A stretch of DNA of 54,207 nucleotides from Lachnospiraceae bacterium (GTDB lineage Bacteria > Bacillota > Clostridia > Lachnospirales > Lachnospiraceae), in assembly GCA_022788085.1 (NCBI GenBank), contig JALEWA010000044.1:1-54207 (forward strand), given 5' to 3'. The notes beneath the pieces are model-generated. The model saw nothing but the letters and a program-made list of their open reading frames with translations, searched no databases and was not told where the DNA came from. This document shows positions 1 through 54,207 of this stretch, piece after piece. Made by a program: the position numbers and the translations under genes. The stretch's first letter is position 1. Each line of letters starts with the position of its first letter.

Positions 1-27
1 TCAAAGTATTAGAAGGGACTTGTCGTT

Positions 28-633
28 ATGGAGAACACTAAGACGCGTGAGCCGCAACAAAAGCGGTCCATTGAGAAAAAGAACAGAATCATTGAAATCG
101 GTTTTCGCCTGATGTGCGAAAAGGGCTATCAGAATACAACAACAGCTGATATTGCAAAGGCGGCAGGCGTTTCTACCGGTATCATATACAGCTATTTTAA
201 GGACAAGCATGATATCTTCATTTGTGGTTTGGAGGTTTATGGAAATAAACTGCTTGCCCCTATTTACAGTGAAATAACACCTGATATTGATATTTATAAA
301 AGTCTTGAGAAAATCATTGATTCCTTAGTGGAAGGACATAGAATATTTGAAAATTTCCACAAAGAGATTGGGGCTTTGACAATGACGGATGAAGCCGTTG
401 CCCAAATCATGCTGGACACCGAAATAAAAACAACAAAGCAGCTTGAAGTTATGCTTTCACAGGTCGGCTTTGATACAACAAATCTGGCAGAGAAAACGCA
501 TGTTATTTATAATTTAGTAGAAGCGCTTTGCCATGAAATAACCTTTCATAATCACAAAGAACTGGATTATGATAAAATGCGACAAATTGTTATTGATGCC
601 GTTATACACATTCTTGGAGAACCTCGGAAATAA
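28..633 (+). CDS. TetR/AcrR-family transcriptional regulator
   Basis: A 201-residue protein with a TetR-type N-terminal helix-turn-helix at about residues 15-60, ending in the characteristic GIIYSYFKDKHDIF recognition-helix segment. The C-terminal part is all-helical and divergent, as expected for the ligand-binding domain, so the inducer cannot be guessed. A purine-rich AGAAGGGA lies about 9 bases before the ATG. It converges on the sodium:solute symporter gene and shares a bidirectional terminator with it. TetR proteins often repress a nearby transporter, so the palindrome in the symporter leader is a possible target, but nothing in the sequence proves this. Confidence 0.9.
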   Translation: MENTKTREPQQKRSIEKKNRIIEIGFRLMCEKGYQNTTTADIAKAAGVSTGIIYSYFKDKHDIFICGLEVYGNKLLAPIYSEITPDIDIYKSLEKIIDSLVEGHRIFENFHKEIGALTMTDEAVAQIMLDTEIKTTKQLEVMLSQVGFDTTNLAEKTHVIYNLVEALCHEITFHNHKELDYDKMRQIVIDAVIHILGEPRK

Positions 634-639
634 CTACTC

Positions 640-680
640 AAAAACAGCTTTCCGCCACCATGCGAAAAGCTGTTTTTTAT
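640..680. terminator. Bidirectional terminator between TetR gene and symporter gene
   Basis: Stem AAAACAGCTTT / AAAGCTGTTTT flanked by an A-run on one side and a T-run on the other. It can end transcripts from both converging genes. Confidence 0.85.
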
Positions 681-688
681 TTTTACAA

Positions 689-2218
689 TCAATCTTCCTT
701 CAAATACTCTTTCTCTGATACATGAACCGGCTTTTCATAACAGGTAAAGATCTGTTCAACTCCTGCCTTGTCAGGCTTTGGTGTTATCAGACTCACAAGC
801 GGTGTAATGATTAAGCCTGCTATCATGGCGATTGCCCCAGCATTAATCGGTGAGGCAATGAACTTGAAGAACATGTTGGAAACGGTAATGCCAACACCGC
901 AGATAAAGCTTGCCCATACACCGGCTCTTGTAACACCCTTCCAGTAAAGACCATACAGGAAAGGCGCAAGGAAAGCGCCTGCCAAGGCTCCCCATGAAAT
1001 ACCCATAAGCTGAGCAATGAAGGTTGGCGGGTCCAGTGCCAGTACAACGGAAACCACAATAAAGAACACAATCAATACTCTGATGTAAAGAAGCTGTTTC
1101 TTATCATTCATTTCCTTAACAAAATTATCCTTAATAAAATCAAGAGTCAACGTAGATGCTGAAGTCAATACAAGTGATGACAGAGTTGACATCGATGCCG
1201 ACAATACCAGTACAATCACGACACCAATCAAAAGATCCGGCAAAGTCGCAAGCATGGCAGGAATGATAGCATCATACATAACGCTTCCGTCAGCCTTATA
1301 AATCGCCTCTGTGTCAAATAATCTTCCAAAACCGCCAAGGAAATAACATCCACCTGAAACAACAATTGCAAAAGCTGTAGAAACAATCGTTCCTGTTTTT
1401 ATTGCTTTCTCACTCTTTATCGCATAGAACTTATGAACCATCTGTGGAAGTCCCCATGTTCCAAGGGAAGTCAGAATAATAACGCCCACAAGGTTTACCG
1501 GGTCTGTTCCAAAAAAGGATGCAAAAGCTCCCTGCTGTCCCATGGTTGCCGGTACATCGGATGGTATCTCTGAAAGCTTACGCACAGCCTCCATAAATCC
1601 TCCTTGTCCGGAAAGTACTGCTAAAATAACAACTGTAATTCCAATCAGCATGATGATTCCCTGAATGAAATCATTAATAGCTGTTGCAAGGTAGCCACCC
1701 ATGATGACATAAACACCGGTAAGAACTGCCATCGTTATAACGCAGACAGCATATGGAATGTCAAATGCCATACCAAACAATCTGGATAGTCCATTGTATA
1801 CAGATGCCGTATACGGAATCAGAAATACAAATGCTATCGCAGATGCTATAACTTTAAGTGCCTTGCTGTCATATCTCTTTCCAAAAAAGTCAGGCATAGT
1901 AGCAGCCTCTAAATGATGTGTCATAACTCTCGTTCTTCGTCCCATCAAAACCCATGCAAGAAGAGAACCGATAAATGCATTACCAAGACCAATCCAGGTA
2001 GATGCCAAACCATACTTCCATCCAAATTGTCCTGCATAACCTACAAATACAACAGCAGAAAAATAAGATGTTCCATAAGCAAATGCAGTCAGCCAGGGAC
2101 CAACGCTTCGTCCCCCCAGAACGAAGTCCGTCATGCTGGATGTACTTTTTCTTGCATATACCCCCACTGCAATCATACATCCAAAAAATACAAGCAACAT
2201 AAGAATTTTTGCCAGCAT
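689..2218 (-). CDS. Sodium:solute symporter (SSS family)
   Basis: About 509 residues and a multi-spanning membrane protein of the SSS/PutP family, with the family's usual length and around 13 hydrophobic segments. The N-terminal region (DFVLGGRSVGPWLTAFAYG) matches the conserved first re-entrant/TM segment of these Na+-coupled importers; the substrate is not evident. An ATG 18 bases further upstream (2236) exists, but its codons 2-3 are themselves the AGGAGG ribosome-binding site, so translation should start at 2218. A consensus promoter and a perfect palindrome lie directly upstream, suggesting a dedicated regulated transcript. The last 40 residues are hydrophilic. Confidence 0.9.
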   Translation of the reverse strand: MLAKILMLLVFFGCMIAVGVYARKSTSSMTDFVLGGRSVGPWLTAFAYGTSYFSAVVFVGYAGQFGWKYGLASTWIGLGNAFIGSLLAWVLMGRRTRVMTHHLEAATMPDFFGKRYDSKALKVIASAIAFVFLIPYTASVYNGLSRLFGMAFDIPYAVCVITMAVLTGVYVIMGGYLATAINDFIQGIIMLIGITVVILAVLSGQGGFMEAVRKLSEIPSDVPATMGQQGAFASFFGTDPVNLVGVIILTSLGTWGLPQMVHKFYAIKSEKAIKTGTIVSTAFAIVVSGGCYFLGGFGRLFDTEAIYKADGSVMYDAIIPAMLATLPDLLIGVVIVLVLSASMSTLSSLVLTSASTLTLDFIKDNFVKEMNDKKQLLYIRVLIVFFIVVSVVLALDPPTFIAQLMGISWGALAGAFLAPFLYGLYWKGVTRAGVWASFICGVGITVSNMFFKFIASPINAGAIAMIAGLIITPLVSLITPKPDKAGVEQIFTCYEKPVHVSEKEYLKED

Positions 2219-2251
2219 AAAGTAATGCCTCCTCATAAGTATTTTTTAACG

Positions 2252-2290
2252 CATAAAAGCGTTGAACTTTAACGTTTCAACGCTTTTATG
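2252..2290. promoter_or_regulatory. Perfect 15-bp inverted repeat in the symporter leader (operator or hairpin)
   Basis: Arms CATAAAAGCGTTGAA (2252-2266) and its exact reverse complement (2276-2290) surround a 9-base loop. It sits between the predicted transcription start (about 2300, minus strand) and the start codon. No T-run follows the stem on either strand, so a terminator is less likely than an operator or a structured leader. Confidence 0.6.
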
Positions 2291-2306
2291 TGCTAAAGTA
2301 TACTTG

Positions 2307-2335
2307 ATTATATCGCATACACTATTTTATGTCAA
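2307..2335 (-). promoter_or_regulatory. Consensus sigma-A promoter of the symporter gene
   Basis: On the minus strand TTGACA (2335-2330), a 17-base spacer and TATAAT (2312-2307). It overlaps the 3' end of the upstream AI-2E-family gene and points to the symporter. Confidence 0.8.
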
Positions 2336-3515
2336 TATCTTTATCAACTGCTGAATTACTATCCTTTTTCAGAATCATGAGGTCAATTTCATCCAATTTG
2401 CGATATTGGTTCAAATTGGCAATCAAAATCTTGAAGCTAAGCTTTGGTGTGTCAAACAATCCTGCTTCATTCATGTTCACAATGATAATACCAATCGGAA
2501 CTGCGAGAATCATTCCTACCACTCCTGCAATCCTATAACCGGCATAGAGCAGAAATAAGGTTGGTATTGGTGGCATCCCTATAGAGTCACCCATAATCTT
2601 AGGTTGAATCAGCTGCCTTACCAATTGTCCCACTCCCCAGATAATCAAGAATCCCACTGCCAGAAAGTAGTCTCCACTCAGCAGCTTAAGCACTGCCCAG
2701 GGCCAGAATACAGCTCCGCTTCCAAAGAATGGGAGAAAATCAAGCGCTGCAATCGCTAATGCAATCAGAAATGCATAGTCAACCCTTAAAATGGTAAGAC
2801 CTGTCAGAATCAAAAAATAAATCCAAACCTCTATCTTAAGCTGTGCCTTTAAATATCCTCCCACAGCCTGCTTAAGACTTTGATATACTACGTCATATCT
2901 TTTATAGACAGAAGCCGGTATGATTCTCCGAGCCACTTGAAATACATATTCTCTCTCGGCAATGAAGAAATAAGAAGAAAGCATGCTCATTATGACAGCA
3001 ATTATTACATTAGCAATACTTCCCACCATAGAACCAACGCCATCAAAGGAAAAAGACTCCATATTAGAAGGTATTCCCTTAACAAACTCGCCAATCATAT
3101 TTCCAATGGTATTCAACGTTTGTGTCCATTCCGGCGAAAGATTGACAAATGCATGATTTATCATATTTCCAAAGTGTGAAATATCATTCTCCAATGATTC
3201 CCACATTTCAGGGAGCGAACTGATAAATCCCTGAAGCTGTTTCGCAAGAAGGGAGATGACCAGATATCCTGTTCCGCTGACTGCACCGATTACCAGAACA
3301 ATTACCACAACCGTTCCTGCTCTACGCCTTATCTTCATTTTCTTCTCAAGAAATTGTACCAATGGGTTTGCAATACAGGAAATAATCCATCCCACCACAA
3401 ATGGCATAAAGAAAATCAAGATTCTTGGTATTAAGAAAATACATAATAATAAAACAATGATAGAAACTAATATATTGATAATCATTTTAAGATTTCGCTG
3501 ATACTGCTTCTTCAT
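2322..3515 (-). CDS. AI-2E family transporter / YtvI-like membrane protein
   Basis: A 397-residue membrane protein of the AI-2E (PerM/YtvI) family: hydrophobic segments at the N terminus, a soluble amphipathic middle region (about residues 80-150), then a C-terminal block of membrane segments containing the family-typical stretch around IQPKIMGDSIGMPPIPTLF. Members are secondary transporters or, in spore formers, sporulation integral membrane proteins such as YtvI; which applies here is open. GAGG lies at suitable spacing before the ATG. It follows ysxC by about 40 bases and may be the last gene of the proteostasis transcript. Confidence 0.88.
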   Translation of the reverse strand: MKKQYQRNLKMIINILVSIIVLLLCIFLIPRILIFFMPFVVGWIISCIANPLVQFLEKKMKIRRRAGTVVVIVLVIGAVSGTGYLVISLLAKQLQGFISSLPEMWESLENDISHFGNMINHAFVNLSPEWTQTLNTIGNMIGEFVKGIPSNMESFSFDGVGSMVGSIANVIIAVIMSMLSSYFFIAEREYVFQVARRIIPASVYKRYDVVYQSLKQAVGGYLKAQLKIEVWIYFLILTGLTILRVDYAFLIALAIAALDFLPFFGSGAVFWPWAVLKLLSGDYFLAVGFLIIWGVGQLVRQLIQPKIMGDSIGMPPIPTLFLLYAGYRIAGVVGMILAVPIGIIIVNMNEAGLFDTPKLSFKILIANLNQYRKLDEIDLMILKKDSNSAVDKDIDIK

Positions 3516-3555
3516 AAGAATATGCCTCGCTCTCTGCTTACGATTTATCTACTCG

Positions 3556-4182
3556 TTATTCTGTTTCCATTTCTACTTCACCATGCTCCCGCTTATACTG
3601 TAAAAGCAGCTCATCAATGAGGTCATACGTTTCTTCCCTTCCCTGCTTTGTTTCTGCTGAAAAAGGAATTACAATTGTTTCTGAATCAACTCCGAGCCCC
3701 TGCTTTATGAGCTTTATCTGCTTTTGAAGCTGGCTGCGCTTAATCTTATCAAGTTTTGTCGCAATAATAATTGGATGAAAGCCATTTGACATAATCCAGT
3801 CATACATCTGTTTGTCGTTTGCAGATGGCTCATGACGAATATCTATGAGTAGAAATACTGCCTGCAGGACTTTGGATTTATGCAGGTATTTTTCAATCAT
3901 CTTACCCCATTTTTCCTTTTCTGTCTGGCTTACCTTAGCATAGCCATATCCCGGTAAATCCACAAAATACATCTCATCATTAATATTGTAAAAATTAATG
4001 GTCTGCGTTTTTCCCGGCTGGGCACTGGTTCTTGCAAGTGATTTACGGTTCATCAATGCATTAATCAGCGAAGATTTCCCTACGTTACTCTTTCCTGCAA
4101 ATGCTATTTCCATCTTCTGGTTATCCGGTATCTGACTTGTCACACCAATTACCGTTTCCAGACTGACATTTTTAATAACCAT
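3556..4182 (-). CDS. ysxC: Ribosome biogenesis GTPase YsxC/EngB
   Basis: A 208-residue small GTPase of the TrmE-Era-EngA-YihA-Septin class that takes part in large-subunit assembly. The G1 motif GKSNVGKSSL, the G3 motif DLPGYG and the G4 motif TKLDK are all visible, and length matches the family. GGAGG sits 6 bases before the ATG. It lies 27 bases after lon, a pairing conserved in Bacillus and Clostridia, so the two are probably co-transcribed. Confidence 0.97.
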   Translation of the reverse strand: MVIKNVSLETVIGVTSQIPDNQKMEIAFAGKSNVGKSSLINALMNRKSLARTSAQPGKTQTINFYNINDEMYFVDLPGYGYAKVSQTEKEKWGKMIEKYLHKSKVLQAVFLLIDIRHEPSANDKQMYDWIMSNGFHPIIIATKLDKIKRSQLQKQIKLIKQGLGVDSETIVIPFSAETKQGREETYDLIDELLLQYKREHGEVEMETE

Positions 4183-4209
4183 ATATTTCCTCCATTTTTC
4201 CTGAAGAGC

Positions 4210-6579
4210 TTATGCCTTGCGCTTTCTTGTCTGCTTAGCTGCGCGTTTATGTTCAGAAGCAAATGCCTTCTCAAGCACATCCTCCATGGTATCCACAAAA
4301 CAGATTTCCATACCGGATTTGATTTCTTTTGATATCTCATCTACATCACTTTCGTTCTCATGTGGCACAAGTACAGTTGTAATCCCTGCTGTTTTTGCCG
4401 CAAGAAGCTTTTCCTTTAAGCCACCGATTGGCAATACTCTTCCACGAAGTGTGATCTCTCCTGTCATTGCGACTTTACATTTTACAGGAGTTTGTGTTAT
4501 TGCGGAAAGTACTGCAGTTGCCATTGTGATACCGGCCGACGGTCCATCCTTTGGTACTGCTCCCTCCGGTATATGAATATGAAAATCATGCTCTTTAAAA
4601 TATTCTGCATTAATGCCATAATTGAATGCTATTGACCTGATATAACTGATTCCGGTCATTGCAGACTCCTTCATAACATCGCCAAGTTTTCCGGTCAGCT
4701 CTATCTCTCCCTTACCCGGCATAACATTCACTTCGATTTGCAGGGTATCTCCTCCAACACTCGTCCAGGCAAGTCCTCTGACAATACCGATATCATCCTT
4801 TTCATTTGCCTTATCCATACGGTACTTTGGCTTTCCCAAGTACTTTTCCAGATTTTGGCTCGTTACCTTAAGTTTTTTATCCTTATCTTCCATAAGCAGT
4901 TTTGCAGCCTTGCGGCAAATGCTTCCAATCTGACGTTCCAAACCACGAACGCCCGCTTCTCTTGTGTAATATGTAATCAAATCCTTTAACGCACCATCAC
5001 TAATGGATAGTTGTTCCGGCTTGATTCCATTCTTCGAAAATTCTTTTGAAATAAGATGATTCTTCGCAATATGGAACTTTTCATTTGCAGTATAGCTTCC
5101 CACTTCGATGATATCCATACGATCAAGCAACGGTCTTGGTATGTTACCTGCATCATTTGCTGTAGCGATGAATAAAACCTTTGATAAATCAACAGGAATC
5201 TCCAGATAATGATCCCGGAAATGACAGTTCTGTTCAGGATCTAATACTTCAAGCAGCGCAGAAGAGGTATCGCCTTTATAGTCACTGCTTACCTTATCGA
5301 TCTCATCCAACAGCATCAACGGATTGCAGACACCTGCCTCCTTAATTCCGCTTGCGATTCTTCCCGGCATAGCTCCAATATAGGTTCTTCGATGTCCTCT
5401 TATCTCTGCTTCATCCCTGACACCGCCAAGACAGATTCTTACATATTTACGATTCAATGCCTCTGCAATAGACTTTGCAATCGAAGTTTTTCCGGTTCCT
5501 GGAGGTCCTACCAGACACAAGATAGGTGCATCTCCTTTGCTGGTTAGACTTCTGACTGCCAGATATTCCAGGATTCTCTCCTTCACCTTCTCCAAACCAT
5601 AGTGGTCTCTTTCAAGAATCTCCTCTGCCTTATGGATATCAAGCATATCCCTGGATGCTTTATTCCAGGGCATTTCAAGCAAAGTCTCAATATATGTCCT
5701 TTCTACAGCGCCTTCAGAGCTTGCGCCCATGACATTTTTGAACCGTTCTATCTCCTTCTTGATTTTTTCCTTAACCTCTTTATCTGCCTTTAACTTCTCA
5801 AGCTCCTGTTCAAACTGCTCTACGTCAGAATATGGGTCCTTATCTCCAAGTTCTTCCCTAATATATGACATCTGCTCACGAAGGATATATTCTCTTTGGT
5901 TCTTATCTATTTTCTCCTTTACCTTCGCGGCAAGCTGTGTCCTGATTGCTGCTATCTGAGCCTCATTCATAAGCATGGTAATCATCACCGTTGCCTGTTC
6001 CTGTATATCTGTTATTTCGAGCAGACTCTGTTTCTGTTCAAAGGTAAAGGGTGTATTAATGGCAACCTGATTCAGTAAAAATGCTAAACTGTTTTGCTCA
6101 TTAAAATAACGTCCAAGGCTTTTTCCAACCTTTGGATAAAACTTTACATATGCTCCAAATACCTCTTTCAAGGAGCGAATCAGTGCCTCTTCCTCCTGTG
6201 GCTCTAATTCCTCCTGTGAAGCTTCTATTTCTTCAATGACTGCACTTAAATATGTGCCTTCATGGTCTTTCAATTCTATCATTTTGGCCTTCTTCATGCC
6301 CTCAACAAGAACACGGTCAATCTGGTTAGGCAGTTTCGTGACCTGCTTAATCAAAGCTACCGTTCCAACCTCATATAAGGACTCCTTAGTTGGCATATCC
6401 TCACCAGGATTCTTCTGTGCAACAAGGAATATCTTCTGACCTTCGTTCAATGCCTGTTCTACTGCCTTTGTTGATATTGTTCTACTCAAATCAAAATGAA
6501 TAATCATATCCGGCAGAACCGTTAATCCTCTTAGTGCTACCAAAGGCAGCTCATACTTTCTGTCTATTATTTCATTCAT
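4210..6579 (-). CDS. lon: ATP-dependent protease Lon
   Basis: A 789-residue LonA protease. The N-terminal substrate-binding domain (about 1-200) is followed by a coiled linker, an AAA+ module with Walker A GPPGTGKT and Walker B LMLLDEIDK, and a C-terminal Ser-Lys protease domain. The catalytic serine is in DGPSAGITM and the catalytic lysine in GGLKEKLLAAKTAG. The last residues are basic (RAAKQTRKRKA). It degrades misfolded and regulatory proteins in the cytoplasm. The Shine-Dalgarno sequence before the ATG is weak. A terminator-like hairpin lies immediately upstream, so expression may depend on partial read-through from clpX. Confidence 0.98.
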   Translation of the reverse strand: MNEIIDRKYELPLVALRGLTVLPDMIIHFDLSRTISTKAVEQALNEGQKIFLVAQKNPGEDMPTKESLYEVGTVALIKQVTKLPNQIDRVLVEGMKKAKMIELKDHEGTYLSAVIEEIEASQEELEPQEEEALIRSLKEVFGAYVKFYPKVGKSLGRYFNEQNSLAFLLNQVAINTPFTFEQKQSLLEITDIQEQATVMITMLMNEAQIAAIRTQLAAKVKEKIDKNQREYILREQMSYIREELGDKDPYSDVEQFEQELEKLKADKEVKEKIKKEIERFKNVMGASSEGAVERTYIETLLEMPWNKASRDMLDIHKAEEILERDHYGLEKVKERILEYLAVRSLTSKGDAPILCLVGPPGTGKTSIAKSIAEALNRKYVRICLGGVRDEAEIRGHRRTYIGAMPGRIASGIKEAGVCNPLMLLDEIDKVSSDYKGDTSSALLEVLDPEQNCHFRDHYLEIPVDLSKVLFIATANDAGNIPRPLLDRMDIIEVGSYTANEKFHIAKNHLISKEFSKNGIKPEQLSISDGALKDLITYYTREAGVRGLERQIGSICRKAAKLLMEDKDKKLKVTSQNLEKYLGKPKYRMDKANEKDDIGIVRGLAWTSVGGDTLQIEVNVMPGKGEIELTGKLGDVMKESAMTGISYIRSIAFNYGINAEYFKEHDFHIHIPEGAVPKDGPSAGITMATAVLSAITQTPVKCKVAMTGEITLRGRVLPIGGLKEKLLAAKTAGITTVLVPHENESDVDEISKEIKSGMEICFVDTMEDVLEKAFASEHKRAAKQTRKRKA

Positions 6580-6592
6580 TCTAAACCACGCC

Positions 6593-6629
6593 TTTAAAAA
6601 TAGACGCCGCCCAATAAAAGGCAGCGTCT
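6593..6629 (-). terminator. Terminator/attenuator between clpX and lon
   Basis: On the minus strand AGACGCTGCC pairs with GGGCGGCGTCT around a TTTTATT loop and is followed by ATTTTT. Only about 14 bases separate its T-run from the lon start codon, which leaves no room for a lon promoter in between. Confidence 0.75.
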
Positions 6630-6648
6630 CTATATTTTGTGTTTATAA

Positions 6649-7917
6649 TTATCTCGCCTTTTTCTCACGCTCAGCACGTACTGCTTCACGATGTACAATG
6701 AAAGGCTGACTTGTTCCTTCAACTGCTTCCTTTGTAATGACGCAGCTCTCAATTGTTTCGTCAGAAGGAATCTCATACATGACATCCATCATGATTTTTT
6801 CCATAATGGATCTTAAGCCTCTTGCTCCTGTCTGTCTCTCTAATGCCTTCTGGGCAATTGCATCAATTGCTTCCGGCTCGAAGCTAAGCTTAACATCATC
6901 AAGTTCAAAAAGCTTCTGATACTGCTTAATCAGTGCATTCTTCGGCTCCTTTAAAATGCGAACCAATGCATCCTTATCAAGACCTTCTAAAGATACATTA
7001 ATAGGCACACGACCAACAAATTCCGGAATCAGACCATACTTTGTCAAATCCTGAGGTGTTACCTCCTTCAACACAGCTCCGATATCCTTCTCTGTCTTAG
7101 AAGCAATCTCCTTATTGAACCCGATGGACTTACAGTCAAGTCTTGCTTCCACAATCTTATCAAGACCATCAAATGCTCCACCGCATATAAATAAGATATT
7201 GGTGGTATCAATCTGAATCAATTCCTGATGAGGATGCTTTCTACCCCCCTGTGGTGGTACACTTGCAACAGTTCCCTCAACGATCTTTAATAATGCCTGC
7301 TGTACGCCTTCCCCTGATACATCTCTGGTAATAGAGACATTCTCACTTTTCTTTGTAATCTTATCAATCTCATCAATGTAAATAATACCATACTGGGCAC
7401 GCTCTACATCATAATCCGCTGCCTGGATCAACTTAAGCAGAATATTCTCTACGTCTTCACCTACATAGCCTGCCTCGGTTAAGGTAGTAGCATCTGCAAT
7501 TGCAAATGGAACGTTAATAATCTTAGCAAGCGTCTGGGCAAGATAAGTTTTACCGGAACCTGTCGGTCCAATCATGATAATATTACTCTTCTGTAATTCA
7601 ACATCAAGATCCTTCTGTGCCGTAACACGCTTATAATGATTGTATACAGCAACAGACAGTACCTTTTTTGCTTCATCCTGTCCTATTACATATTCATCCA
7701 GGAAATCCTTGATTTCTACCGGCTTTAAAAGGTTGATATCGATGTTGCTGCCTGCCGGCTCTTCATCATATTCTTCCTCTATGATATCTGCACAGATATC
7801 AACACATTCATCACAGATATATACACCTGCGGGACCTGCTATCAGCTTTCTGACCTGATCCTGTGTTTTGTTACAGAAAGAGCATCTCACCTTTCCATCA
7901 GTGCTTTTTCCAGCCAT
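6649..7917 (-). CDS. clpX: ATP-dependent Clp protease ATP-binding subunit ClpX
   Basis: A 422-residue unfoldase of the ClpXP protease. The N-terminal four-cysteine zinc domain (CSFC near residue 12 and CDEC near residue 35) is followed by AAA+ motifs: Walker A GPTGSGKT, pore loop GYVGED and Walker [10 protein letters not shown]. The loop CKSIGFNKE carries the IGF tripeptide that docks into ClpP, so partnership with the neighbouring clpP product is expected. It lies about 75 bases after clpP; the gap contains a small palindrome flanked by a duplicated Shine-Dalgarno-like 10-mer. Confidence 0.98.
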
Positions 7918-7924
7918 TCCTTTT

Positions 7925-7970
7925 CTCCCTTTTTGTAACTATTCAGTACCTTCATAGTTACTCCCTTTTT
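7925..7970 (-). repeat. Small palindrome with GAAGGTACTGA loop, flanked by 10-bp direct repeats, before clpX
   Basis: Read on the minus strand, arms GTAACTAT and ATAGTTAC (7935-7942, 7954-7961) enclose the 11-base loop GAAGGTACTGA. The same loop, with a different but still perfectly paired stem, occurs at 24901-24929. The 10-mer AAAAAGGGAG, which resembles a ribosome-binding site, is present on both sides (7925-7934 and 7961-7970), as if the palindrome had been inserted with target duplication. Confidence 0.65.
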
Positions 7971-7992
7971 ACTATTTTTTATGAACTACCGA

Positions 7993-8592
7993 TTATTCGT
8001 CCTTCTTGTCAGATTTATAAGCAATGACCTGGTCAATCAAACCATATTCTTTTGCTTCCTCTGCGGACTTCCAATTGTCACGTTCTGTATCAGCAGCTAC
8101 TACTTCGTACGGCTTACCACAGTTCTCAGCTAACATACGGTTGAGCTTTTCCTTAGTCTGCAAAATATGCTTTGCAGCGATTTCAATCTCTGTTGCCTGT
8201 CCCTGTGCACCACCAAGTGGCTGATGAATCATGATTTCTGCATTTGGAAGAGCAAATCTCTTGCCCTTAGTACCTCCTGCTAAAAGGAATGCACCCATAC
8301 TTGCAGCCATACCGATACAGATTGTAGATACATCACACTTAATGTAGCGCATGGTATCATAAATTGCCATACCTGCTGTTACAGAGCCGCCCGGACTGTT
8401 GATGTATAACTGAATATCCTTATCCGGCTCTTCTGCTTCCAGGAAAAGAAGCTGCGCAACAACAAGACTTGCTGTTGTTTCATTTACTTCTTCTCCAAGA
8501 AAAATAATACGTTCTTTTAATAACCTTGAGTAAATATCGTAGGAACGTTCGCCTCTACTTGTTTGCTCAATGACATAAGGCACCAAACTCAT
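7993..8592 (-). CDS. clpP: ATP-dependent Clp protease proteolytic subunit ClpP
   Basis: A 199-residue serine peptidase forming the barrel of ClpXP. The catalytic triad is visible: Ser in GMAASMGAF (near residue 98), His in IMIHQPLGG (near 123) and Asp in the AADTERDNW region (near 172). Length is standard. GGAGG lies 8 bases before the ATG. It sits between tig and clpX on the same strand, a conserved cluster linking chaperone and protease functions. Confidence 0.98.
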
Positions 8593-8634
8593 ACTACTTA
8601 CCTCCAGTTTTATTGCATTCTTCTAATATCTATT

Positions 8635-9924
8635 TTATTTTATTTCTTTTGCTTCTGCAACTACAAAATCAACAGCTTTCTTAATAGAGATGTCAGACTT
8701 TATTGCTTTTTCTTCATAAGCTCCGATCATTTCCTCAATCTTCTCTACATCCATCTGATAAGATTCTGCCATCTTCTTAACCTCAGCCTTGTATTCTTCC
8801 TCTGTTACTTCAAACTTCTCAGCTTCTGCAACTGCTTCTAATACAAGTCTTGTCTTGATTCTCTTCTCAGCCTGTGGTTTCATCTGATTCAAGAAAGCTT
8901 CCTTTGTAAGACCTGTGAACTGGAAGTACTGATCAATAGAAAGTCCCTGCATCTGAAGTCTCTGTGCAAAGTCCTCTGCCATCTGTCTCTGCTGTGTCTG
9001 AACCATAGCCTCAGGAATATCCATCTTTGCATCTGCAATGATAGCATCGATAACCTTTTCTTCCTTCTCGTTCTTAGCTTCTGTTTCCTTCTTCTCTGTC
9101 AGGTTCTTCTTAACATCTTCCTTGTACTCAGCAAGTGTATCGAATTCAGATACTTCGCTTGCGAACTCGTCGTCTAATACAGGAAGCTCTTTCTCCTTGA
9201 TTTCCTTAACAGTACACTTAAATACTGCTGCCTTACCTGCAAGGTCTGGAGCCTGATAATCTTCAGGGAATGTAACATTAACTTCAACTTCCTTGTTCAG
9301 TTCTGCACCAACAAGCTGCTCTTCAAAGCCTGGGATAAAGGTCTTGGAACCAATTGTCAGAGGATAGTTCTCTCCCTTGCCGCCTTCGAATGCAACACCA
9401 TCAACAAAGCCTTCAAAGTCAAGAACGATCATATCCTTTTCCTTAACTGCTCTGTCTTCAACGCTAATGGTTCTTGCATTATTTTCTCTTTCCTTCTCGA
9501 TTGCTGCATCTACTTCTTCATCTGTAACAGTAACGTCTGCAACCTGTACTTCTACACCCTTATATGTTCCAAGTGTAACCTCTGGCTTAAGTGCAACTTC
9601 TGCTGTGAAGATAAATGTCTTTCCTGCCTCTGCCTGTACTACATTGATAACCGGCTGGGAAACGATCTCTTCTTCACACTCATCTACTGCCTTAGCATAT
9701 GCAGAAGGAATCAATGCATTCGCTGCATCTTCATAAAATACTTCCTTACCGTACATCTGCTCGATCATCTTACGAGGAACTTTGCCCTTACGGAAGCCCG
9801 GAACGCTCAACTTACTCTTATTCTTCTGATAAGCTGTCTCAATTGCTTTTTCAAAATCTTCTGCTGATGCTTCTATTGTAAGCTTCGCCATGTTTCCTTC
9901 TAACTTTTCTACCTGTAAACTCAT
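8635..9924 (-). CDS. tig: Trigger factor (ribosome-associated chaperone/PPIase)
   Basis: About 429 residues. The N-terminal ribosome-binding domain contains the signature GFRKGKVPRKMIEQMYG, followed by an FKBP-type peptidyl-prolyl isomerase domain (about 150-245, including VLDFEGFVDGVAFEGG) and a C-terminal helical chaperone domain rich in Glu and Lys. I chose the ATG at 9924 (MSLQVEKLEGNMAKL), which matches the family N terminus; AAGGAGG lies 11 bases upstream. The ATG three codons earlier (9933) would be only 2 bases from that site. Longer upstream starts give a Cys/His-rich extension atypical for the family. It heads the tig-clpP-clpX-lon-ysxC run. Confidence 0.97.
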   Translation of the reverse strand: MSLQVEKLEGNMAKLTIEASAEDFEKAIETAYQKNKSKLSVPGFRKGKVPRKMIEQMYGKEVFYEDAANALIPSAYAKAVDECEEEIVSQPVINVVQAEAGKTFIFTAEVALKPEVTLGTYKGVEVQVADVTVTDEEVDAAIEKERENNARTISVEDRAVKEKDMIVLDFEGFVDGVAFEGGKGENYPLTIGSKTFIPGFEEQLVGAELNKEVEVNVTFPEDYQAPDLAGKAAVFKCTVKEIKEKELPVLDDEFASEVSEFDTLAEYKEDVKKNLTEKKETEAKNEKEEKVIDAIIADAKMDIPEAMVQTQQRQMAEDFAQRLQMQGLSIDQYFQFTGLTKEAFLNQMKPQAEKRIKTRLVLEAVAEAEKFEVTEEEYKAEVKKMAESYQMDVEKIEEMIGAYEEKAIKSDISIKKAVDFVVAEAKEIK

Positions 9925-10143
9925 TTGTTTCATTTCCTCCTTGAGAACTCTCTTCGTATTTCTGTGACAGCAATGCATGTTTTGCAATCGAGCAACTGCA
10001 TACGCCGCAAAACTACATTCTCATTATATAAAATGGACGTGATTTATTCCACCCACACTCACAGTCATTGTACAATTATAGCATAACGCCTTTTAAAAAG
10101 AAAGCATTTCTTATTAATAAGCCCTGTTGTTTATGAATTTTTT
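9925..10143. other. Intergenic region upstream of tig
   Basis: About 220 bases. On the minus strand two TATAAT-like hexamers occur (near 10026 and 10080), without a clear TTGACA at proper distance, so the tig promoter is not assigned. A weak hairpin AGAAA/TTTCT followed by TTTT near 10096-10112 may end the upstream transcript. I saw neither a CIRCE (HrcA) element nor CtsR heptad repeats. Confidence 0.4.
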
Positions 10144-10398
10144 CTAATTCAAACTGCTTTTGGGATAAATAACCTTACTGTTTACTCCGGAAAGCATACC
10201 AATCTTACCTGATAAAGCACTGATGACCTCCTGTGGTGCATCCATTACGATGCTTATAATATTCATATGCCTTTCCTTGTGTGGAATTCCCATTCTTCCT
10301 ATAATATAGCTTCCATATTCATGCAGCAGATCATTCAGTCTCGTAACAGAGTCTGTATTTTCCACAATAATTCCAATCAAAGCAACTCTTGATTCCAT
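10144..10398 (-). CDS. TM1266-type iron-only hydrogenase system putative regulator
   Basis: An 84-residue ACT-like protein that closely resembles the TM1266 family (VALIGIIVEN, LHEYGSYIIGRMGIPHKER, and an ISALSGKIGMLSGV core). The family is named from its linkage to [FeFe]-hydrogenase maturation genes; its biochemical role is not settled. I start it at the ATG at 10398, which has AAGGGAG 8 bases upstream and gives the usual family length; a longer start at 10428 would lie inside the preceding gene. It follows the ABC fusion gene by 13 bases, so the two are probably co-transcribed. Confidence 0.88.
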   Translation of the reverse strand: MESRVALIGIIVENTDSVTRLNDLLHEYGSYIIGRMGIPHKERHMNIISIVMDAPQEVISALSGKIGMLSGVNSKVIYPKSSLN

Positions 10399-10411
10399 AG
10401 CCCATTCTCCC

Positions 10412-11710
10412 TTAAATATGTGTCGCAATGAATACTGTTCTTCCTATTTGATGTTCTTCCATATATTTGCTGACATGTTCTCTTGTTCTGCTGTCAAGTC
10501 CGGTAAACGGCTCATCCAGAAGAATGATATCCGAGTCTGCTGCATATGCCCTTACCAGTGCCACACGCCGTTTCATACCACCGCTCAATTCTCTGCATGG
10601 CTTCTGTATATCTGACTCATCCAGCAGGCACAATAGCTGCTTTCTTGCTGCCTCCCTATCGCCTGTGACAAGTTCGACATTTTTAACAGCATCATATTCC
10701 TCACAGAGTCTGTCCTCCTGAAATACCATAGAGGTTCTTTGAAGATTTCCGCTTATTCTTCCCAAATCCGGCTTCTCCAATCCTGCCAGAAGTCTGAAAT
10801 ACGTTGTTTTCCCACTCCCTGACGGTGTTCTGAAGTAATACGTTTCTCCTGCTTTATATTCTGCATTCATCTGGGAAATTACCTTCTGCCCCCCATATGC
10901 CTTTGACAGATTTTCCACCCTCACGGCAATTTCCTGCATACAGGCATCTGTTTTTCTTATTCCGTTACCGAGGCATACAGGCTCCCAGTTTGTAAAAGCA
11001 CTCCAAAGAGCAAGCACAAGCTTTTCAAATAAAAGACTGGCAAGAATAATCACAACAGTCCACGCCAGTACTCCTGCTGTATCCAGATAGATTTTTGACA
11101 TATACAGACTCTCTCCTATGGAAAAATCAGGAGTTCCGATCACTTCTGCTGCAACACCCGATTTCCAGCTCATCCCTGCCGCAATCCGTATGCTGCTGTC
11201 AAGAAACGGTTTCAATGCAGGTCGATAAATATAAAAAAACCTGTTCCATCCGGATATACGGAAAACGTTTGCCATTTCCAGCAGCTTCCCATCGGTGTTA
11301 CGAAGTCCCTCCAGTGTACTGACATAAATCTGTGGAAGTACAATGAAAAAAGTAATCGCCGTTGCAAGCACATTCGAATGCCACCAGATCAGGAGCAGCA
11401 CGACAAAAGATGCAACCGGTATTGCTTTCATAAGAGTAAGCACCGGCGTGAAAATGTCTTCCAGGATAGGAAAACGGGCACTTAAAGCAGCAATGATAAG
11501 CCCCACAAAAGCACCCGTAAAAAATCCTGCCGCAATGCGCAGCAAAGAACAACCGACCGTTTTCCAGAAATCGGCTGTTATCATTTTGATAAGAAGAGCC
11601 TCCAAAGTCTCCAGAGGCCCCACCATTAATATGTTATTTCCAACCCATATACTGACAAGTTGCCAGACAACCAGCCAGCCTGCGAGTATGATTATTCTTC
11701 TCTTCATCAT
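10412..11710 (-). CDS. ABC transporter permease-ATPase fusion protein
   Basis: A 432-residue single chain joining two usually separate subunits. Residues 1 to about 250 are a BPD-type permease of the SsuC/ThiX/NitT-TauT kind, with the conserved EAA-loop region around GMSWKSGVAAEVIG. Residues from about 260 form an ABC ATPase: Q-loop FQEDRL, signature LSGGMKRR, Walker B IILLDEPF, and H-loop ATH. Two oddities: the Walker A reads TPSGSGKTT, with Thr where the first Gly is normal, and the chain stops one residue after the H-loop His (ATHI), lacking the usual C-terminal tail. Its ATG overlaps the stop of the lipoprotein gene by 4 bases. The substrate is unknown. Confidence 0.85.
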   Translation of the reverse strand: MMKRRIIILAGWLVVWQLVSIWVGNNILMVGPLETLEALLIKMITADFWKTVGCSLLRIAAGFFTGAFVGLIIAALSARFPILEDIFTPVLTLMKAIPVASFVVLLLIWWHSNVLATAITFFIVLPQIYVSTLEGLRNTDGKLLEMANVFRISGWNRFFYIYRPALKPFLDSSIRIAAGMSWKSGVAAEVIGTPDFSIGESLYMSKIYLDTAGVLAWTVVIILASLLFEKLVLALWSAFTNWEPVCLGNGIRKTDACMQEIAVRVENLSKAYGGQKVISQMNAEYKAGETYYFRTPSGSGKTTYFRLLAGLEKPDLGRISGNLQRTSMVFQEDRLCEEYDAVKNVELVTGDREAARKQLLCLLDESDIQKPCRELSGGMKRRVALVRAYAADSDIILLDEPFTGLDSRTREHVSKYMEEHQIGRTVFIATHI

Positions 11711-12717
11711 GGAATATAATAGAAATCATCAGCAGGAAGTGCTCCGCCTACAGAAGCTGCATCCTGTTCAAACAGCACATTCAGATAACCGGAAAGCGCC
11801 TGCTTCATTTCTTCTCCGTCTATATATGTTATGTTACAATTTGGAATTGCCTTCTTTGCAATTGGTTCCTTGGCAATAATTCCGGCTTCCACTGCAAGTG
11901 CTGCTGCATGCTCTACATCCTCATTGATGTTCTTCGTACTTTCCTCATGCTCCGCAAGGAAATTCTTTACTGCCTTCTCATTCTCCTTCAGGAACTCATT
12001 TCTGACAACCGTTACACCGGTAACAAGGCTGCTTCCATTCTCACCCTGTACTGCCGCCCACTGTTCATTCATATCAAGTACAATACTCAATGCTTCATTC
12101 TGGGCACATGCTGCTGTTACAAAAGGCTGTGGCAGAAGACCAATTGCATCAGGATTCTCTGCCAGAACAGCAGCGACCTCTGTAGCCTCTGACTTATATT
12201 CCAGGGAATAATCAGCCTGGGTAAATCCATTTTCTTCCAATATATAATGCAGCACATAGTCAGGTGTTGTTCCCTTTCCGGTAAGATAAATTGTCTTATC
12301 CTTCAAATCTGCTATCTCATCAATTCCTGTATCACCGGATACCATATACAGCACTCCAAGTGTATTGATGTCAATAACACTGATTCCACCATTTGTCTTA
12401 TTATATAAAACGCTGGCTACATTTGCCGGTAACAAGGCGATATCAAGCTCGCCCTTGATCATTAGCGGAAGAATCTCGTCAGCGGCACTCATCATACTAA
12501 GTGTATAATCTTCCTTTGCTTCACCGTTTTGGGCTTTTTCCTGCAGGGATAACAGACCTATGGTTGTCGGACCCTTTAAGCCTCCGATACGAACGGCTGT
12601 CTTTTCTTCCTTAGCACCACAGCCTGCTAAAAGTGCGCCTGTAAGAATAAGAGCAGCCCCCAAAGCCATTCCTTTTGCAGTGATTGTTTTCCATTTTCTT
12701 TCTTTTGTCTGTTTCAT
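11707..12717 (-). CDS. ABC transporter substrate-binding lipoprotein (NMT1/SsuA-like)
   Basis: A 336-residue secreted lipoprotein: a Lys-rich N terminus, a hydrophobic segment and a lipobox LLAGC with Cys near residue 33. The mature part resembles periplasmic-binding-protein type 2 folds of the nitrate/sulfonate/thiamine-precursor group (a VRIGGLKGPTTIGLL opening). It should capture substrate for the fused permease-ATPase translated from the overlapping next gene. Linkage to a TM1266 protein is the only hint at function. A near-consensus promoter about 110 bases upstream drives the three-gene transcript. Confidence 0.85.
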   Translation of the reverse strand: MKQTKERKWKTITAKGMALGAALILTGALLAGCGAKEEKTAVRIGGLKGPTTIGLLSLQEKAQNGEAKEDYTLSMMSAADEILPLMIKGELDIALLPANVASVLYNKTNGGISVIDINTLGVLYMVSGDTGIDEIADLKDKTIYLTGKGTTPDYVLHYILEENGFTQADYSLEYKSEATEVAAVLAENPDAIGLLPQPFVTAACAQNEALSIVLDMNEQWAAVQGENGSSLVTGVTVVRNEFLKENEKAVKNFLAEHEESTKNINEDVEHAAALAVEAGIIAKEPIAKKAIPNCNITYIDGEEMKQALSGYLNVLFEQDAASVGGALPADDFYYIP

Positions 12718-12821
12718 TTTCTTTCCTTTCTACGCAGAACGAATCTTTGTACTCAGTTTTTATTTTCCTGATTCCGGTCAGTTCAAAGACTTTTATCTTC
12801 GCCTTTCCGGTCTCGATTCTC

Positions 12822-12851
12822 ATTATAGTAAAGAATATCTCTTATTGTCAA
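12822..12851 (-). promoter_or_regulatory. Sigma-A promoter of the lipoprotein-ABC-TM1266 operon
   Basis: TTGACA (12851-12846), an 18-base spacer and TATAAT (12827-12822) on the minus strand. The resulting leader is about 100 bases long and carries the direct repeat GACCGGAA twice (12772-12779 and 12805-12812 as its complement). I do not recognise a known riboswitch in it. Confidence 0.75.
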
Positions 12852-12856
12852 TGGAC

Positions 12857-12895
12857 ATAAAAAAGAGGGACACCCGGTTTTTCGGGCATCCCTCT
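12857..12895 (-). terminator. Rho-independent terminator of the SASP gene
   Basis: On the minus strand AGAGGGATGCCCG pairs with CGGGTGTCCCTCT, followed by TTTTTTATG. Confidence 0.9.
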
Positions 12896-12908
12896 TCATG
12901 AGCTTTAC

Positions 12909-13112
12909 TTATCGAAGGGATTCTTCGTAGCTCTTAATCATTCTTCTTACCATCTCGCCACCGATGGAACCTGCTTCACGTGAAGTTAAGTCTCCATTGT
13001 AGCCTTCCTTTAAGTTAACACCTAACTCAGATGCTACTTCTGTTTTAAAACGATCCATTGCTGCTTTTGCTTCCGGAACTTCTACTCTGTTTGATCTGCT
13101 CTGTGATGACAT
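12909..13112 (-). CDS. Alpha/beta-type small acid-soluble spore protein (SASP)
   Basis: A 67-residue DNA-binding spore protein. It contains the conserved core GYNGDLTSREAGSIGGEMVRRMI and an upstream TEVASELGV segment matching the site cut by the germination protease GPR. SASPs coat and protect DNA in the forespore and serve as an amino acid store at germination. GGAGG precedes the ATG by 9 bases. It stands alone with its own terminator. Transcription is expected from a forespore sigma factor, but I could not assign a convincing promoter. It is the clearest sign that the host belongs to a spore-forming lineage. Confidence 0.96.
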   Translation of the reverse strand: MSSQSRSNRVEVPEAKAAMDRFKTEVASELGVNLKEGYNGDLTSREAGSIGGEMVRRMIKSYEESLR

Positions 13113-13235
13113 AATCGTATACCTCCATAAGATTTTTTATTTACTGGTTATCTATTTTGAAAGACAAGCTTTTTGTTGCTTATCTTAATCTTAGTATTTA
13201 CGGAGATAACGGTTTTATGAATGGTAGTTTTTTAC

Positions 13236-14327
13236 TTAATTTGTATCACAATCACATTTCAGGTTTCTATAGATTTTCATGAATATCCGAACTATTTCAG
13301 GATCAAATAAAGTACCTGCACCGTTTTTGATATATTCTAAGGCCTCTTCATACGGAACGGCCTTTCTATATACACGTTCACTAAGCATGGAATCAAAAAC
13401 ATCCACTACTCTTACGATTCTTGCAGCTAATGGAATATCAACGCCATTCAGCTTTTTGGGATAACCTGTTCCATCCCAGTTCTCATGATGAAAATACGCA
13501 ATATCAATTGCCATGTTCATGAAATCATTCTGCTCCATTCCCTCATAAATTTCCATCAAGGTTTTTGCTCCAACCTCTGAATGTTCCTTCATGACCTCAT
13601 ATTCCTCTTCAGACAGATGTCCTCTTTTCAGCATGATGGAATCAGGAACCATAATCTTACCTAAATCATGCAGTCCTGCCGAAGACTCAATGGTATCTAT
13701 AAAATTTTCTGTTATGATCTGCTCATAGCTGGGAGACATCTGCATTGCCTGAGCAAGTATTCTACTGTTATGTGATATATTGGCATTATGGTTTCCGGAA
13801 ATACATTCTTTATTTTCAACAAGTCTTGCCAATGCCAGCATGATATTCTTCTGTTCCAGACGCAGCTTCTCAAGCTGTTTTGCAACAACAAGACTAAGAC
13901 GTCTGTTATTTTCTTCCAAATCTTTTTGCAACGTATATATTTTCAAATGCGTATTGATACGTAATTCTACTTCTGTTGGTTCAAAGGGCTTGGCTATATA
14001 ATCTACCGCACCCAGTGCAAACCCCTGGCTTAGATCAGAAGAAGAATCCATTGCTGAAATAAAGATAACGGGAATATCCTTTGTATATGGATCTTTTTTC
14101 AGCATCGTGCAGAATTCAAATCCATCTATCTCCGGCATCGAAATATCCGTTAAAATAATCTGTGGCAAAGTGTCTTCTCCCTGAATCAGCTCCAATGCCT
14201 GTTTTACACTTGTGGCAGTAATTGCCGTATATCCCATATTCTGGATTATTTCCTCCAGAATAATAACATTTACCTCTACATCATCTACAACAAGAATTTT
14301 TACCTCTTTCTTCCTATCTAATTCCAT
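13236..14327 (-). CDS. Response regulator with HD-GYP phosphodiesterase domain
   Basis: A 363-residue two-domain protein. The N-terminal receiver (about 1-125) has the acidic pair VVDDVEV and the phospho-acceptor Asp in ILTDISMPEIDG. After a coiled-coil linker (about 125-170) comes an HD-GYP domain with HDLGK and HHENWDGTGYP, the metal-binding and signature motifs of cyclic-di-GMP phosphodiesterases. It is the last gene of the cheR operon, 23 bases after the kinase gene, and is the likely output of that kinase or of CheA-type signalling elsewhere. GGAGG precedes the ATG. Confidence 0.93.
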   Translation of the reverse strand: MELDRKKEVKILVVDDVEVNVIILEEIIQNMGYTAITATSVKQALELIQGEDTLPQIILTDISMPEIDGFEFCTMLKKDPYTKDIPVIFISAMDSSSDLSQGFALGAVDYIAKPFEPTEVELRINTHLKIYTLQKDLEENNRRLSLVVAKQLEKLRLEQKNIMLALARLVENKECISGNHNANISHNSRILAQAMQMSPSYEQIITENFIDTIESSAGLHDLGKIMVPDSIMLKRGHLSEEEYEVMKEHSEVGAKTLMEIYEGMEQNDFMNMAIDIAYFHHENWDGTGYPKKLNGVDIPLAARIVRVVDVFDSMLSERVYRKAVPYEEALEYIKNGAGTLFDPEIVRIFMKIYRNLKCDCDTN

Positions 14328-14350
14328 AAGATTCCTCCAAATTTTGGAAA

Positions 14351-15814
14351 CTATTTTGTTTTTGCTTTCTTCAACTCTTCCTCAAGAAGTACTGTGATAC
14401 TCGTTTCTGCTTCTCTTGTCTTTTCATAATCAGCCTTCCTCACTGCCATGCCAAGCCGCAGCACCTCTCTTTGTAACTCCCTAGAGGCTCCCTGAAGCAA
14501 CTGTTTGATTGCTCCCTCAAATATTTCAGCCTTATACCAGTTTCCCATATCGATACTCAGATTCAGCTTTTCGAAATTATTTCGTACTTCCTGCTCATTC
14601 AATTCACTTCCGAATTCATACATCAGGTCACGTTCTTTGGCAATGTTTTCAACAATTTTTCCTGTTCTCCAGTTTGCCATCTCATCAACAGCTTCCTTTA
14701 GCGGCTCACTCTCCTCTGTCTTAAGTCTGACAGTAAAGGAGAAATTGGAACCCTTTCCACGCTCACCTTCAGCGCGGATACTTCCCCCCATCATTTGCAC
14801 AAGCTGTTTTGTAATCGCAAGCCCAAGCCCGGTGCCTCCATACTTTCTGGTTATGGAAGCATCTACCTGTGAAAAGCTTCTGAACAACTTCTCCTTATCC
14901 TCCGGTGTAAGTCCGATTCCTGTATCCACAACCATAAAAAACAGTTCGATTTCATTTCCCACCTGCATATTTTTCACAACTTCAATACCAACATGGCCTT
15001 GAGAAGTGAACTTTACTGCATTAGAAATCAGATTATTCAGAATCTGTGTCAGGCGCAGTTCATCACCAAGTAATTTGTCAGGAATATCAGGTGCAACATT
15101 CATGGTAAAATGCAACCCTTTACGAATGGCTAGTGTGTGAAAAAGCTTTTCGACTTTTTCCATGAATTCATGAAAAGAAAATGGTTTTTCTTCAATTTGA
15201 AACTTTCCTGCCTCAAGCTTTGAAAAATCAAGAATATTATTAATGATTCCTTCCATCGTATTACAACAATCAAGAATCATTTTCAGATAATTACATTTCT
15301 GAGAATCCTCTTCACTTTCCAACAGAATCTCTGTATGCCCCTTGATGCCATTTATCGGTGTCCGCAGCTCATGTGTTACGTTAGCTACAAAGGAATCCCT
15401 TTCCTTCATGGAGTCCTTAAGCTGCTCTGTCGCTTCTTCAAGCTTTCTCAGACTCAACATATATCTTGTTTTGTTAACTGCTGCACAGAAATAATATGGA
15501 TTTCCTCTATATTCATATGGAATCACCTTTAAGCCAACCGGAAAACAGGTCTTGTTCTTTCTATATAGGAAAGTATCTATCTGTTCTTCCTTCCGATACC
15601 CCTCGACGAGCTTTACCCTGTTATCGGCAATCTGAAAAACATCCTTATACAGTTCACCAATATAAACACCTCGAAGTTCTCCCTGAGAATAACCGGTAAT
15701 CTCATATGTTCTGTCATTTACATACCCAATACAACCCAAACTGTCAAATCCTATAATGAGCTCCTGACTGTTATCCAGTATGTACCGTAATGCCTTCTCA
15801 TACTCACCTGTCAT
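14351..15814 (-). CDS. PAS-domain sensor histidine kinase
   Basis: A 487-residue soluble kinase with no membrane segment. The N-terminal PAS domain (about 5-125) is followed by a HisKA dimerisation domain with the phospho-acceptor His in VTHELRTPI (near residue 150) and a HATPase domain with an N-box (LNNLISNAVKF), VVDTGIGL and GGTGLGLAI. The C-terminal 100 residues are helical and charged, with no evident HPt histidine, and I do not recognise them. It is 24 bases downstream of cheW in the same operon and immediately precedes the HD-GYP response regulator, its most likely partner. Confidence 0.9.
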   Translation of the reverse strand: MTGEYEKALRYILDNSQELIIGFDSLGCIGYVNDRTYEITGYSQGELRGVYIGELYKDVFQIADNRVKLVEGYRKEEQIDTFLYRKNKTCFPVGLKVIPYEYRGNPYYFCAAVNKTRYMLSLRKLEEATEQLKDSMKERDSFVANVTHELRTPINGIKGHTEILLESEEDSQKCNYLKMILDCCNTMEGIINNILDFSKLEAGKFQIEEKPFSFHEFMEKVEKLFHTLAIRKGLHFTMNVAPDIPDKLLGDELRLTQILNNLISNAVKFTSQGHVGIEVVKNMQVGNEIELFFMVVDTGIGLTPEDKEKLFRSFSQVDASITRKYGGTGLGLAITKQLVQMMGGSIRAEGERGKGSNFSFTVRLKTEESEPLKEAVDEMANWRTGKIVENIAKERDLMYEFGSELNEQEVRNNFEKLNLSIDMGNWYKAEIFEGAIKQLLQGASRELQREVLRLGMAVRKADYEKTREAETSITVLLEEELKKAKTK

Positions 15815-15837
15815 ATGTTACCTCCTAAGCCTGGTTC

Positions 15838-16368
15838 CTACTCGTCCTCTTCCATCTCCTGCTTATCGAGGAAATCAAGTGCATCATCACTTAACAGCTT
15901 TACCGGATCCAGAAGAAGCTTCACGGATTCTCCAACCTTACCAATCCCATGAACGAACTTATCCTGCATCGAACCATGTCCTATCGTTGGCGGAGGCAGA
16001 ATATCTTCCTCCTCAATGGACACGACCTCGGCAATGTTCTCTATAATCAGTCCGACCTCAATACCCTTTACTTCTATGACAATCACACAAGTCCTGTCAG
16101 TATATGCAAATGCCTCTTTTTCAAATCTGTCGGCAACATCTATGACAGGAATAATCTTACCTCTTAGATTTATCAGCCCTTTGATATAATGCTCCACTTC
16201 GGGAATCGGTGTAACAGGCTGCATCTGGATAATTTCATTTACATACTTTAGTTCTATGCCAAAAACTTCCTGCCCAACCTGAAAGGTCATATATTTCCCT
16301 TGACGGATGTCCTCAGCCTCTTCATCACTTGTGTCTGCAATCATCAATTCTTCCGTATTTTCTTCCAT
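15838..16368 (-). CDS. cheW: CheW-like chemosensory adaptor
   Basis: A 176-residue protein with one CheW/SH3-like domain: FQVGQEVFGIELKYVNEIIQ, then PVTPIPEVEHYIKGLINLRG and IPVIDVADRF, all hallmarks of the family. CheW links receptors to the CheA kinase. An acidic N-terminal tail of about 25 residues and an acidic C terminus (EMEEDE) are extra to the core. It lies between the CheY-like gene and the PAS kinase. No cheA or receptor is encoded nearby. Confidence 0.93.
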   Translation of the reverse strand: MEENTEELMIADTSDEEAEDIRQGKYMTFQVGQEVFGIELKYVNEIIQMQPVTPIPEVEHYIKGLINLRGKIIPVIDVADRFEKEAFAYTDRTCVIVIEVKGIEVGLIIENIAEVVSIEEEDILPPPTIGHGSMQDKFVHGIGKVGESVKLLLDPVKLLSDDALDFLDKQEMEEDE

Positions 16369-16392
16369 AAATTTGAATCCCCCATGAATTTC

Positions 16393-16785
16393 CTAAATAA
16401 GCTCCAACATCTCCAATGTGCTTTTGAGTTTTTCCATATCAATTGGTTTTGCACAATACACCGTACATCCCAGTTCAAATGCCTTTTTCACGTTCTTCTG
16501 CTCGTTGAGTGCTGTTGTCATAATGATTTTGGCCCGCTCTTCTTCCGGAATATTATGTTGCTTTTCAATCTCTCTGATGCTCTTTAGTGCCTGATATCCA
16601 TCCATAACCGGCATCATGACATCAAGGCAGATCAAGTCATATGGCTCGTCTTCTTCCAAGGCCATCATGAATGCATCAACAGCCTCCATTCCGTCTACCG
16701 TCACATCACATTCCCCATATACTGATAAAAATTTTAAAATAAACTTTCTGCTGGCAAAATCATCCTCTGCGATCAATATTCTCAT
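16393..16785 (-). CDS. CheY-like single-domain response regulator
   Basis: A 130-residue stand-alone receiver. The acidic pair AEDDFASR, the phospho-acceptor Asp in LICLDVMMPVMDG, the TTA switch threonine region and KPID lysine are all intact, in contrast to the degenerate receiver of the neighbouring CheB. The C terminus (LKSTLEMLELI) has no output domain, so it must act by protein contact. It lies between cheB and cheW. Confidence 0.92.
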   Translation of the reverse strand: MRILIAEDDFASRKFILKFLSVYGECDVTVDGMEAVDAFMMALEEDEPYDLICLDVMMPVMDGYQALKSIREIEKQHNIPEEERAKIIMTTALNEQKNVKKAFELGCTVYCAKPIDMEKLKSTLEMLELI

Positions 16786-16800
16786 ACTCTTCCCGCCTTT

Positions 16801-17799
16801 CTATTTTCTTCCCAATATATAATAAAGCTTTTGAGCAATCTGCCCTAATGGCACCTGATAAGTCACAGCACCTATTTCATAGGCCTCCTTAGGCATTCCG
16901 TATACAACACATGTTTTCTCATCCTGACCAATTGTGACAGCACCCTTTCTCTTCATCTCCAGAAGTCCCTTTGCGCCATCTCTTCCCATACCTGTCATAA
17001 GCACGCCTATCGCATCTCTTCCTGCTGTCTTAGCAACGGATTCGAACAACACATCCACTGACGGGCAATGACCACTGACCTTTGGTCCCGGTCTGCACTC
17101 TACCTGATAGACTCCATTCACCTTTACCAGACGCATCTGCTTGTCTCCCGGTGCCAGCAGAACCTGTCCATTTCTTACGATATCACCTGATTTTGCTTCT
17201 TTTACAATAACCTCGCACTCGTTGTTAAGCCTCTCGGCATACATCGCTGTAAATCCGACCGGCATATGCTGCACCATGACGATTCCGGGGATGTCCTGTT
17301 TTAGTTCCCTTACTACCTGATGAATGGCTTCTGTTCCTCCGGTAGAAGCTCCCATGGCAATAATGGTCTTTCCCCAATCTGTATTTCCTTTTAAGAACAT
17401 GTTTTTATCAAGTCCGGGAAATACAACCTGATGAAGCCTCTCGGGAATATGCTCACGATAAAGTGCCTTATAATCACCGTAGCCCGCATCATCAAATGCT
17501 ATAAAGTCTCCTGCCCCTGCATCATATGCCCGTTCCTCTAATTCAGGTGCTCCTAACATCACCGTTGGAATCGGATACTGGGGCATAAGTCTTTCCAAAA
17601 AGGTAACACCTGACATCCTTGGCAGTTCATTACTTAACAGCATGATATCCGGTTTGCATTCCAGGATCTTATCTCTTGCCATATAAGCATTATTTGCCTC
17701 TGCGACAAGAATAAGCTCCCTGTCTGTCTCCAAAATCCTTTTTAATGTATTTCCAAGATCATAGGAATCCGTTACTAATAATACTTTTAACTCTCTCAT
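16801..17799 (-). CDS. cheB: CheB-type methylesterase with a degenerate receiver domain
   Basis: About 332 residues. The C-terminal methylesterase/deamidase domain is complete: Ser in GASTGG, His in VQHMPVG and Asp in GMGRDG form the triad that removes methyl groups from receptor glutamates. The N-terminal receiver (about 1-115) is unusual: the phospho-acceptor position reads LLSNELPRMSG, with Ser (near residue 56) instead of Asp, and the acidic pair is reduced to TDSY. It is therefore unlikely to be phosphorylated in the normal way. I start at the ATG at 17799, 5 bases after GGGAGG; a GTG six bases upstream is less likely. Cotranscribed with cheR. Confidence 0.92.
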   Translation of the reverse strand: MRELKVLLVTDSYDLGNTLKRILETDRELILVAEANNAYMARDKILECKPDIMLLSNELPRMSGVTFLERLMPQYPIPTVMLGAPELEERAYDAGAGDFIAFDDAGYGDYKALYREHIPERLHQVVFPGLDKNMFLKGNTDWGKTIIAMGASTGGTEAIHQVVRELKQDIPGIVMVQHMPVGFTAMYAERLNNECEVIVKEAKSGDIVRNGQVLLAPGDKQMRLVKVNGVYQVECRPGPKVSGHCPSVDVLFESVAKTAGRDAIGVLMTGMGRDGAKGLLEMKRKGAVTIGQDEKTCVVYGMPKEAYEIGAVTYQVPLGQIAQKLYYILGRK

Positions 17800-17811
17800 A
17801 CGCACCTCCCG

Positions 17812-18615
17812 CTACTTCCTATATATGGAAGGTTGTACATACCGAAACTTTCCATGACACTGACCAATGGATTCTGTCGAACCGATAAAAAGATATCCTC
17901 CCGGTTCCATTTTCTCATAAATATTCTCTAACAGCCGTTCCTTAGTTTGTTCATCAAAATAAATCATGACATTTCTCAGGAATACAACATGAAGCCTTTT
18001 CTTAAATGGAAGAGGATTCATAAGATTAAATTTACGGAACAGAACCTGTTTCTTTAGCTCATCACGTACCTGATACTCCCTGTCATTTAATGGTCTGAAA
18101 AATCTTCTGACATACTGATGTGGTAGTTGTTCCACAGCTTCCTTTGTATAGACTCCCCGTATTGCCTTTTCCAAAACATTGGTATCGATATCGGTTGCCA
18201 GAATCGTAGTATCCCATTCCGGATGCTCCAAGCCTAAATAATCCATACAAAGCATTGCCAATGTATAAGGCTCCTCACCTGATGAGGATGCCGCGCACCA
18301 GATACGCCAGTCTTTAGACGCAGCCTCCTTTGCTTTCAGTCTTGGAAATACCACCTGCTTCAAATATAAAAACTGTTCATGCTCTCTCCAAAAATAGGTA
18401 TGGTTCGTCGTAAGGGCATTCATTAAGAATTCTGCCTCAGCGCCTGTAGGAAACTTCTCTACCAGATCCATAAACTCGTTATAGGACCGGTAACCATTCT
18501 TCTGCATATAATTGTCAAGACGTCCCTGTATCAAAACCTTTTTCTCGCTTAAATCAATACCTGCTTTTTTCTTCATATATCCTGCAATGCGTTCATATTC
18601 CTGATTGGTAATCAT
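17812..18615 (-). CDS. cheR: CheR-type chemoreceptor methyltransferase
   Basis: A 267-residue SAM-dependent methyltransferase that methylates receptor glutamates and opposes CheB. The N-terminal helical domain ends in TTNHTYFWRE (the usual motif has Glu where this has His). The Rossmann-like catalytic domain shows WCAASSSGEEPYTLAM, ILATDID and VFLRNVMIYFD. It is the first gene of the six-gene operon, directly downstream of a consensus sigma-A promoter. AAGAAGG precedes the ATG. Confidence 0.95.
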   Translation of the reverse strand: MITNQEYERIAGYMKKKAGIDLSEKKVLIQGRLDNYMQKNGYRSYNEFMDLVEKFPTGAEAEFLMNALTTNHTYFWREHEQFLYLKQVVFPRLKAKEAASKDWRIWCAASSSGEEPYTLAMLCMDYLGLEHPEWDTTILATDIDTNVLEKAIRGVYTKEAVEQLPHQYVRRFFRPLNDREYQVRDELKKQVLFRKFNLMNPLPFKKRLHVVFLRNVMIYFDEQTKERLLENIYEKMEPGGYLFIGSTESIGQCHGKFRYVQPSIYRK

Positions 18616-18682
18616 GTTTGTACCTTCTTTACAAATGTTGTTATTTTCTGACTATTCACGCAATTATACATTATTATAAACA

Positions 18683-18711
18683 ATTATAGCACCACTTCTC
18701 TATATTGTCAA
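18683..18711 (-). promoter_or_regulatory. Consensus sigma-A promoter of the cheR operon
   Basis: TTGACA (18711-18706), a 17-base spacer and TATAAT (18688-18683) on the minus strand. Predicted start near 18676 gives a leader of about 60 bases. An imperfect inverted repeat (ATAGCAC...GTGCTAT, about 18685-18733) spans the promoter and could be a binding site or a weak terminator of the upstream DJ-1 gene. Confidence 0.85.
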
Positions 18712-18744
18712 AATACAGTGAAGCAGTGCTATCATAATTCAATA

Positions 18745-19296
18745 CTATTTTATATATACAATTTTTCGCCCCAGGTTTTGTGCTGTTTCCTTATCTATCA
18801 GATTGGAGATAATTTCCAGTCCAAATGCGATTGCTGTTCCCATACCACGACTGGTAATCACATGTTCCGACTGCACAACATCATCATATACAACCTCGGC
18901 ACCTACAAGCTCTTCCTCCATTCCCGGGAAGATGCATGCCTTTCTTCCTTTGAGCAGCCCCATATGTCCAAATATGGACGGTGCTGCACAGATAGCACCA
19001 ATCAGCTTGCCCTTTTCATAAAAGCTTCTGATCTGCTCTATCAATACATCACAGGCTTCCAGATTTCTCGTTCCGGGCATTCCTCCCGGACATACGATCA
19101 TATCCAGACTCTCAAAATCAACATCCCCGATACCGGCATCCATCTCTACATTTATCTTATGGGAGCCCATCACCTGTTTCCGGTTGTCAATCGAAATACA
19201 CTGTACTTCAATACCTGCTCTGCGCAACAAGTCTACCACGGTTAACGCTTCAATCTCTTCATATCCAGTTCCAAAAAATACACCTACTTTTTTCAT
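18745..19296 (-). CDS. DJ-1/PfpI family protein
   Basis: A 183-residue class I glutamine-amidotransferase-like protein of the DJ-1/ThiJ/PfpI group. The nucleophile-elbow cysteine is in IGAICAAPS (near residue 103) and the conserved acidic residue is in the GTGYEEIEA opening. Family members act as protein/nucleotide deglycases, glyoxalases or stress chaperones; the exact role is not decided by sequence. AAAGGA precedes the ATG. It appears to be transcribed alone. Confidence 0.9.
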   Translation of the reverse strand: MKKVGVFFGTGYEEIEALTVVDLLRRAGIEVQCISIDNRKQVMGSHKINVEMDAGIGDVDFESLDMIVCPGGMPGTRNLEACDVLIEQIRSFYEKGKLIGAICAAPSIFGHMGLLKGRKACIFPGMEEELVGAEVVYDDVVQSEHVITSRGMGTAIAFGLEIISNLIDKETAQNLGRKIVYIK

Positions 19297-19401
19297 ATGC
19301 TTGTCCTTTCTTTTTATTTCATATCATAATTCTAACACACAAGACTTCATTTCGATAGAAGGAAATGATATAATCAGTAAAAAATAAAGGAGGAACTTCC
19401 T

Positions 19402-19890
19402 ATGGAAATCGAACGTAAATTTACTTTAAAAAAACTCCCTGAAAATCTTGAGACTTATCCCTGCCATATCATTGAGCAGGCCTATCTGAATACATCACCT
19501 GTCGTAAGAATAAGACAGCAGGATGATTCCTATTATCTGACGTATAAAGGAAGCGGACTCATGGCTCGGGAGGAATACAACCTTCCTCTTGATAAGCCTT
19601 CTTATCAGCATCTGTTGCAAAAAGCTGACGGTAATGTCATTTCTAAGAGACGGTACGTGATTCCCCTTGAGAATCCACAATTCACGGATGATTTTATCTC
19701 TTTTTCCACACCAGAGCTTGTCATTGAACTTGATATTTTTGCCCCTCCCTTTGCACCGCTTATCATGGCCGAGGTTGAGTTTCCAAGCGAAGAAATGGCA
19801 AATGCATTCCTTCCTCCTGACTGGTTTGATGAAGATGTAACCATGAACCCCGAATACCATAATTCCAACATGAGCAGAAAAATTATGTAA
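19402..19890 (+). CDS. CYTH domain protein (triphosphate tunnel metalloenzyme)
   Basis: A 162-residue protein starting with MEIERKF, the ExExK motif that defines CYTH/class IV adenylate cyclase-like enzymes. Internal basic and acidic residues (VRIRQQDDSYYLTYKG, MAEVEFPSEE) fit the tunnel-shaped active site. Such proteins hydrolyse tripolyphosphate or nucleoside triphosphates in Mg-dependent fashion; a few are adenylate cyclases. AAAGGAGG precedes the ATG. It begins a plus-strand gene group that runs to the cysteine hydrolase. Confidence 0.9.
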   Translation: MEIERKFTLKKLPENLETYPCHIIEQAYLNTSPVVRIRQQDDSYYLTYKGSGLMAREEYNLPLDKPSYQHLLQKADGNVISKRRYVIPLENPQFTDDFISFSTPELVIELDIFAPPFAPLIMAEVEFPSEEMANAFLPPDWFDEDVTMNPEYHNSNMSRKIM

Positions 19891-19954
19891 AGTACTTTTC
19901 ATTCTATCATTTTTGTATTAAAATTTTCTAAACAAAATATACTGGAGGGAAATC

Positions 19955-20713
19955 ATGGAAAGAATGCCTCATATCCTGTTGGATAAACAGGATGCCTGCA
20001 AATATGCCCTTCTTCCCGGCGATCCGGCAAGACTGGACAGAATTGCAACACATATGGAACAAGTTCAGGAGCTTGCATATAACAGGGAATTTCGTTCCAT
20101 CAAAGGTTATTATCAGGGTGTGGAAATCATGGCTGTTTCTACCGGGATCGGTGGACCAAGCACTGCCATTGTTGTCGAAGAACTGCACCAGCTAGGCGTA
20201 GAGAATATGATACGAATCGGAAGCTGTGGGGCTTTGCAGAAGCAAATGCACGTTGGCGACATCGTTCTGGTAAATGCTGCCATACGGGATGATGGAACAT
20301 CAAAGACATATATCGACACGGTATATCCTGCTGTTGCTGATTTTTCCTTATTACAGGCATGTCAGGAATCAGCTTTGAATCATGCTTTTCCACATCACAT
20401 TGGCATTGCAAGAAGCCATGACAGTTTTTACATTGATGATAAAAAAGAGATCTATGACTTCTGGAAAAGCAAGGGTGTTCTTGCTTCTGATATGGAAACA
20501 GCTGCTCTTTATGTTGTAGGCGGCTTAAGAGGTGTCCATTGTGCCTCCATCCTGAATGTAGTTGTTGCAAGTGACGACGAGCTTCAGGAGCAGATCAACC
20601 ACTATACGCAGGGAGTCAATCTTTCTGCCGTTGGCGAGAAAAATGAAATTCTAACAGCGCTTGATGCGTTTGTAAGAATAGAGAAAAAACATGTTAAGGA
20701 GAGATACTTATGA
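19955..20713 (+). CDS. Nucleoside phosphorylase (uridine phosphorylase-like)
   Basis: A 252-residue PNP_UDP family enzyme that splits a nucleoside with phosphate into base and ribose 1-phosphate. Conserved features are LPGDPARLDRIA near the N terminus, STGIGGPSTAIVVEEL, RIGSCGAL and the SDMETAALY nucleoside-binding Glu region. The hexameric uridine phosphorylase group fits best, but purine or nicotinamide riboside use is not excluded. TGGAGGG precedes the ATG. Its stop codon overlaps the start of the ECF S-component gene (ATGA), which ties nucleoside breakdown to uptake. Confidence 0.9.
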   Translation: MERMPHILLDKQDACKYALLPGDPARLDRIATHMEQVQELAYNREFRSIKGYYQGVEIMAVSTGIGGPSTAIVVEELHQLGVENMIRIGSCGALQKQMHVGDIVLVNAAIRDDGTSKTYIDTVYPAVADFSLLQACQESALNHAFPHHIGIARSHDSFYIDDKKEIYDFWKSKGVLASDMETAALYVVGGLRGVHCASILNVVVASDDELQEQINHYTQGVNLSAVGEKNEILTALDAFVRIEKKHVKERYL

Positions 20714-21312
20714 AAAAAATATTTTCAACAAAATGGAATGCTGCAACTGTTGTACTGATTCCGGTATGTATCGGTATCAATTTCCTTGGAAAGCTCTTTG
20801 CTTCCACCTTAAAGCTTCCTCTATGGCTTGATTCCATCGGAACCTGTATCGGTGCGATTCTTGGCGGTCCAATCATCGGTGGCTTATGCGGTGCAATCAA
20901 CAATCTTGTCTATGGTCTGATTATCGGTGATAATATCACTATCATCTATTTATTCACAAGCCTTGGCATTGGTGTTGCTACCGGTATTATGGCAAGACTC
21001 GGATTCATGAAGACCTTCCTGAAATCCTTACTGACTGCCTGTGTTGCCGGACTTGTCGCTGTTGTGATTTCTACTCCGTTAAATGTTATCTTCTGGGGTG
21101 GTACTACAGGAAATGTATGGGGTGATGCCTTATTTGCTTATACACAGGCAAATAACATGCCTGTATTCTTAGGCTCCTTCCTGGATGAAGTAGTTGTAGA
21201 CGTACCGGATAAACTCATCACATTGATTATTGTATATCTTATCTGCCTTGCCCTTCCAAAGAAGCTTACATCTCTTTACGAAGCAGATGCAGAAATTGAA
21301 CGTCTTGATTAA
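20710..21312 (+). CDS. ECF transporter substrate-specificity (S) component
   Basis: A 200-residue membrane protein with about six hydrophobic segments and the LPLWLDSIGTCIGAILGGP stretch typical of a group of ECF S components. It would bind the substrate and dock with the T and A subunits encoded just downstream. Translational coupling to the nucleoside phosphorylase suggests a nucleoside ligand; this is inference. A strong hairpin terminator after its stop separates it from ecfT, so S may be made in excess. Confidence 0.8.
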   Translation: MKKIFSTKWNAATVVLIPVCIGINFLGKLFASTLKLPLWLDSIGTCIGAILGGPIIGGLCGAINNLVYGLIIGDNITIIYLFTSLGIGVATGIMARLGFMKTFLKSLLTACVAGLVAVVISTPLNVIFWGGTTGNVWGDALFAYTQANNMPVFLGSFLDEVVVDVPDKLITLIIVYLICLALPKKLTSLYEADAEIERLD

Positions 21313-21324
21313 TCAAATTTATTT

Positions 21325-21352
21325 AGGGCATGGAATGAACCATGCCCTTTTT
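21325..21352 (+). terminator. Internal terminator between ecf S and T genes
   Basis: AGGGCATGG pairs perfectly with CCATGCCCT around AATGAA and is followed by TTTTT. It probably lets only part of the transcripts continue into ecfT and ecfA. Confidence 0.85.
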
Positions 21353-21386
21353 ATCACTATATTTACAAGCTAAAAGAGAGGTCACT

Positions 21387-22163
21387 ATGAAAAGCATAAC
21401 CCTATATGTAGACAATCATACCTATCTGACCGGATTACATCCTTATACCAAGCTGTTCTATGTGCTGACAGCCATCGCAGTTCCACTGCTTTGTGGAAGA
21501 TTATGGGTATTTGGTGCCTTTATTGCAGCAAGCATCCTTATGCTTATATCTGCTAAGCTTTTAAGAAAAGCAGTACCACTGATTATATTCTCATTTACGA
21601 TATTAATTACGATATTTCTGATTCACGGTCTGTTTTATACCAGGAACGAAAACCCTCTTTTCCGAATCGGTCCGCTGCTATTTTATCAGGAGGGTGTTCT
21701 CTATGCTGTACGAATCGGACTTAATATCTTAAATATGCTCTTATCCTTTGCGACCTTCGTTCTGTCAACAAAACCTTCCGATCTGGTAGAGGAATTGGAA
21801 AAATCCGGTTTTTCCAAGCGTTTTGGGTATATTATCAATTCTGTCTTTCAGATTATTCCGCAAATGACAGGCACGATGAATACCATCATGGATGCACAAA
21901 GAAGCCGTGGAATGAATACAGAAGGGAATCTTATTGTTCGTGCAAAGGCATTTATTCCGCTTATCTCACCTGTTATCATGAGTTCTCTGATCAACACAAG
22001 GGAACGTGCTGTTGCCCTTGAAGTCAGAGGCTTTGATTCCAAGGAAAAGAAAACCTTTTTATATGACAGACCAAAGAAAAAGGCAGACATCACTCTCATT
22101 CTATTCTTTGCTCTGCTGATCATCATTGCTACCGTTTGGAGGATAACACTATGGCTCCCTTAA
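21387..22163 (+). CDS. ecfT: ECF transporter transmembrane (T) component
   Basis: About 258 residues with 4-5 membrane segments, resembling CbiQ/EcfT. The coupling helices with the Ala-Arg-Gly type motifs are visible as DAQRSRGMN and ALEVRGFDSK, which contact the ATPases. I start at the ATG at 21387 because AGAGAGG lies 6 bases before it; an upstream ATG at 21342 would begin inside the terminator hairpin. The 3' end overlaps the ATPase gene by 13 bases. Confidence 0.9.
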   Translation: MKSITLYVDNHTYLTGLHPYTKLFYVLTAIAVPLLCGRLWVFGAFIAASILMLISAKLLRKAVPLIIFSFTILITIFLIHGLFYTRNENPLFRIGPLLFYQEGVLYAVRIGLNILNMLLSFATFVLSTKPSDLVEELEKSGFSKRFGYIINSVFQIIPQMTGTMNTIMDAQRSRGMNTEGNLIVRAKAFIPLISPVIMSSLINTRERAVALEVRGFDSKEKKTFLYDRPKKKADITLILFFALLIIIATVWRITLWLP

Positions 22164-23836
22164 TCGAAGTAAAGAACTTAAAATATCGCTACCCGCATAC
22201 GAAAGAGCTTGCTCTAAATGACATCTCCTTTACCATAGAACGAGGGGAGTTCATCGGCATCATTGGCGCAAACGGAGCCGGAAAGAGCACACTCACGCAA
22301 GCATTCATGGGACTTGTGCCCCAGTTCTACAAGGGAGCTTACGGAGGCAGTGTTCTAATAAATGGCATGGATGCCTCAAAAACCCCTGTCTCTACTCTTT
22401 GCAAAACGGCAGGTCTCGTTTTCCAGAATCCTTTTAATCAGCTCTCAGGCGCCAAAGACACAGTATATGATGAAATAGCCTTTGGCCTGCAGAACCTAGG
22501 TATTTGCCGTGAAGAAATGGTAAAACGAATTGATGATGCCTTAAACCTGTTAGAAATATCCCAATTCCGCGACCGGAATCCTTTTGACCTGTCCGGCGGA
22601 CAGATGCAGCGTGTTGCCATTGCAAGCATTCTTGTCATGCAGCCTGACATCATGATTCTTGATGAACCAACCTCTCAGCTTGATCCGGCAGGTACCGAAG
22701 AGGTATTTCGTGCTGTCGACCGTCTCGTAAAAAGTGGAAAGACTATTCTTATGGTAGAACAGAAGCTTGAAACACTTGCCTCTTATTGTGATAAGCTGCT
22801 TCTCCTGTCAAAAGGCTCTCTGGTTGCCTTTGATACACCTCAAAGTGTTTTTTCAAGAGATGACCTGATGTTCTTTGGTGTGCAGGCTCCAAGCTTTACC
22901 AGAATCAGCAAAGCACTTGATTTGAAGTTATCAGATGGCAACTATCCGGCAACCTTAGATGAGCTGGTATCCTTAAAAGACCGCCTCGTATCGCCAACAG
23001 AGGTTTCGAAAAACATTTCTGTCCAAACAGTGGATGAGGCTCCTGTTTATTCCATAAAGCAGATGTCCTTCTCGTATCTTGCTGACACACCACTGATTAC
23101 CGGATGCAACCTTACCTTCGATTCCAGAAGTACTGCAATCATTGGTCAAAACGGTGCCGGAAAAACAACACTTGTAAAATTATTAAAGGGATTATTAAAG
23201 CCTGTTTCGGGTAAGATATACTATGGTGATAAAGATATTGCAGATATGACGGTTGCCATGCTCGCCGATGAGGTTGGATACATCTTTCAGAATCCGGATG
23301 ACCAGATCTTTAAGAGCAGGGTCTTGGATGAAGTCATGTTCGGTCCTCTCAACATTGGAATGTCCAAGGAAGAGGCAAAACAAAAATCCTTAGCTGCTTT
23401 GGAACTTGCAGGTCTTCCTGACTGTGCTGATACGAATCCTTATGACCTTGAGTTATCGCAGCGCAAAATGGTAGCCATTGCTTCTGTCATTGCCATGGAC
23501 ACGAAAGTGATTATCTTCGATGAGCCTACGATTGCGCAGGACTACGAGGGAAAGGAACGCATCAAGTCTATGATCAGAAGTCTGTCTGATGCCGGAAAGC
23601 TTGTAATCGCCATTCTTCATGACATGGATTTTGTTGCGGAATGCTTCGAAAGAGTCATTGTCATGGCAAAGGGAAAGGTTCTTGCAGACGCAACTCCTTC
23701 TGAAGTCTTTGCCATGCCGGATGTTCTTGTCGAAGCCAGGCTTGTGCTTCCCCATGTTACTGCACTTTGTCATACACTTGGCTTCGAACAGACCTATCTC
23801 ACCGTAGAAGAGCTCCTGAATCTATATCACAAATAG
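22151..23836 (+). CDS. ECF transporter ATPase with two fused ABC domains
   Basis: About 561 residues containing two complete nucleotide-binding domains in one chain, as in YkoD-type proteins. Domain 1 (about 5-240) has Walker A GANGAGKSTL, signature LSGGQMQR and Walker B IMILDEPT. Domain 2 (about 305-540) has Walker A GQNGAGKTTL and Walker B VIIFDEPT, but its signature is LELSQRKM, lacking the usual GGQ; this variant is common in this family's second domain. GGAGG lies 8 bases before the chosen ATG, inside the end of ecfT. It powers the S-T module. Confidence 0.92.
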   Translation: MAPLIEVKNLKYRYPHTKELALNDISFTIERGEFIGIIGANGAGKSTLTQAFMGLVPQFYKGAYGGSVLINGMDASKTPVSTLCKTAGLVFQNPFNQLSGAKDTVYDEIAFGLQNLGICREEMVKRIDDALNLLEISQFRDRNPFDLSGGQMQRVAIASILVMQPDIMILDEPTSQLDPAGTEEVFRAVDRLVKSGKTILMVEQKLETLASYCDKLLLLSKGSLVAFDTPQSVFSRDDLMFFGVQAPSFTRISKALDLKLSDGNYPATLDELVSLKDRLVSPTEVSKNISVQTVDEAPVYSIKQMSFSYLADTPLITGCNLTFDSRSTAIIGQNGAGKTTLVKLLKGLLKPVSGKIYYGDKDIADMTVAMLADEVGYIFQNPDDQIFKSRVLDEVMFGPLNIGMSKEEAKQKSLAALELAGLPDCADTNPYDLELSQRKMVAIASVIAMDTKVIIFDEPTIAQDYEGKERIKSMIRSLSDAGKLVIAILHDMDFVAECFERVIVMAKGKVLADATPSEVFAMPDVLVEARLVLPHVTALCHTLGFEQTYLTVEELLNLYHK

Positions 23837-23855
23837 AACGAGGTATCATAATCTT

Positions 23856-24416
23856 ATGGGAAATAATTTATTGCTAATCATTGATATGCAGAATGTATAT
23901 CTTCCAGGGCAGCCATGGAGTTGTCCGGGAATTCTAAGTGCGTGGGAGAAAATAGAAGCACTGTTGAATTCTAAGAATACGTATTTCGAAAATGTCATTT
24001 TTACAAGATTCCTTCCGACGGACAATCCTAAGGGAACATGGGCAGACTATAACAGGGAATATCGTGATATCAACGAAAATCCCTGGATGAGTGAAATGAT
24101 TCCCGCATGCAAGCCATACTTAGAGCAATATCCTCTTTATACCAAGCATCAGTACTCTTCCTACACCATCCCTGAAATACAGGAGCTTGCAAAAAAGGCT
24201 GACCACGTGGTCCTTGCAGGTGTCGTTGCTGAATGCTGTGTTCTCTTTACCGCTATCGACTGCATGGATGCCGGAAGTAAGGTCATCTACCTGAAGGACG
24301 CCTGTGCCGGTCAGAACCCGGATACGGAAGCTACCGTAGAAAGACTGCTGCACTGTCATGAACCGATGCACATTCAGGTCATGAGCTGTGAAGACTACAC
24401 CCATTTGCACGACTAA
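23856..24416 (+). CDS. Isochorismatase-like cysteine hydrolase
   Basis: A 186-residue enzyme of the isochorismatase/nicotinamidase fold. The catalytic triad is Asp in LIIDMQN (near residue 9), Lys in YTKHQYSSY and Cys in GVVAECCVLFT. The family hydrolyses amides and related bonds, for example nicotinamide or carbamoyl compounds. It follows the ECF ATPase by 19 bases with GAGG before its ATG, so its substrate may derive from what the transporter and nucleoside phosphorylase supply. Pyrimidine-ring degradation or nicotinamide salvage are both possible. Confidence 0.85.
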   Translation: MGNNLLLIIDMQNVYLPGQPWSCPGILSAWEKIEALLNSKNTYFENVIFTRFLPTDNPKGTWADYNREYRDINENPWMSEMIPACKPYLEQYPLYTKHQYSSYTIPEIQELAKKADHVVLAGVVAECCVLFTAIDCMDAGSKVIYLKDACAGQNPDTEATVERLLHCHEPMHIQVMSCEDYTHLHD

Positions 24417-24449
24417 TCACCGAAGAACTTTGTAATTTTGGCCACTTTA

Positions 24450-24669
24450 CATCGAAAATAACCAATTTCTATTTTCTCGATGCTCAAAAATGCCATTTTT
24501 TCACTTTCTATCATCGGAATATATCAAATTACAAAATATCGATGCTACTTTTTTTCAAAAATGAAGAAAATAGCATCGATATTTGCATATAATATACTTT
24601 TCGATGTAGTTTCCTATTTTAAAGAAATATAAACGACATCGATATATAAAATTACGAGGTATTTCGATG
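24450..24669 (+). repeat. Phased CATCGA/TCGATG array, copy A
   Basis: Eight hexamer blocks alternate in orientation: CATCGA 24450, TCGATG 24477, CATCGG 24512, TCGATG 24539, CATCGA 24574, TCGATG 24601, CATCGA 24637, TCGATG 24664. Start-to-start spacing is 27, 35, 27, 35, 27, 36, 27. Each TCGATG-N29-CATCGA pair can form a hairpin; the middle one extends to TCGATGCTA/TAGCATCGA with further pairing inside. A second locus (36370-36588) has the same design in reverse orientation. Confidence 0.85.
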
Positions 24670-24689
24670 CAATGACTACCTTTTTGAGA

Positions 24690-24858
24690 ACTAGTACAAC
24701 GTTTCTTAAATAACTGCACCATAAAACGCAGAATGTTTTTTCAAGTGTGCTGTTTCAAAAACGCAGGCGTAGTGGGCTACGTCGAGGCTTTTGAAATAGT
24801 GCAATTAGAAAAACCGGCAAGTTATATGGTGTAGTTATTTAGAAATCGGTGTACTAGT
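24690..24858. repeat. Long imperfect palindrome (MITE-like)
   Basis: The outer 34 bases (24690-24723) match the reverse complement of 24825-24858 with few mismatches (ACTAGTACA, TAAATAACT and CACCATA are shared). Pairing continues inwards through TTTCAAAA/TTTTGAAA to a tip hairpin CGTAG-TGGG-CTACG at 24768-24781. Total length near 169 bases, no coding potential. It looks like a non-autonomous mobile palindrome, but no second copy was found in this window. Confidence 0.7.
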
Positions 24859-24900
24859 GCCATCACAATCAGGGTACTAACTCAAGTTGCATTTTTGCAT

Positions 24901-24929
24901 CGTATCTATGAAGGTACTGAATAGATACG
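24901..24929 (+). repeat. Hairpin with GAAGGTACTGA loop, second copy
   Basis: Arms CGTATCTAT (24901-24909) and ATAGATACG (24921-24929) enclose the loop GAAGGTACTGA. The copy before clpX has the identical loop but a GTAACTAT/ATAGTTAC stem, i.e. base pairs differ yet pairing is kept. Confidence 0.65.
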
Positions 24930-24940
24930 AAAAGTTTGAA

Positions 24941-25882
24941 CTACAAAATTAATTTCACAAAATATGCCGCATACATAACAACCATCAAAATACCACCAGT
25001 ACGGTTCAGCTTCTTATTCTTAAATACGAAGAGCCAAAGTACTGCCATAACAAGGACTGCCACGATATTATCAAAGAGGAAGGCGTCTACATATGCAACC
25101 GGTGTGATCACCGCAGTTGTACCTAATACGAATAAAATATTGAACAGGTTGGAACCTACGATATTACCGACTGCAATATCGGTTTCCTTCTTGGATGCTG
25201 CCACACATGAAGTAACAAGCTCCGGCAGGGAGGTACCGAATGCTACAATCGTAAGACCGATTAATCTCTCACTCATGCCGAACTTCTGTGCAATGGCAGT
25301 TGCTGCATCAACGGTTACATTGGAACCCCATACGATTAATACACCACCGATAATAATCAATGCCAGAAGCTTTAATACGGTATCATTCTCGCCGGCTTCT
25401 TCTACCTCTTCCACTTCTCCCTGACCTTTCATTGCCATCTTAATCATATAGACAATATAGATGAGAAGCAGAATCCAGAAGATAATACCATCAACTCTAC
25501 CAATATTACCATCCATTGCCCCCAGAATCAGCATCAAAAGAGAAATACCAAAAACAAACGGAATGTCAATCTTAATCGAAGACGGCTTAACTGCAAGCGG
25601 ATAGATAATAGAAGCAAGTCCTAAAATCAAAAGCACATTCATGATATTACTTCCAAGTACATTACTGATTGCAAGGTCAACGCTTCCCTTCAATGCAGCA
25701 CTGATACTGACTGCTGCCTCCGGTGCACTCGTACCAAATGCCACAATCGTAAGACCAATAACAAGGTGTGGAATCCCAAACTTGTCTGCAATCTTAGAGG
25801 CACCATCAACGAACCAGTCAGCCCCCTTCATTAACATGACAAATCCAATCACCAGAAACAAAAACTGTAATACAATATCCAT
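24941..25882 (-). CDS. Calcium/sodium antiporter (CaCA family, YrbG-like)
   Basis: A 313-residue membrane exchanger with the two inverted alpha repeats of the family: GTSAPEAAVS...NVLGSNIMNVLLILG in the first half and GTSLPELVTS...NIVGSNLFNILFVLG in the second. About ten membrane segments and an acidic cytoplasmic loop (EVEEVEEAGEND) between the halves. It exchanges Ca2+ or another cation for Na+ or H+. AAGGAGAG precedes the ATG. A 42-bp element upstream (25908-25949) recurs upstream of the MATE gene. Confidence 0.93.
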   Translation of the reverse strand: MDIVLQFLFLVIGFVMLMKGADWFVDGASKIADKFGIPHLVIGLTIVAFGTSAPEAAVSISAALKGSVDLAISNVLGSNIMNVLLILGLASIIYPLAVKPSSIKIDIPFVFGISLLMLILGAMDGNIGRVDGIIFWILLLIYIVYMIKMAMKGQGEVEEVEEAGENDTVLKLLALIIIGGVLIVWGSNVTVDAATAIAQKFGMSERLIGLTIVAFGTSLPELVTSCVAASKKETDIAVGNIVGSNLFNILFVLGTTAVITPVAYVDAFLFDNIVAVLVMAVLWLFVFKNKKLNRTGGILMVVMYAAYFVKLIL

Positions 25883-25907
25883 AATGGTTCTCTCCTTATT
25901 TTTCTAA

Positions 25908-25949
25908 TGTACTCTCAGAAATCCATATACTAAAGATTCAGAGCTTACA
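25908..25949 (+). repeat. 42-bp shared element, copy 1 (upstream of the Ca2+/Na+ antiporter)
   Basis: The first 21 bases (25908-25928) are identical to the reverse complement of 38265-38285, upstream of the MATE gene. The remaining 21 bases agree at about 14 positions. In the other copy the ends form TGTACTCT/AGAGTACA; here the right arm is degenerate. Confidence 0.7.
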
Positions 25950-25972
25950 TCCTAAAGTAATGAATAAGTTTA

Positions 25973-26575
25973 TCACTTGCTCCTTTTGCTGTCAATTGCT
26001 TCCGCATGAATATTCGGACCAAGCATACCCAATTTAAAATGTTTCCTGCACAAAGCCACATAACTGTCGTTTGCCCCCAGCATGACCTGCTCTCCATCCC
26101 TGACAATTCCCTTTTCGTTATATCGCGCGTTGCAGGTTGCCTTCTTGCCACACCAGCACACAGTCTTAATCTCGCTGATGGTATCCGCAATAGCAATCAA
26201 ACGCTCACTACCGCTAAACAGATTATTCTGGAAGTCAGCCCTAAGTCCATAGCACACAACAGGAACATCGAAAAAGTCAACAATATCTGACAGGAAATCA
26301 ATCTGCTCCCTCGTCGCAAACTGAACCTCATCCACAATAATACAGTCATAAGCCCTAATCTGTTCCTCTGTCATCAGCTGCAATTCCTTAAGTAGCACAC
26401 AATCCATTTCAAGTCCGATTCTGGAGCGAATCTTCCTTGCCCCATCTCTGGTATCTGCCTCCGTCTTACACAACAATGCTTTCTGCCCAACTTCTTCATA
26501 GTTGAAATGTGTCATCAGCGCATTGGCTGTCTTGGAGCTGTTCATTGCCCCATAATAATAATATAGCTTTGCCAT
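25973..26575 (-). CDS. tdk: Thymidine kinase
   Basis: A 200-residue type II thymidine kinase that phosphorylates thymidine/deoxyuridine for salvage. The P-loop reads GAMNSSKT, the Walker B region DCIIVDEVQF, and the zinc site CWCGKKATCNAR plus a distal LCRKHF cysteine. Its ATG is one base beyond the stop codon of the DUF1275 gene, and its GAGGAGG lies inside that gene, so it looks translationally coupled to the lipid-type operon upstream. Confidence 0.96.
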   Translation of the reverse strand: MAKLYYYYGAMNSSKTANALMTHFNYEEVGQKALLCKTEADTRDGARKIRSRIGLEMDCVLLKELQLMTEEQIRAYDCIIVDEVQFATREQIDFLSDIVDFFDVPVVCYGLRADFQNNLFSGSERLIAIADTISEIKTVCWCGKKATCNARYNEKGIVRDGEQVMLGANDSYVALCRKHFKLGMLGPNIHAEAIDSKRSK

Positions 26576-26576
26576 G

Positions 26577-27251
26577 TTACTTCCTCCTCATACTATGTTT
26601 CTTCTTCCCCATCAGAAGAAAACTGATCATTAATAATATATCGCAGCACCAGACTGTCCGCATTCCAAATCTAAGAGATAGATTTCCCCCTATTCCTGCA
26701 CCAATGGCAAAGACAGCTATGATACCAAAATAATACATTGCCTGCTTCAGATTTTCTTTCCGCTTTTCCCGAAGATATACGGAAAATGCCGCTGTGCCGC
26801 TTCTTAGGTTACCTATGCACATGGTACTTGCATATGCATAACCATTCACCTTGCGAAACGCCTGAACCTGCATGGCACAGGCAAAAGACACTAACGACGT
26901 CGCAATTAAGTTCCATGCCTCCGGCATAAATCCGACGCTGAATAATATAATCATTTCCAGTACCAGAATACCCTGTCTCCAATGAAGCTTTTGAGCAAAC
27001 TGAAAGCGGTTCTGAATCCGCTCCGCACAGAAAACACCAAGTACAAAAGCTATTAGTGGAAACAGATAGCGTAATCCCTGCATCCATTCACCCACCATAA
27101 GGTGCTGACTCATCAAAATCACATTTCCTGTTTGAGCATTCGAAAATACACCATCTCTTACAAAATAAGTGTACGCATCCTGAAAGCCCCCTGACAGTGC
27201 CAGGAAACTACAATTTAGAAAGGTATCCGACATTTGCTTTTCTTCTCTCAT
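26577..27251 (-). CDS. YoaK/DUF1275 family membrane protein
   Basis: A 224-residue integral membrane protein with about six hydrophobic segments. It matches DUF1275 (YoaK): an early GGFQDAYTYFVRDGVFSNAQTGNVIL motif region and TMCIGNLRSGTAAF. No function is established for the family, though a transport role is often assumed. Its ATG overlaps the stop of the nucleotidyltransferase gene by 4 bases. Confidence 0.85.
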   Translation of the reverse strand: MREEKQMSDTFLNCSFLALSGGFQDAYTYFVRDGVFSNAQTGNVILMSQHLMVGEWMQGLRYLFPLIAFVLGVFCAERIQNRFQFAQKLHWRQGILVLEMIILFSVGFMPEAWNLIATSLVSFACAMQVQAFRKVNGYAYASTMCIGNLRSGTAAFSVYLREKRKENLKQAMYYFGIIAVFAIGAGIGGNLSLRFGMRTVWCCDILLMISFLLMGKKKHSMRRK

Positions 27252-27997
27252 GTTGCATCCTCATCCTTTCCTCTATCTCTCTCATCAAAAAGCCTGATTT
27301 CCTGCGAAACCCTCTTATAATCTTCTTCATTATCAATTTCATCAACATACTCATCCCGGTAAGACATTCCATATATCATGATTTGATCTGTTATTTCATT
27401 CAATGCATTCTCTGCATACACCTTTACGACACCTTTGTTCACATACTCCGATACTTTATCCCTCCAAATGGCTATGGTATCTTTGCTTAATTTGTATAGC
27501 GGTTGAAATGCATAGCAGTCTGAGTCAAAAATATCCACGGATACTTCCTTTAAAATGCCGTTCTGAAATCTTCCTTTAAAATCCTTCTGCGGAAGGCTTC
27601 TGGTTTCATCATACAGACAAACAGAATCCTTCCCATACTTGAGAAGTTTCTGAACTAACGTCTTACTAAAAACAAGGTCTCCATGTAACAGAAGCACATC
27701 ATCATCCAACAGGTTTCCGGCAAGATTCATGGAAACAATATAATTCGTTTTCTTATAATCAGGATTATGAACAAATTCAATATGCAGTTCTTCAAACTGC
27801 TCTGCCACTTTATAGAGCTGTTCCTTAAAAGGGCCTGTCGTAATAACATACTCCTTTATTCCGCATTCGCTTAAGATTCTAAGCTGTCTTTCCAAAATGG
27901 TCTCTCCATTATAAAGCTCACACATACATTTAGGTTTATACCTTGTATGCCCGCTCATTCGGCTTCCCATTCCTGAGTTAAATATTACTGCCTTCAT
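27248..27997 (-). CDS. Sugar/alcohol-phosphate nucleotidyltransferase (LicC/IPCT-like)
   Basis: A 249-residue GT-A fold NTP transferase. The signature loop NSGMGSRMSGHTRYKPKCM and the metal-binding LLLHGDLVF are intact, resembling CTP:phosphocholine or CTP:inositol-phosphate cytidylyltransferases. In this operon it probably makes the CDP-alcohol used by the phosphotransferase encoded two genes upstream. The head-group alcohol is not known. AGAGGA precedes the ATG, which overlaps the previous stop by 4 bases; the C terminus is highly charged. Confidence 0.8.
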   Translation of the reverse strand: MKAVIFNSGMGSRMSGHTRYKPKCMCELYNGETILERQLRILSECGIKEYVITTGPFKEQLYKVAEQFEELHIEFVHNPDYKKTNYIVSMNLAGNLLDDDVLLLHGDLVFSKTLVQKLLKYGKDSVCLYDETRSLPQKDFKGRFQNGILKEVSVDIFDSDCYAFQPLYKLSKDTIAIWRDKVSEYVNKGVVKVYAENALNEITDQIMIYGMSYRDEYVDEIDNEEDYKRVSQEIRLFDERDRGKDEDAT

Positions 27998-28662
27998 ATT
28001 TTGTCCTCTATATTATTTCTTTTGATAAGTCTTGCCATCAGCTTTCCATTCAGTTGAAAGAACATCACTATATTTTTCCCAGTACCAACCTTCTCCATAT
28101 AGCCGGCTGTCTCTATTCCCTGCCTTGCCACGCATTTTTCTTTATAAAAATAGTCTGCAAGTAACAAATCGATATCCCTAATGCTGTAGCGGTAATACTT
28201 ACTATCCATCGTCACAGAATTGGAAAGCTCCAGGATTTTCCCTGTAAAGGACATACAATTATGTGTCTTGTAGATAGGAAATCCATGTAAAACCGGCATC
28301 GTCACCATGGAAAACAGATTAAATAAGTATTCCTCATCCTCCTGAACAGAATCAATGTAGGCTCTTATTCTCTGCATATTTTCCGCCACGACCGGTATTC
28401 TAAATACCTTAAGCTTTACCCTGCTTTGCTGCCCAAATGCATAACAATCCCGTGTTTCGTGCATAAATCCTGCATCAAAGGGAGCATAGTGCTTTCGTCT
28501 TGAAAAGGTAATAAAATCCGTAAGGCTTTCGTCCAGACAGATTGCAATATGCGTATACTCATATCGTGTTATCCCTCTTACAAGCTTTCCAAGCCCTGTT
28601 AATGCCCTGACCAGCACAATATATAGATATTCTTCCTGTTCCTTACTGTTGTTTGTTCTCAT
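27994..28662 (-). CDS. Putative permuted papain-fold (NlpC/YiiX/LRAT-like) protein
   Basis: A 222-residue protein without signal peptide. I recognise a likely circularly permuted NlpC/P60-type arrangement in which a catalytic His comes first (EYTHIAICL, His near 38) and Cys later (KTHNCMSFTGK, Cys near 136), as in YiiX and the LRAT/HRASLS acyltransferase-phospholipase group. This assignment rests on motif order and spacing only. Its place between a CDP-alcohol phosphotransferase and a nucleotidyltransferase suggests action on a lipid ester or amide. It overlaps the upstream gene by 20 bases and the downstream one by 4. Confidence 0.6.
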   Translation of the reverse strand: MRTNNSKEQEEYLYIVLVRALTGLGKLVRGITRYEYTHIAICLDESLTDFITFSRRKHYAPFDAGFMHETRDCYAFGQQSRVKLKVFRIPVVAENMQRIRAYIDSVQEDEEYLFNLFSMVTMPVLHGFPIYKTHNCMSFTGKILELSNSVTMDSKYYRYSIRDIDLLLADYFYKEKCVARQGIETAGYMEKVGTGKNIVMFFQLNGKLMARLIKRNNIEDKI

Positions 28663-29326
28663 AATCCTTCCTGCGCAGTCTGCTGTATAGCTGTATCTGT
28701 AATCGAATCATTTCATAGTACATTGGGATTCCGCCCAACAAAAATACGATATCTGCAAATTTTAGTCCTATTCCCAAAACTGCTAAAACAGATTCCTTTC
28801 CACATATCATGCTGCCAATACACACGATGACAAAGACCATATGTGTTTCTATTGGACCAAGTCTTGGGAACAGGAATTCCTTCAGATACATAATATAATT
28901 CATTGCTGTAAACATGAGTAAAGCATAAACCGGCACCAGACATATTGCAATCGGAAAGCTTACAAACCCTGATACCGCAAGCGCAATAATCAGATAAGTA
29001 ATGTGTAAAATATCTGTCAGTAAATCAAAATAACCGCCTGCAAGAGAAGTCATATTCCTGCTTCTTGCAACATAACCATCTAAATCATCGCAAATCAGAT
29101 GACAGCACAGTCCAATTATCGTACCAATCAAAAATAAGGAATTTATCCTTGCCAGAAAAGCACAAATGATTCCAACAAGACCTCCCAGAGCCCCCAGTAA
29201 AGTTACCTGATTTGGTGTAACGCTTTGCGGGATATGTACTCCAATCGTTCGGTATAAAAACTTCTGAAGTCCTGTTTCCAGTCTGCTTGGTATTATTTTC
29301 TTTACTTCATTCTTCTTCTCTTCCAT
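28643..29326 (-). CDS. CDP-alcohol phosphatidyltransferase (Kennedy-type)
   Basis: About 227 residues with six or seven membrane segments. The CDP-alcohol phosphotransferase motif D-x2-DG-x2-AR-x8-G-x3-D-x3-D is complete (starting at CDDLDGYVAR). The opening VTPNQVTLLGALGG and a later FPRLGPIETHM resemble choline/ethanolamine phosphotransferases that move a phospho-head group from a CDP-alcohol to diacylglycerol. I chose the ATG at 29326, 5 bases after AAAGGTGA; a GTG at 29335 lies in that site. The gene follows the radical SAM gene with almost no gap. Confidence 0.88.
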   Translation of the reverse strand: MEEKKNEVKKIIPSRLETGLQKFLYRTIGVHIPQSVTPNQVTLLGALGGLVGIICAFLARINSLFLIGTIIGLCCHLICDDLDGYVARSRNMTSLAGGYFDLLTDILHITYLIIALAVSGFVSFPIAICLVPVYALLMFTAMNYIMYLKEFLFPRLGPIETHMVFVIVCIGSMICGKESVLAVLGIGLKFADIVFLLGGIPMYYEMIRLQIQLYSRLRRKDYENKQQ

Positions 29327-29340
29327 GTAAATCACCTTTT

Positions 29341-30717
29341 CTACTTATCATCATTCTTCCTGTCCACAAACATATTTCTGATAAAGGATCTGATATAATC
29401 CCCATAATCGATAAAATCATATACGCCTTCTCTTTTTGCCTTAAGAAATAATCGAATGAGCAGAATATAATAATGAATATAGTATCTCTTAACACCCATT
29501 TTTGCAGGTTTTGCAACAAGATGCAGATAATCATAATGTGACGGATTATCTGTTATGAGACGTTCCTTATATCGCTCGTAGGAATCAAGTCCAAGCTCCG
29601 GTGTATAAATCGAAATCGCCGTATGCCTTACCTCATGCTTTTTAATCCATTGATACAGGCTTCTGAAATCTTTCCCTGTAAAATCAAGATCCACAATGAA
29701 CATTCCCATGATATGAATTCCCAGTGCATTACAGATTTCAACACTTTTTACATTATCATCCATGTTTGACTTCTTGTGATAATCTGCCAGGTATTCTTCC
29801 CGAATAGTCTCCAGACCTACCAGCACATAATACAGTCCAATGTTCTTTAACTCCTGCATCAGTTCTTTATGCTTTGCAATAAAGTCAGCCCTTCCGTAGC
29901 AAATGTATTTTTTCCTGATGTTCTTTTCCTTAATCAGTTCCACAAAACGGTTCAGACGCTGCTCATTGAACAGGAAATCATCATCCACAATATAAATATG
30001 ATCTGATTTTATCTGCTCAATTTCACAGACAACATCCTCAATATCCCTGCATACATATTCTCCACAATTCATCTTGTTTCTATGGCAAAAGCTGCAGCTG
30101 TAAGGACAGCAGTAGGCAGTTCTTACCCATGCTGCATGCTCCAGCTCCAGATAACGGTAGTTATTGGGATGCTCATAGAAGTATGTCCTGTCAGGTAATG
30201 GTAGTCTCTTAATATCAAATGGACAGGAAGGATTCCTGATCCATTTACCATCCCTCTGATAACAGATTCCATCTATCCTCTCAAGCGCTTTCTCATCATG
30301 AGAAGCAGAAACGTTAATCAAATCAAGAATCTTGAAAATATCAAATGTAGTCAGGATATAGTCAACGTAATCCTGATACATTCTTTCATAGCATAGCTGC
30401 GCATGGAGACCTCCTATGATTGTCAAGATATCCTTTCGATAATTCTTCGCATCTGCGCAGTATTCCAGCATGAAGTTTTCCTGTCTTGTCCTTCCGCAAA
30501 CATATACGACATCAGGATTCACTGCACGAATGGCGGCCGGAACTCCTGTCTGCTCAATCTGACCATCATACAGGTGTACCTGATGTCCCCTGGCTTTGAG
30601 CATACTCGAAATATATTCCAGCTCTAAGCATTCATTCTCTATTATACCGACAAAGTTGTACTTCGTTCTGGAAATCTCAGGATGAATCAATAAAAATGTC
30701 AACTTATTGTCTTTCAT
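29341..30717 (-). CDS. Radical SAM enzyme with B12-binding-like N-terminal domain
   Basis: A 458-residue protein of the class with an N-terminal cobalamin-binding-type domain (about 1-150, without the DxHxxG motif) and a radical SAM barrel. The [4Fe-4S] cysteines are in CCPYSCSFC (C204-x3-C208-x2-C211). Relatives catalyse C-methylation, cyclisation or C-C coupling at unactivated carbons, including on lipids. Its position between an acyl-CoA ligase and a CDP-alcohol phosphotransferase suggests modification of an acyl chain or lipid precursor. It overlaps the ligase gene by 14 bases. Confidence 0.88.
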   Translation of the reverse strand: MKDNKLTFLLIHPEISRTKYNFVGIIENECLELEYISSMLKARGHQVHLYDGQIEQTGVPAAIRAVNPDVVYVCGRTRQENFMLEYCADAKNYRKDILTIIGGLHAQLCYERMYQDYVDYILTTFDIFKILDLINVSASHDEKALERIDGICYQRDGKWIRNPSCPFDIKRLPLPDRTYFYEHPNNYRYLELEHAAWVRTAYCCPYSCSFCHRNKMNCGEYVCRDIEDVVCEIEQIKSDHIYIVDDDFLFNEQRLNRFVELIKEKNIRKKYICYGRADFIAKHKELMQELKNIGLYYVLVGLETIREEYLADYHKKSNMDDNVKSVEICNALGIHIMGMFIVDLDFTGKDFRSLYQWIKKHEVRHTAISIYTPELGLDSYERYKERLITDNPSHYDYLHLVAKPAKMGVKRYYIHYYILLIRLFLKAKREGVYDFIDYGDYIRSFIRNMFVDRKNDDK

Positions 30718-32416
30718 GTTTTGCTTTTTCCTCTTTTATCAATTCATTATAAGCTATCTTTCCAACAAGTGTTTTCGGCAGTTCTTCCCGGAATTCATAT
30801 TCATATGGCAGGGAATATTTTGCAAGATTCTTCTCACAATGCGCCTTTATGGAAGACAACATTTCTTCTGTTGGTTTCTTACCCTTTTTCAACACGATAA
30901 ATGCTTTTGCGACCTGCATCTTATATGGATGCTCAATTCCAATTACACAGGACATTAAGACATCCGGATATGAATCAATTACATTTTCTATGTATTGCGG
31001 ATACAGGCAATAACCGGAGCTCATAATCAGTCTTTTCAGCCTTTGCTTAAAGTAAACAAAGCCATCCTCATCCATATATCCCAAATCACCTGTATGCAGC
31101 CAGACACGACCATCCTCATGCTTTCTCAAGGTCATCTCTGTCTCCTTCTCATCATTCAGATAGCCCTTCATGACCGTTGATCCGCTTAAGACAATCTCGC
31201 CTTCTTCTCCATATGGAAGACTTACCTGTGTATTTGGCTTTACTATCTTATAATAAGTATCAGGATAAGGAATTCCAATACTTCCTTCACGATAATAATT
31301 TATCGGTGTCAGGCAGCTTCCTGTTACACATTCCGTAAGACCATATCCCTCTCTTACCTGAATCCCTGCACCATGCTCCTTTAAAAAGCTGTCTATTTTC
31401 TTCTTTAGTTCAACGCTAAGAGAATCACCACCTGAAATCACACACTTTAGAAATGATAAATCATACCCTTCTAAATGCTCATTCTTTAACAAAGCCTCAT
31501 ACAAAGTAGGTACTCCTGCTATGATATTAGGCTTATACTTTTTGAGTAATTTGTGAAAGGTCTTGGCACTAAACTGCGGAAGCAGAATGCTTGTGCCGCC
31601 AAAATACTGTACCGTATGGATGCAGATTCCTAATCCGAATCCATGAAAAACGGGCATAATGGCCAATACCTTATCCTTCTCCTGCAGACAGGCACATGCT
31701 TCGACGCCCTGCATGGCAAGTGCATTAAAGTTCAGATTCGTAAGCTCGATTCCCTTTGGGTATCCGGTCGTACCTCCACTGTATAAAATGGCAGCAACAT
31801 CCTGTCCTTTCCCTTTATCCTCTGTCACGAGTTGGGCTTGTTCTCCCTGTTTCACAAATTCCTTCCAGCTAATGAACTCCTTACCGGACGTCCTTGTGTT
31901 CTTTCTTCCCTTTGTCATCCGGTAAGCTGCCTTCATAAAGAAAGGCATGGAATCACCCGGCGATACCACAATAATCTGTTTTAACGGAGTTTCTTTGAAT
32001 ATATTCTCAAGCTTTGGAAGGGTAATATCAATGGAAATGATATATCTGCTTTGGGATATATTCAGATAATGTTTTATTTCATTTTCTGCAGAAAGCGGAT
32101 GAATCATATTTGCTACTGCGCCAATGCGGTTAATGGCATAAAAAGCTATCACTGCCTCCGGTGTATTTGGCATACAGATACTGACTTTTTCCTTTTCTTC
32201 TATCCCTAATGCCTTAAACGCCTTTGCGCACTGCTCTATCTCCTTCAGGAATTGCCCATATGTCCTTTTTGTTCCATAATACTCATAGCTGATATGATTT
32301 GGATGTTTATCCGCAGATTCCTTTAACATCCTGTAAATGGAAATATCCGGGTAGTCCAAATGCGCCCTTATGCCGTCATAATACTTATACCATGGAGTCT
32401 CTATGTTCTGGTTCAT
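30704..32416 (-). CDS. AMP-dependent fatty acid--CoA (or acyl) ligase
   Basis: A 570-residue ANL-superfamily adenylating enzyme. The P-loop reads YSGGTTGYPKGIEL, the adenylate-binding motif EGYGLTECVTGS, and the hinge region WLHTGDLGYMDEDGF; the catalytic Lys is in PKTLVGKIAY near the C terminus. Length and motifs fit long-chain acyl-CoA ligases. It probably activates a fatty acid for the PlsC-like acyltransferase, whose gene it overlaps by 32 bases. Confidence 0.92.
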   Translation of the reverse strand: MNQNIETPWYKYYDGIRAHLDYPDISIYRMLKESADKHPNHISYEYYGTKRTYGQFLKEIEQCAKAFKALGIEEKEKVSICMPNTPEAVIAFYAINRIGAVANMIHPLSAENEIKHYLNISQSRYIISIDITLPKLENIFKETPLKQIIVVSPGDSMPFFMKAAYRMTKGRKNTRTSGKEFISWKEFVKQGEQAQLVTEDKGKGQDVAAILYSGGTTGYPKGIELTNLNFNALAMQGVEACACLQEKDKVLAIMPVFHGFGLGICIHTVQYFGGTSILLPQFSAKTFHKLLKKYKPNIIAGVPTLYEALLKNEHLEGYDLSFLKCVISGGDSLSVELKKKIDSFLKEHGAGIQVREGYGLTECVTGSCLTPINYYREGSIGIPYPDTYYKIVKPNTQVSLPYGEEGEIVLSGSTVMKGYLNDEKETEMTLRKHEDGRVWLHTGDLGYMDEDGFVYFKQRLKRLIMSSGYCLYPQYIENVIDSYPDVLMSCVIGIEHPYKMQVAKAFIVLKKGKKPTEEMLSSIKAHCEKNLAKYSLPYEYEFREELPKTLVGKIAYNELIKEEKAKHERQ

Positions 32417-33014
32417 CAGTTGTATATTCCTCTCTTGCTGCTAAAATCAGACCTTTGACGGTCTGGTATAATGTCTCATTTGCATCCTCTATGGACAAAT
32501 CTGTAATATCCAACGGTTTCCCGAAAGTAATTTTTAAGTCCCTGCTCCAAAACTTATACTCACCTGTTATTGCATAAGGAACTATCATGCTGTTTGTTCT
32601 TTTTGCCATAACAACTGCACCATATTTAAATGGCAGAAGAATTTCCTTTGTATAATTTCTTTTTGCTTCCGGTGAAACATTAATAAGACAGTCCTGATTC
32701 AGGAAATCTACTGCACTATGTAAAGCTTCCCTGTTATGATCTGCATGAAGGTCTACCGGTATGGTTCCAATTGCCCTGAAGAATCCACCAAAGCAGCCAT
32801 CATGCAGTTCCTTTTTGGCAAGTGTATGAACCACCCTTGAGGTCGAAACATCTACAAGGATAGGGTCTAATGCATGCTTATGATTTCCCGCTATGACAGC
32901 CCTTCCATTTTGAGGAATATATTCTTTATTCACTATCGCAGGATGATAAAACGCCTGAAATACCACTCCTAAAAGCGGTCTAAGTATTCTATATAATATC
33001 GGATTATCGCTCAA
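32385..33014 (-). CDS. PlsC-like lysophospholipid acyltransferase
   Basis: A 209-residue membrane-associated acyltransferase. The catalytic NHx4D motif is present as GNHKHALDPI; the second conserved block, normally FPEG, reads NVSPEAKRN, a divergence from canonical PlsC. It would esterify a glycerol-phosphate lipid. Start is a TTG at 33014 preceded by AGGAGAG; no in-frame ATG lies nearby. It heads the core of the overlapping lipid-type genes, 20 bases after the DUF3592 gene. Confidence 0.88.
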   Translation of the reverse strand: MSDNPILYRILRPLLGVVFQAFYHPAIVNKEYIPQNGRAVIAGNHKHALDPILVDVSTSRVVHTLAKKELHDGCFGGFFRAIGTIPVDLHADHNREALHSAVDFLNQDCLINVSPEAKRNYTKEILLPFKYGAVVMAKRTNSMIVPYAITGEYKFWSRDLKITFGKPLDITDLSIEDANETLYQTVKGLILAAREEYTTDEPEHRDSMV

Positions 33015-33034
33015 CTCTCTCTCCTGTCTTTCTC

Positions 33035-33754
33035 TTATGTAAAATCTACTATCTTACCCTGCAGAACCTCATTGACTGCTACATAGTACTTGCTATAATC
33101 TTTTTCATCTACATAAACATCAATCATAGCACCCTTAGGCAAAACACTTTCCGGATTTGTCCATATACTGCCACTCTTAAAACGGTAAATCGTGCCGGAA
33201 TAGGCATCCTTATAGGTACAGTACACAATATAAGGATGTGTTCCATTCACGGAAATGTTCCTGTTAAGATCAATGCTTTCCACCTGTGCATGAAGAACAT
33301 GTCCTGCTGCAAGCAGCTTTTGATTCTGTTTTCTTCTGCTAAGCATGACAGCACATGGAATAATGCCAATTAGAGAAAAAACCGCACCCAAGATTCCTAA
33401 AATGATGGATGGGAAGTAGACCATAGAACTTGTTCTGACCCTTCCCGGTTCATCCGGATCGTAAAGTAATTCTATTTCAGCGCCTTCATACATACTACTG
33501 CTATATTCACTCAGTCTGACATCACGATATTCCTTTCCGCGAACGGTATAGCTTACCAATACAGAATGCTTTACGTCATTATCAGAATCACGGTAAGTAT
33601 CAATATCAGTAATCACTCCTGTTACATGCTCCGCTGTCTGTCCAAACTTTACAGATGATACTGTCATGAATGCAGCTCCGGCTAAAAGAATGATTCCAAT
33701 TACCGCAAATATAGCAAATAGAACCAGCACAAAATTATCTTTTCCTTTTTTCAT
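33035..33754 (-). CDS. DUF3592 domain membrane protein
   Basis: A 239-residue protein with an N-terminal hydrophobic segment, a beta-rich DUF3592-type extracellular domain (about 40-115), a second membrane segment near residue 125 and a second soluble beta-rich domain. Function of the family is unknown. GGGAGAG precedes the ATG. With only 20 bases to plsC it may belong to the same transcript. Confidence 0.75.
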   Translation of the reverse strand: MKKGKDNFVLVLFAIFAVIGIILLAGAAFMTVSSVKFGQTAEHVTGVITDIDTYRDSDNDVKHSVLVSYTVRGKEYRDVRLSEYSSSMYEGAEIELLYDPDEPGRVRTSSMVYFPSIILGILGAVFSLIGIIPCAVMLSRRKQNQKLLAAGHVLHAQVESIDLNRNISVNGTHPYIVYCTYKDAYSGTIYRFKSGSIWTNPESVLPKGAMIDVYVDEKDYSKYYVAVNEVLQGKIVDFT

Positions 33755-33788
33755 TTGTCTCTCCCACTTTTCCCTTCTTATAGTGTGA

Positions 33789-35288
33789 TTATAATTGATA
33801 AATCTCTGTATATTTCTCTGTAAAATAGCGAATCAAAGGCTCTGCGCTTACTTCCTTACCACATACTGCCTTGATGACTTCTTTTGGAGTACGGGTACTT
33901 CCGTATTGGTGAATCTTTTCCCCAAGCCATTTCGTAATCTCTTTGATTCTTCCATCTTTCAGGATATCATCGATACTTCCAAGCTCTTCTTCTATCTTAT
34001 CAAGAAACATGCCATCGTAAATGCTTCCCAATAAATAAGATGGAAAATAACCAAAGGAACCACCTGACCAGTGCGTATCCTGTAAAATACCCTGTGCATC
34101 ATTTTTGGGTGTAATCTGTAAGTATTCCTGCATCTTTGCATTCCAAAGGTCAGGAAGCTCATCGACTGACACATGGTCACGAAAGATTGCCTTTTCTATC
34201 TCATAACGGATAATAATGTGAAGGCAGTAAGTCACCTCGTCAGCATCCACACGGATGAAGCTGTTGCGCACATGATTGATTTCCTGATAAAACTCTTCTA
34301 GTGAAATCGCCTGAAACTGTGGTAAAAGTGCTCCTAACTTCTCATAGATTGGGAGCCAGAAGTTCTTATTCCTTCCAAGAATATTCTCGTAAAAGCGTGA
34401 CTGGCTCTCATGAATTCCCATATAGCAACAGCTTCCTGCCACTGTTCCATCGTAATCAGGATTGACCTGCTGTTCAAAAATAGCATGACCTCCCTCATGA
34501 ATGGCAGAAAACATAGCACTGAGTGCATCCTTTTCATAATAGTGGTTCGTGATTCGTGCATCCCTGGAAGAAAAATTCATGGTAAAGGGATGCTCTGTTT
34601 CTCCTACCGTTCCCTTATCCCAATCAAAACCAATATAATCAAGCAAAAGCTTTTGTACCTTTTTCTGCGCCTCTATATCATAGTTTCCCTTAAATTTAGA
34701 GCTATCCGGCTGCTTTGCGGAAAGAATTCTTTTTACAAGCGGAACAAGCTCCTTTTTCAAGTCATCAAAAAGCTTGTCCATGGTCTCTGAGTCCATCCCC
34801 TCTTCATATTGGTCAAGAAGCACATCATATATCTCCTTACCCGGATCGGTATATTCAGCCATTTTCCTTGTCATTTCTATCATCTTCTCAAGATGTGGGG
34901 CAAAAATACTGTAATCGCTTGCATTCTTAGCTTCCTTCCATGCATTTTCGGACTCTGCCTTTGCCATTACATAGCTCTCATAGAAATCAGCCGGAATACG
35001 CTTACTCTTATCCAAATCCCGCTTCATACGTGTTACGATGAATTTCCACATATCATCCAATGTCTCAAATTCTTGCGGCATTTCCAATTCGTCAAGCATA
35101 GCACTTAGTTCTTCGGAAGTGGACATTTTAAACTGTTCTGTTGAGAAATAAGTCAATGCATCTGCATGTCCCTCAAACCCAAGCTTTGGCGTATTGGTCT
35201 CCATATCCCACATCAGAAGTTCTATTACATGGTTATATTGATTCATCTTCTTCAAATATATCTGTAAATTCTCTAATACATTACTCAT
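33789..35288 (-). CDS. Metallocarboxypeptidase, M32 family
   Basis: A 499-residue zinc carboxypeptidase of the M32 (Taq/Pfu carboxypeptidase) family. The zinc-binding HEXXH motif is AIHEGGHAIFEQ (near residue 265), followed by the family GIHESQSRFYEN motif containing the third ligand region. It trims C-terminal residues from peptides in the cytoplasm. The ATG at 35288 follows AAAGGAGAG; a TTG codon directly before it is ignored. Confidence 0.95.
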   Translation of the reverse strand: MSNVLENLQIYLKKMNQYNHVIELLMWDMETNTPKLGFEGHADALTYFSTEQFKMSTSEELSAMLDELEMPQEFETLDDMWKFIVTRMKRDLDKSKRIPADFYESYVMAKAESENAWKEAKNASDYSIFAPHLEKMIEMTRKMAEYTDPGKEIYDVLLDQYEEGMDSETMDKLFDDLKKELVPLVKRILSAKQPDSSKFKGNYDIEAQKKVQKLLLDYIGFDWDKGTVGETEHPFTMNFSSRDARITNHYYEKDALSAMFSAIHEGGHAIFEQQVNPDYDGTVAGSCCYMGIHESQSRFYENILGRNKNFWLPIYEKLGALLPQFQAISLEEFYQEINHVRNSFIRVDADEVTYCLHIIIRYEIEKAIFRDHVSVDELPDLWNAKMQEYLQITPKNDAQGILQDTHWSGGSFGYFPSYLLGSIYDGMFLDKIEEELGSIDDILKDGRIKEITKWLGEKIHQYGSTRTPKEVIKAVCGKEVSAEPLIRYFTEKYTEIYQL

Positions 35289-35332
35289 CAATACTCTCTC
35301 CTTTAATTGAATCTATTCACACACTATAAAAC

Positions 35333-35361
35333 AGTATATATTTTCCACATCCTAAACGCAA
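35333..35361 (-). promoter_or_regulatory. Probable promoter of the M32 carboxypeptidase gene
   Basis: TTGCGT (35361-35356), 17 bases, TATACT (35338-35333), directly after the rubrerythrin terminator. Confidence 0.6.
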
Positions 35362-35401
35362 GAAAAAAAGCCTTGCCAGAAGCACTTTCCAACAAGACTT
35401 T
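35362..35401 (-). terminator. Terminator of the rubrerythrin gene
   Basis: On the minus strand AGTCTTG pairs with CAAGGCT (one G-U), with further internal pairing, and is followed by TTTTTTT. Confidence 0.8.
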
Positions 35402-35450
35402 CATTACTGTTCACTCCGTTCCCGTAATGACTTTCTATTGTTTTACTTTA

Positions 35451-36002
35451 TTAGTAATTCTCATTTCTTACTTCGAAATAGCTCTGTGGATGATTACATA
35501 CAGGGCAGACCTCAGGTGCCTTTGTTCCTACTACAACATGACCACAGTTGCGACACTCCCACATAGTAACACCACTCTTCTCAAATACCTGCATAGCCTC
35601 TACATTATGTAAAAGTGCTCTGTATCTCTCTTCATGAAGCTTCTCGATTGCACCAACACCTCTAAACTGCTTAGCAAGCTCAGGGAAGCCCTCTTCTTCT
35701 GCATCCTTTGCCATACGCTCATACATGTCTGTCCATTCTGCATTCTCTCCTTCTGCAGCATGAAGAAGATTCTCTGCAGTGTCCCCTAACTCACCTAAGG
35801 CCTTGAACCAAAGCTTTGCATGTTCCTTCTCATTCTCTGCTGTCTTAAGGAATAATGCTGCAATCTGCTCATAGCCTGCTTTCTTTGCTACAGAAGCAAA
35901 ATATGTGTATTTATTTCTTGCCTGGGATTCTCCTGCAAATGCCTCCCAAAGATTCTTTTCTGTTTTTGTCCCTGCATATGGGTTCTTATTTGTCTGACTC
36001 AT
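35451..36002 (-). CDS. Rubrerythrin
   Basis: A 183-residue non-haem iron protein that reduces hydrogen peroxide in anaerobes. The N-terminal ferritin-like four-helix domain holds the di-iron ligands ([12 protein letters not shown] and [10 protein letters not shown]), and the C-terminal rubredoxin-like domain has two Cys pairs (CRNCG and CPVC). AAAGGAGG precedes the ATG. It is monocistronic between its own promoter and terminator and signals an anaerobic host with oxidative defence. Confidence 0.97.
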
Positions 36003-36057
36003 TATGTATTCCTCCTTTTATTTTTGCTCATTAAAAATAGTAATTATTATTGTTTTT

Positions 36058-36085
36058 ATTATATCACAATTTTTTATTTATGCAA
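36058..36085 (-). promoter_or_regulatory. Promoter of the rubrerythrin gene
   Basis: TTGCAT (36085-36080), a 16-base spacer and TATAAT (36063-36058) on the minus strand. I looked for a PerR box in the leader and could not support one. Confidence 0.65.
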
Positions 36086-36106
36086 GAGAAGAGTTTTTTC
36101 ATCATA

Positions 36107-36135
36107 AATAATAGGACAGCGCAAGCTGTCCTATT
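36107..36135. terminator. Strong hairpin after the small Rpn-like gene
   Basis: Perfect 11-bp arms AATAGGACAGC and GCTGTCCTATT around GCAA. The T-run following it on the minus strand (ATTATTTATG) is imperfect. Confidence 0.6.
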
Positions 36136-36157
36136 TGTCAATTCTTTGCAAATTAAA

Positions 36158-36382
36158 TTATATAGTAGCCTTTAACTGCTTGTTTAACTCTTCAATCATA
36201 GTCCTAGGTATGTCAGGCATAGATGTAGCAATCAAGTCAACTGACGCACCATTTTTTAACAAACTAACAATAATATCTATCTTAGCTTCTCTTATCTTTT
36301 CTTTTGCATAATCTTCAACTAATTGACACATTTTACCTACCTCCTTTGCCTCCCCGAAAGGATTGTTGGCATCGAAATTCAT
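36158..36382 (-). pseudogene. Small ORF resembling the C terminus of an Rpn/PDDEXK_2-type nuclease
   Basis: About 74 residues. The segment MCQLVEDYAKEKIREAKID followed by a short helix-turn-helix-like tail resembles the C-terminal end of Rpn (recombination-promoting nuclease/transposase) proteins, but the catalytic PD-(D/E)xK part is absent. No Shine-Dalgarno sequence precedes the ATG, and its fifth codons (Phe-Asp-Ala) overlap the terminal TCGATG block of the repeat array. I therefore treat it as a probable remnant; it could be a short functional protein. Confidence 0.45.
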
Positions 36383-36588
36383 CACGCATATCTATATCGA
36401 TGTTATTTTTATTCTTATTAAAGAGGTATTGCATCGAAAAAACTATTATAAGTGGATATCGGTGTCATTTTCTTCATTTTTTAGAAAAATCAACACCGAA
36501 ATAATGCATTTATATAAATTCCGATGCTGATAATTGAAAAAATGGGGTTTTTGAGCATCGAAAAATTTAATACGGGCTATTTCCGATG
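36370..36588 (-). repeat. Phased CATCGA/TCGATG array, copy B
   Basis: Blocks on the plus strand: CATCGA 36370, TCGATG 36397, CATCGA 36432, TCGGTG 36459, CACCGA 36494, CCGATG 36521, CATCGA 36556, CCGATG 36583. Spacing is 27, 35, 27, 35, 27, 35, 27. Its reverse complement aligns with copy A over the full length. In the central hairpin both arms changed together (TCGATGC/GCATCGA in A, TCGGTGT/ACACCGA in B), so pairing is kept. This array fills most of the gene-free stretch between the small ORF and tRNA-Leu. Confidence 0.85.
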
Positions 36589-36631
36589 TAATACAGACTT
36601 TTCCGCTTCTATTTTAGCAGTATCGAGAACA

Positions 36632-36676
36632 TAAAAAAAGATGGGAAACCCTGCAAATTTCAAGGTCTCCCACTCT
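36632..36676 (-). terminator. Terminator of tRNA-Leu
   Basis: On the minus strand GTGGGAGACC pairs imperfectly with GGTTTCCCAT, with the stem continuing inwards, followed by seven T. Confidence 0.85.
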
Positions 36677-36687
36677 TTTTCATTCCT

Positions 36688-36766
36688 GCGGATAACAGGA
36701 GTTGAACCTGCACGGTCGCCCGCCAGAACCTAAATCTGGTGCGTCTGCCAATTCCGCCATATCCGC
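36688..36766 (-). tRNA. tRNA-Leu (anticodon TAG)
   Basis: Acceptor GCGGATA pairs with TATCCGC; anticodon stem CCAGA/TCTGG encloses TTTAGGT, giving anticodon TAG; a long variable arm (CGG-GCGA-CCG) is as expected for a class II tRNA. The 3' CCA is not encoded. Confidence 0.95.
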
Positions 36767-36802
36767 TTACCCACGTTTCGTTCTCACGCAACGTGCTCAA
36801 TT

Positions 36803-36831
36803 ATCATATCAAATACAATAATAAATGTCAA
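36803..36831 (-). promoter_or_regulatory. Sigma-A promoter of tRNA-Leu
   Basis: TTGACA (36831-36826), 17 bases, TATGAT (36808-36803) on the minus strand, starting just outside the MATE stop codon. Confidence 0.8.
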
Positions 36832-36839
36832 TCCTTTTT

Positions 36840-38222
36840 TCACTTTCCTTCATCCGGTATCTTGCTGATAACCTTCCTGTATATCGCAATCAGGAAGAAT
36901 GTAGATACCATAAATGACATAATCTCTGCAATCGGGAAAGACCACCATACTGCGTGCAGGCCGCCAAGCTTTGCTAAGATATATGCTGCCGGAAGAAGCA
37001 CTACAAGCTGCCTTGCAACAGATACTACCAGACTATATACACCATTTCCCAATGCCTGGAATACTGAACCTGCAATAATGCAATACCATGCAACCAGGAA
37101 GTGGATTCCAATTGTTCGTAATGCCGGTACACCAATCGCTATCATATCCTCAGAGGCATCAAACAGTCCAAGCAGTGTTGCAGGAGCACACTCAAATACA
37201 AGGAAGCCTAAAAACAGCAAAAGGAATGCATATCCCATGCTTAGCTTGATTGTCTTTACAAGACGTTTTCTCTTACCAGCCCCATAATTGAATGCTACAA
37301 TAGGAACCATACCATTATTCAATCCGAATACCGGCATAAAAAAGAAGCTCTGGAGCTTGAAATAGACTCCGAACACAGCCGCTGCAGTGGAAGAGAATCC
37401 AATCAGTATCAGATTCATTCCATATGTCATAATAGAACCGATAGACTGCATGATAATCGATGGAAGACCTACCTTATAAATTCTTCCGATTGTACCACCA
37501 TCCGGACGAAATCCCTTTATAGAAAAAGTAATCTCATGATTCTTTCTGATATTGAAGTAAATGGAAAACGCACCACCTATAATCTGACCGATTACTGTTG
37601 CAAGTGCCGCACCTGCAACACCCATTTTAGGCATACCACATAATCCAAAGATAAGAATCGGGTCAAGAATGATATTAGTGACAGCGCCAAACACCTGTGA
37701 AATCATACTGTACACAGTAAGCCCTGTCGCCTGGAGAAGCTTTTCTCCGATTAGCTGTGCATATAATCCAAAAGAGCCTATGCACACAATAGAAAGATAC
37801 TCTACTCCCATAACGAGAATCTCCGCATCCTCTGCCTTCACCTGACTGGCATAAAAAGGTCTTACTGCCACAATTCCTATGATAAGAAAAACAAGATAGC
37901 ATAGAACTGCAAGAAAGCTGCCATTCATTGCTGTCTTATTGACCTGTTTATAGTTTTTCTCCCCAAGCTGCTTTGCTAACAGTGCATTGATACCAACACC
38001 CGTTCCTGTTCCAAGGGCAATCATAAGTGTCTGTATCGGGAACGCAAGTGATACTGCTGTCAGCGCATTCTCACTCACTCTTGATACGAAAATACTATCT
38101 ACGATATTGTATAACGCCTGCACCAACATGGAAAGCATCATAGGAAGCGACATATTAAGCAGTAATTTATTGACGGGCATTACGCCCATTTTGTTTTCCT
38201 GTATATTTTGTTCCTGATTCAC
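36840..38222 (-). CDS. MATE family efflux transporter
   Basis: A 460-residue multidrug/toxin extrusion-type exporter with 12 expected membrane segments. The opening LLLNMSLPMMLSMLVQALYNIVDSIFV region and the halfway repeat (IGLPSIIMQSIGSIMTYGMN-like) are typical of the DinF/NorM-related group. Start codon is GTG, 5 bases after AGGAGG. The substrate is not evident. A 42-bp palindromic element shared with the Ca2+/Na+ antiporter region lies in its leader. Confidence 0.93.
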   Translation of the reverse strand: MNQEQNIQENKMGVMPVNKLLLNMSLPMMLSMLVQALYNIVDSIFVSRVSENALTAVSLAFPIQTLMIALGTGTGVGINALLAKQLGEKNYKQVNKTAMNGSFLAVLCYLVFLIIGIVAVRPFYASQVKAEDAEILVMGVEYLSIVCIGSFGLYAQLIGEKLLQATGLTVYSMISQVFGAVTNIILDPILIFGLCGMPKMGVAGAALATVIGQIIGGAFSIYFNIRKNHEITFSIKGFRPDGGTIGRIYKVGLPSIIMQSIGSIMTYGMNLILIGFSSTAAAVFGVYFKLQSFFFMPVFGLNNGMVPIVAFNYGAGKRKRLVKTIKLSMGYAFLLLFLGFLVFECAPATLLGLFDASEDMIAIGVPALRTIGIHFLVAWYCIIAGSVFQALGNGVYSLVVSVARQLVVLLPAAYILAKLGGLHAVWWSFPIAEIMSFMVSTFFLIAIYRKVISKIPDEGK

Positions 38223-38243
38223 GTTTTCCTCCTGTTCTCAATA

Positions 38244-38285
38244 TGTACTCTTGGAATCTTCTGCATATGGATTTCTGAGAGTACA
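38244..38285 (-). repeat. 42-bp shared element, copy 2 (upstream of MATE gene)
   Basis: Inverted ends TGTACTCT and AGAGTACA frame an imperfect palindrome. Positions 38265-38285 are the exact reverse complement of 25908-25928. Confidence 0.7.
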
Positions 38286-38347
38286 TCAATCTAATCCTGT
38301 TCATACACTAATATACACACAATTGCATATCTTATCATACTGTAAGG

Positions 38348-38386
38348 CAAAAAACAAGCCTGTGTTCTTTTGGGAATACAGGCTTG
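38348..38386 (-). terminator. Terminator of the lysC operon
   Basis: On the minus strand CAAGCCTGT pairs perfectly with ACAGGCTTG and is followed by TTTTTTG. Confidence 0.92.
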
Positions 38387-38393
38387 ACCTTCA

Positions 38394-39713
38394 TTAGATT
38401 CGTGTCTCAACAAATATTGCATAGATTGCCTGAATGGCAGTCTCAAAATCTTCATTGGAAACACCGATAATAATATTTAACTCACTGGAACCCTGGTCAA
38501 TCATACGAACGTTAACATTCGCATGTGCAAGTGCAGCAAAGATTCTTCCGGCAGTACCTCTTGTTGCCTTCATACCACGACCTACTACTGCAATCAAAGC
38601 AAGGTCTGACTGAATATCAATGTGATCAGGGTTAACTGCTTTGTTGATACCGGAAAGTACATTCTGCTCCTTCTCTTCAAATTCTGACTGATGAACCATA
38701 ACACTTAAGGTATCAATACCGGATGGCATATGCTCGAAGGAAATGCCATACTCTTCAAATACCTGAAGAACCTTACGGCCAAAACCTACCTCAGAGTTCA
38801 TCTGGTCTTTTTCGATGTTAATGGAAGCAAAGCCCTTCTTACCAGCAATACCGGTAATCGTGTATTTTGATTTCTGGCAGGTATGACCTACAATCCATGT
38901 ACCTGCATCCTCCGGTGCATTTGTATTCTTGATGTTGATTGGAATTCCTTCCTTTCTGACAGGGAAGATCGCATCTTCATGAAGTACAGTAGCACCCATG
39001 TAAGAAAGCTCACGAAGCTCGCTGTAAGTGATCATATCAATTCCTTCGGGATGATCGATAATACGTGGATCTGCAACAAGGAAGCCTGATACATCTGTCC
39101 AGTTCTCATAAACGTCAGCCTGAACAGCCTTTGCTACGATAGAACCTGTAATATCGGAACCGCCTCTTGAGAAGGTCTGAACCGTTCCGTCACCCATTGC
39201 TCCATAGAATCCCGGAATAACAGCTCTTTCTACATTCTCAAGTCTCTTTGCCAAAAGCTTATTGGTCAGTTCTGCATCAAAGACACCAGCTTCGTTAAAA
39301 CGGATTGCCTCTGCCGGATCAACAAATTCATAGCCTAAATAATTTGCCATGATAATGCCGTTTAAGTACTCTCCACGACTTGCCGCATAATGGCTTCCTG
39401 CCTTTTTCTTGAAATTATCAATAATCTTGTCAAATTCCGGTGTTAAATCAAGGTCTAATCCCAATCCATCAATGATTTCCTGATATCTTTCCTCAATCTT
39501 GGCAATTGCTGCCGTAAAATCATGATCTTTCTCTGCCAGATCATAACACCCATACAGCATATCCGTTACCTTTGTATCATTACTGAAACGCTTACCCGGT
39601 GCAGATGGAACAACAAACTTTCTGTCTGCATCAGCATGGATAATATCTCCAACCTTCATAAACTGCTCTGCACTTGCTAAGGAACTTCCACCAAATTTTA
39701 CTACCTTTTTCAT
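38394..39713 (-). CDS. lysC: Aspartate kinase
   Basis: About 439 residues. The kinase domain opens with VVKFGGSSLAS and contains FSRGGSDITGSIVA; the C-terminal part holds two ACT domains (around 300-439) that usually mediate feedback by lysine or threonine. It phosphorylates aspartate, the first step to Lys, Thr and Met. The ATG at 39713 is used because the GAAAGG ribosome-binding site is too close to the ATG at 39722. Last gene of the aspartate-family operon. Confidence 0.97.
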   Translation of the reverse strand: MKKVVKFGGSSLASAEQFMKVGDIIHADADRKFVVPSAPGKRFSNDTKVTDMLYGCYDLAEKDHDFTAAIAKIEERYQEIIDGLGLDLDLTPEFDKIIDNFKKKAGSHYAASRGEYLNGIIMANYLGYEFVDPAEAIRFNEAGVFDAELTNKLLAKRLENVERAVIPGFYGAMGDGTVQTFSRGGSDITGSIVAKAVQADVYENWTDVSGFLVADPRIIDHPEGIDMITYSELRELSYMGATVLHEDAIFPVRKEGIPINIKNTNAPEDAGTWIVGHTCQKSKYTITGIAGKKGFASINIEKDQMNSEVGFGRKVLQVFEEYGISFEHMPSGIDTLSVMVHQSEFEEKEQNVLSGINKAVNPDHIDIQSDLALIAVVGRGMKATRGTAGRIFAALAHANVNVRMIDQGSSELNIIIGVSNEDFETAIQAIYAIFVETRI

Positions 39714-39777
39714 GTATTCCATTACCTTTCTTTCTATATAGATTATGCCTTATATAAGAATGTGCGCCAAAAACCTT

Positions 39778-40980
39778 TTAAACTTCAAAAAGCTTATCAA
39801 TCAGCTTATGGCCTTCTGCCACATAATTTCCGCTTGCAGCACCTTCCTGTTCATTATAATTCCAAGTCTTATTCTGCTCATCTGTACTGTCATAGAGCAT
39901 GTATGGAACTTCCTTATTTGTATGGGTTCTTACGCGGATCGGTGTTGGATGATCCGGCAGAACCAGCATCCTGAAGTCTACATTCTGTTCCTTAAGCTTG
40001 CTCTCTAATGGTCCAATGACTCTCTGATCAAGATACTCAATTGCCTTAACTTTCTTCTCAACACTTCCCTGATGTCCCATCTCGTCAGGAGCTTCTACAT
40101 GTACATAAACGAAATCATAAGCTTCCTTAGTCAGAGCATCTACTGCTGCCTGCATCTTGCCTTCATAGTTTGTATGTAAGCCGCCATTAGCACCTTCTAC
40201 ATCAGCAACGCTCATATAAGCGCCAACAGCGATACCCTTAAGTAAGTCTACCGCTGAAATCATTTTGCCCTTCTTTCCTGTCTTCTCTTCAAAAGAGGAA
40301 AGCATCGGCTTTGTTCCTGCGCCCCAGAACCAGCAACAGTTTGCCGGATTCAGTCCCTGCTTCTTACGCTCTATATTTAAAGGATGATCCTTTAAAATCT
40401 CATAGCTTCTCTTCATCATATAACGAAGTGTTTCATCCTGTGGAAGATTTGGCCCAATGACCTGACCAAGTACATCATGAGGCTGTACTAAATCAATCAC
40501 TTCCCCCTTATCCCAGATCAGACAATGGCGATAGCTTGTTCCTACATAAAAATGATAAGTTTCATTCTCAAGCTCTTTTCTTACTGCCTCCACAAGTACT
40601 GCGCAATCCTCTGTACTGATTTCACCGGAGCTGTGATCAATGATTGTCTTCTCTTCAAACGGAACATCATCATCAGAAATGGTAACAATATTACATCTGA
40701 GTGCTACATCTGTATCCTTCATGGGAACACCGATGCTCAATGCCTCCAATGGAGAACGTCCTGAATAATATTTCTTCGGATCATAACCTAATACGGAAAG
40801 ATTAGCAGTGTCAGACCCCGGCTTCATTCCGTCCGGTATCGTATGAACAAGTCCTATTTCAGAAAGCTTGCTCAAACGGTCAAGGTTTGGTGTATCAGCA
40901 TACTCCAGCGGAGTTTTGCCACCCAACTGCTCAATTGGTTCGTCTGCCATTCCATCTCCAAGAACAACTACATACTTCAT
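39778..40980 (-). CDS. ApgM-type phosphoglycerate mutase homologue; probable homoserine kinase analogue
   Basis: A 400-residue alkaline-phosphatase-superfamily protein of the archaeal cofactor-independent phosphoglycerate mutase type (COG3635-like): VVLGDGMADEPIEQLGGKTPLEYA, the metal-binding Ser in GSDTANLSVLGYDP, and EAPDEMGHQG plus LPDHPTP ligands. Sequence alone says phosphoglycerate mutase. Placement between hom and lysC, in a window without thrB, supports the earlier comparative-genomics proposal that such members act as homoserine kinases for threonine synthesis. GAGGAGG precedes the ATG. Confidence 0.88.
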   Translation of the reverse strand: MKYVVVLGDGMADEPIEQLGGKTPLEYADTPNLDRLSKLSEIGLVHTIPDGMKPGSDTANLSVLGYDPKKYYSGRSPLEALSIGVPMKDTDVALRCNIVTISDDDVPFEEKTIIDHSSGEISTEDCAVLVEAVRKELENETYHFYVGTSYRHCLIWDKGEVIDLVQPHDVLGQVIGPNLPQDETLRYMMKRSYEILKDHPLNIERKKQGLNPANCCWFWGAGTKPMLSSFEEKTGKKGKMISAVDLLKGIAVGAYMSVADVEGANGGLHTNYEGKMQAAVDALTKEAYDFVYVHVEAPDEMGHQGSVEKKVKAIEYLDQRVIGPLESKLKEQNVDFRMLVLPDHPTPIRVRTHTNKEVPYMLYDSTDEQNKTWNYNEQEGAASGNYVAEGHKLIDKLFEV

Positions 40981-41016
40981 AATTTTTCCTCCTCAGCTCC
41001 TAAGAAGCCCTTTTCA

Positions 41017-42219
41017 TTAGTCCATACGGATCATATTAATTACATTTCCTGCTTTTGCAGCTTTTTCCTTATACTCACTCTCTGTCATCTCTTCTGTGAT
41101 AAAACCGCACTCATCAGCAGATACAGATTCCAGGAATTCTACCTTGCCGAAGTTATTTTCAATCTCAGCCTTATCAGTAGAAGCCACACGAACAAAAAAT
41201 CTTCTGGATGCACTGTCAATTTGGGAAAGCTCAAGCTTCTCTTCCTCCCATACAATACGGATATGCTTTCCAAGATGCTTTGCACAATCAACAACATCTG
41301 CTACAACAGCACTTGCCGTTGCAAGCTTTCCTGCTCCCTTTCCATAATACATAGTATCTGCTACCATATTTCCATGTACAAGAATTGCATTGAATACATT
41401 CTTTACTGCATATAACGGATTCTCAGAGGAAACAACAAATGGGGCTACCATTGCATAGTATTTACCATCCTTATGAACGCTCTTGGCAAATAACTTAATT
41501 GTTGCTCCAAGCTGCTTTACATATTCAAAATCGGCCTTCGAAATTGCTGTAATACCTTCTGTATAAATATCTGCAAAATCTACATTCTTACCATATGCAA
41601 GGGAAGTAAGAATTGCAATCTTTCTTCCAGCATCATAACCACAGATATCAGCCTCCGGATTACGCTCTGCATAGCCCTTTTCCTGAGCACGCTTCAATAC
41701 GGTATCGAAGTCTGCCCCTTCCATTTCCATCTTTGTAAGAATATAATTCGTTGTACCATTTAAGATACCTGTAATTGACTCAATTTCTTCCTGTGCCAAA
41801 GAGGTACACAGTGGTCTGATAATAGGAATACCACCACCAACACTTGCTTCAAAGAGATAGCTGCATTGATTAGCCTCTGCAATCTTAATCAACTCTGCAC
41901 CATGCTTCTCAACAAGCTCCTTATTGGAAGTACATACACTCTTACCATTTTCCAGAGCACGCTTGGTAAAATCATATGCCGGTCTCTCGCCGCCCATTGT
42001 CTCACAAATAATGGAAACCTCCGGATCATTTAAGATTACATCCACATCATGTACTAATACCTTCTCAACCGGATCATTTTCAAAATCACGAAGATCAAGG
42101 ACATATTTTACTTCAAGCTCATTTCCAAGCTTCTTCTGAATTGTTTCATGGTTCTTATTGATTACCTCAAACACACCACTTCCTACTGTGCCATATCCAA
42201 AAATTGCAACTTTAATCAT
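41017..42219 (-). CDS. hom: Homoserine dehydrogenase
   Basis: About 400 residues. The NAD(P)-binding domain opens with IKVAIFGYGTVGSGVFEVI; the catalytic domain contains SVGGGIPIIRPL, ILNGTTNYILTKM and YAERNPEADICGYDAG. It reduces aspartate semialdehyde to homoserine. The C-terminal ACT-like part (from about residue 340) is short and divergent; a separate ACT protein is encoded directly upstream. Start is the ATG at 42219, 8 bases after AAGGAG; an ATG at 42225 abuts the ribosome-binding site. Confidence 0.96.
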   Translation of the reverse strand: MIKVAIFGYGTVGSGVFEVINKNHETIQKKLGNELEVKYVLDLRDFENDPVEKVLVHDVDVILNDPEVSIICETMGGERPAYDFTKRALENGKSVCTSNKELVEKHGAELIKIAEANQCSYLFEASVGGGIPIIRPLCTSLAQEEIESITGILNGTTNYILTKMEMEGADFDTVLKRAQEKGYAERNPEADICGYDAGRKIAILTSLAYGKNVDFADIYTEGITAISKADFEYVKQLGATIKLFAKSVHKDGKYYAMVAPFVVSSENPLYAVKNVFNAILVHGNMVADTMYYGKGAGKLATASAVVADVVDCAKHLGKHIRIVWEEEKLELSQIDSASRRFFVRVASTDKAEIENNFGKVEFLESVSADECGFITEEMTESEYKEKAAKAGNVINMIRMD

Positions 42220-42231
42220 CTTCATCTCTCC

Positions 42232-42675
42232 TTATTCCCTCGCAAGTACTTTTACATTATGTACGCCTTTTTTCTTCTCCATCTCAAGTATCATCTCTGA
42301 AACGTCTCCTGTCGTATCAAGAATCTGAATACTTAAAGATAAAGAAGCAATCCCATTAATCGGAATTGTCTGATGAATCGTCAGGATATTGGCTCTAAAA
42401 TCAGCCACTACCTTAAGCACATCCGATAACAATCCCGGTTCATCGTTCATCTGACAGGAAAGAGTAAGTGTTGTTCCCTGTGCAGAATCATGAAATGGAA
42501 AAATATCATCTTTGTATTTATAGTAAGAGCTTCTGCTTATACCCACCATCTCAACTGCTTCCTGTACAGAAGCTGCTTTTTGAGTCTCAATGAGTCGGTT
42601 AGCTTCTACAACCTTAAGTAATACCTCCGGTAATGCTCTTTGTTTCACAACAAAATATACGGTTGTACCTTCCAT
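42232..42675 (-). CDS. ACT domain protein (UPF0735/PheB-like)
   Basis: A 147-residue protein. An N-terminal helical part (YFVVKQRALPEVLLKVVEAN, followed by an HTH-like VQEAVEMVGISRSSYYKYKD) precedes a C-terminal ACT domain (about 75-145: LSCQMNDEPGLLSDVLKVVADF). Similar small proteins precede hom or pheA in Firmicutes and are thought to sense an amino acid. It is the first gene of the hom-apgM-lysC operon and 12 bases before hom. Confidence 0.88.
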   Translation of the reverse strand: MEGTTVYFVVKQRALPEVLLKVVEANRLIETQKAASVQEAVEMVGISRSSYYKYKDDIFPFHDSAQGTTLTLSCQMNDEPGLLSDVLKVVADFRANILTIHQTIPINGIASLSLSIQILDTTGDVSEMILEMEKKKGVHNVKVLARE

Positions 42676-42765
42676 ATTCGCCCTCCAAAAACATTTATCT
42701 TTTCTGCAAAAACACTTTTTGCTATTTGTTTTTGTATTAAAGACATTTGTGCGCCACTGTGATAC

Positions 42766-42794
42766 ATAATAGCATAACGCACAAAAAAGTGCAA
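42766..42794 (-). promoter_or_regulatory. Possible promoter of the ACT-hom-apgM-lysC operon
   Basis: TTGCAC (42794-42789), 17 bases, TATTAT (42771-42766) on the minus strand. Its -35 box lies inside the stem of the terminator that ends the upstream GGDEF-EAL gene. I saw no T-box or lysine riboswitch in the leader. Confidence 0.5.
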
Positions 42795-42814
42795 CTGTTT
42801 TGTTGCACTTTTTT
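42783..42814 (-). terminator. Terminator of the GGDEF-EAL gene
   Basis: Perfect 13-bp stem AAAAAAGTGCAAC / GTTGCACTTTTTT with a 6-base loop. Confidence 0.9.
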
Positions 42815-42831
42815 CCATACTTTGTATTATT

Positions 42832-44487
42832 CTATTTATATAGCTCCAGTCGCTTAAATTCTTCCTTTGTAACAGGCCTTGAATAATAGTATCCCTGATA
42901 TCCCTGTGCCGGATAGTTCTGCAGATAGTCTCTTAACCTCTCGTTTTCTATGCCTTCAACGCAGACTCCAATGTCAAGCTCCCTGGCACATGTCATAACG
43001 GCTTTGACTATTGACTGGTCTGCCTTATTATTTTCAATTTCTGAAACAAAGCCTCTATCTATCTTGATATAGTCAATCGGAAGCTCCCGCAATAAATTCA
43101 GAGAAGAAAAGCCTGTTCCAAAATCATCCAATGCTATCTTAATGCCATATGATTTTAAGAAAATAATCTCATTTCTCAAAAAGTTCATATCCAAAAGTCT
43201 GCAACGTTCTGTGAGTTCAAGGCACAGGTGCTCCGGTGGAAAACCTGTACTAAGCAAAAAGCCGACTAATGTATTTCTAAATTCGCTTCGCTCCAATTGC
43301 GCATAAGACAGATTTACATTTATGATCATATCAGGATGATCCTTTAAGAATTCCTTGCCATCCAGCATTGCCTGCCGCAAAACATAGTTACCCAGATCAA
43401 AAAATGCAGAATCCTTTTCAAGCCACGGAATGAACTGACCAGGAGAAATTTCTCCATATGGTTCTCTATTCCAACGCAGCAGCGCTTCTGCCCCTGTCAT
43501 TTTCCCTGTCTGTGGAGAAACAACAGGCTGATAACACAGATAAAATCCACTGCATTCTTCAATAATACTGCTTCTCAACACGTTGATCAGTTCCACTGTC
43601 TTTTTATTCTTATCTACATCATCATTCTCTACGATCCATAGTTCTCCATGGCGTTCATTCTTAGAAACATTCAGTGCATATCGAGCCGCTGCATGAATGG
43701 CATGTTCGCTAATCTGACAGTCTTCTACAACAACAAGACCGCCGCATAACGCCAGTGACACATTGTTTTCCTGTACAGTCAGATGATTTTTTGCTTTTTC
43801 CTGCAATCTGAGATAATAATTCTTCAAATCATCTACACGAAGCTCAGTAGTCAGAACTGCAAATCTTGTCCCATCCATACGGAAAATCTTACCTTTGTCC
43901 ATCAAATCATTCTGCATAATAGATACAAAAAGCTTCATTGCCTCATTGCCAAAGGAATAGCCATATAAATCATTTACATCAGAAAAATGCTTAAAGCCCA
44001 CTAAAAGGACACGGTATTTCTTCCCCCGCTCACGAAGCAGCCGTAATGCATTCAAGAATTCATACAAGTTATATAAATTAGTAGTCGGATCAATATTCTC
44101 AATCGTTCCGCGATTCGTAATAGTTCCTGCGAAAAATTCCGGATTTCCTGCTTCATCCTCTATTACGACACCACTACAGGTACATACCACATAGTTACCA
44201 TTCTTATCCATTGCGCGATATTCCAGCTCATGATTCTTCTTTCTTCCGGAAAAAACGGCATCTATATCTTCCTGATAACGCCGGCGGTCTTCAGGATGAA
44301 TATGCTGTGCCCAAATCGTTCCGGCATCCTCCATATATTCTCCAGGCAATCCAAAATAGTCAACTGCACTCTTAGACCATCTGGACATATCTGTCCACAT
44401 ATCACATAAATAAATATAACTGCCCTTCGCTGTTGCAGAAAAAGCTTCAAAAATCTTATCAAAATATTCTGAAGTCCGGAAACTCAT
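42832..44487 (-). CDS. PAS-GGDEF-EAL protein, probable c-di-GMP phosphodiesterase
   Basis: About 551 residues: a PAS/PAC sensor (about 10-130), a GGDEF-like domain (about 135-285) and an EAL domain (about 300-550). The GGDEF signature is degenerate (RMDGTRFAVL), so cyclase activity is unlikely. The EAL domain keeps its key residues (EALLRW, NVNLSYAQLE, LELTER, ALDDFGTGFSSL, CVEGIEN), consistent with c-di-GMP hydrolysis. The ATG at 44487 lies 8 bases after GAGG; a GTG at 44496 is part of that site. With the HD-GYP protein, the window encodes two likely c-di-GMP phosphodiesterases. Confidence 0.92.
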   Translation of the reverse strand: MSFRTSEYFDKIFEAFSATAKGSYIYLCDMWTDMSRWSKSAVDYFGLPGEYMEDAGTIWAQHIHPEDRRRYQEDIDAVFSGRKKNHELEYRAMDKNGNYVVCTCSGVVIEDEAGNPEFFAGTITNRGTIENIDPTTNLYNLYEFLNALRLLRERGKKYRVLLVGFKHFSDVNDLYGYSFGNEAMKLFVSIMQNDLMDKGKIFRMDGTRFAVLTTELRVDDLKNYYLRLQEKAKNHLTVQENNVSLALCGGLVVVEDCQISEHAIHAAARYALNVSKNERHGELWIVENDDVDKNKKTVELINVLRSSIIEECSGFYLCYQPVVSPQTGKMTGAEALLRWNREPYGEISPGQFIPWLEKDSAFFDLGNYVLRQAMLDGKEFLKDHPDMIINVNLSYAQLERSEFRNTLVGFLLSTGFPPEHLCLELTERCRLLDMNFLRNEIIFLKSYGIKIALDDFGTGFSSLNLLRELPIDYIKIDRGFVSEIENNKADQSIVKAVMTCARELDIGVCVEGIENERLRDYLQNYPAQGYQGYYYSRPVTKEEFKRLELYK

Positions 44488-44593
44488 TTTATTCACCTCA
44501 CATCATACCGAAAGATAAAGAGTCAATATCTATTATAACATATTACCAAATATTGCAAATACATTTTCAGAATTTTATTTATTCTGTAAAATA

Positions 44594-45706
44594 TTAGTCG
44601 GCGTACACCGGATCAATGACATTATTTTTGAGCATATTGCGCATGGCCTGGTAGTGAGAACCTGTACGCCAGCCGTGGTCTATGGAGCCTTCGCCGTAAT
44701 AATACATTTCTACATTCGGGTAACTTGCCTGTAATTTTGTGAATTCATCATAGGAAATTCGTGTATGTTCCATCCAGAGTCTTTGCAGTTTTGGCATACC
44801 ATACAAATACTGTGCCATTTCCGTAGGAATTGGATTGTAGCTGATATTGAGGTCAGTCAGATTTGGCAATGAGGCAAGAAAACTGATGTCCGATACGGAA
44901 TTGCAGAAAAATTCGAGATATTCCAGTTTTGGACAACAGCTTACGTACGATAAATCAGTAATGTGACGGATTTTTTCGTCTTCCCAATGATGTACGTTGT
45001 CTACCAGGATGAGTACTTTTAAATCCGGCATATACTGTAGAAATGACAAGTCTGTGACATAGTTATGACCTAAATCAAGCGCTACCAGATCCGTACAGTA
45101 TTTCAAATATTTTGCTTCATCGTCATGAAGAAAGAAAGTCTGATCACAGGTTTTGAAAGTTCCGAAAGCGACCTGGTCGGTACGAACGGTCCAATGCGAC
45201 ATGATAATCTCCCAGACAAATTTGATATCGGGATTGGCATCGCAGATGGCGGCATATCCTTCGTTATCAAGTCCACAGTTAAGCATTGTCACTTTGGTCA
45301 GATTTGAAAACTGCGGTAATATCTCTTCTATAGGCGTATCTAATTGCGATAAATCGATATTGCTTAAGTCAATTTCGGAATCGGTAGAAACAAATTTTTT
45401 GTCACCTATTACTATCTCAGTTGCTGTATTGGAAGACTCAGTTTCTTTATCAGCAAAATCGCCTGCACTATCTGTAGTCTCCGTTATGCTGACCGATGAT
45501 ACTGTTGCTTTGTCTTCTGACTCCGGTACGCTTTCTGTTGCTCCTTCTTCGGTGTTCTTTAATTCTTCTGAATCCGTGAGCGATTCCTGAGTCTCTGTGG
45601 TTATATTATCATTACCTGCCGAGACGGTACATCCTGACAATAAAACGGATGAGAGCAGTATAAATAAACCACAATGAATGAATTGTTTTTTTGATGAATT
45701 TATCAT
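44594..45706 (-). CDS. Leucine-rich-repeat surface lipoprotein
   Basis: A 370-residue exported protein. The signal segment ends in a lipobox LLSGC (Cys near 27). A Ser/Thr/Glu-rich linker (about 30-100) is followed by about seven LRR-like units (for example LDLGHNYVTDLSFLQYMPDLKV... and LTDLNISYNPI) from about 115 to 330. Surface LRR proteins of this kind usually bind partners at the cell surface; the partner is unknown. AGGGGA precedes the ATG. It sits between the GGDEF-EAL gene and the tRNA cluster. Confidence 0.82.
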   Translation of the reverse strand: MINSSKKQFIHCGLFILLSSVLLSGCTVSAGNDNITTETQESLTDSEELKNTEEGATESVPESEDKATVSSVSITETTDSAGDFADKETESSNTATEIVIGDKKFVSTDSEIDLSNIDLSQLDTPIEEILPQFSNLTKVTMLNCGLDNEGYAAICDANPDIKFVWEIIMSHWTVRTDQVAFGTFKTCDQTFFLHDDEAKYLKYCTDLVALDLGHNYVTDLSFLQYMPDLKVLILVDNVHHWEDEKIRHITDLSYVSCCPKLEYLEFFCNSVSDISFLASLPNLTDLNISYNPIPTEMAQYLYGMPKLQRLWMEHTRISYDEFTKLQASYPNVEMYYYGEGSIDHGWRTGSHYQAMRNMLKNNVIDPVYAD

Positions 45707-45741
45707 TAGAAAATCCCCTTTTTCAATGTTTTACAAAGTTG

Positions 45742-45775
45742 AAAATAAAAAATAAGCTTCGATAAAAATCGAAGC
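45742..45775 (-). terminator. Terminator of the tRNA cluster
   Basis: On the minus strand GCTTCGAT pairs perfectly with ATCGAAGC and is followed by TTATTTTTTATTTT. Confidence 0.9.
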
Positions 45776-45784
45776 CATTCCTAA

Positions 45785-45857
45785 TGAGACACCCGGGACT
45801 CGAACCCGGGACAACTTGATTAAAAGTCAAGTGCTCTACCACCTGAGCTAGTATCCC
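45785..45857 (-). tRNA. tRNA-Lys (anticodon TTT)
   Basis: Acceptor GGGATAC pairs with GTGTCTC (two G-U). Anticodon stem CTTGA/TCAAG encloses CTTTTAA. T arm has GGTTCGAGTCC. CCA not encoded. Last of six tRNAs. Confidence 0.96.
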
Positions 45858-45894
45858 ATATTATAATATTAAACTGCATTCGTTGTAAATCTAG

Positions 45895-45966
45895 CTGGGC
45901 TAGCTGGATTCGAACCAGCGACTGCAGGGATCAAAACCCTGTGCCTTACCGCTTGGCGATAGCCCA
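45895..45966 (-). tRNA. tRNA-Gln (anticodon TTG)
   Basis: Acceptor TGGGCTA pairs with TAGCCCA; anticodon stem CAGGG/CCCTG encloses TTTTGAT. CCA not encoded. Confidence 0.95.
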
Positions 45967-45970
45967 AAAA

Positions 45971-46045
45971 GGTGGATACTGGGATTCGAACCCAGGGCCT
46001 CCAGAGCCACAATCTGGCGCGCTAACCAGCTGCGCTATACCCACC
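45971..46045 (-). tRNA. tRNA-His (anticodon GTG)
   Basis: Acceptor GTGGGTA pairs with TATCCAC, with an extra 5' G as usual for tRNA-His; anticodon stem CCAGA/TCTGG encloses TTGTGGC. Confidence 0.95.
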
Positions 46046-46078
46046 ATGTTGAGATAAGGCAGTGCTCCAATCTCAAAA

Positions 46079-46152
46079 TGTGCCCGAAGGGATTCGAACC
46101 CCCGACACCCGGCTTAGAAGGCCGGTGCTCTATCCAACTGAGCTACGGACAC
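46079..46152 (-). tRNA. tRNA-Arg (anticodon TCT)
   Basis: Acceptor GTGTCCG pairs with CGGGCAC; anticodon stem CCGGC/GCCGG encloses CTTCTAA. Confidence 0.95.
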
Positions 46153-46197
46153 ATTCCATGTAGATAACATGATGTAAATGTTTTTTGGCATTTACAA

Positions 46198-46268
46198 AGC
46201 GGGTGATGGGAATCGAACCCACGTATCTAGCTTGGAAGGCTAGTGTTCTACCATTGAACTACACCCGC
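46198..46268 (-). tRNA. tRNA-Gly (anticodon TCC)
   Basis: Acceptor GCGGGTG pairs with CACCCGC; anticodon stem CTAGC/GCTAG encloses CTTCCAA. Confidence 0.95.
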
Positions 46269-46302
46269 ATTTTTATATGTTTGCATCTTCTTTTCAGAAG
46301 AA

Positions 46303-46377
<75 letters not shown>

Positions 46378-46441
46378 TTATGTAATGAAGATTTACTCTT
46401 CATTATTTTCTGTCGTCTTATCTCTCGCAGCGACAAGGATT

Positions 46442-46470
46442 ATTATATATGATTTATTTTCCTTTGTCAA
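46442..46470 (-). promoter_or_regulatory. Consensus promoter of the six-tRNA cluster
   Basis: TTGACA (46470-46465), 17 bases, TATAAT (46447-46442) on the minus strand: a perfect sigma-A match. Confidence 0.88.
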
Positions 46471-46502
46471 CAACTTTTTTCATTTTTTTTATTTCTTTTA
46501 TG

Positions 46503-46982
46503 TTACACATAATGTAATGAAAAACTTGCTTCTCCCTTTTCATCAATTTCCATGATGATATACGACGGTTTCCTGTTTTCCTGTCTTGGATAGGAAAGAC
46601 TACCGGGATTAATTGCAACAATGTTGTCGGAAATATCAATCACCGGTTTATGTGTATGTCCATACATCACAATATCCACACCATGAGCAGTCGCTTCTTC
46701 CTTAAGCATTTCATTACCCATTCCTATATAGTACCGATGACCGTGTGTTATCATAACACGATACTTACCTATTTGTAAAGTCTTTTCTGATGGTAAATTA
46801 GAAAAAAAATCATTGTTTCCCGCAACCATCTCTACCGGGCAGCCTGCTGCCTCTTCAATTGTATACTCACTTCCCTCTACATCACCTAGATGTATTACCA
46901 TATCAAGTTTTCCAACCTTTTTTACGACATTTAGATAATTATCATTTTTCCGATGTGTATCGCTGATCACTAAAATCCTCAT
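46503..46982 (-). CDS. YfcE/MJ0936 family metallophosphoesterase
   Basis: A 159-residue calcineurin-like phosphodiesterase. Metal ligands are visible in ILVISDTHR, VIHLGDVEG, VAGNND, ITHGHRY and MYGHTHKP. Family members hydrolyse phosphodiesters in vitro; the natural substrate is not known. GGGGGAG precedes the ATG. It is the last gene of the rlmL-like to rdgB run, an order frequent in Firmicutes. Confidence 0.93.
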   Translation of the reverse strand: MRILVISDTHRKNDNYLNVVKKVGKLDMVIHLGDVEGSEYTIEEAAGCPVEMVAGNNDFFSNLPSEKTLQIGKYRVMITHGHRYYIGMGNEMLKEEATAHGVDIVMYGHTHKPVIDISDNIVAINPGSLSYPRQENRKPSYIIMEIDEKGEASFSLHYV

Positions 46983-47010
46983 AGCGTCTCCCCCACTCTG
47001 CCATGCAGCT

Positions 47011-47628
47011 TTATTCCTGAACAGTTTTTCGCAGTTCTTCCTTCATCAAGGTAAGTGCTTTTCCTCTGTGACTGATTTTATTCTTTTCCTCCGGATCAAG
47101 CTCTGCGGAATAGCACTGGTACTCCGGAAGATAGAAAATAGGATCATAGCCGAATCCATTTTCCCCTCTTTCTTCATATCCAATCCTTCCTTCAATGGTT
47201 CCTCTGGTAACAAGGCTTGTTCCATCCGGCATGGCTGCTGCAATAGCACAAACAAATCTTGCTGTTCTTTTTTCATCCGGAACGCCTTGCAGTCTTTCGA
47301 TCAAGTTCGCATTCTTTATTGTGTAGGAGGTATCTTCTCCCATATATCTTGCTGAATAAATACCAGGTTCTTTATTCAGATAATCAATTTCAAGTCCGGA
47401 ATCATCTGACAAAACCACGATATTTTCATTCTTTGCTGCACATGCAGCTACTGCCTTTGCCTTAATGACTGCATTTTCCTCAAAGGTAGTTCCATTTTCA
47501 TCAATATCGGTAGCAATTCCCGCTTCTTTCATAGACAGTACCGGAATCTGTAAATCTGCAAGAATCATTCTTACTTCCTTCATCTTACCTTCATTTCCGG
47601 TTGCAAATATAATCTTATCTATTTTCAT
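47011..47628 (-). CDS. rdgB: XTP/dITP diphosphatase (RdgB/HAM1)
   Basis: A 205-residue house-cleaning pyrophosphatase that removes non-canonical purine triphosphates. Conserved stretches are IIFATGNEGKMKE, VVLSDDSGLEIDYLNKEPGIYSARY, and the C-terminal GENGFGYDPIF and ISHRGKAL. AAGGA precedes the ATG. It lies between the amidase-like gene and yfcE. Confidence 0.96.
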   Translation of the reverse strand: MKIDKIIFATGNEGKMKEVRMILADLQIPVLSMKEAGIATDIDENGTTFEENAVIKAKAVAACAAKNENIVVLSDDSGLEIDYLNKEPGIYSARYMGEDTSYTIKNANLIERLQGVPDEKRTARFVCAIAAAMPDGTSLVTRGTIEGRIGYEERGENGFGYDPIFYLPEYQCYSAELDPEEKNKISHRGKALTLMKEELRKTVQE

Positions 47629-47644
47629 ACTTTTGTCCTTCTCT

Positions 47645-48691
47645 CTATTTCTCCACCGGCAGCCAATATGTCTCCGCTACTTGTTTTACAATACTGCCCA
47701 GTGCTTCCATCATTTTCTGATTCAATGCATAAGTTTGTTCCGCACTTTGCTGGCTCAACGGAATACGCAGCTGCGTTAATGCAGCCGGCACAGCGCTCTT
47801 TGTCAACCAGCTCTGTTTGTCTTCACATTTCTGAAAGCCACTTGCCTCTAATTGTGTTTTCTCAGCATATTCCTGCTCCTGAATGGCCGCAAGCTCAACA
47901 TTTCCAAATTCAGGGATAAAATAGGCAGCATTACAAATAGTTACAGCATTCTTTGTCTCAGCTTCCACAAGCTCCATCCCTATTACCATATCTGCATGCA
48001 CATGATTCGCAAAGTTTATCATGTCCTCATCCGTATATTCCTCTTTCACGGAAATGGTAGAATATATTTTTATATGATATGATTCCTCAAGCTTCTGAAT
48101 CGCCTGATTCCATTCGTTTGTAAGAAGACTGCTCCTGTTTTCCCATGGTGTATACACTACTACTACCTTATCATACTGCTCCCTGATTGGTAAAAAAGAA
48201 AGTGTCACTGTTTTATTATCACATGTATATTCATAAGCACATGGGTTCTGACAATATACCTCTATAACAATGTCGCCCTCATGCTGATAGACTCCTACTG
48301 CTTCCATCCAGGAAGAATCGCTCATCAGAGTCTCTCCTTCTTCCATATAAGAAGCTCCATCCTTCAATGTTATAACCAGCTTATTCTGTGTAAATTCCTC
48401 ACTGATTGTAATTTTATCCCCCGATACCTGTGTCAAAAGAGGTACTTTCAGCTTAGACTCCGGCTCGTCTACAATCTGTACGGAAAAGTTCTTCTTATAT
48501 ATATTACTTGCTGAAAAATTATCCTGCCCGGCAAGCGCAGCCTCCGCTACCACTGCAATTCTTCCATGTGAATCAAAATATGCTTCCTTTGTTTTAAACC
48601 ATATCATCAAACCACATGCCATCAATGTGAAAAGTACAGTTGCTATAAGTGTACCACGATAAAGCCTGTCTCTTTTGTATACTATATCCAT
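47645..48691 (-). CDS. Membrane-anchored protein with a degenerate N-acetylmuramoyl-L-alanine amidase (Amidase_3) fold
   Basis: About 348 residues with one N-terminal membrane segment (about 10-30), a beta-rich middle part, and from about residue 170 a stretch that tracks the Amidase_3 layout: VVVVYTPWENRSS where DPGHGG is expected, FANHVHADMVIGMEL where the SIHxNA motif is expected, and VPAALTQLRIPLSQQ near the usual VEGFLSN position. The zinc ligands are not conserved, so it is probably not catalytic. ATG at 48691 with AGGG upstream is preferred over a TTG at 48712. Confidence 0.6.
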   Translation of the reverse strand: MDIVYKRDRLYRGTLIATVLFTLMACGLMIWFKTKEAYFDSHGRIAVVAEAALAGQDNFSASNIYKKNFSVQIVDEPESKLKVPLLTQVSGDKITISEEFTQNKLVITLKDGASYMEEGETLMSDSSWMEAVGVYQHEGDIVIEVYCQNPCAYEYTCDNKTVTLSFLPIREQYDKVVVVYTPWENRSSLLTNEWNQAIQKLEESYHIKIYSTISVKEEYTDEDMINFANHVHADMVIGMELVEAETKNAVTICNAAYFIPEFGNVELAAIQEQEYAEKTQLEASGFQKCEDKQSWLTKSAVPAALTQLRIPLSQQSAEQTYALNQKMMEALGSIVKQVAETYWLPVEK

Positions 48692-48712
48692 CGTTTCCCT
48701 GTCTCTTTCCAA

Positions 48713-49864
48713 CTAATCTTGCTCTCTCTTTGGCGGCTTAGGTCCAAGGAACTGATAATAATAGGTCTTCATCATTCCATTATATATTTTTCGATTACGT
48801 TCTGCTTTTCTTCCAATATCTTTTTGGGCATTTTCATAAGAAGTAATCAGATATAAAGACCATGTATCAAGCTTCTTAAAGCGCTCTCCTATCTTTTGAT
48901 ACAGTGGTGGAATGTTCGCCTTTTCTTCCAGTCTCTCTCCATATGGTGGATTTGTAATAAGGAAACCATATTGACCCTTATGTTCCAGCCTCTCTACACC
49001 TCTTGTCTCAAAATGTATCATATGTTCAACGCCCGCAAGTCTTGCATTTTGCTTTGCTATTTTTATCATCTCAGGGTCAATATCGTAGCCCTCAATCTGC
49101 ACCTTTACTGAGGTATCAACCATAGAACGGGCTTCTTCATAACAGTCATCCCAAACAGCTTTTGCAACAATATGCTCCCACTTTAATGCGGTAAATCCCC
49201 GCTTCATTCCCGGTGCAATATTGGCTGCCATGAGAGCTGCTTCAATTGGAATCGTTCCACTTCCACAGAACGGATCAACCAGAATCCTATCCTTATTCCA
49301 GGGTGTCAGCATGATTAAGGAAGCTGCCAGATTTTCTGCGATCGGTGCCTTTGCAGTCATTTTTCGATAACCACGCTTATGCAGTGACTCACCCGTTGTA
49401 TCCAATCCAACCGTTACCTGATCCTTCATAAGGAATACACGAATTGGAAAGCTTTGTCCCTCTTCCGAAAACCAGTTTACATGATATACCTGCTTCAACC
49501 GTTCTACCATAGCCTTTTTCATGATGGACTGGATGTCTGATGGAGAAAAAAGCTTGCTCTTTACACTTGCTGCCTTAGCAACCCAAAATCTTCCATCTGC
49601 CGGTATATAATCCTCCCAGGAAAGTGCCTTTGTATTTTCAAATAATTCGTCAAAGGTTTCTGCATGAAAACTTCCTATTTTAATCAGGATTCTTTCTGCT
49701 GTTCTAAGACCAATGTTTGCACGGCACACTGCCTCTTCATCACCCCAGAAGGTTACACGCCCATCCTCCACCTGAAGCACATCATAGCCCAGGTCGATAA
49801 TTTCTTTTTTCAATACGGCTTCCAAACCAAAATGGCAAGGAGCTATTAATTCAAATTTTCTCAT
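48713..49864 (-). CDS. THUMP-domain class I rRNA (guanine-N2) methyltransferase, RlmL/YpsC-like
   Basis: A 383-residue enzyme. The N-terminal THUMP/ferredoxin-like RNA-binding part (about 1-155) precedes a Rossmann methyltransferase domain with VDPFCGSGTIPIEAAL, GYDIDPEM and the N-methylase motif LITNPPYGER. It probably methylates a guanine in 23S rRNA. The ATG has no Shine-Dalgarno sequence, and a strong promoter ends only 8 bases before it, implying leaderless translation. Confidence 0.94.
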   Translation of the reverse strand: MRKFELIAPCHFGLEAVLKKEIIDLGYDVLQVEDGRVTFWGDEEAVCRANIGLRTAERILIKIGSFHAETFDELFENTKALSWEDYIPADGRFWVAKAASVKSKLFSPSDIQSIMKKAMVERLKQVYHVNWFSEEGQSFPIRVFLMKDQVTVGLDTTGESLHKRGYRKMTAKAPIAENLAASLIMLTPWNKDRILVDPFCGSGTIPIEAALMAANIAPGMKRGFTALKWEHIVAKAVWDDCYEEARSMVDTSVKVQIEGYDIDPEMIKIAKQNARLAGVEHMIHFETRGVERLEHKGQYGFLITNPPYGERLEEKANIPPLYQKIGERFKKLDTWSLYLITSYENAQKDIGRKAERNRKIYNGMMKTYYYQFLGPKPPKREQD

Positions 49865-49872
49865 ATTTCTAT

Positions 49873-49900
49873 ATTATATTCATACCTATTCCAAAGTCAA
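49873..49900 (-). promoter_or_regulatory. Promoter of the rlmL-like gene (predicted leaderless transcript)
   Basis: TTGACT (49900-49895), 16 bases, TATAAT (49878-49873) on the minus strand; the ATG begins at 49864, so the start of transcription should fall at or within a few bases of the A of ATG. Confidence 0.8.
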
Positions 49901-49930
49901 TTTAAAAATTTCAATCGAGAGGCTTCAAGC

Positions 49931-49963
49931 AAAAAGGGGGCAGCAATTATCTGCTACCCCTTT
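49931..49963 (-). terminator. Terminator of the Asn/Ser-rich small gene
   Basis: On the minus strand AAAGGGGTAGCAG pairs with CTGCCCCCTTT (one bulge), followed by TTTTGC. Confidence 0.85.
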
Positions 49964-49996
49964 CTGCATAATCCGTCTGTCTACAGATTATCATTT

Positions 49997-50215
49997 TTAT
50001 CTGTTATTATTGTCATTGCTTGTGCTGTTCTTGCAGTTATTCTGTCTGTTTGCATTCTCAGTACTGTTATTTCCGGAATAATTCTTAGAGTTCTGGCTGT
50101 TTGTTCCAGACGCATTCTGAGAATTCTGGGAATTGTTAGTACCAGTTGCATTCTGAGAATAATTCTTTGTGCTGTTGTTCTGCTTGTCTTCGTAATTGTT
50201 GTTTGTACCAGACAT
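49997..50215 (-). CDS. Asn/Ser-rich low-complexity small protein
   Basis: A 72-residue highly hydrophilic protein; well over half of its residues are Asn, Ser, Gln and Thr, with imperfect NSQNxSGTN-type repeats. GGAGG lies 7 bases before the ATG at 50215, and a terminator follows, so it is a real gene. There is one Cys (QNNCKN) and no signal peptide. Its composition recalls gamma-type SASPs and spore-coat proteins, but no germination-protease site is evident. Function unknown. Confidence 0.7.
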   Translation of the reverse strand: MSGTNNNYEDKQNNSTKNYSQNATGTNNSQNSQNASGTNSQNSKNYSGNNSTENANRQNNCKNSTSNDNNNR

Positions 50216-50432
50216 GTTCATACCTCCAAAGTCATGTGGGATCTTATCCCTTTATTCGAACATACTTTTTGTGCTTTTGGTATGTTCCAAACGCATTTGC
50301 ATGTTACGTGAATATTGTTTGCACATTTGCACAAAAATATACCGTGCAAAAAATTTACATATTTTGTTTACTTTGGAAACCCTGTCTAAAACTGACAATT
50401 TTAATTTGGTAGTTTTTGTTTTCTGAAAAATG

Positions 50433-50461
50433 TTGACCTTTTAGGTCAGAATTGATATACT
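50433..50461 (+). promoter_or_regulatory. Promoter of the predicted small RNA
   Basis: TTGACC (50433-50438), 17 bases, TATACT (50456-50461) on the plus strand. Confidence 0.7.
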
Positions 50462-50466
50462 AATAT

Positions 50467-50575
50467 CAGTAAAGAGATACTCCTTCAATCCTCTTTACAA
50501 CCCTTATATATTAATTATTTATACTCCCCTTAACGAAAAGCGGTTACGTAAGTAGCCGCTTTTCTCTTTCTATTT
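50467..50575 (+). ncRNA. Predicted trans-acting small RNA with C-rich motifs
   Basis: About 105 nt between a promoter and an intrinsic terminator, with no coding frame. A 5' hairpin GTAAAGAG/CTCTTTAC (50469-50476, 50491-50498) exposes ACTCCTTC in its loop; an unpaired linker contains ATACTCCCCTTAAC; the terminator stem AAAAGCGGTTAC/GTAGCCGCTTTT (50536-50547, 50552-50563) with a GTAA loop is followed by a pyrimidine-rich tail. The two C-rich segments are complementary to Shine-Dalgarno sequences, as in RsaE/RoxS-type sRNAs. I do not recognise a named family. Confidence 0.6.
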
Positions 50576-50699
50576 TCTTTTTCTTTTTTTGACTTATTCG
50601 GTCTATTATTTTAACCTTTTTGTATGATCTATAAGTTATTTTCACCCCATATTTCAGACATTTTTACCTGATGTTTAATTTTCCATTTACATAAAAAAT

Positions 50700-50752
50700 C
50701 GTTTGCTCAGCAGCAAACGCTACAAGAATTTGCCTTGCAAATTCTTGATTAG
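50700..50752. repeat. Two adjacent perfect hairpins
   Basis: CGTTTGCT-CAGC-AGCAAACG (50700-50719) followed by CAAGAATTTGC-CTT-GCAAATTCTTG (50723-50747), the latter framed by GCTA/TAGC. No T-run follows, so they are not ordinary terminators; possibly a dispersed repeat. Confidence 0.55.
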
Positions 50753-50785
50753 CTACCACTACGTTACAGCAATTTCCTATCACGT

Positions 50786-50821
50786 AAAAAGGCAATGCAT
50801 TATTTCTGTATGCATTGCCTT
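50786..50821 (-). terminator. Terminator of the HAAS-domain gene
   Basis: On the minus strand AAGGCAATGCAT pairs perfectly with ATGCATTGCCTT, followed by TTTACG. Confidence 0.82.
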
Positions 50822-50825
50822 CTAT

Positions 50826-51320
50826 CTAATATTTTCTCTGCCAACCGCCTGTAAACAGCTTATAAATCAAAATCCCCACTGCCAATCCTACAATAACCGG
50901 CGCTAAAAAAGATAACACCGAGAACACCAGTAAAATAACCAAAGCAAGAACAGCAATTATAACAATTCCCACGATCCATCCGGGAAACTGTATTGTCTTA
51001 TGCTGGTTCATATAGTCCTGCTCCCTGGTACCTTGTCCATTTCTGTTCCCCTGATAGCCCCAACCACTATTATCGTATTCATAGCTTTCTTCACCATTTG
51101 CGAACTTATTGCTTTCCTCTATTGTCTTTGCTAATAATCGTGGATCTCCCAGCGCACGTAATACTTCTTCTTCTGTTTTCCCATTTCGGATTTCATTATT
51201 AATGTAGCTCTGATAATAATTTACGTTTTCCTGTATGATTCTGTCTGATACCTTGCCAGTAAGTGCTTCCTGAAAACATGTTAAAAACTCTTCCTGTCTC
51301 ATATCGGTGTTAATCTCCAT
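50826..51320 (-). CDS. HAAS (DUF1700) domain membrane protein
   Basis: A 164-residue protein with an N-terminal HAAS/DUF1700-type domain (RQEEFLTCFQEAL ... NGKTEEEVLRALGDP, about 5-65), a polar Gly/Asn-rich linker, and two hydrophobic segments near the C terminus. Such proteins often associate with PadR regulators in envelope-stress or antimicrobial responses; no padR is nearby. The start may also be the ATG at 51302. It follows the orphan gene upstream by 22 bases. Confidence 0.78.
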   Translation of the reverse strand: MEINTDMRQEEFLTCFQEALTGKVSDRIIQENVNYYQSYINNEIRNGKTEEEVLRALGDPRLLAKTIEESNKFANGEESYEYDNSGWGYQGNRNGQGTREQDYMNQHKTIQFPGWIVGIVIIAVLALVILLVFSVLSFLAPVIVGLAVGILIYKLFTGGWQRKY

Positions 51321-51342
51321 TCTTTGTCATATCCTGTTCCGG

Positions 51343-51726
51343 TTACTTATCCATGCCACGCCCTTCTGTCAACTTCTTAATATAGCCGTCAGGGTCTTTT
51401 CGCATCTCAACCATATCGTGAAATGCCTTCAGCACCATCCTGTCCTTATTGCATGCATCTGTATTCTTTCCGGAATCTCCAATAATATTATACTTGTTCA
51501 TCTGCCAGACAAATAAATCTATCAGACTATATTCACAACATTTGACTCTTTCTGTCAGATAATGGTGTTCCAGATAAAATACCAGCTCCTCAAGCAGATC
51601 GGGAGAGACAAGAATCTCTTCCCACAGCTTTTCACACCATTCCTGTGGTTCTCCTGCCATCTTACCTAATTCTATCAGTCCTTCATATGCCTTTATTCTT
51701 CTTGCATCATATAAGATACCTGCCAT
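51343..51726 (-). CDS. Conserved-looking hypothetical protein
   Basis: A 127-residue soluble, helical, slightly acidic protein that I do not recognise. It has four Cys (in EWCEKLW, VKCCEYS and DACNKD) and no signal peptide or membrane segment. GGAGG lies 7 bases before the ATG, and it is directly upstream of, and probably co-transcribed with, the HAAS gene. A role in the same pathway is the only inference available. Confidence 0.6.
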   Translation of the reverse strand: MAGILYDARRIKAYEGLIELGKMAGEPQEWCEKLWEEILVSPDLLEELVFYLEHHYLTERVKCCEYSLIDLFVWQMNKYNIIGDSGKNTDACNKDRMVLKAFHDMVEMRKDPDGYIKKLTEGRGMDK

Positions 51727-51831
51727 ACGAACACCTCCGTTGCTTATTCTTACTCTATCACACAGAATCCAGAACGTAAATTACCCTATGGCAAATTTAA
51801 TGAAAATATTAGATATGTGATTCTATAATAA

Positions 51832-51876
51832 AAAATGCTGTAATAAAAGTGTTTGATAGCACTTCTATTACAGCAT
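51832..51876 (-). terminator. Terminator of the carbohydrate ABC importer operon
   Basis: On the minus strand GCTGTAATAGAAGTG pairs with CACTTTTATTACAGC (one mismatch) and is followed by ATTTTTTATT. Confidence 0.88.
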
Positions 51877-51889
51877 CCATTACTGTTAC

Positions 51890-52756
51890 TTATCCTTTTA
51901 CAGCGCCGGCAACCATTCCCTTTATAATCTCTTTACTGAATGCAAAATAGAGAATTACTATTGGAGACATGGTAATCAGCATTGCTGCCATCTGTTTAGG
52001 ATAATCCGATGCGAATTGTCCCTTAAACTGTGTTAACGCAAGCGGTACCGTCTGCAAAGCCACATCCTTAATTAATACCAATGCGAAAGAGAATTCATTC
52101 CAATTTCCAAATACCTGAATGATAGCTACCGTTACAAGTATCGGCTTACAGATTGGAAGAATAATCGTCCATAATGTTCTTGAGAAACTGCTTCCATCTA
52201 TTGCAGCGGCTTCCTCCAACGCAATCGGAATTCCTTTTACATAACCTTCAACCAGAAAAATGGCAAGCGGCAAACCAAATGAAACATATGGCAATAGCAA
52301 AGTAAACCATTTATTAGAAATTCCTGCTTTATTAAACACCACATAAATTGGTACTAATAAAGAGTGAATTGGAATCAGCATACCCATCAGGAACATTGCA
52401 TAGAGCAATCTGTTTCCTTTAAATCTTACCCTTGCCAGAATATAACCAACAATAAAACCAAATAGCACGATAAAAAGTACTGCAAGTCCTGTTGTTCTTA
52501 CACTGTTCATCATGGACTCACCTAAATGATAATCGGAATTTGTAAGAATTCTGATATAATTCGTAAGTGTAGGTTCTTTTGGCAAACCAATAATATCCGC
52601 ATTAAAAGCCCTTTTTTCCTTAAGAGAAGAATAGAGCATCCACACAAGTGGGAAAATACAGGTTAGCGAAAAGATTACCATAACCAGATTTAAAAATACA
52701 CTTATGATTCCATTTTTTACCTTATGCGTTTTCATATCATTATTCGTATTTCCCAT
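51890..52756 (-). CDS. Carbohydrate ABC transporter permease (MalG/AraQ-type)
   Basis: About 288 residues with six membrane segments. The conserved cytoplasmic EAA loop reads EEAAAIDGSSFSRTLWTIILP, which docks on the ATPase. Start at the ATG at 52756, 9 bases after AAGGAGG, which lies at the end of the upstream permease gene; a GTG-free longer frame starting at 52777 would overlap that gene and place the start before the ribosome-binding site. No ATPase gene is adjacent; a shared MsmK-type ATPase is likely. Confidence 0.92.
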   Translation of the reverse strand: MGNTNNDMKTHKVKNGIISVFLNLVMVIFSLTCIFPLVWMLYSSLKEKRAFNADIIGLPKEPTLTNYIRILTNSDYHLGESMMNSVRTTGLAVLFIVLFGFIVGYILARVRFKGNRLLYAMFLMGMLIPIHSLLVPIYVVFNKAGISNKWFTLLLPYVSFGLPLAIFLVEGYVKGIPIALEEAAAIDGSSFSRTLWTIILPICKPILVTVAIIQVFGNWNEFSFALVLIKDVALQTVPLALTQFKGQFASDYPKQMAAMLITMSPIVILYFAFSKEIIKGMVAGAVKG

Positions 52757-52760
52757 ATCA

Positions 52761-53654
52761 TCAGTCCTCCTTCTCACGCATCAATCGTTTCAGTAATCCC
52801 TGGGAGCCACCAATAACAAGAAGGGATAATACAAAGATTGCTACAGAAATACAGCTTCCGTATCCCATATTGGACTGACTGAAGGAAATCTGGTAACCAT
52901 ACATTGCCATAACCATAGAAGATGTACCAGGACCGCCCTTTGTCATAACATAAATGTTATCAAATGCCTTCATATTACCTGCAATACACAGAGTCAGACA
53001 TACCAATAATGTATTCTTAATCAAAGGAAGTACAATATAAATTGCTCTTTGGAACGAATTAGCACCATCAATCTCTGAACTTTCAAAAATTTCTGTATCA
53101 ATGGAGGCAATGGCCGACATAATGATAACCATATAATATCCTATGTACTGCCAAATCAGAGGAATACATACAAGGAGCATAACCAGATTAGGTTCATTCA
53201 ACCATACCTTACATAAATCCTCTCTTCCAATCAGTTTCAGAAACCAGTTAATGATACCATACTGATAATGGTAAATCATGTTCCAAATCAAACCGATACA
53301 CACTGCCGCAATCGTACTTGGGAAAAATCCAAAGGTCCTGTGAATCGTCTTAAACTTTACATACTTTGAATTAATAACCATAACAAGTACAAATGCAATA
53401 CCAATCTGTCCTATGATACACGCAATTACTAAATATATATTATGGCCAAATGACTGCCAGAAAACGCCATCCTTAAACAGAGTAACGTAATTGTCTAATC
53501 CAATAAAGGTTTTATTCGGTCCGCCTTTCCATTCATAGAAGCTATATACAAAGGCAGTAATCAACGGTACAAATACAGTAAATACAAATGCTGCAACCGG
53601 TACTAATAAATACAGAAAGATAACCCATCCCTTAGGTTTAATCGTCTTTAACAT
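52761..53654 (-). CDS. Carbohydrate ABC transporter permease (MalF/UgpA-type)
   Basis: A 297-residue inner-membrane subunit with six membrane segments and an EAA loop (SSEIDGANSFQRAIYIVLPLI). It pairs with the downstream MalG-type permease, separated by 4 bases. GGGAGGAG precedes the ATG. Substrate cannot be told from the sequence; the family handles oligosaccharides or other polyols. Confidence 0.93.
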   Translation of the reverse strand: MLKTIKPKGWVIFLYLLVPVAAFVFTVFVPLITAFVYSFYEWKGGPNKTFIGLDNYVTLFKDGVFWQSFGHNIYLVIACIIGQIGIAFVLVMVINSKYVKFKTIHRTFGFFPSTIAAVCIGLIWNMIYHYQYGIINWFLKLIGREDLCKVWLNEPNLVMLLVCIPLIWQYIGYYMVIIMSAIASIDTEIFESSEIDGANSFQRAIYIVLPLIKNTLLVCLTLCIAGNMKAFDNIYVMTKGGPGTSSMVMAMYGYQISFSQSNMGYGSCISVAIFVLSLLVIGGSQGLLKRLMREKED

Positions 53655-53683
53655 TTCTTCTCCTCCCTGAAATTTTATGAAGT

Positions 53684-53713
53684 GAGCCGTTCTGTCCTGT
53701 AACAGAACGGCTC
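53684..53713. promoter_or_regulatory. Intercistronic hairpin between binding-protein and permease genes
   Basis: Perfect 12-bp arms GAGCCGTTCTGT / ACAGAACGGCTC with a 6-base loop and no T-run on the minus strand. Such hairpins often stabilise the binding-protein part of the mRNA, giving it higher expression than the permeases. Confidence 0.7.
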
Positions 53714-53749
53714 GTTATCATTAGGAAGTCTTCCCTGAATCTCTACTAT

Positions 53750-54207
53750 TTAGTAGTTTGCTTCGTATGCAGCCTGTGCATTTGCTGCTACATCCTCTGG
53801 TGTCTTATCACCATTCATAAGATCCTGTAAGTCTGTGTTTAATACATCCCATACTGCGCTGTTGATATAAGAATCGTAGATTTCACATGTTGTTGTGTCA
53901 ACATAAGACCAATTGTAGAAATCCTGTGTAATCTGATCGAATCCACTTAAGTCAACGTCTGCTACCTTGGTAAGTCCACCAAGAGCATAATTTTCTGCTA
54001 CATAAGATGAGAATGCAGGTCCTGTGATATACTCAGCAAGATCAATAGCTGCTGCAAGCTTAGCCGGATCTTCTGCTACCTTTGCATTGATTGCTACTGC
54101 ATAACCAAGTCCGATGTTCTGTGAGTCCGGAGCTTCTGTAGCATCTGCAGGCTGTGGAAGAACTGCAAATCCGATGTTAGCCCACTTATCAGGATCTGAT
54201 TCCTGTA
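53750..54207 (-). CDS. Extracellular solute-binding protein, family 1 (partial, C-terminal part)
   Basis: The last 152 residues of a sugar-binding protein; the N terminus and signal peptide lie beyond the window end. Visible segments are [29 protein letters not shown] and the C-terminal [17 protein letters not shown], all typical of family 1 binding proteins. The stop codon is TAA at 53750-53752. It should deliver substrate to the two permeases downstream. Confidence 0.92.

Follow-up and report, generated by a model that had tools for sequence, protein, structure and literature searches.

The closest described counterparts of the repeats considered here belong to the REPIN-RAYT and REP-TnpAREP systems (REPtrons, BIMEs), which likewise combine dispersed extragenic inverted repeats in alternating orientation with an enzyme gene beside the repeats. 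RAYT/TnpAREP is an HUH tyrosine enzyme. RAYTs are characterized as single-copy and vertically inherited in one account (PMC8049555), and another has RAYT/TnpAREP recognizing GTAG-tagged, single-stranded REP hairpins (PMC8266576). CRISPR arrays provide a second point of likeness, through ~33-bp units with 29-30-bp linkers. On the protein side, the PD-(D/E)XK nucleases TnsA (Tn7), Bax1, VSR, Hjc and VRR_NUC are listed among the closest known systems, and large ATPase/helicase proteins, as well as PADLOC PDC-S68, have a C-terminal nuclease domain in common with the enzyme described below.

The window, which is the whole stretch of 54,207 nucleotides analyzed (contig JALEWA010000044.1 of Lachnospiraceae bacterium assembly GCA_022788085.1), carries two arrays of inverted hexamers with the following features and neighbors:

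23856..24416, plus strand: isochorismatase/nicotinamidase-like gene flanking array A (NCBIfam matches weak, far under the cut-off)
24450..24669, no strand: array A, four 33-bp units CATCGR-N21-YCGATG with linkers of 29, 29 and 30 bp
24450..24482, no strand: array A unit 1
24512..24544, no strand: array A unit 2 (first half-site CATCGG)
24574..24606, no strand: array A unit 3
24637..24669, no strand: array A unit 4
24941..25882, minus strand: calcium/sodium antiporter gene flanking array A
35451..36002, minus strand: rubrerythrin gene flanking array B
36370..36588, no strand: array B, four 33-bp units with linkers of 29, 29 and 29 bp, inverted relative to array A
36370..36402, no strand: array B unit 1
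36432..36464, no strand: array B unit 2 (second half-site TCGGTG)
36494..36526, no strand: array B unit 3 (half-sites CACCGA and CCGATG)
36556..36588, no strand: array B unit 4 (half-sites CATCGA and CCGATG)
36687..36766, minus strand: tRNA gene flanking array B

The blocks of array A start at 24450, 24477, 24512, 24539, 24574, 24601, 24637 and 24664 (steps 27-35-27-35-27-36-27), and those of array B are spaced 27-35-27-35-27-35-27. One block of array A (CATCGG) and four of array B (TCGGTG, CACCGA and CCGATG twice) contain single mismatches. As an inverted pair, 24447-24606 and 36432-36591 are 75% complementary over 160 nt. The initial annotation had described eight-block arrays with 27/35 spacing at two loci in opposite orientation, and both the block coordinates and this alignment bear it out. 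The hexamer chains score 23 (array A) and 20 (array B), while none of 20 dinucleotide-block shuffles of the window reaches the reporting score of 8. In the host genome, a three-block pattern gives 37 forward and 37 reverse matches, against 0 and 0 when it is read backward. Array A is placed between two convergent genes, of which the isochorismatase/nicotinamidase-like gene is outside the array-nuclease system, and array B between the tRNA and rubrerythrin genes.

Several other elements occupy the same region. A separate dispersed element of ~170 bp with inverted symmetry (24684-24859) lies 3′ of array A and is distinct from the CATCGR array; many genomes of the genus hold copies of it, as do host contigs C243 and C82. 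Another short dispersed repeat, ~30-50 bp long (24884-24934 and 7929-7961), likewise has matches in many of the genus's genomes. Two 44-nt inverted repeats (25907-25950 and 38243-38286; 84% complementary, 12 kb apart) are located immediately upstream of the antiporter gene and a MATE transporter gene. On the minus strand, a short ORF at ~36150-36332, between the rubrerythrin gene and array B, presumably resembles the C-terminal end of Rpn-type PD-(D/E)XK proteins, and a 500-aa ORF (33789-35291) has no NCBIfam match at E ≤ 0.001.

The two arrays belong to a dispersed family. A BLAST search of the host genome with array A recovers array B and other copies that are up to 90% identical, and chain detection identifies 16 host arrays, each made of 6 to 12 blocks that are spaced 26-27 bp within units and 34-36 bp between them. 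These arrays are scattered and mostly intergenic according to a simple ORF finder. Compared pairwise, their flanks agree closely only at positions 2-5 beyond the last half-site, and on one side; the other side is near background. Because flank identity ends just past the outermost half-site, with dispersed copies terminating within ~5 bp of it, the copied element coincides with the array itself. Neither a target-site duplication nor an empty site was found for the dispersed arrays.

Outside the host, BLAST with array A finds no match in 22 of 23 genomes from the same genus and one weak 41-bp match in the other. The pattern CATCGR-N21-YCGATG-N28..30-CATCGR is present in 8 of 200 family genomes (host included), and its backward-read control matches none of the 200. 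The four-block pattern yields 94 stretches from 35 genomes in a collection of 84,980 species; these genomes are titled Lachnospiraceae, Blautia, Agathobacter, Acetatifactor, Butyrivibrio, Hominifimenecus and Colinaster, with one "Eubacteriales bacterium". The same pattern does not occur in viral contigs. Judged by eye, the filler between hexamers is similar inside one genome and unrelated across most genomes. Array statistics were compiled from 112 arrays, comprising the 16 from the host, those of family genomes and 80 of the 94 collection stretches (14, L161-L174, were left out). The within-unit step equals 27 in 402 of 434 cases, and the between-unit step is 35 in 189, 36 in 130 and 34 in 19 of 338. 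Since 97 of the 112 arrays begin with CATCGR and finish with YCGATG, the 33-bp unit is the building block. Further copies with conserved spacing, which the initial annotation had named as support, exist both within the host and across the 35 genomes, and its view that this is no decaying repeat holds; the spacing is kept across genomes despite unrelated filler. Genomes G130 and G208 carry short two-unit CATCGR arrays (L056, L059, L071), and the nuclease described next was detected in neither; either these arrays are relics or the nuclease was missed in assembly.

It had also been proposed to look for a co-occurring protein family, and one was found: a ~275-aa protein with a PD-(D/E)XK nuclease domain is encoded in 14 CATCGR array loci, within ~0.5 kb of the array in 13 (L103 is counted as not adjoining a CATCGR array). 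The window itself has no nuclease gene. The host gene closest to the nucleases of CATCGR arrays is on another contig (G000:C86:3-653, truncated at the contig end) and lies 35 bp away from another array copy. Nucleases of any kind occur in 6 of 8 array genomes versus 66 of 192 others, a modest association (p = 0.027). Restricting the count to profile E < 1e-99 gives 5 of 8 versus 4 of 192 (p = 2.6e-6); here the cut-off was set once the list had been seen, and the profile was derived from proteins encoded beside arrays, including at least two that belong to tested genomes.

The association was also examined without reference to the CATCGR motif. Around 90 nuclease loci (30 given and 60 fetched with 1.5-kb flanks; places weaker than about 2e-41 were left out), we looked for hexamers of any sequence that alternate in inverted orientation at steps of 12 to 80 bp. 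One locus set (A2) leaves out incomplete nucleases, those <235 or >310 aa, and those with internal stops. A phased inverted array with a score of at least 15 is found at 57 of the 90 loci, compared with a shuffle maximum of 12.2 (n = 270). Among control tiles lacking a called CATCGR array, 7 of 93 reach this score; their periods are 62-64, 73 or 84, and the seven include one tile that holds a nuclease and one that is a residual CATCGR-type chain. The remaining 33 nuclease loci have no array above threshold; some of them stop at a contig edge, and at two (L178 and L183) the motif-specific chain does detect an array. Several contigs end just upstream of a nuclease gene (e.g., G151:C46, G167:C57, G120:C3, G048, G112), as expected if a repeated array at that point breaks short-read assembly.

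The hexamers vary from one nuclease to another (CATCAA, CATCTT, CAGCGG, CAGCTA, TACGGT, GGGTAC and many more), and sister nucleases can share motifs, as do L192/L194/L215 (TACGGTT-like) and L214/L219/L229 (GTCA). Motif similarity tracks protein identity weakly across the 52 loci found only through the nuclease (r = 0.20; 0 of 5000 permutations), and r rises to 0.41 (0 of 2000 permutations) after ten motif-found loci are added. From this co-variation we infer that the nuclease itself would read the half-sites. One could suppose instead that ordinary tandem or dispersed repeats just happen to be near a nuclease gene, given that some arrays resemble tandem duplications and that a 62-bp tandem repeat does hold chance inverted hexamers. 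Such a coincidence is hardly credible in the face of the difference between nuclease loci and control tiles, the link of motif to nuclease, filler that differs between units while the hexamers stay constant, and periods that fall at the helical repeat.

The motif-free search has no built-in preference for periods at helical multiples. Median array periods nonetheless cluster at 51-54 bp (22 loci), 61-64 bp (14), 73-75 bp (14), 84-86 bp (5) and 94 bp (1), and 54 of the 56 periods deviate by no more than 1.5 bp from a multiple of 10.5. The class means (52.86, 62.86, 73.64, 85.0 and 94) fit 10.52 bp per turn with an intercept of 0.09, after an outlier was dropped (L241, an AT-rich array of period 36 that lies 1.1 kb away from its nuclease gene); this step is the helical repeat of B-DNA. 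In a suitable register, which the assignment depends on, one spacing is likely constant at ~31 bp and the other about 22, 32, 42, 53 or 62. On a single FastTree tree with 64 labeled tips, at least 16 changes of turn class are needed, versus a minimum of 24 and a mean of 32.6 for shuffled labels. The spacing therefore does not go back to a single inherited accident, nor is it random relative to the nuclease. Helical quantization points to an array that may be read as duplex DNA along one face.

The initial annotation had offered a folded RNA or DNA structure and a multi-site protein-binding array as alternatives; the protein array is supported by the conserved spacing, the 10.5-bp periods and the motif-nuclease link, whereas the folded structure is not supported. 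In the latter, the inverted hexamers would form hairpins, either in a transcript or in single-stranded DNA. One strand of each window array indeed folds better as RNA than any of 200 shuffles (z = −6.5 and −3.8), and another array has z = −2.8 against 100 shuffles. The arm difference cited earlier as compensatory (TCGATGC/GCATCGA versus TCGGTGT/ACACCGA) is literally present, giving array B one paired change relative to array A, but it does not extend to general covariation across arrays. Whether across units (GC 116, GT 111, AT 102, AC 100) or across linkers (CG 90, TA 87, TG 84, CA 73), the degenerate base that closes CATCGR shows no correlation with its would-be partner. Partner-specific covariation, as expected of a folded element, is absent from 434 units and 338 linkers. 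Outer-base agreement between half-sites is 0.73 across units, 0.74 across linkers, 0.74 for non-adjacent opposite half-sites and 0.78 for the same orientation; being no higher for would-be pairing than for non-pairing half-sites, it reflects a uniform motif rather than pairing. An excess of Watson-Crick pairs outside the hexamer across 35-bp linkers (143 versus 75 expected) was rejected as covariation because non-pairing half-sites agree equally. In addition, RNA pairing does not require the 10.5-bp quantization that persists through at least 16 class changes, the arrays occur in both orientations relative to genes, and an Rfam 15 scan of the window at the gathering threshold matched tRNAs only, leaving the arrays without a hit. 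We therefore rejected a folded RNA as the main explanation, significant as the folds are, and regard it or a cruciform as very improbable.

The array-linked nuclease is a Lachnospiraceae protein family unnamed in the libraries searched. Six members have no above-cut-off Pfam match, four have none in NCBIfam, and Foldseek of the structure model finds no match at E ≤ 0.001. The model (H165-176, E181-183, E199-203, E208-215, H221-236, E245-249) and the alignment display the alpha-beta-beta-beta-alpha-beta core with conserved acidic residues that defines PD-(D/E)XK folds. In 89 sequences, 23-57% identical to the first, E167, D198, E213 and H214 are invariant; the (D/E)-X-K position reads E213-H214-R/L with a variable third residue. 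The canonical lysine is not evident, and nuclease activity is assumed. The profile matches 72 of 200 family genomes (host included), some of which share the nuclease domain only. Across the phylum, 17 of 398 genomes match at E ≤ 1e-10. Near-full-length matches are confined to five genomes of the window's own family; the other 12 match mainly in the nuclease domain. Plasmids and viral contigs match in the nuclease domain only; one 4.2-kb phage record matched over 86%.

A genome can hold several of these enzymes. The host has three nucleases, two in addition to the CATCGR type. For the TAGTTG-type host array, BLAST finds 4 further matches, and 3 of them reach a score of at least 15 as arrays of the TAGTTG-type motif; for the CACGTA-type array it finds 1, a short chain scoring 11.3. 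Genome G380 (100% complete, ~20 contigs) contains six different near-full-length nucleases (L269, L283 and L284 among its loci).

These features raise the idea of a defense or restriction-modification-like system, in which the nuclease would cut invading motif-bearing DNA and the chromosomal arrays would serve as storage, decoy or self-mark. Differing motifs and the coexistence of three nucleases in the host suit such a role, and the C-terminal domain matches the PADLOC candidate-defense models PDC-S68 (1.1e-29) and HEAT_CxxC_PD-DEXK (2e-4). That match, however, covers only the end of models of ~1200 aa. No methyltransferase-like gene cluster recurs within 1.5 kb of the 90 nucleases, whose neighbors are partly annotated. 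Several nucleases also recur beside housekeeping genes such as holA and rplM-rpsI, unlike typical mobile defense genes. A defense function thus appears distinctly unlikely.

The recurring chromosomal places are named from neighbor clusters, of which one or two members each were identified with NCBIfam, some as partial matches below the cut-off. A comEC-like gene lies upstream of the nuclease in 8 loci and holA downstream in 5, with both in 4; rplM-rpsI is upstream in 5, guaA and a pyruvate phosphate dikinase gene are upstream in 3 each, and an aspartyl/asparaginyl-tRNA synthetase gene is nearby in 4. The nucleases next to comEC fall into separate clades of the nuclease tree, which means that the place was re-occupied or that the tree is wrong there; these clades do not establish that a nuclease descended vertically for long at a single place. 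Of the 30 holA loci retrieved, 17 carry comEC on the holA strand, and the sequence retrieved for them encodes no nuclease. The comEC-holA gap is −95 to 129 bp in 14 of these, too short for a nuclease or array, and 822-1091 bp in the other 3.

The position of the arrays relative to the nuclease gene suggests a regulatory role. Of the 57 nuclease-linked arrays, 47 are upstream of the gene, 6 downstream and 4 overlapping, and 27 of the upstream arrays are within 100 bp of the called nuclease ORF. Together with helical phasing, which fits cooperative repressor binding, this would be in keeping with a DNA-binding autoregulator whose arrays are operators only; the dispersed copies would then draw further genes into a regulon or insulate transcription, and nuclease activity would be incidental. 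Yet the nuclease-site residues are invariant in all 89 sequences, more than a pure regulator should need, and the arrays have no promoter bias: among 86 of the 112 with both neighbors called (simple ORF finder), 54 are between co-directional, 21 between convergent and 11 between divergent genes. An operator-only function is in our judgment unlikely.

We consider it probable that the arrays are copies of a dispersed binding platform for a cognate PD-(D/E)XK-type nuclease, in a REPIN-RAYT-like partnership of independent origin, built on a nuclease for double-strand DNA. The sequence-level basis for this reading consists of the nuclease-array association, the nuclease-specific hexamers, helical quantization, the nuclease-site residues, the array ends and the recurring places. 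Each unit would consist of two short half-sites (CATCGR in this case) in inverted orientation, probably separated by about 3 turns of the helix, and the linkers would place every repeat on one face of B-DNA, where nuclease molecules may bind the half-sites cooperatively. To go by its position, the array upstream of the nuclease gene could act as the operator of that gene (autoregulation). If the nuclease cuts at an array or close by, repair of the break might then let arrays expand, copy and scatter through intergenic DNA. Of all the steps, this cut-and-repair spread is the least certain; it is suggested by the array boundaries, by the dispersed copies and by the invariance of the nuclease residues. 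The full scenario, in which chromosomal nucleases, each with its own motif, would assemble on the array face and propagate arrays by cut-and-repair, with enzyme and repeat co-evolving and spacing changing by whole turns, is put forward tentatively and falls somewhat short of probable.

The findings tie an unnamed nuclease family to a class of dispersed repeats, and they touch on a standing question, namely how short repeats are maintained and spread in bacteria in the absence of classical transposases. The period steps of 10.52 bp make the DNA helical repeat readable directly from genomes, and dozens of naturally matched enzyme-motif pairs might allow the specificity code of a small nuclease to be learned from sequence.

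Comparison with the known systems places the arrays apart from each. CRISPR arrays have near-identical direct repeats with unique spacers, which these arrays lack; here only the terminal hexamers are kept, linkers are alike within a genome, loci are many and the period varies by whole turns. The arrays match no Rfam 15 covariance model. With respect to the large ATPase/helicase proteins, 8 of the 12 matches from outside the family are in ORFs of at least 650 aa, whereas the present nuclease is a stand-alone protein of ~275 aa with a different N-terminal half. A Tn7-like transposon would bring TnsB/TnsC partners and element ends along with TnsA; the 1.5-kb flanks of the 90 nucleases show no recurrent transposase-like cluster. 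Like REPINs, the repeats are dispersed in extragenic space (the 16 host arrays), but the partner enzyme is PD-(D/E)XK-like and its site a duplex array with helical phasing. As to a single-copy, vertically inherited enzyme gene, the picture is mixed, with recurrent neighbors on one side and the separate clades of the comEC loci and several nucleases per genome (three in the host, six in G380) on the other. The HUH Y1 transposase Y1_Tnp (PF01797) has 0 matches in the host genome, with 5 of 14 control genomes positive, and does not appear in a Pfam search of six array-linked proteins; the CATCGR/YCGATG half-sites in the window carry neither a GTAG tag nor partner-specific pairing. The literature searched contains no description of this dispersed-repeat class, and the array-nuclease pair looks like an undescribed enzyme-plus-repeat system. 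Because the host genome has no Y1 enzyme and the half-sites no GTAG tag, it stands outside REPIN-RAYT, and it is best read as a system that works like REPIN-RAYT while not being a member of it.
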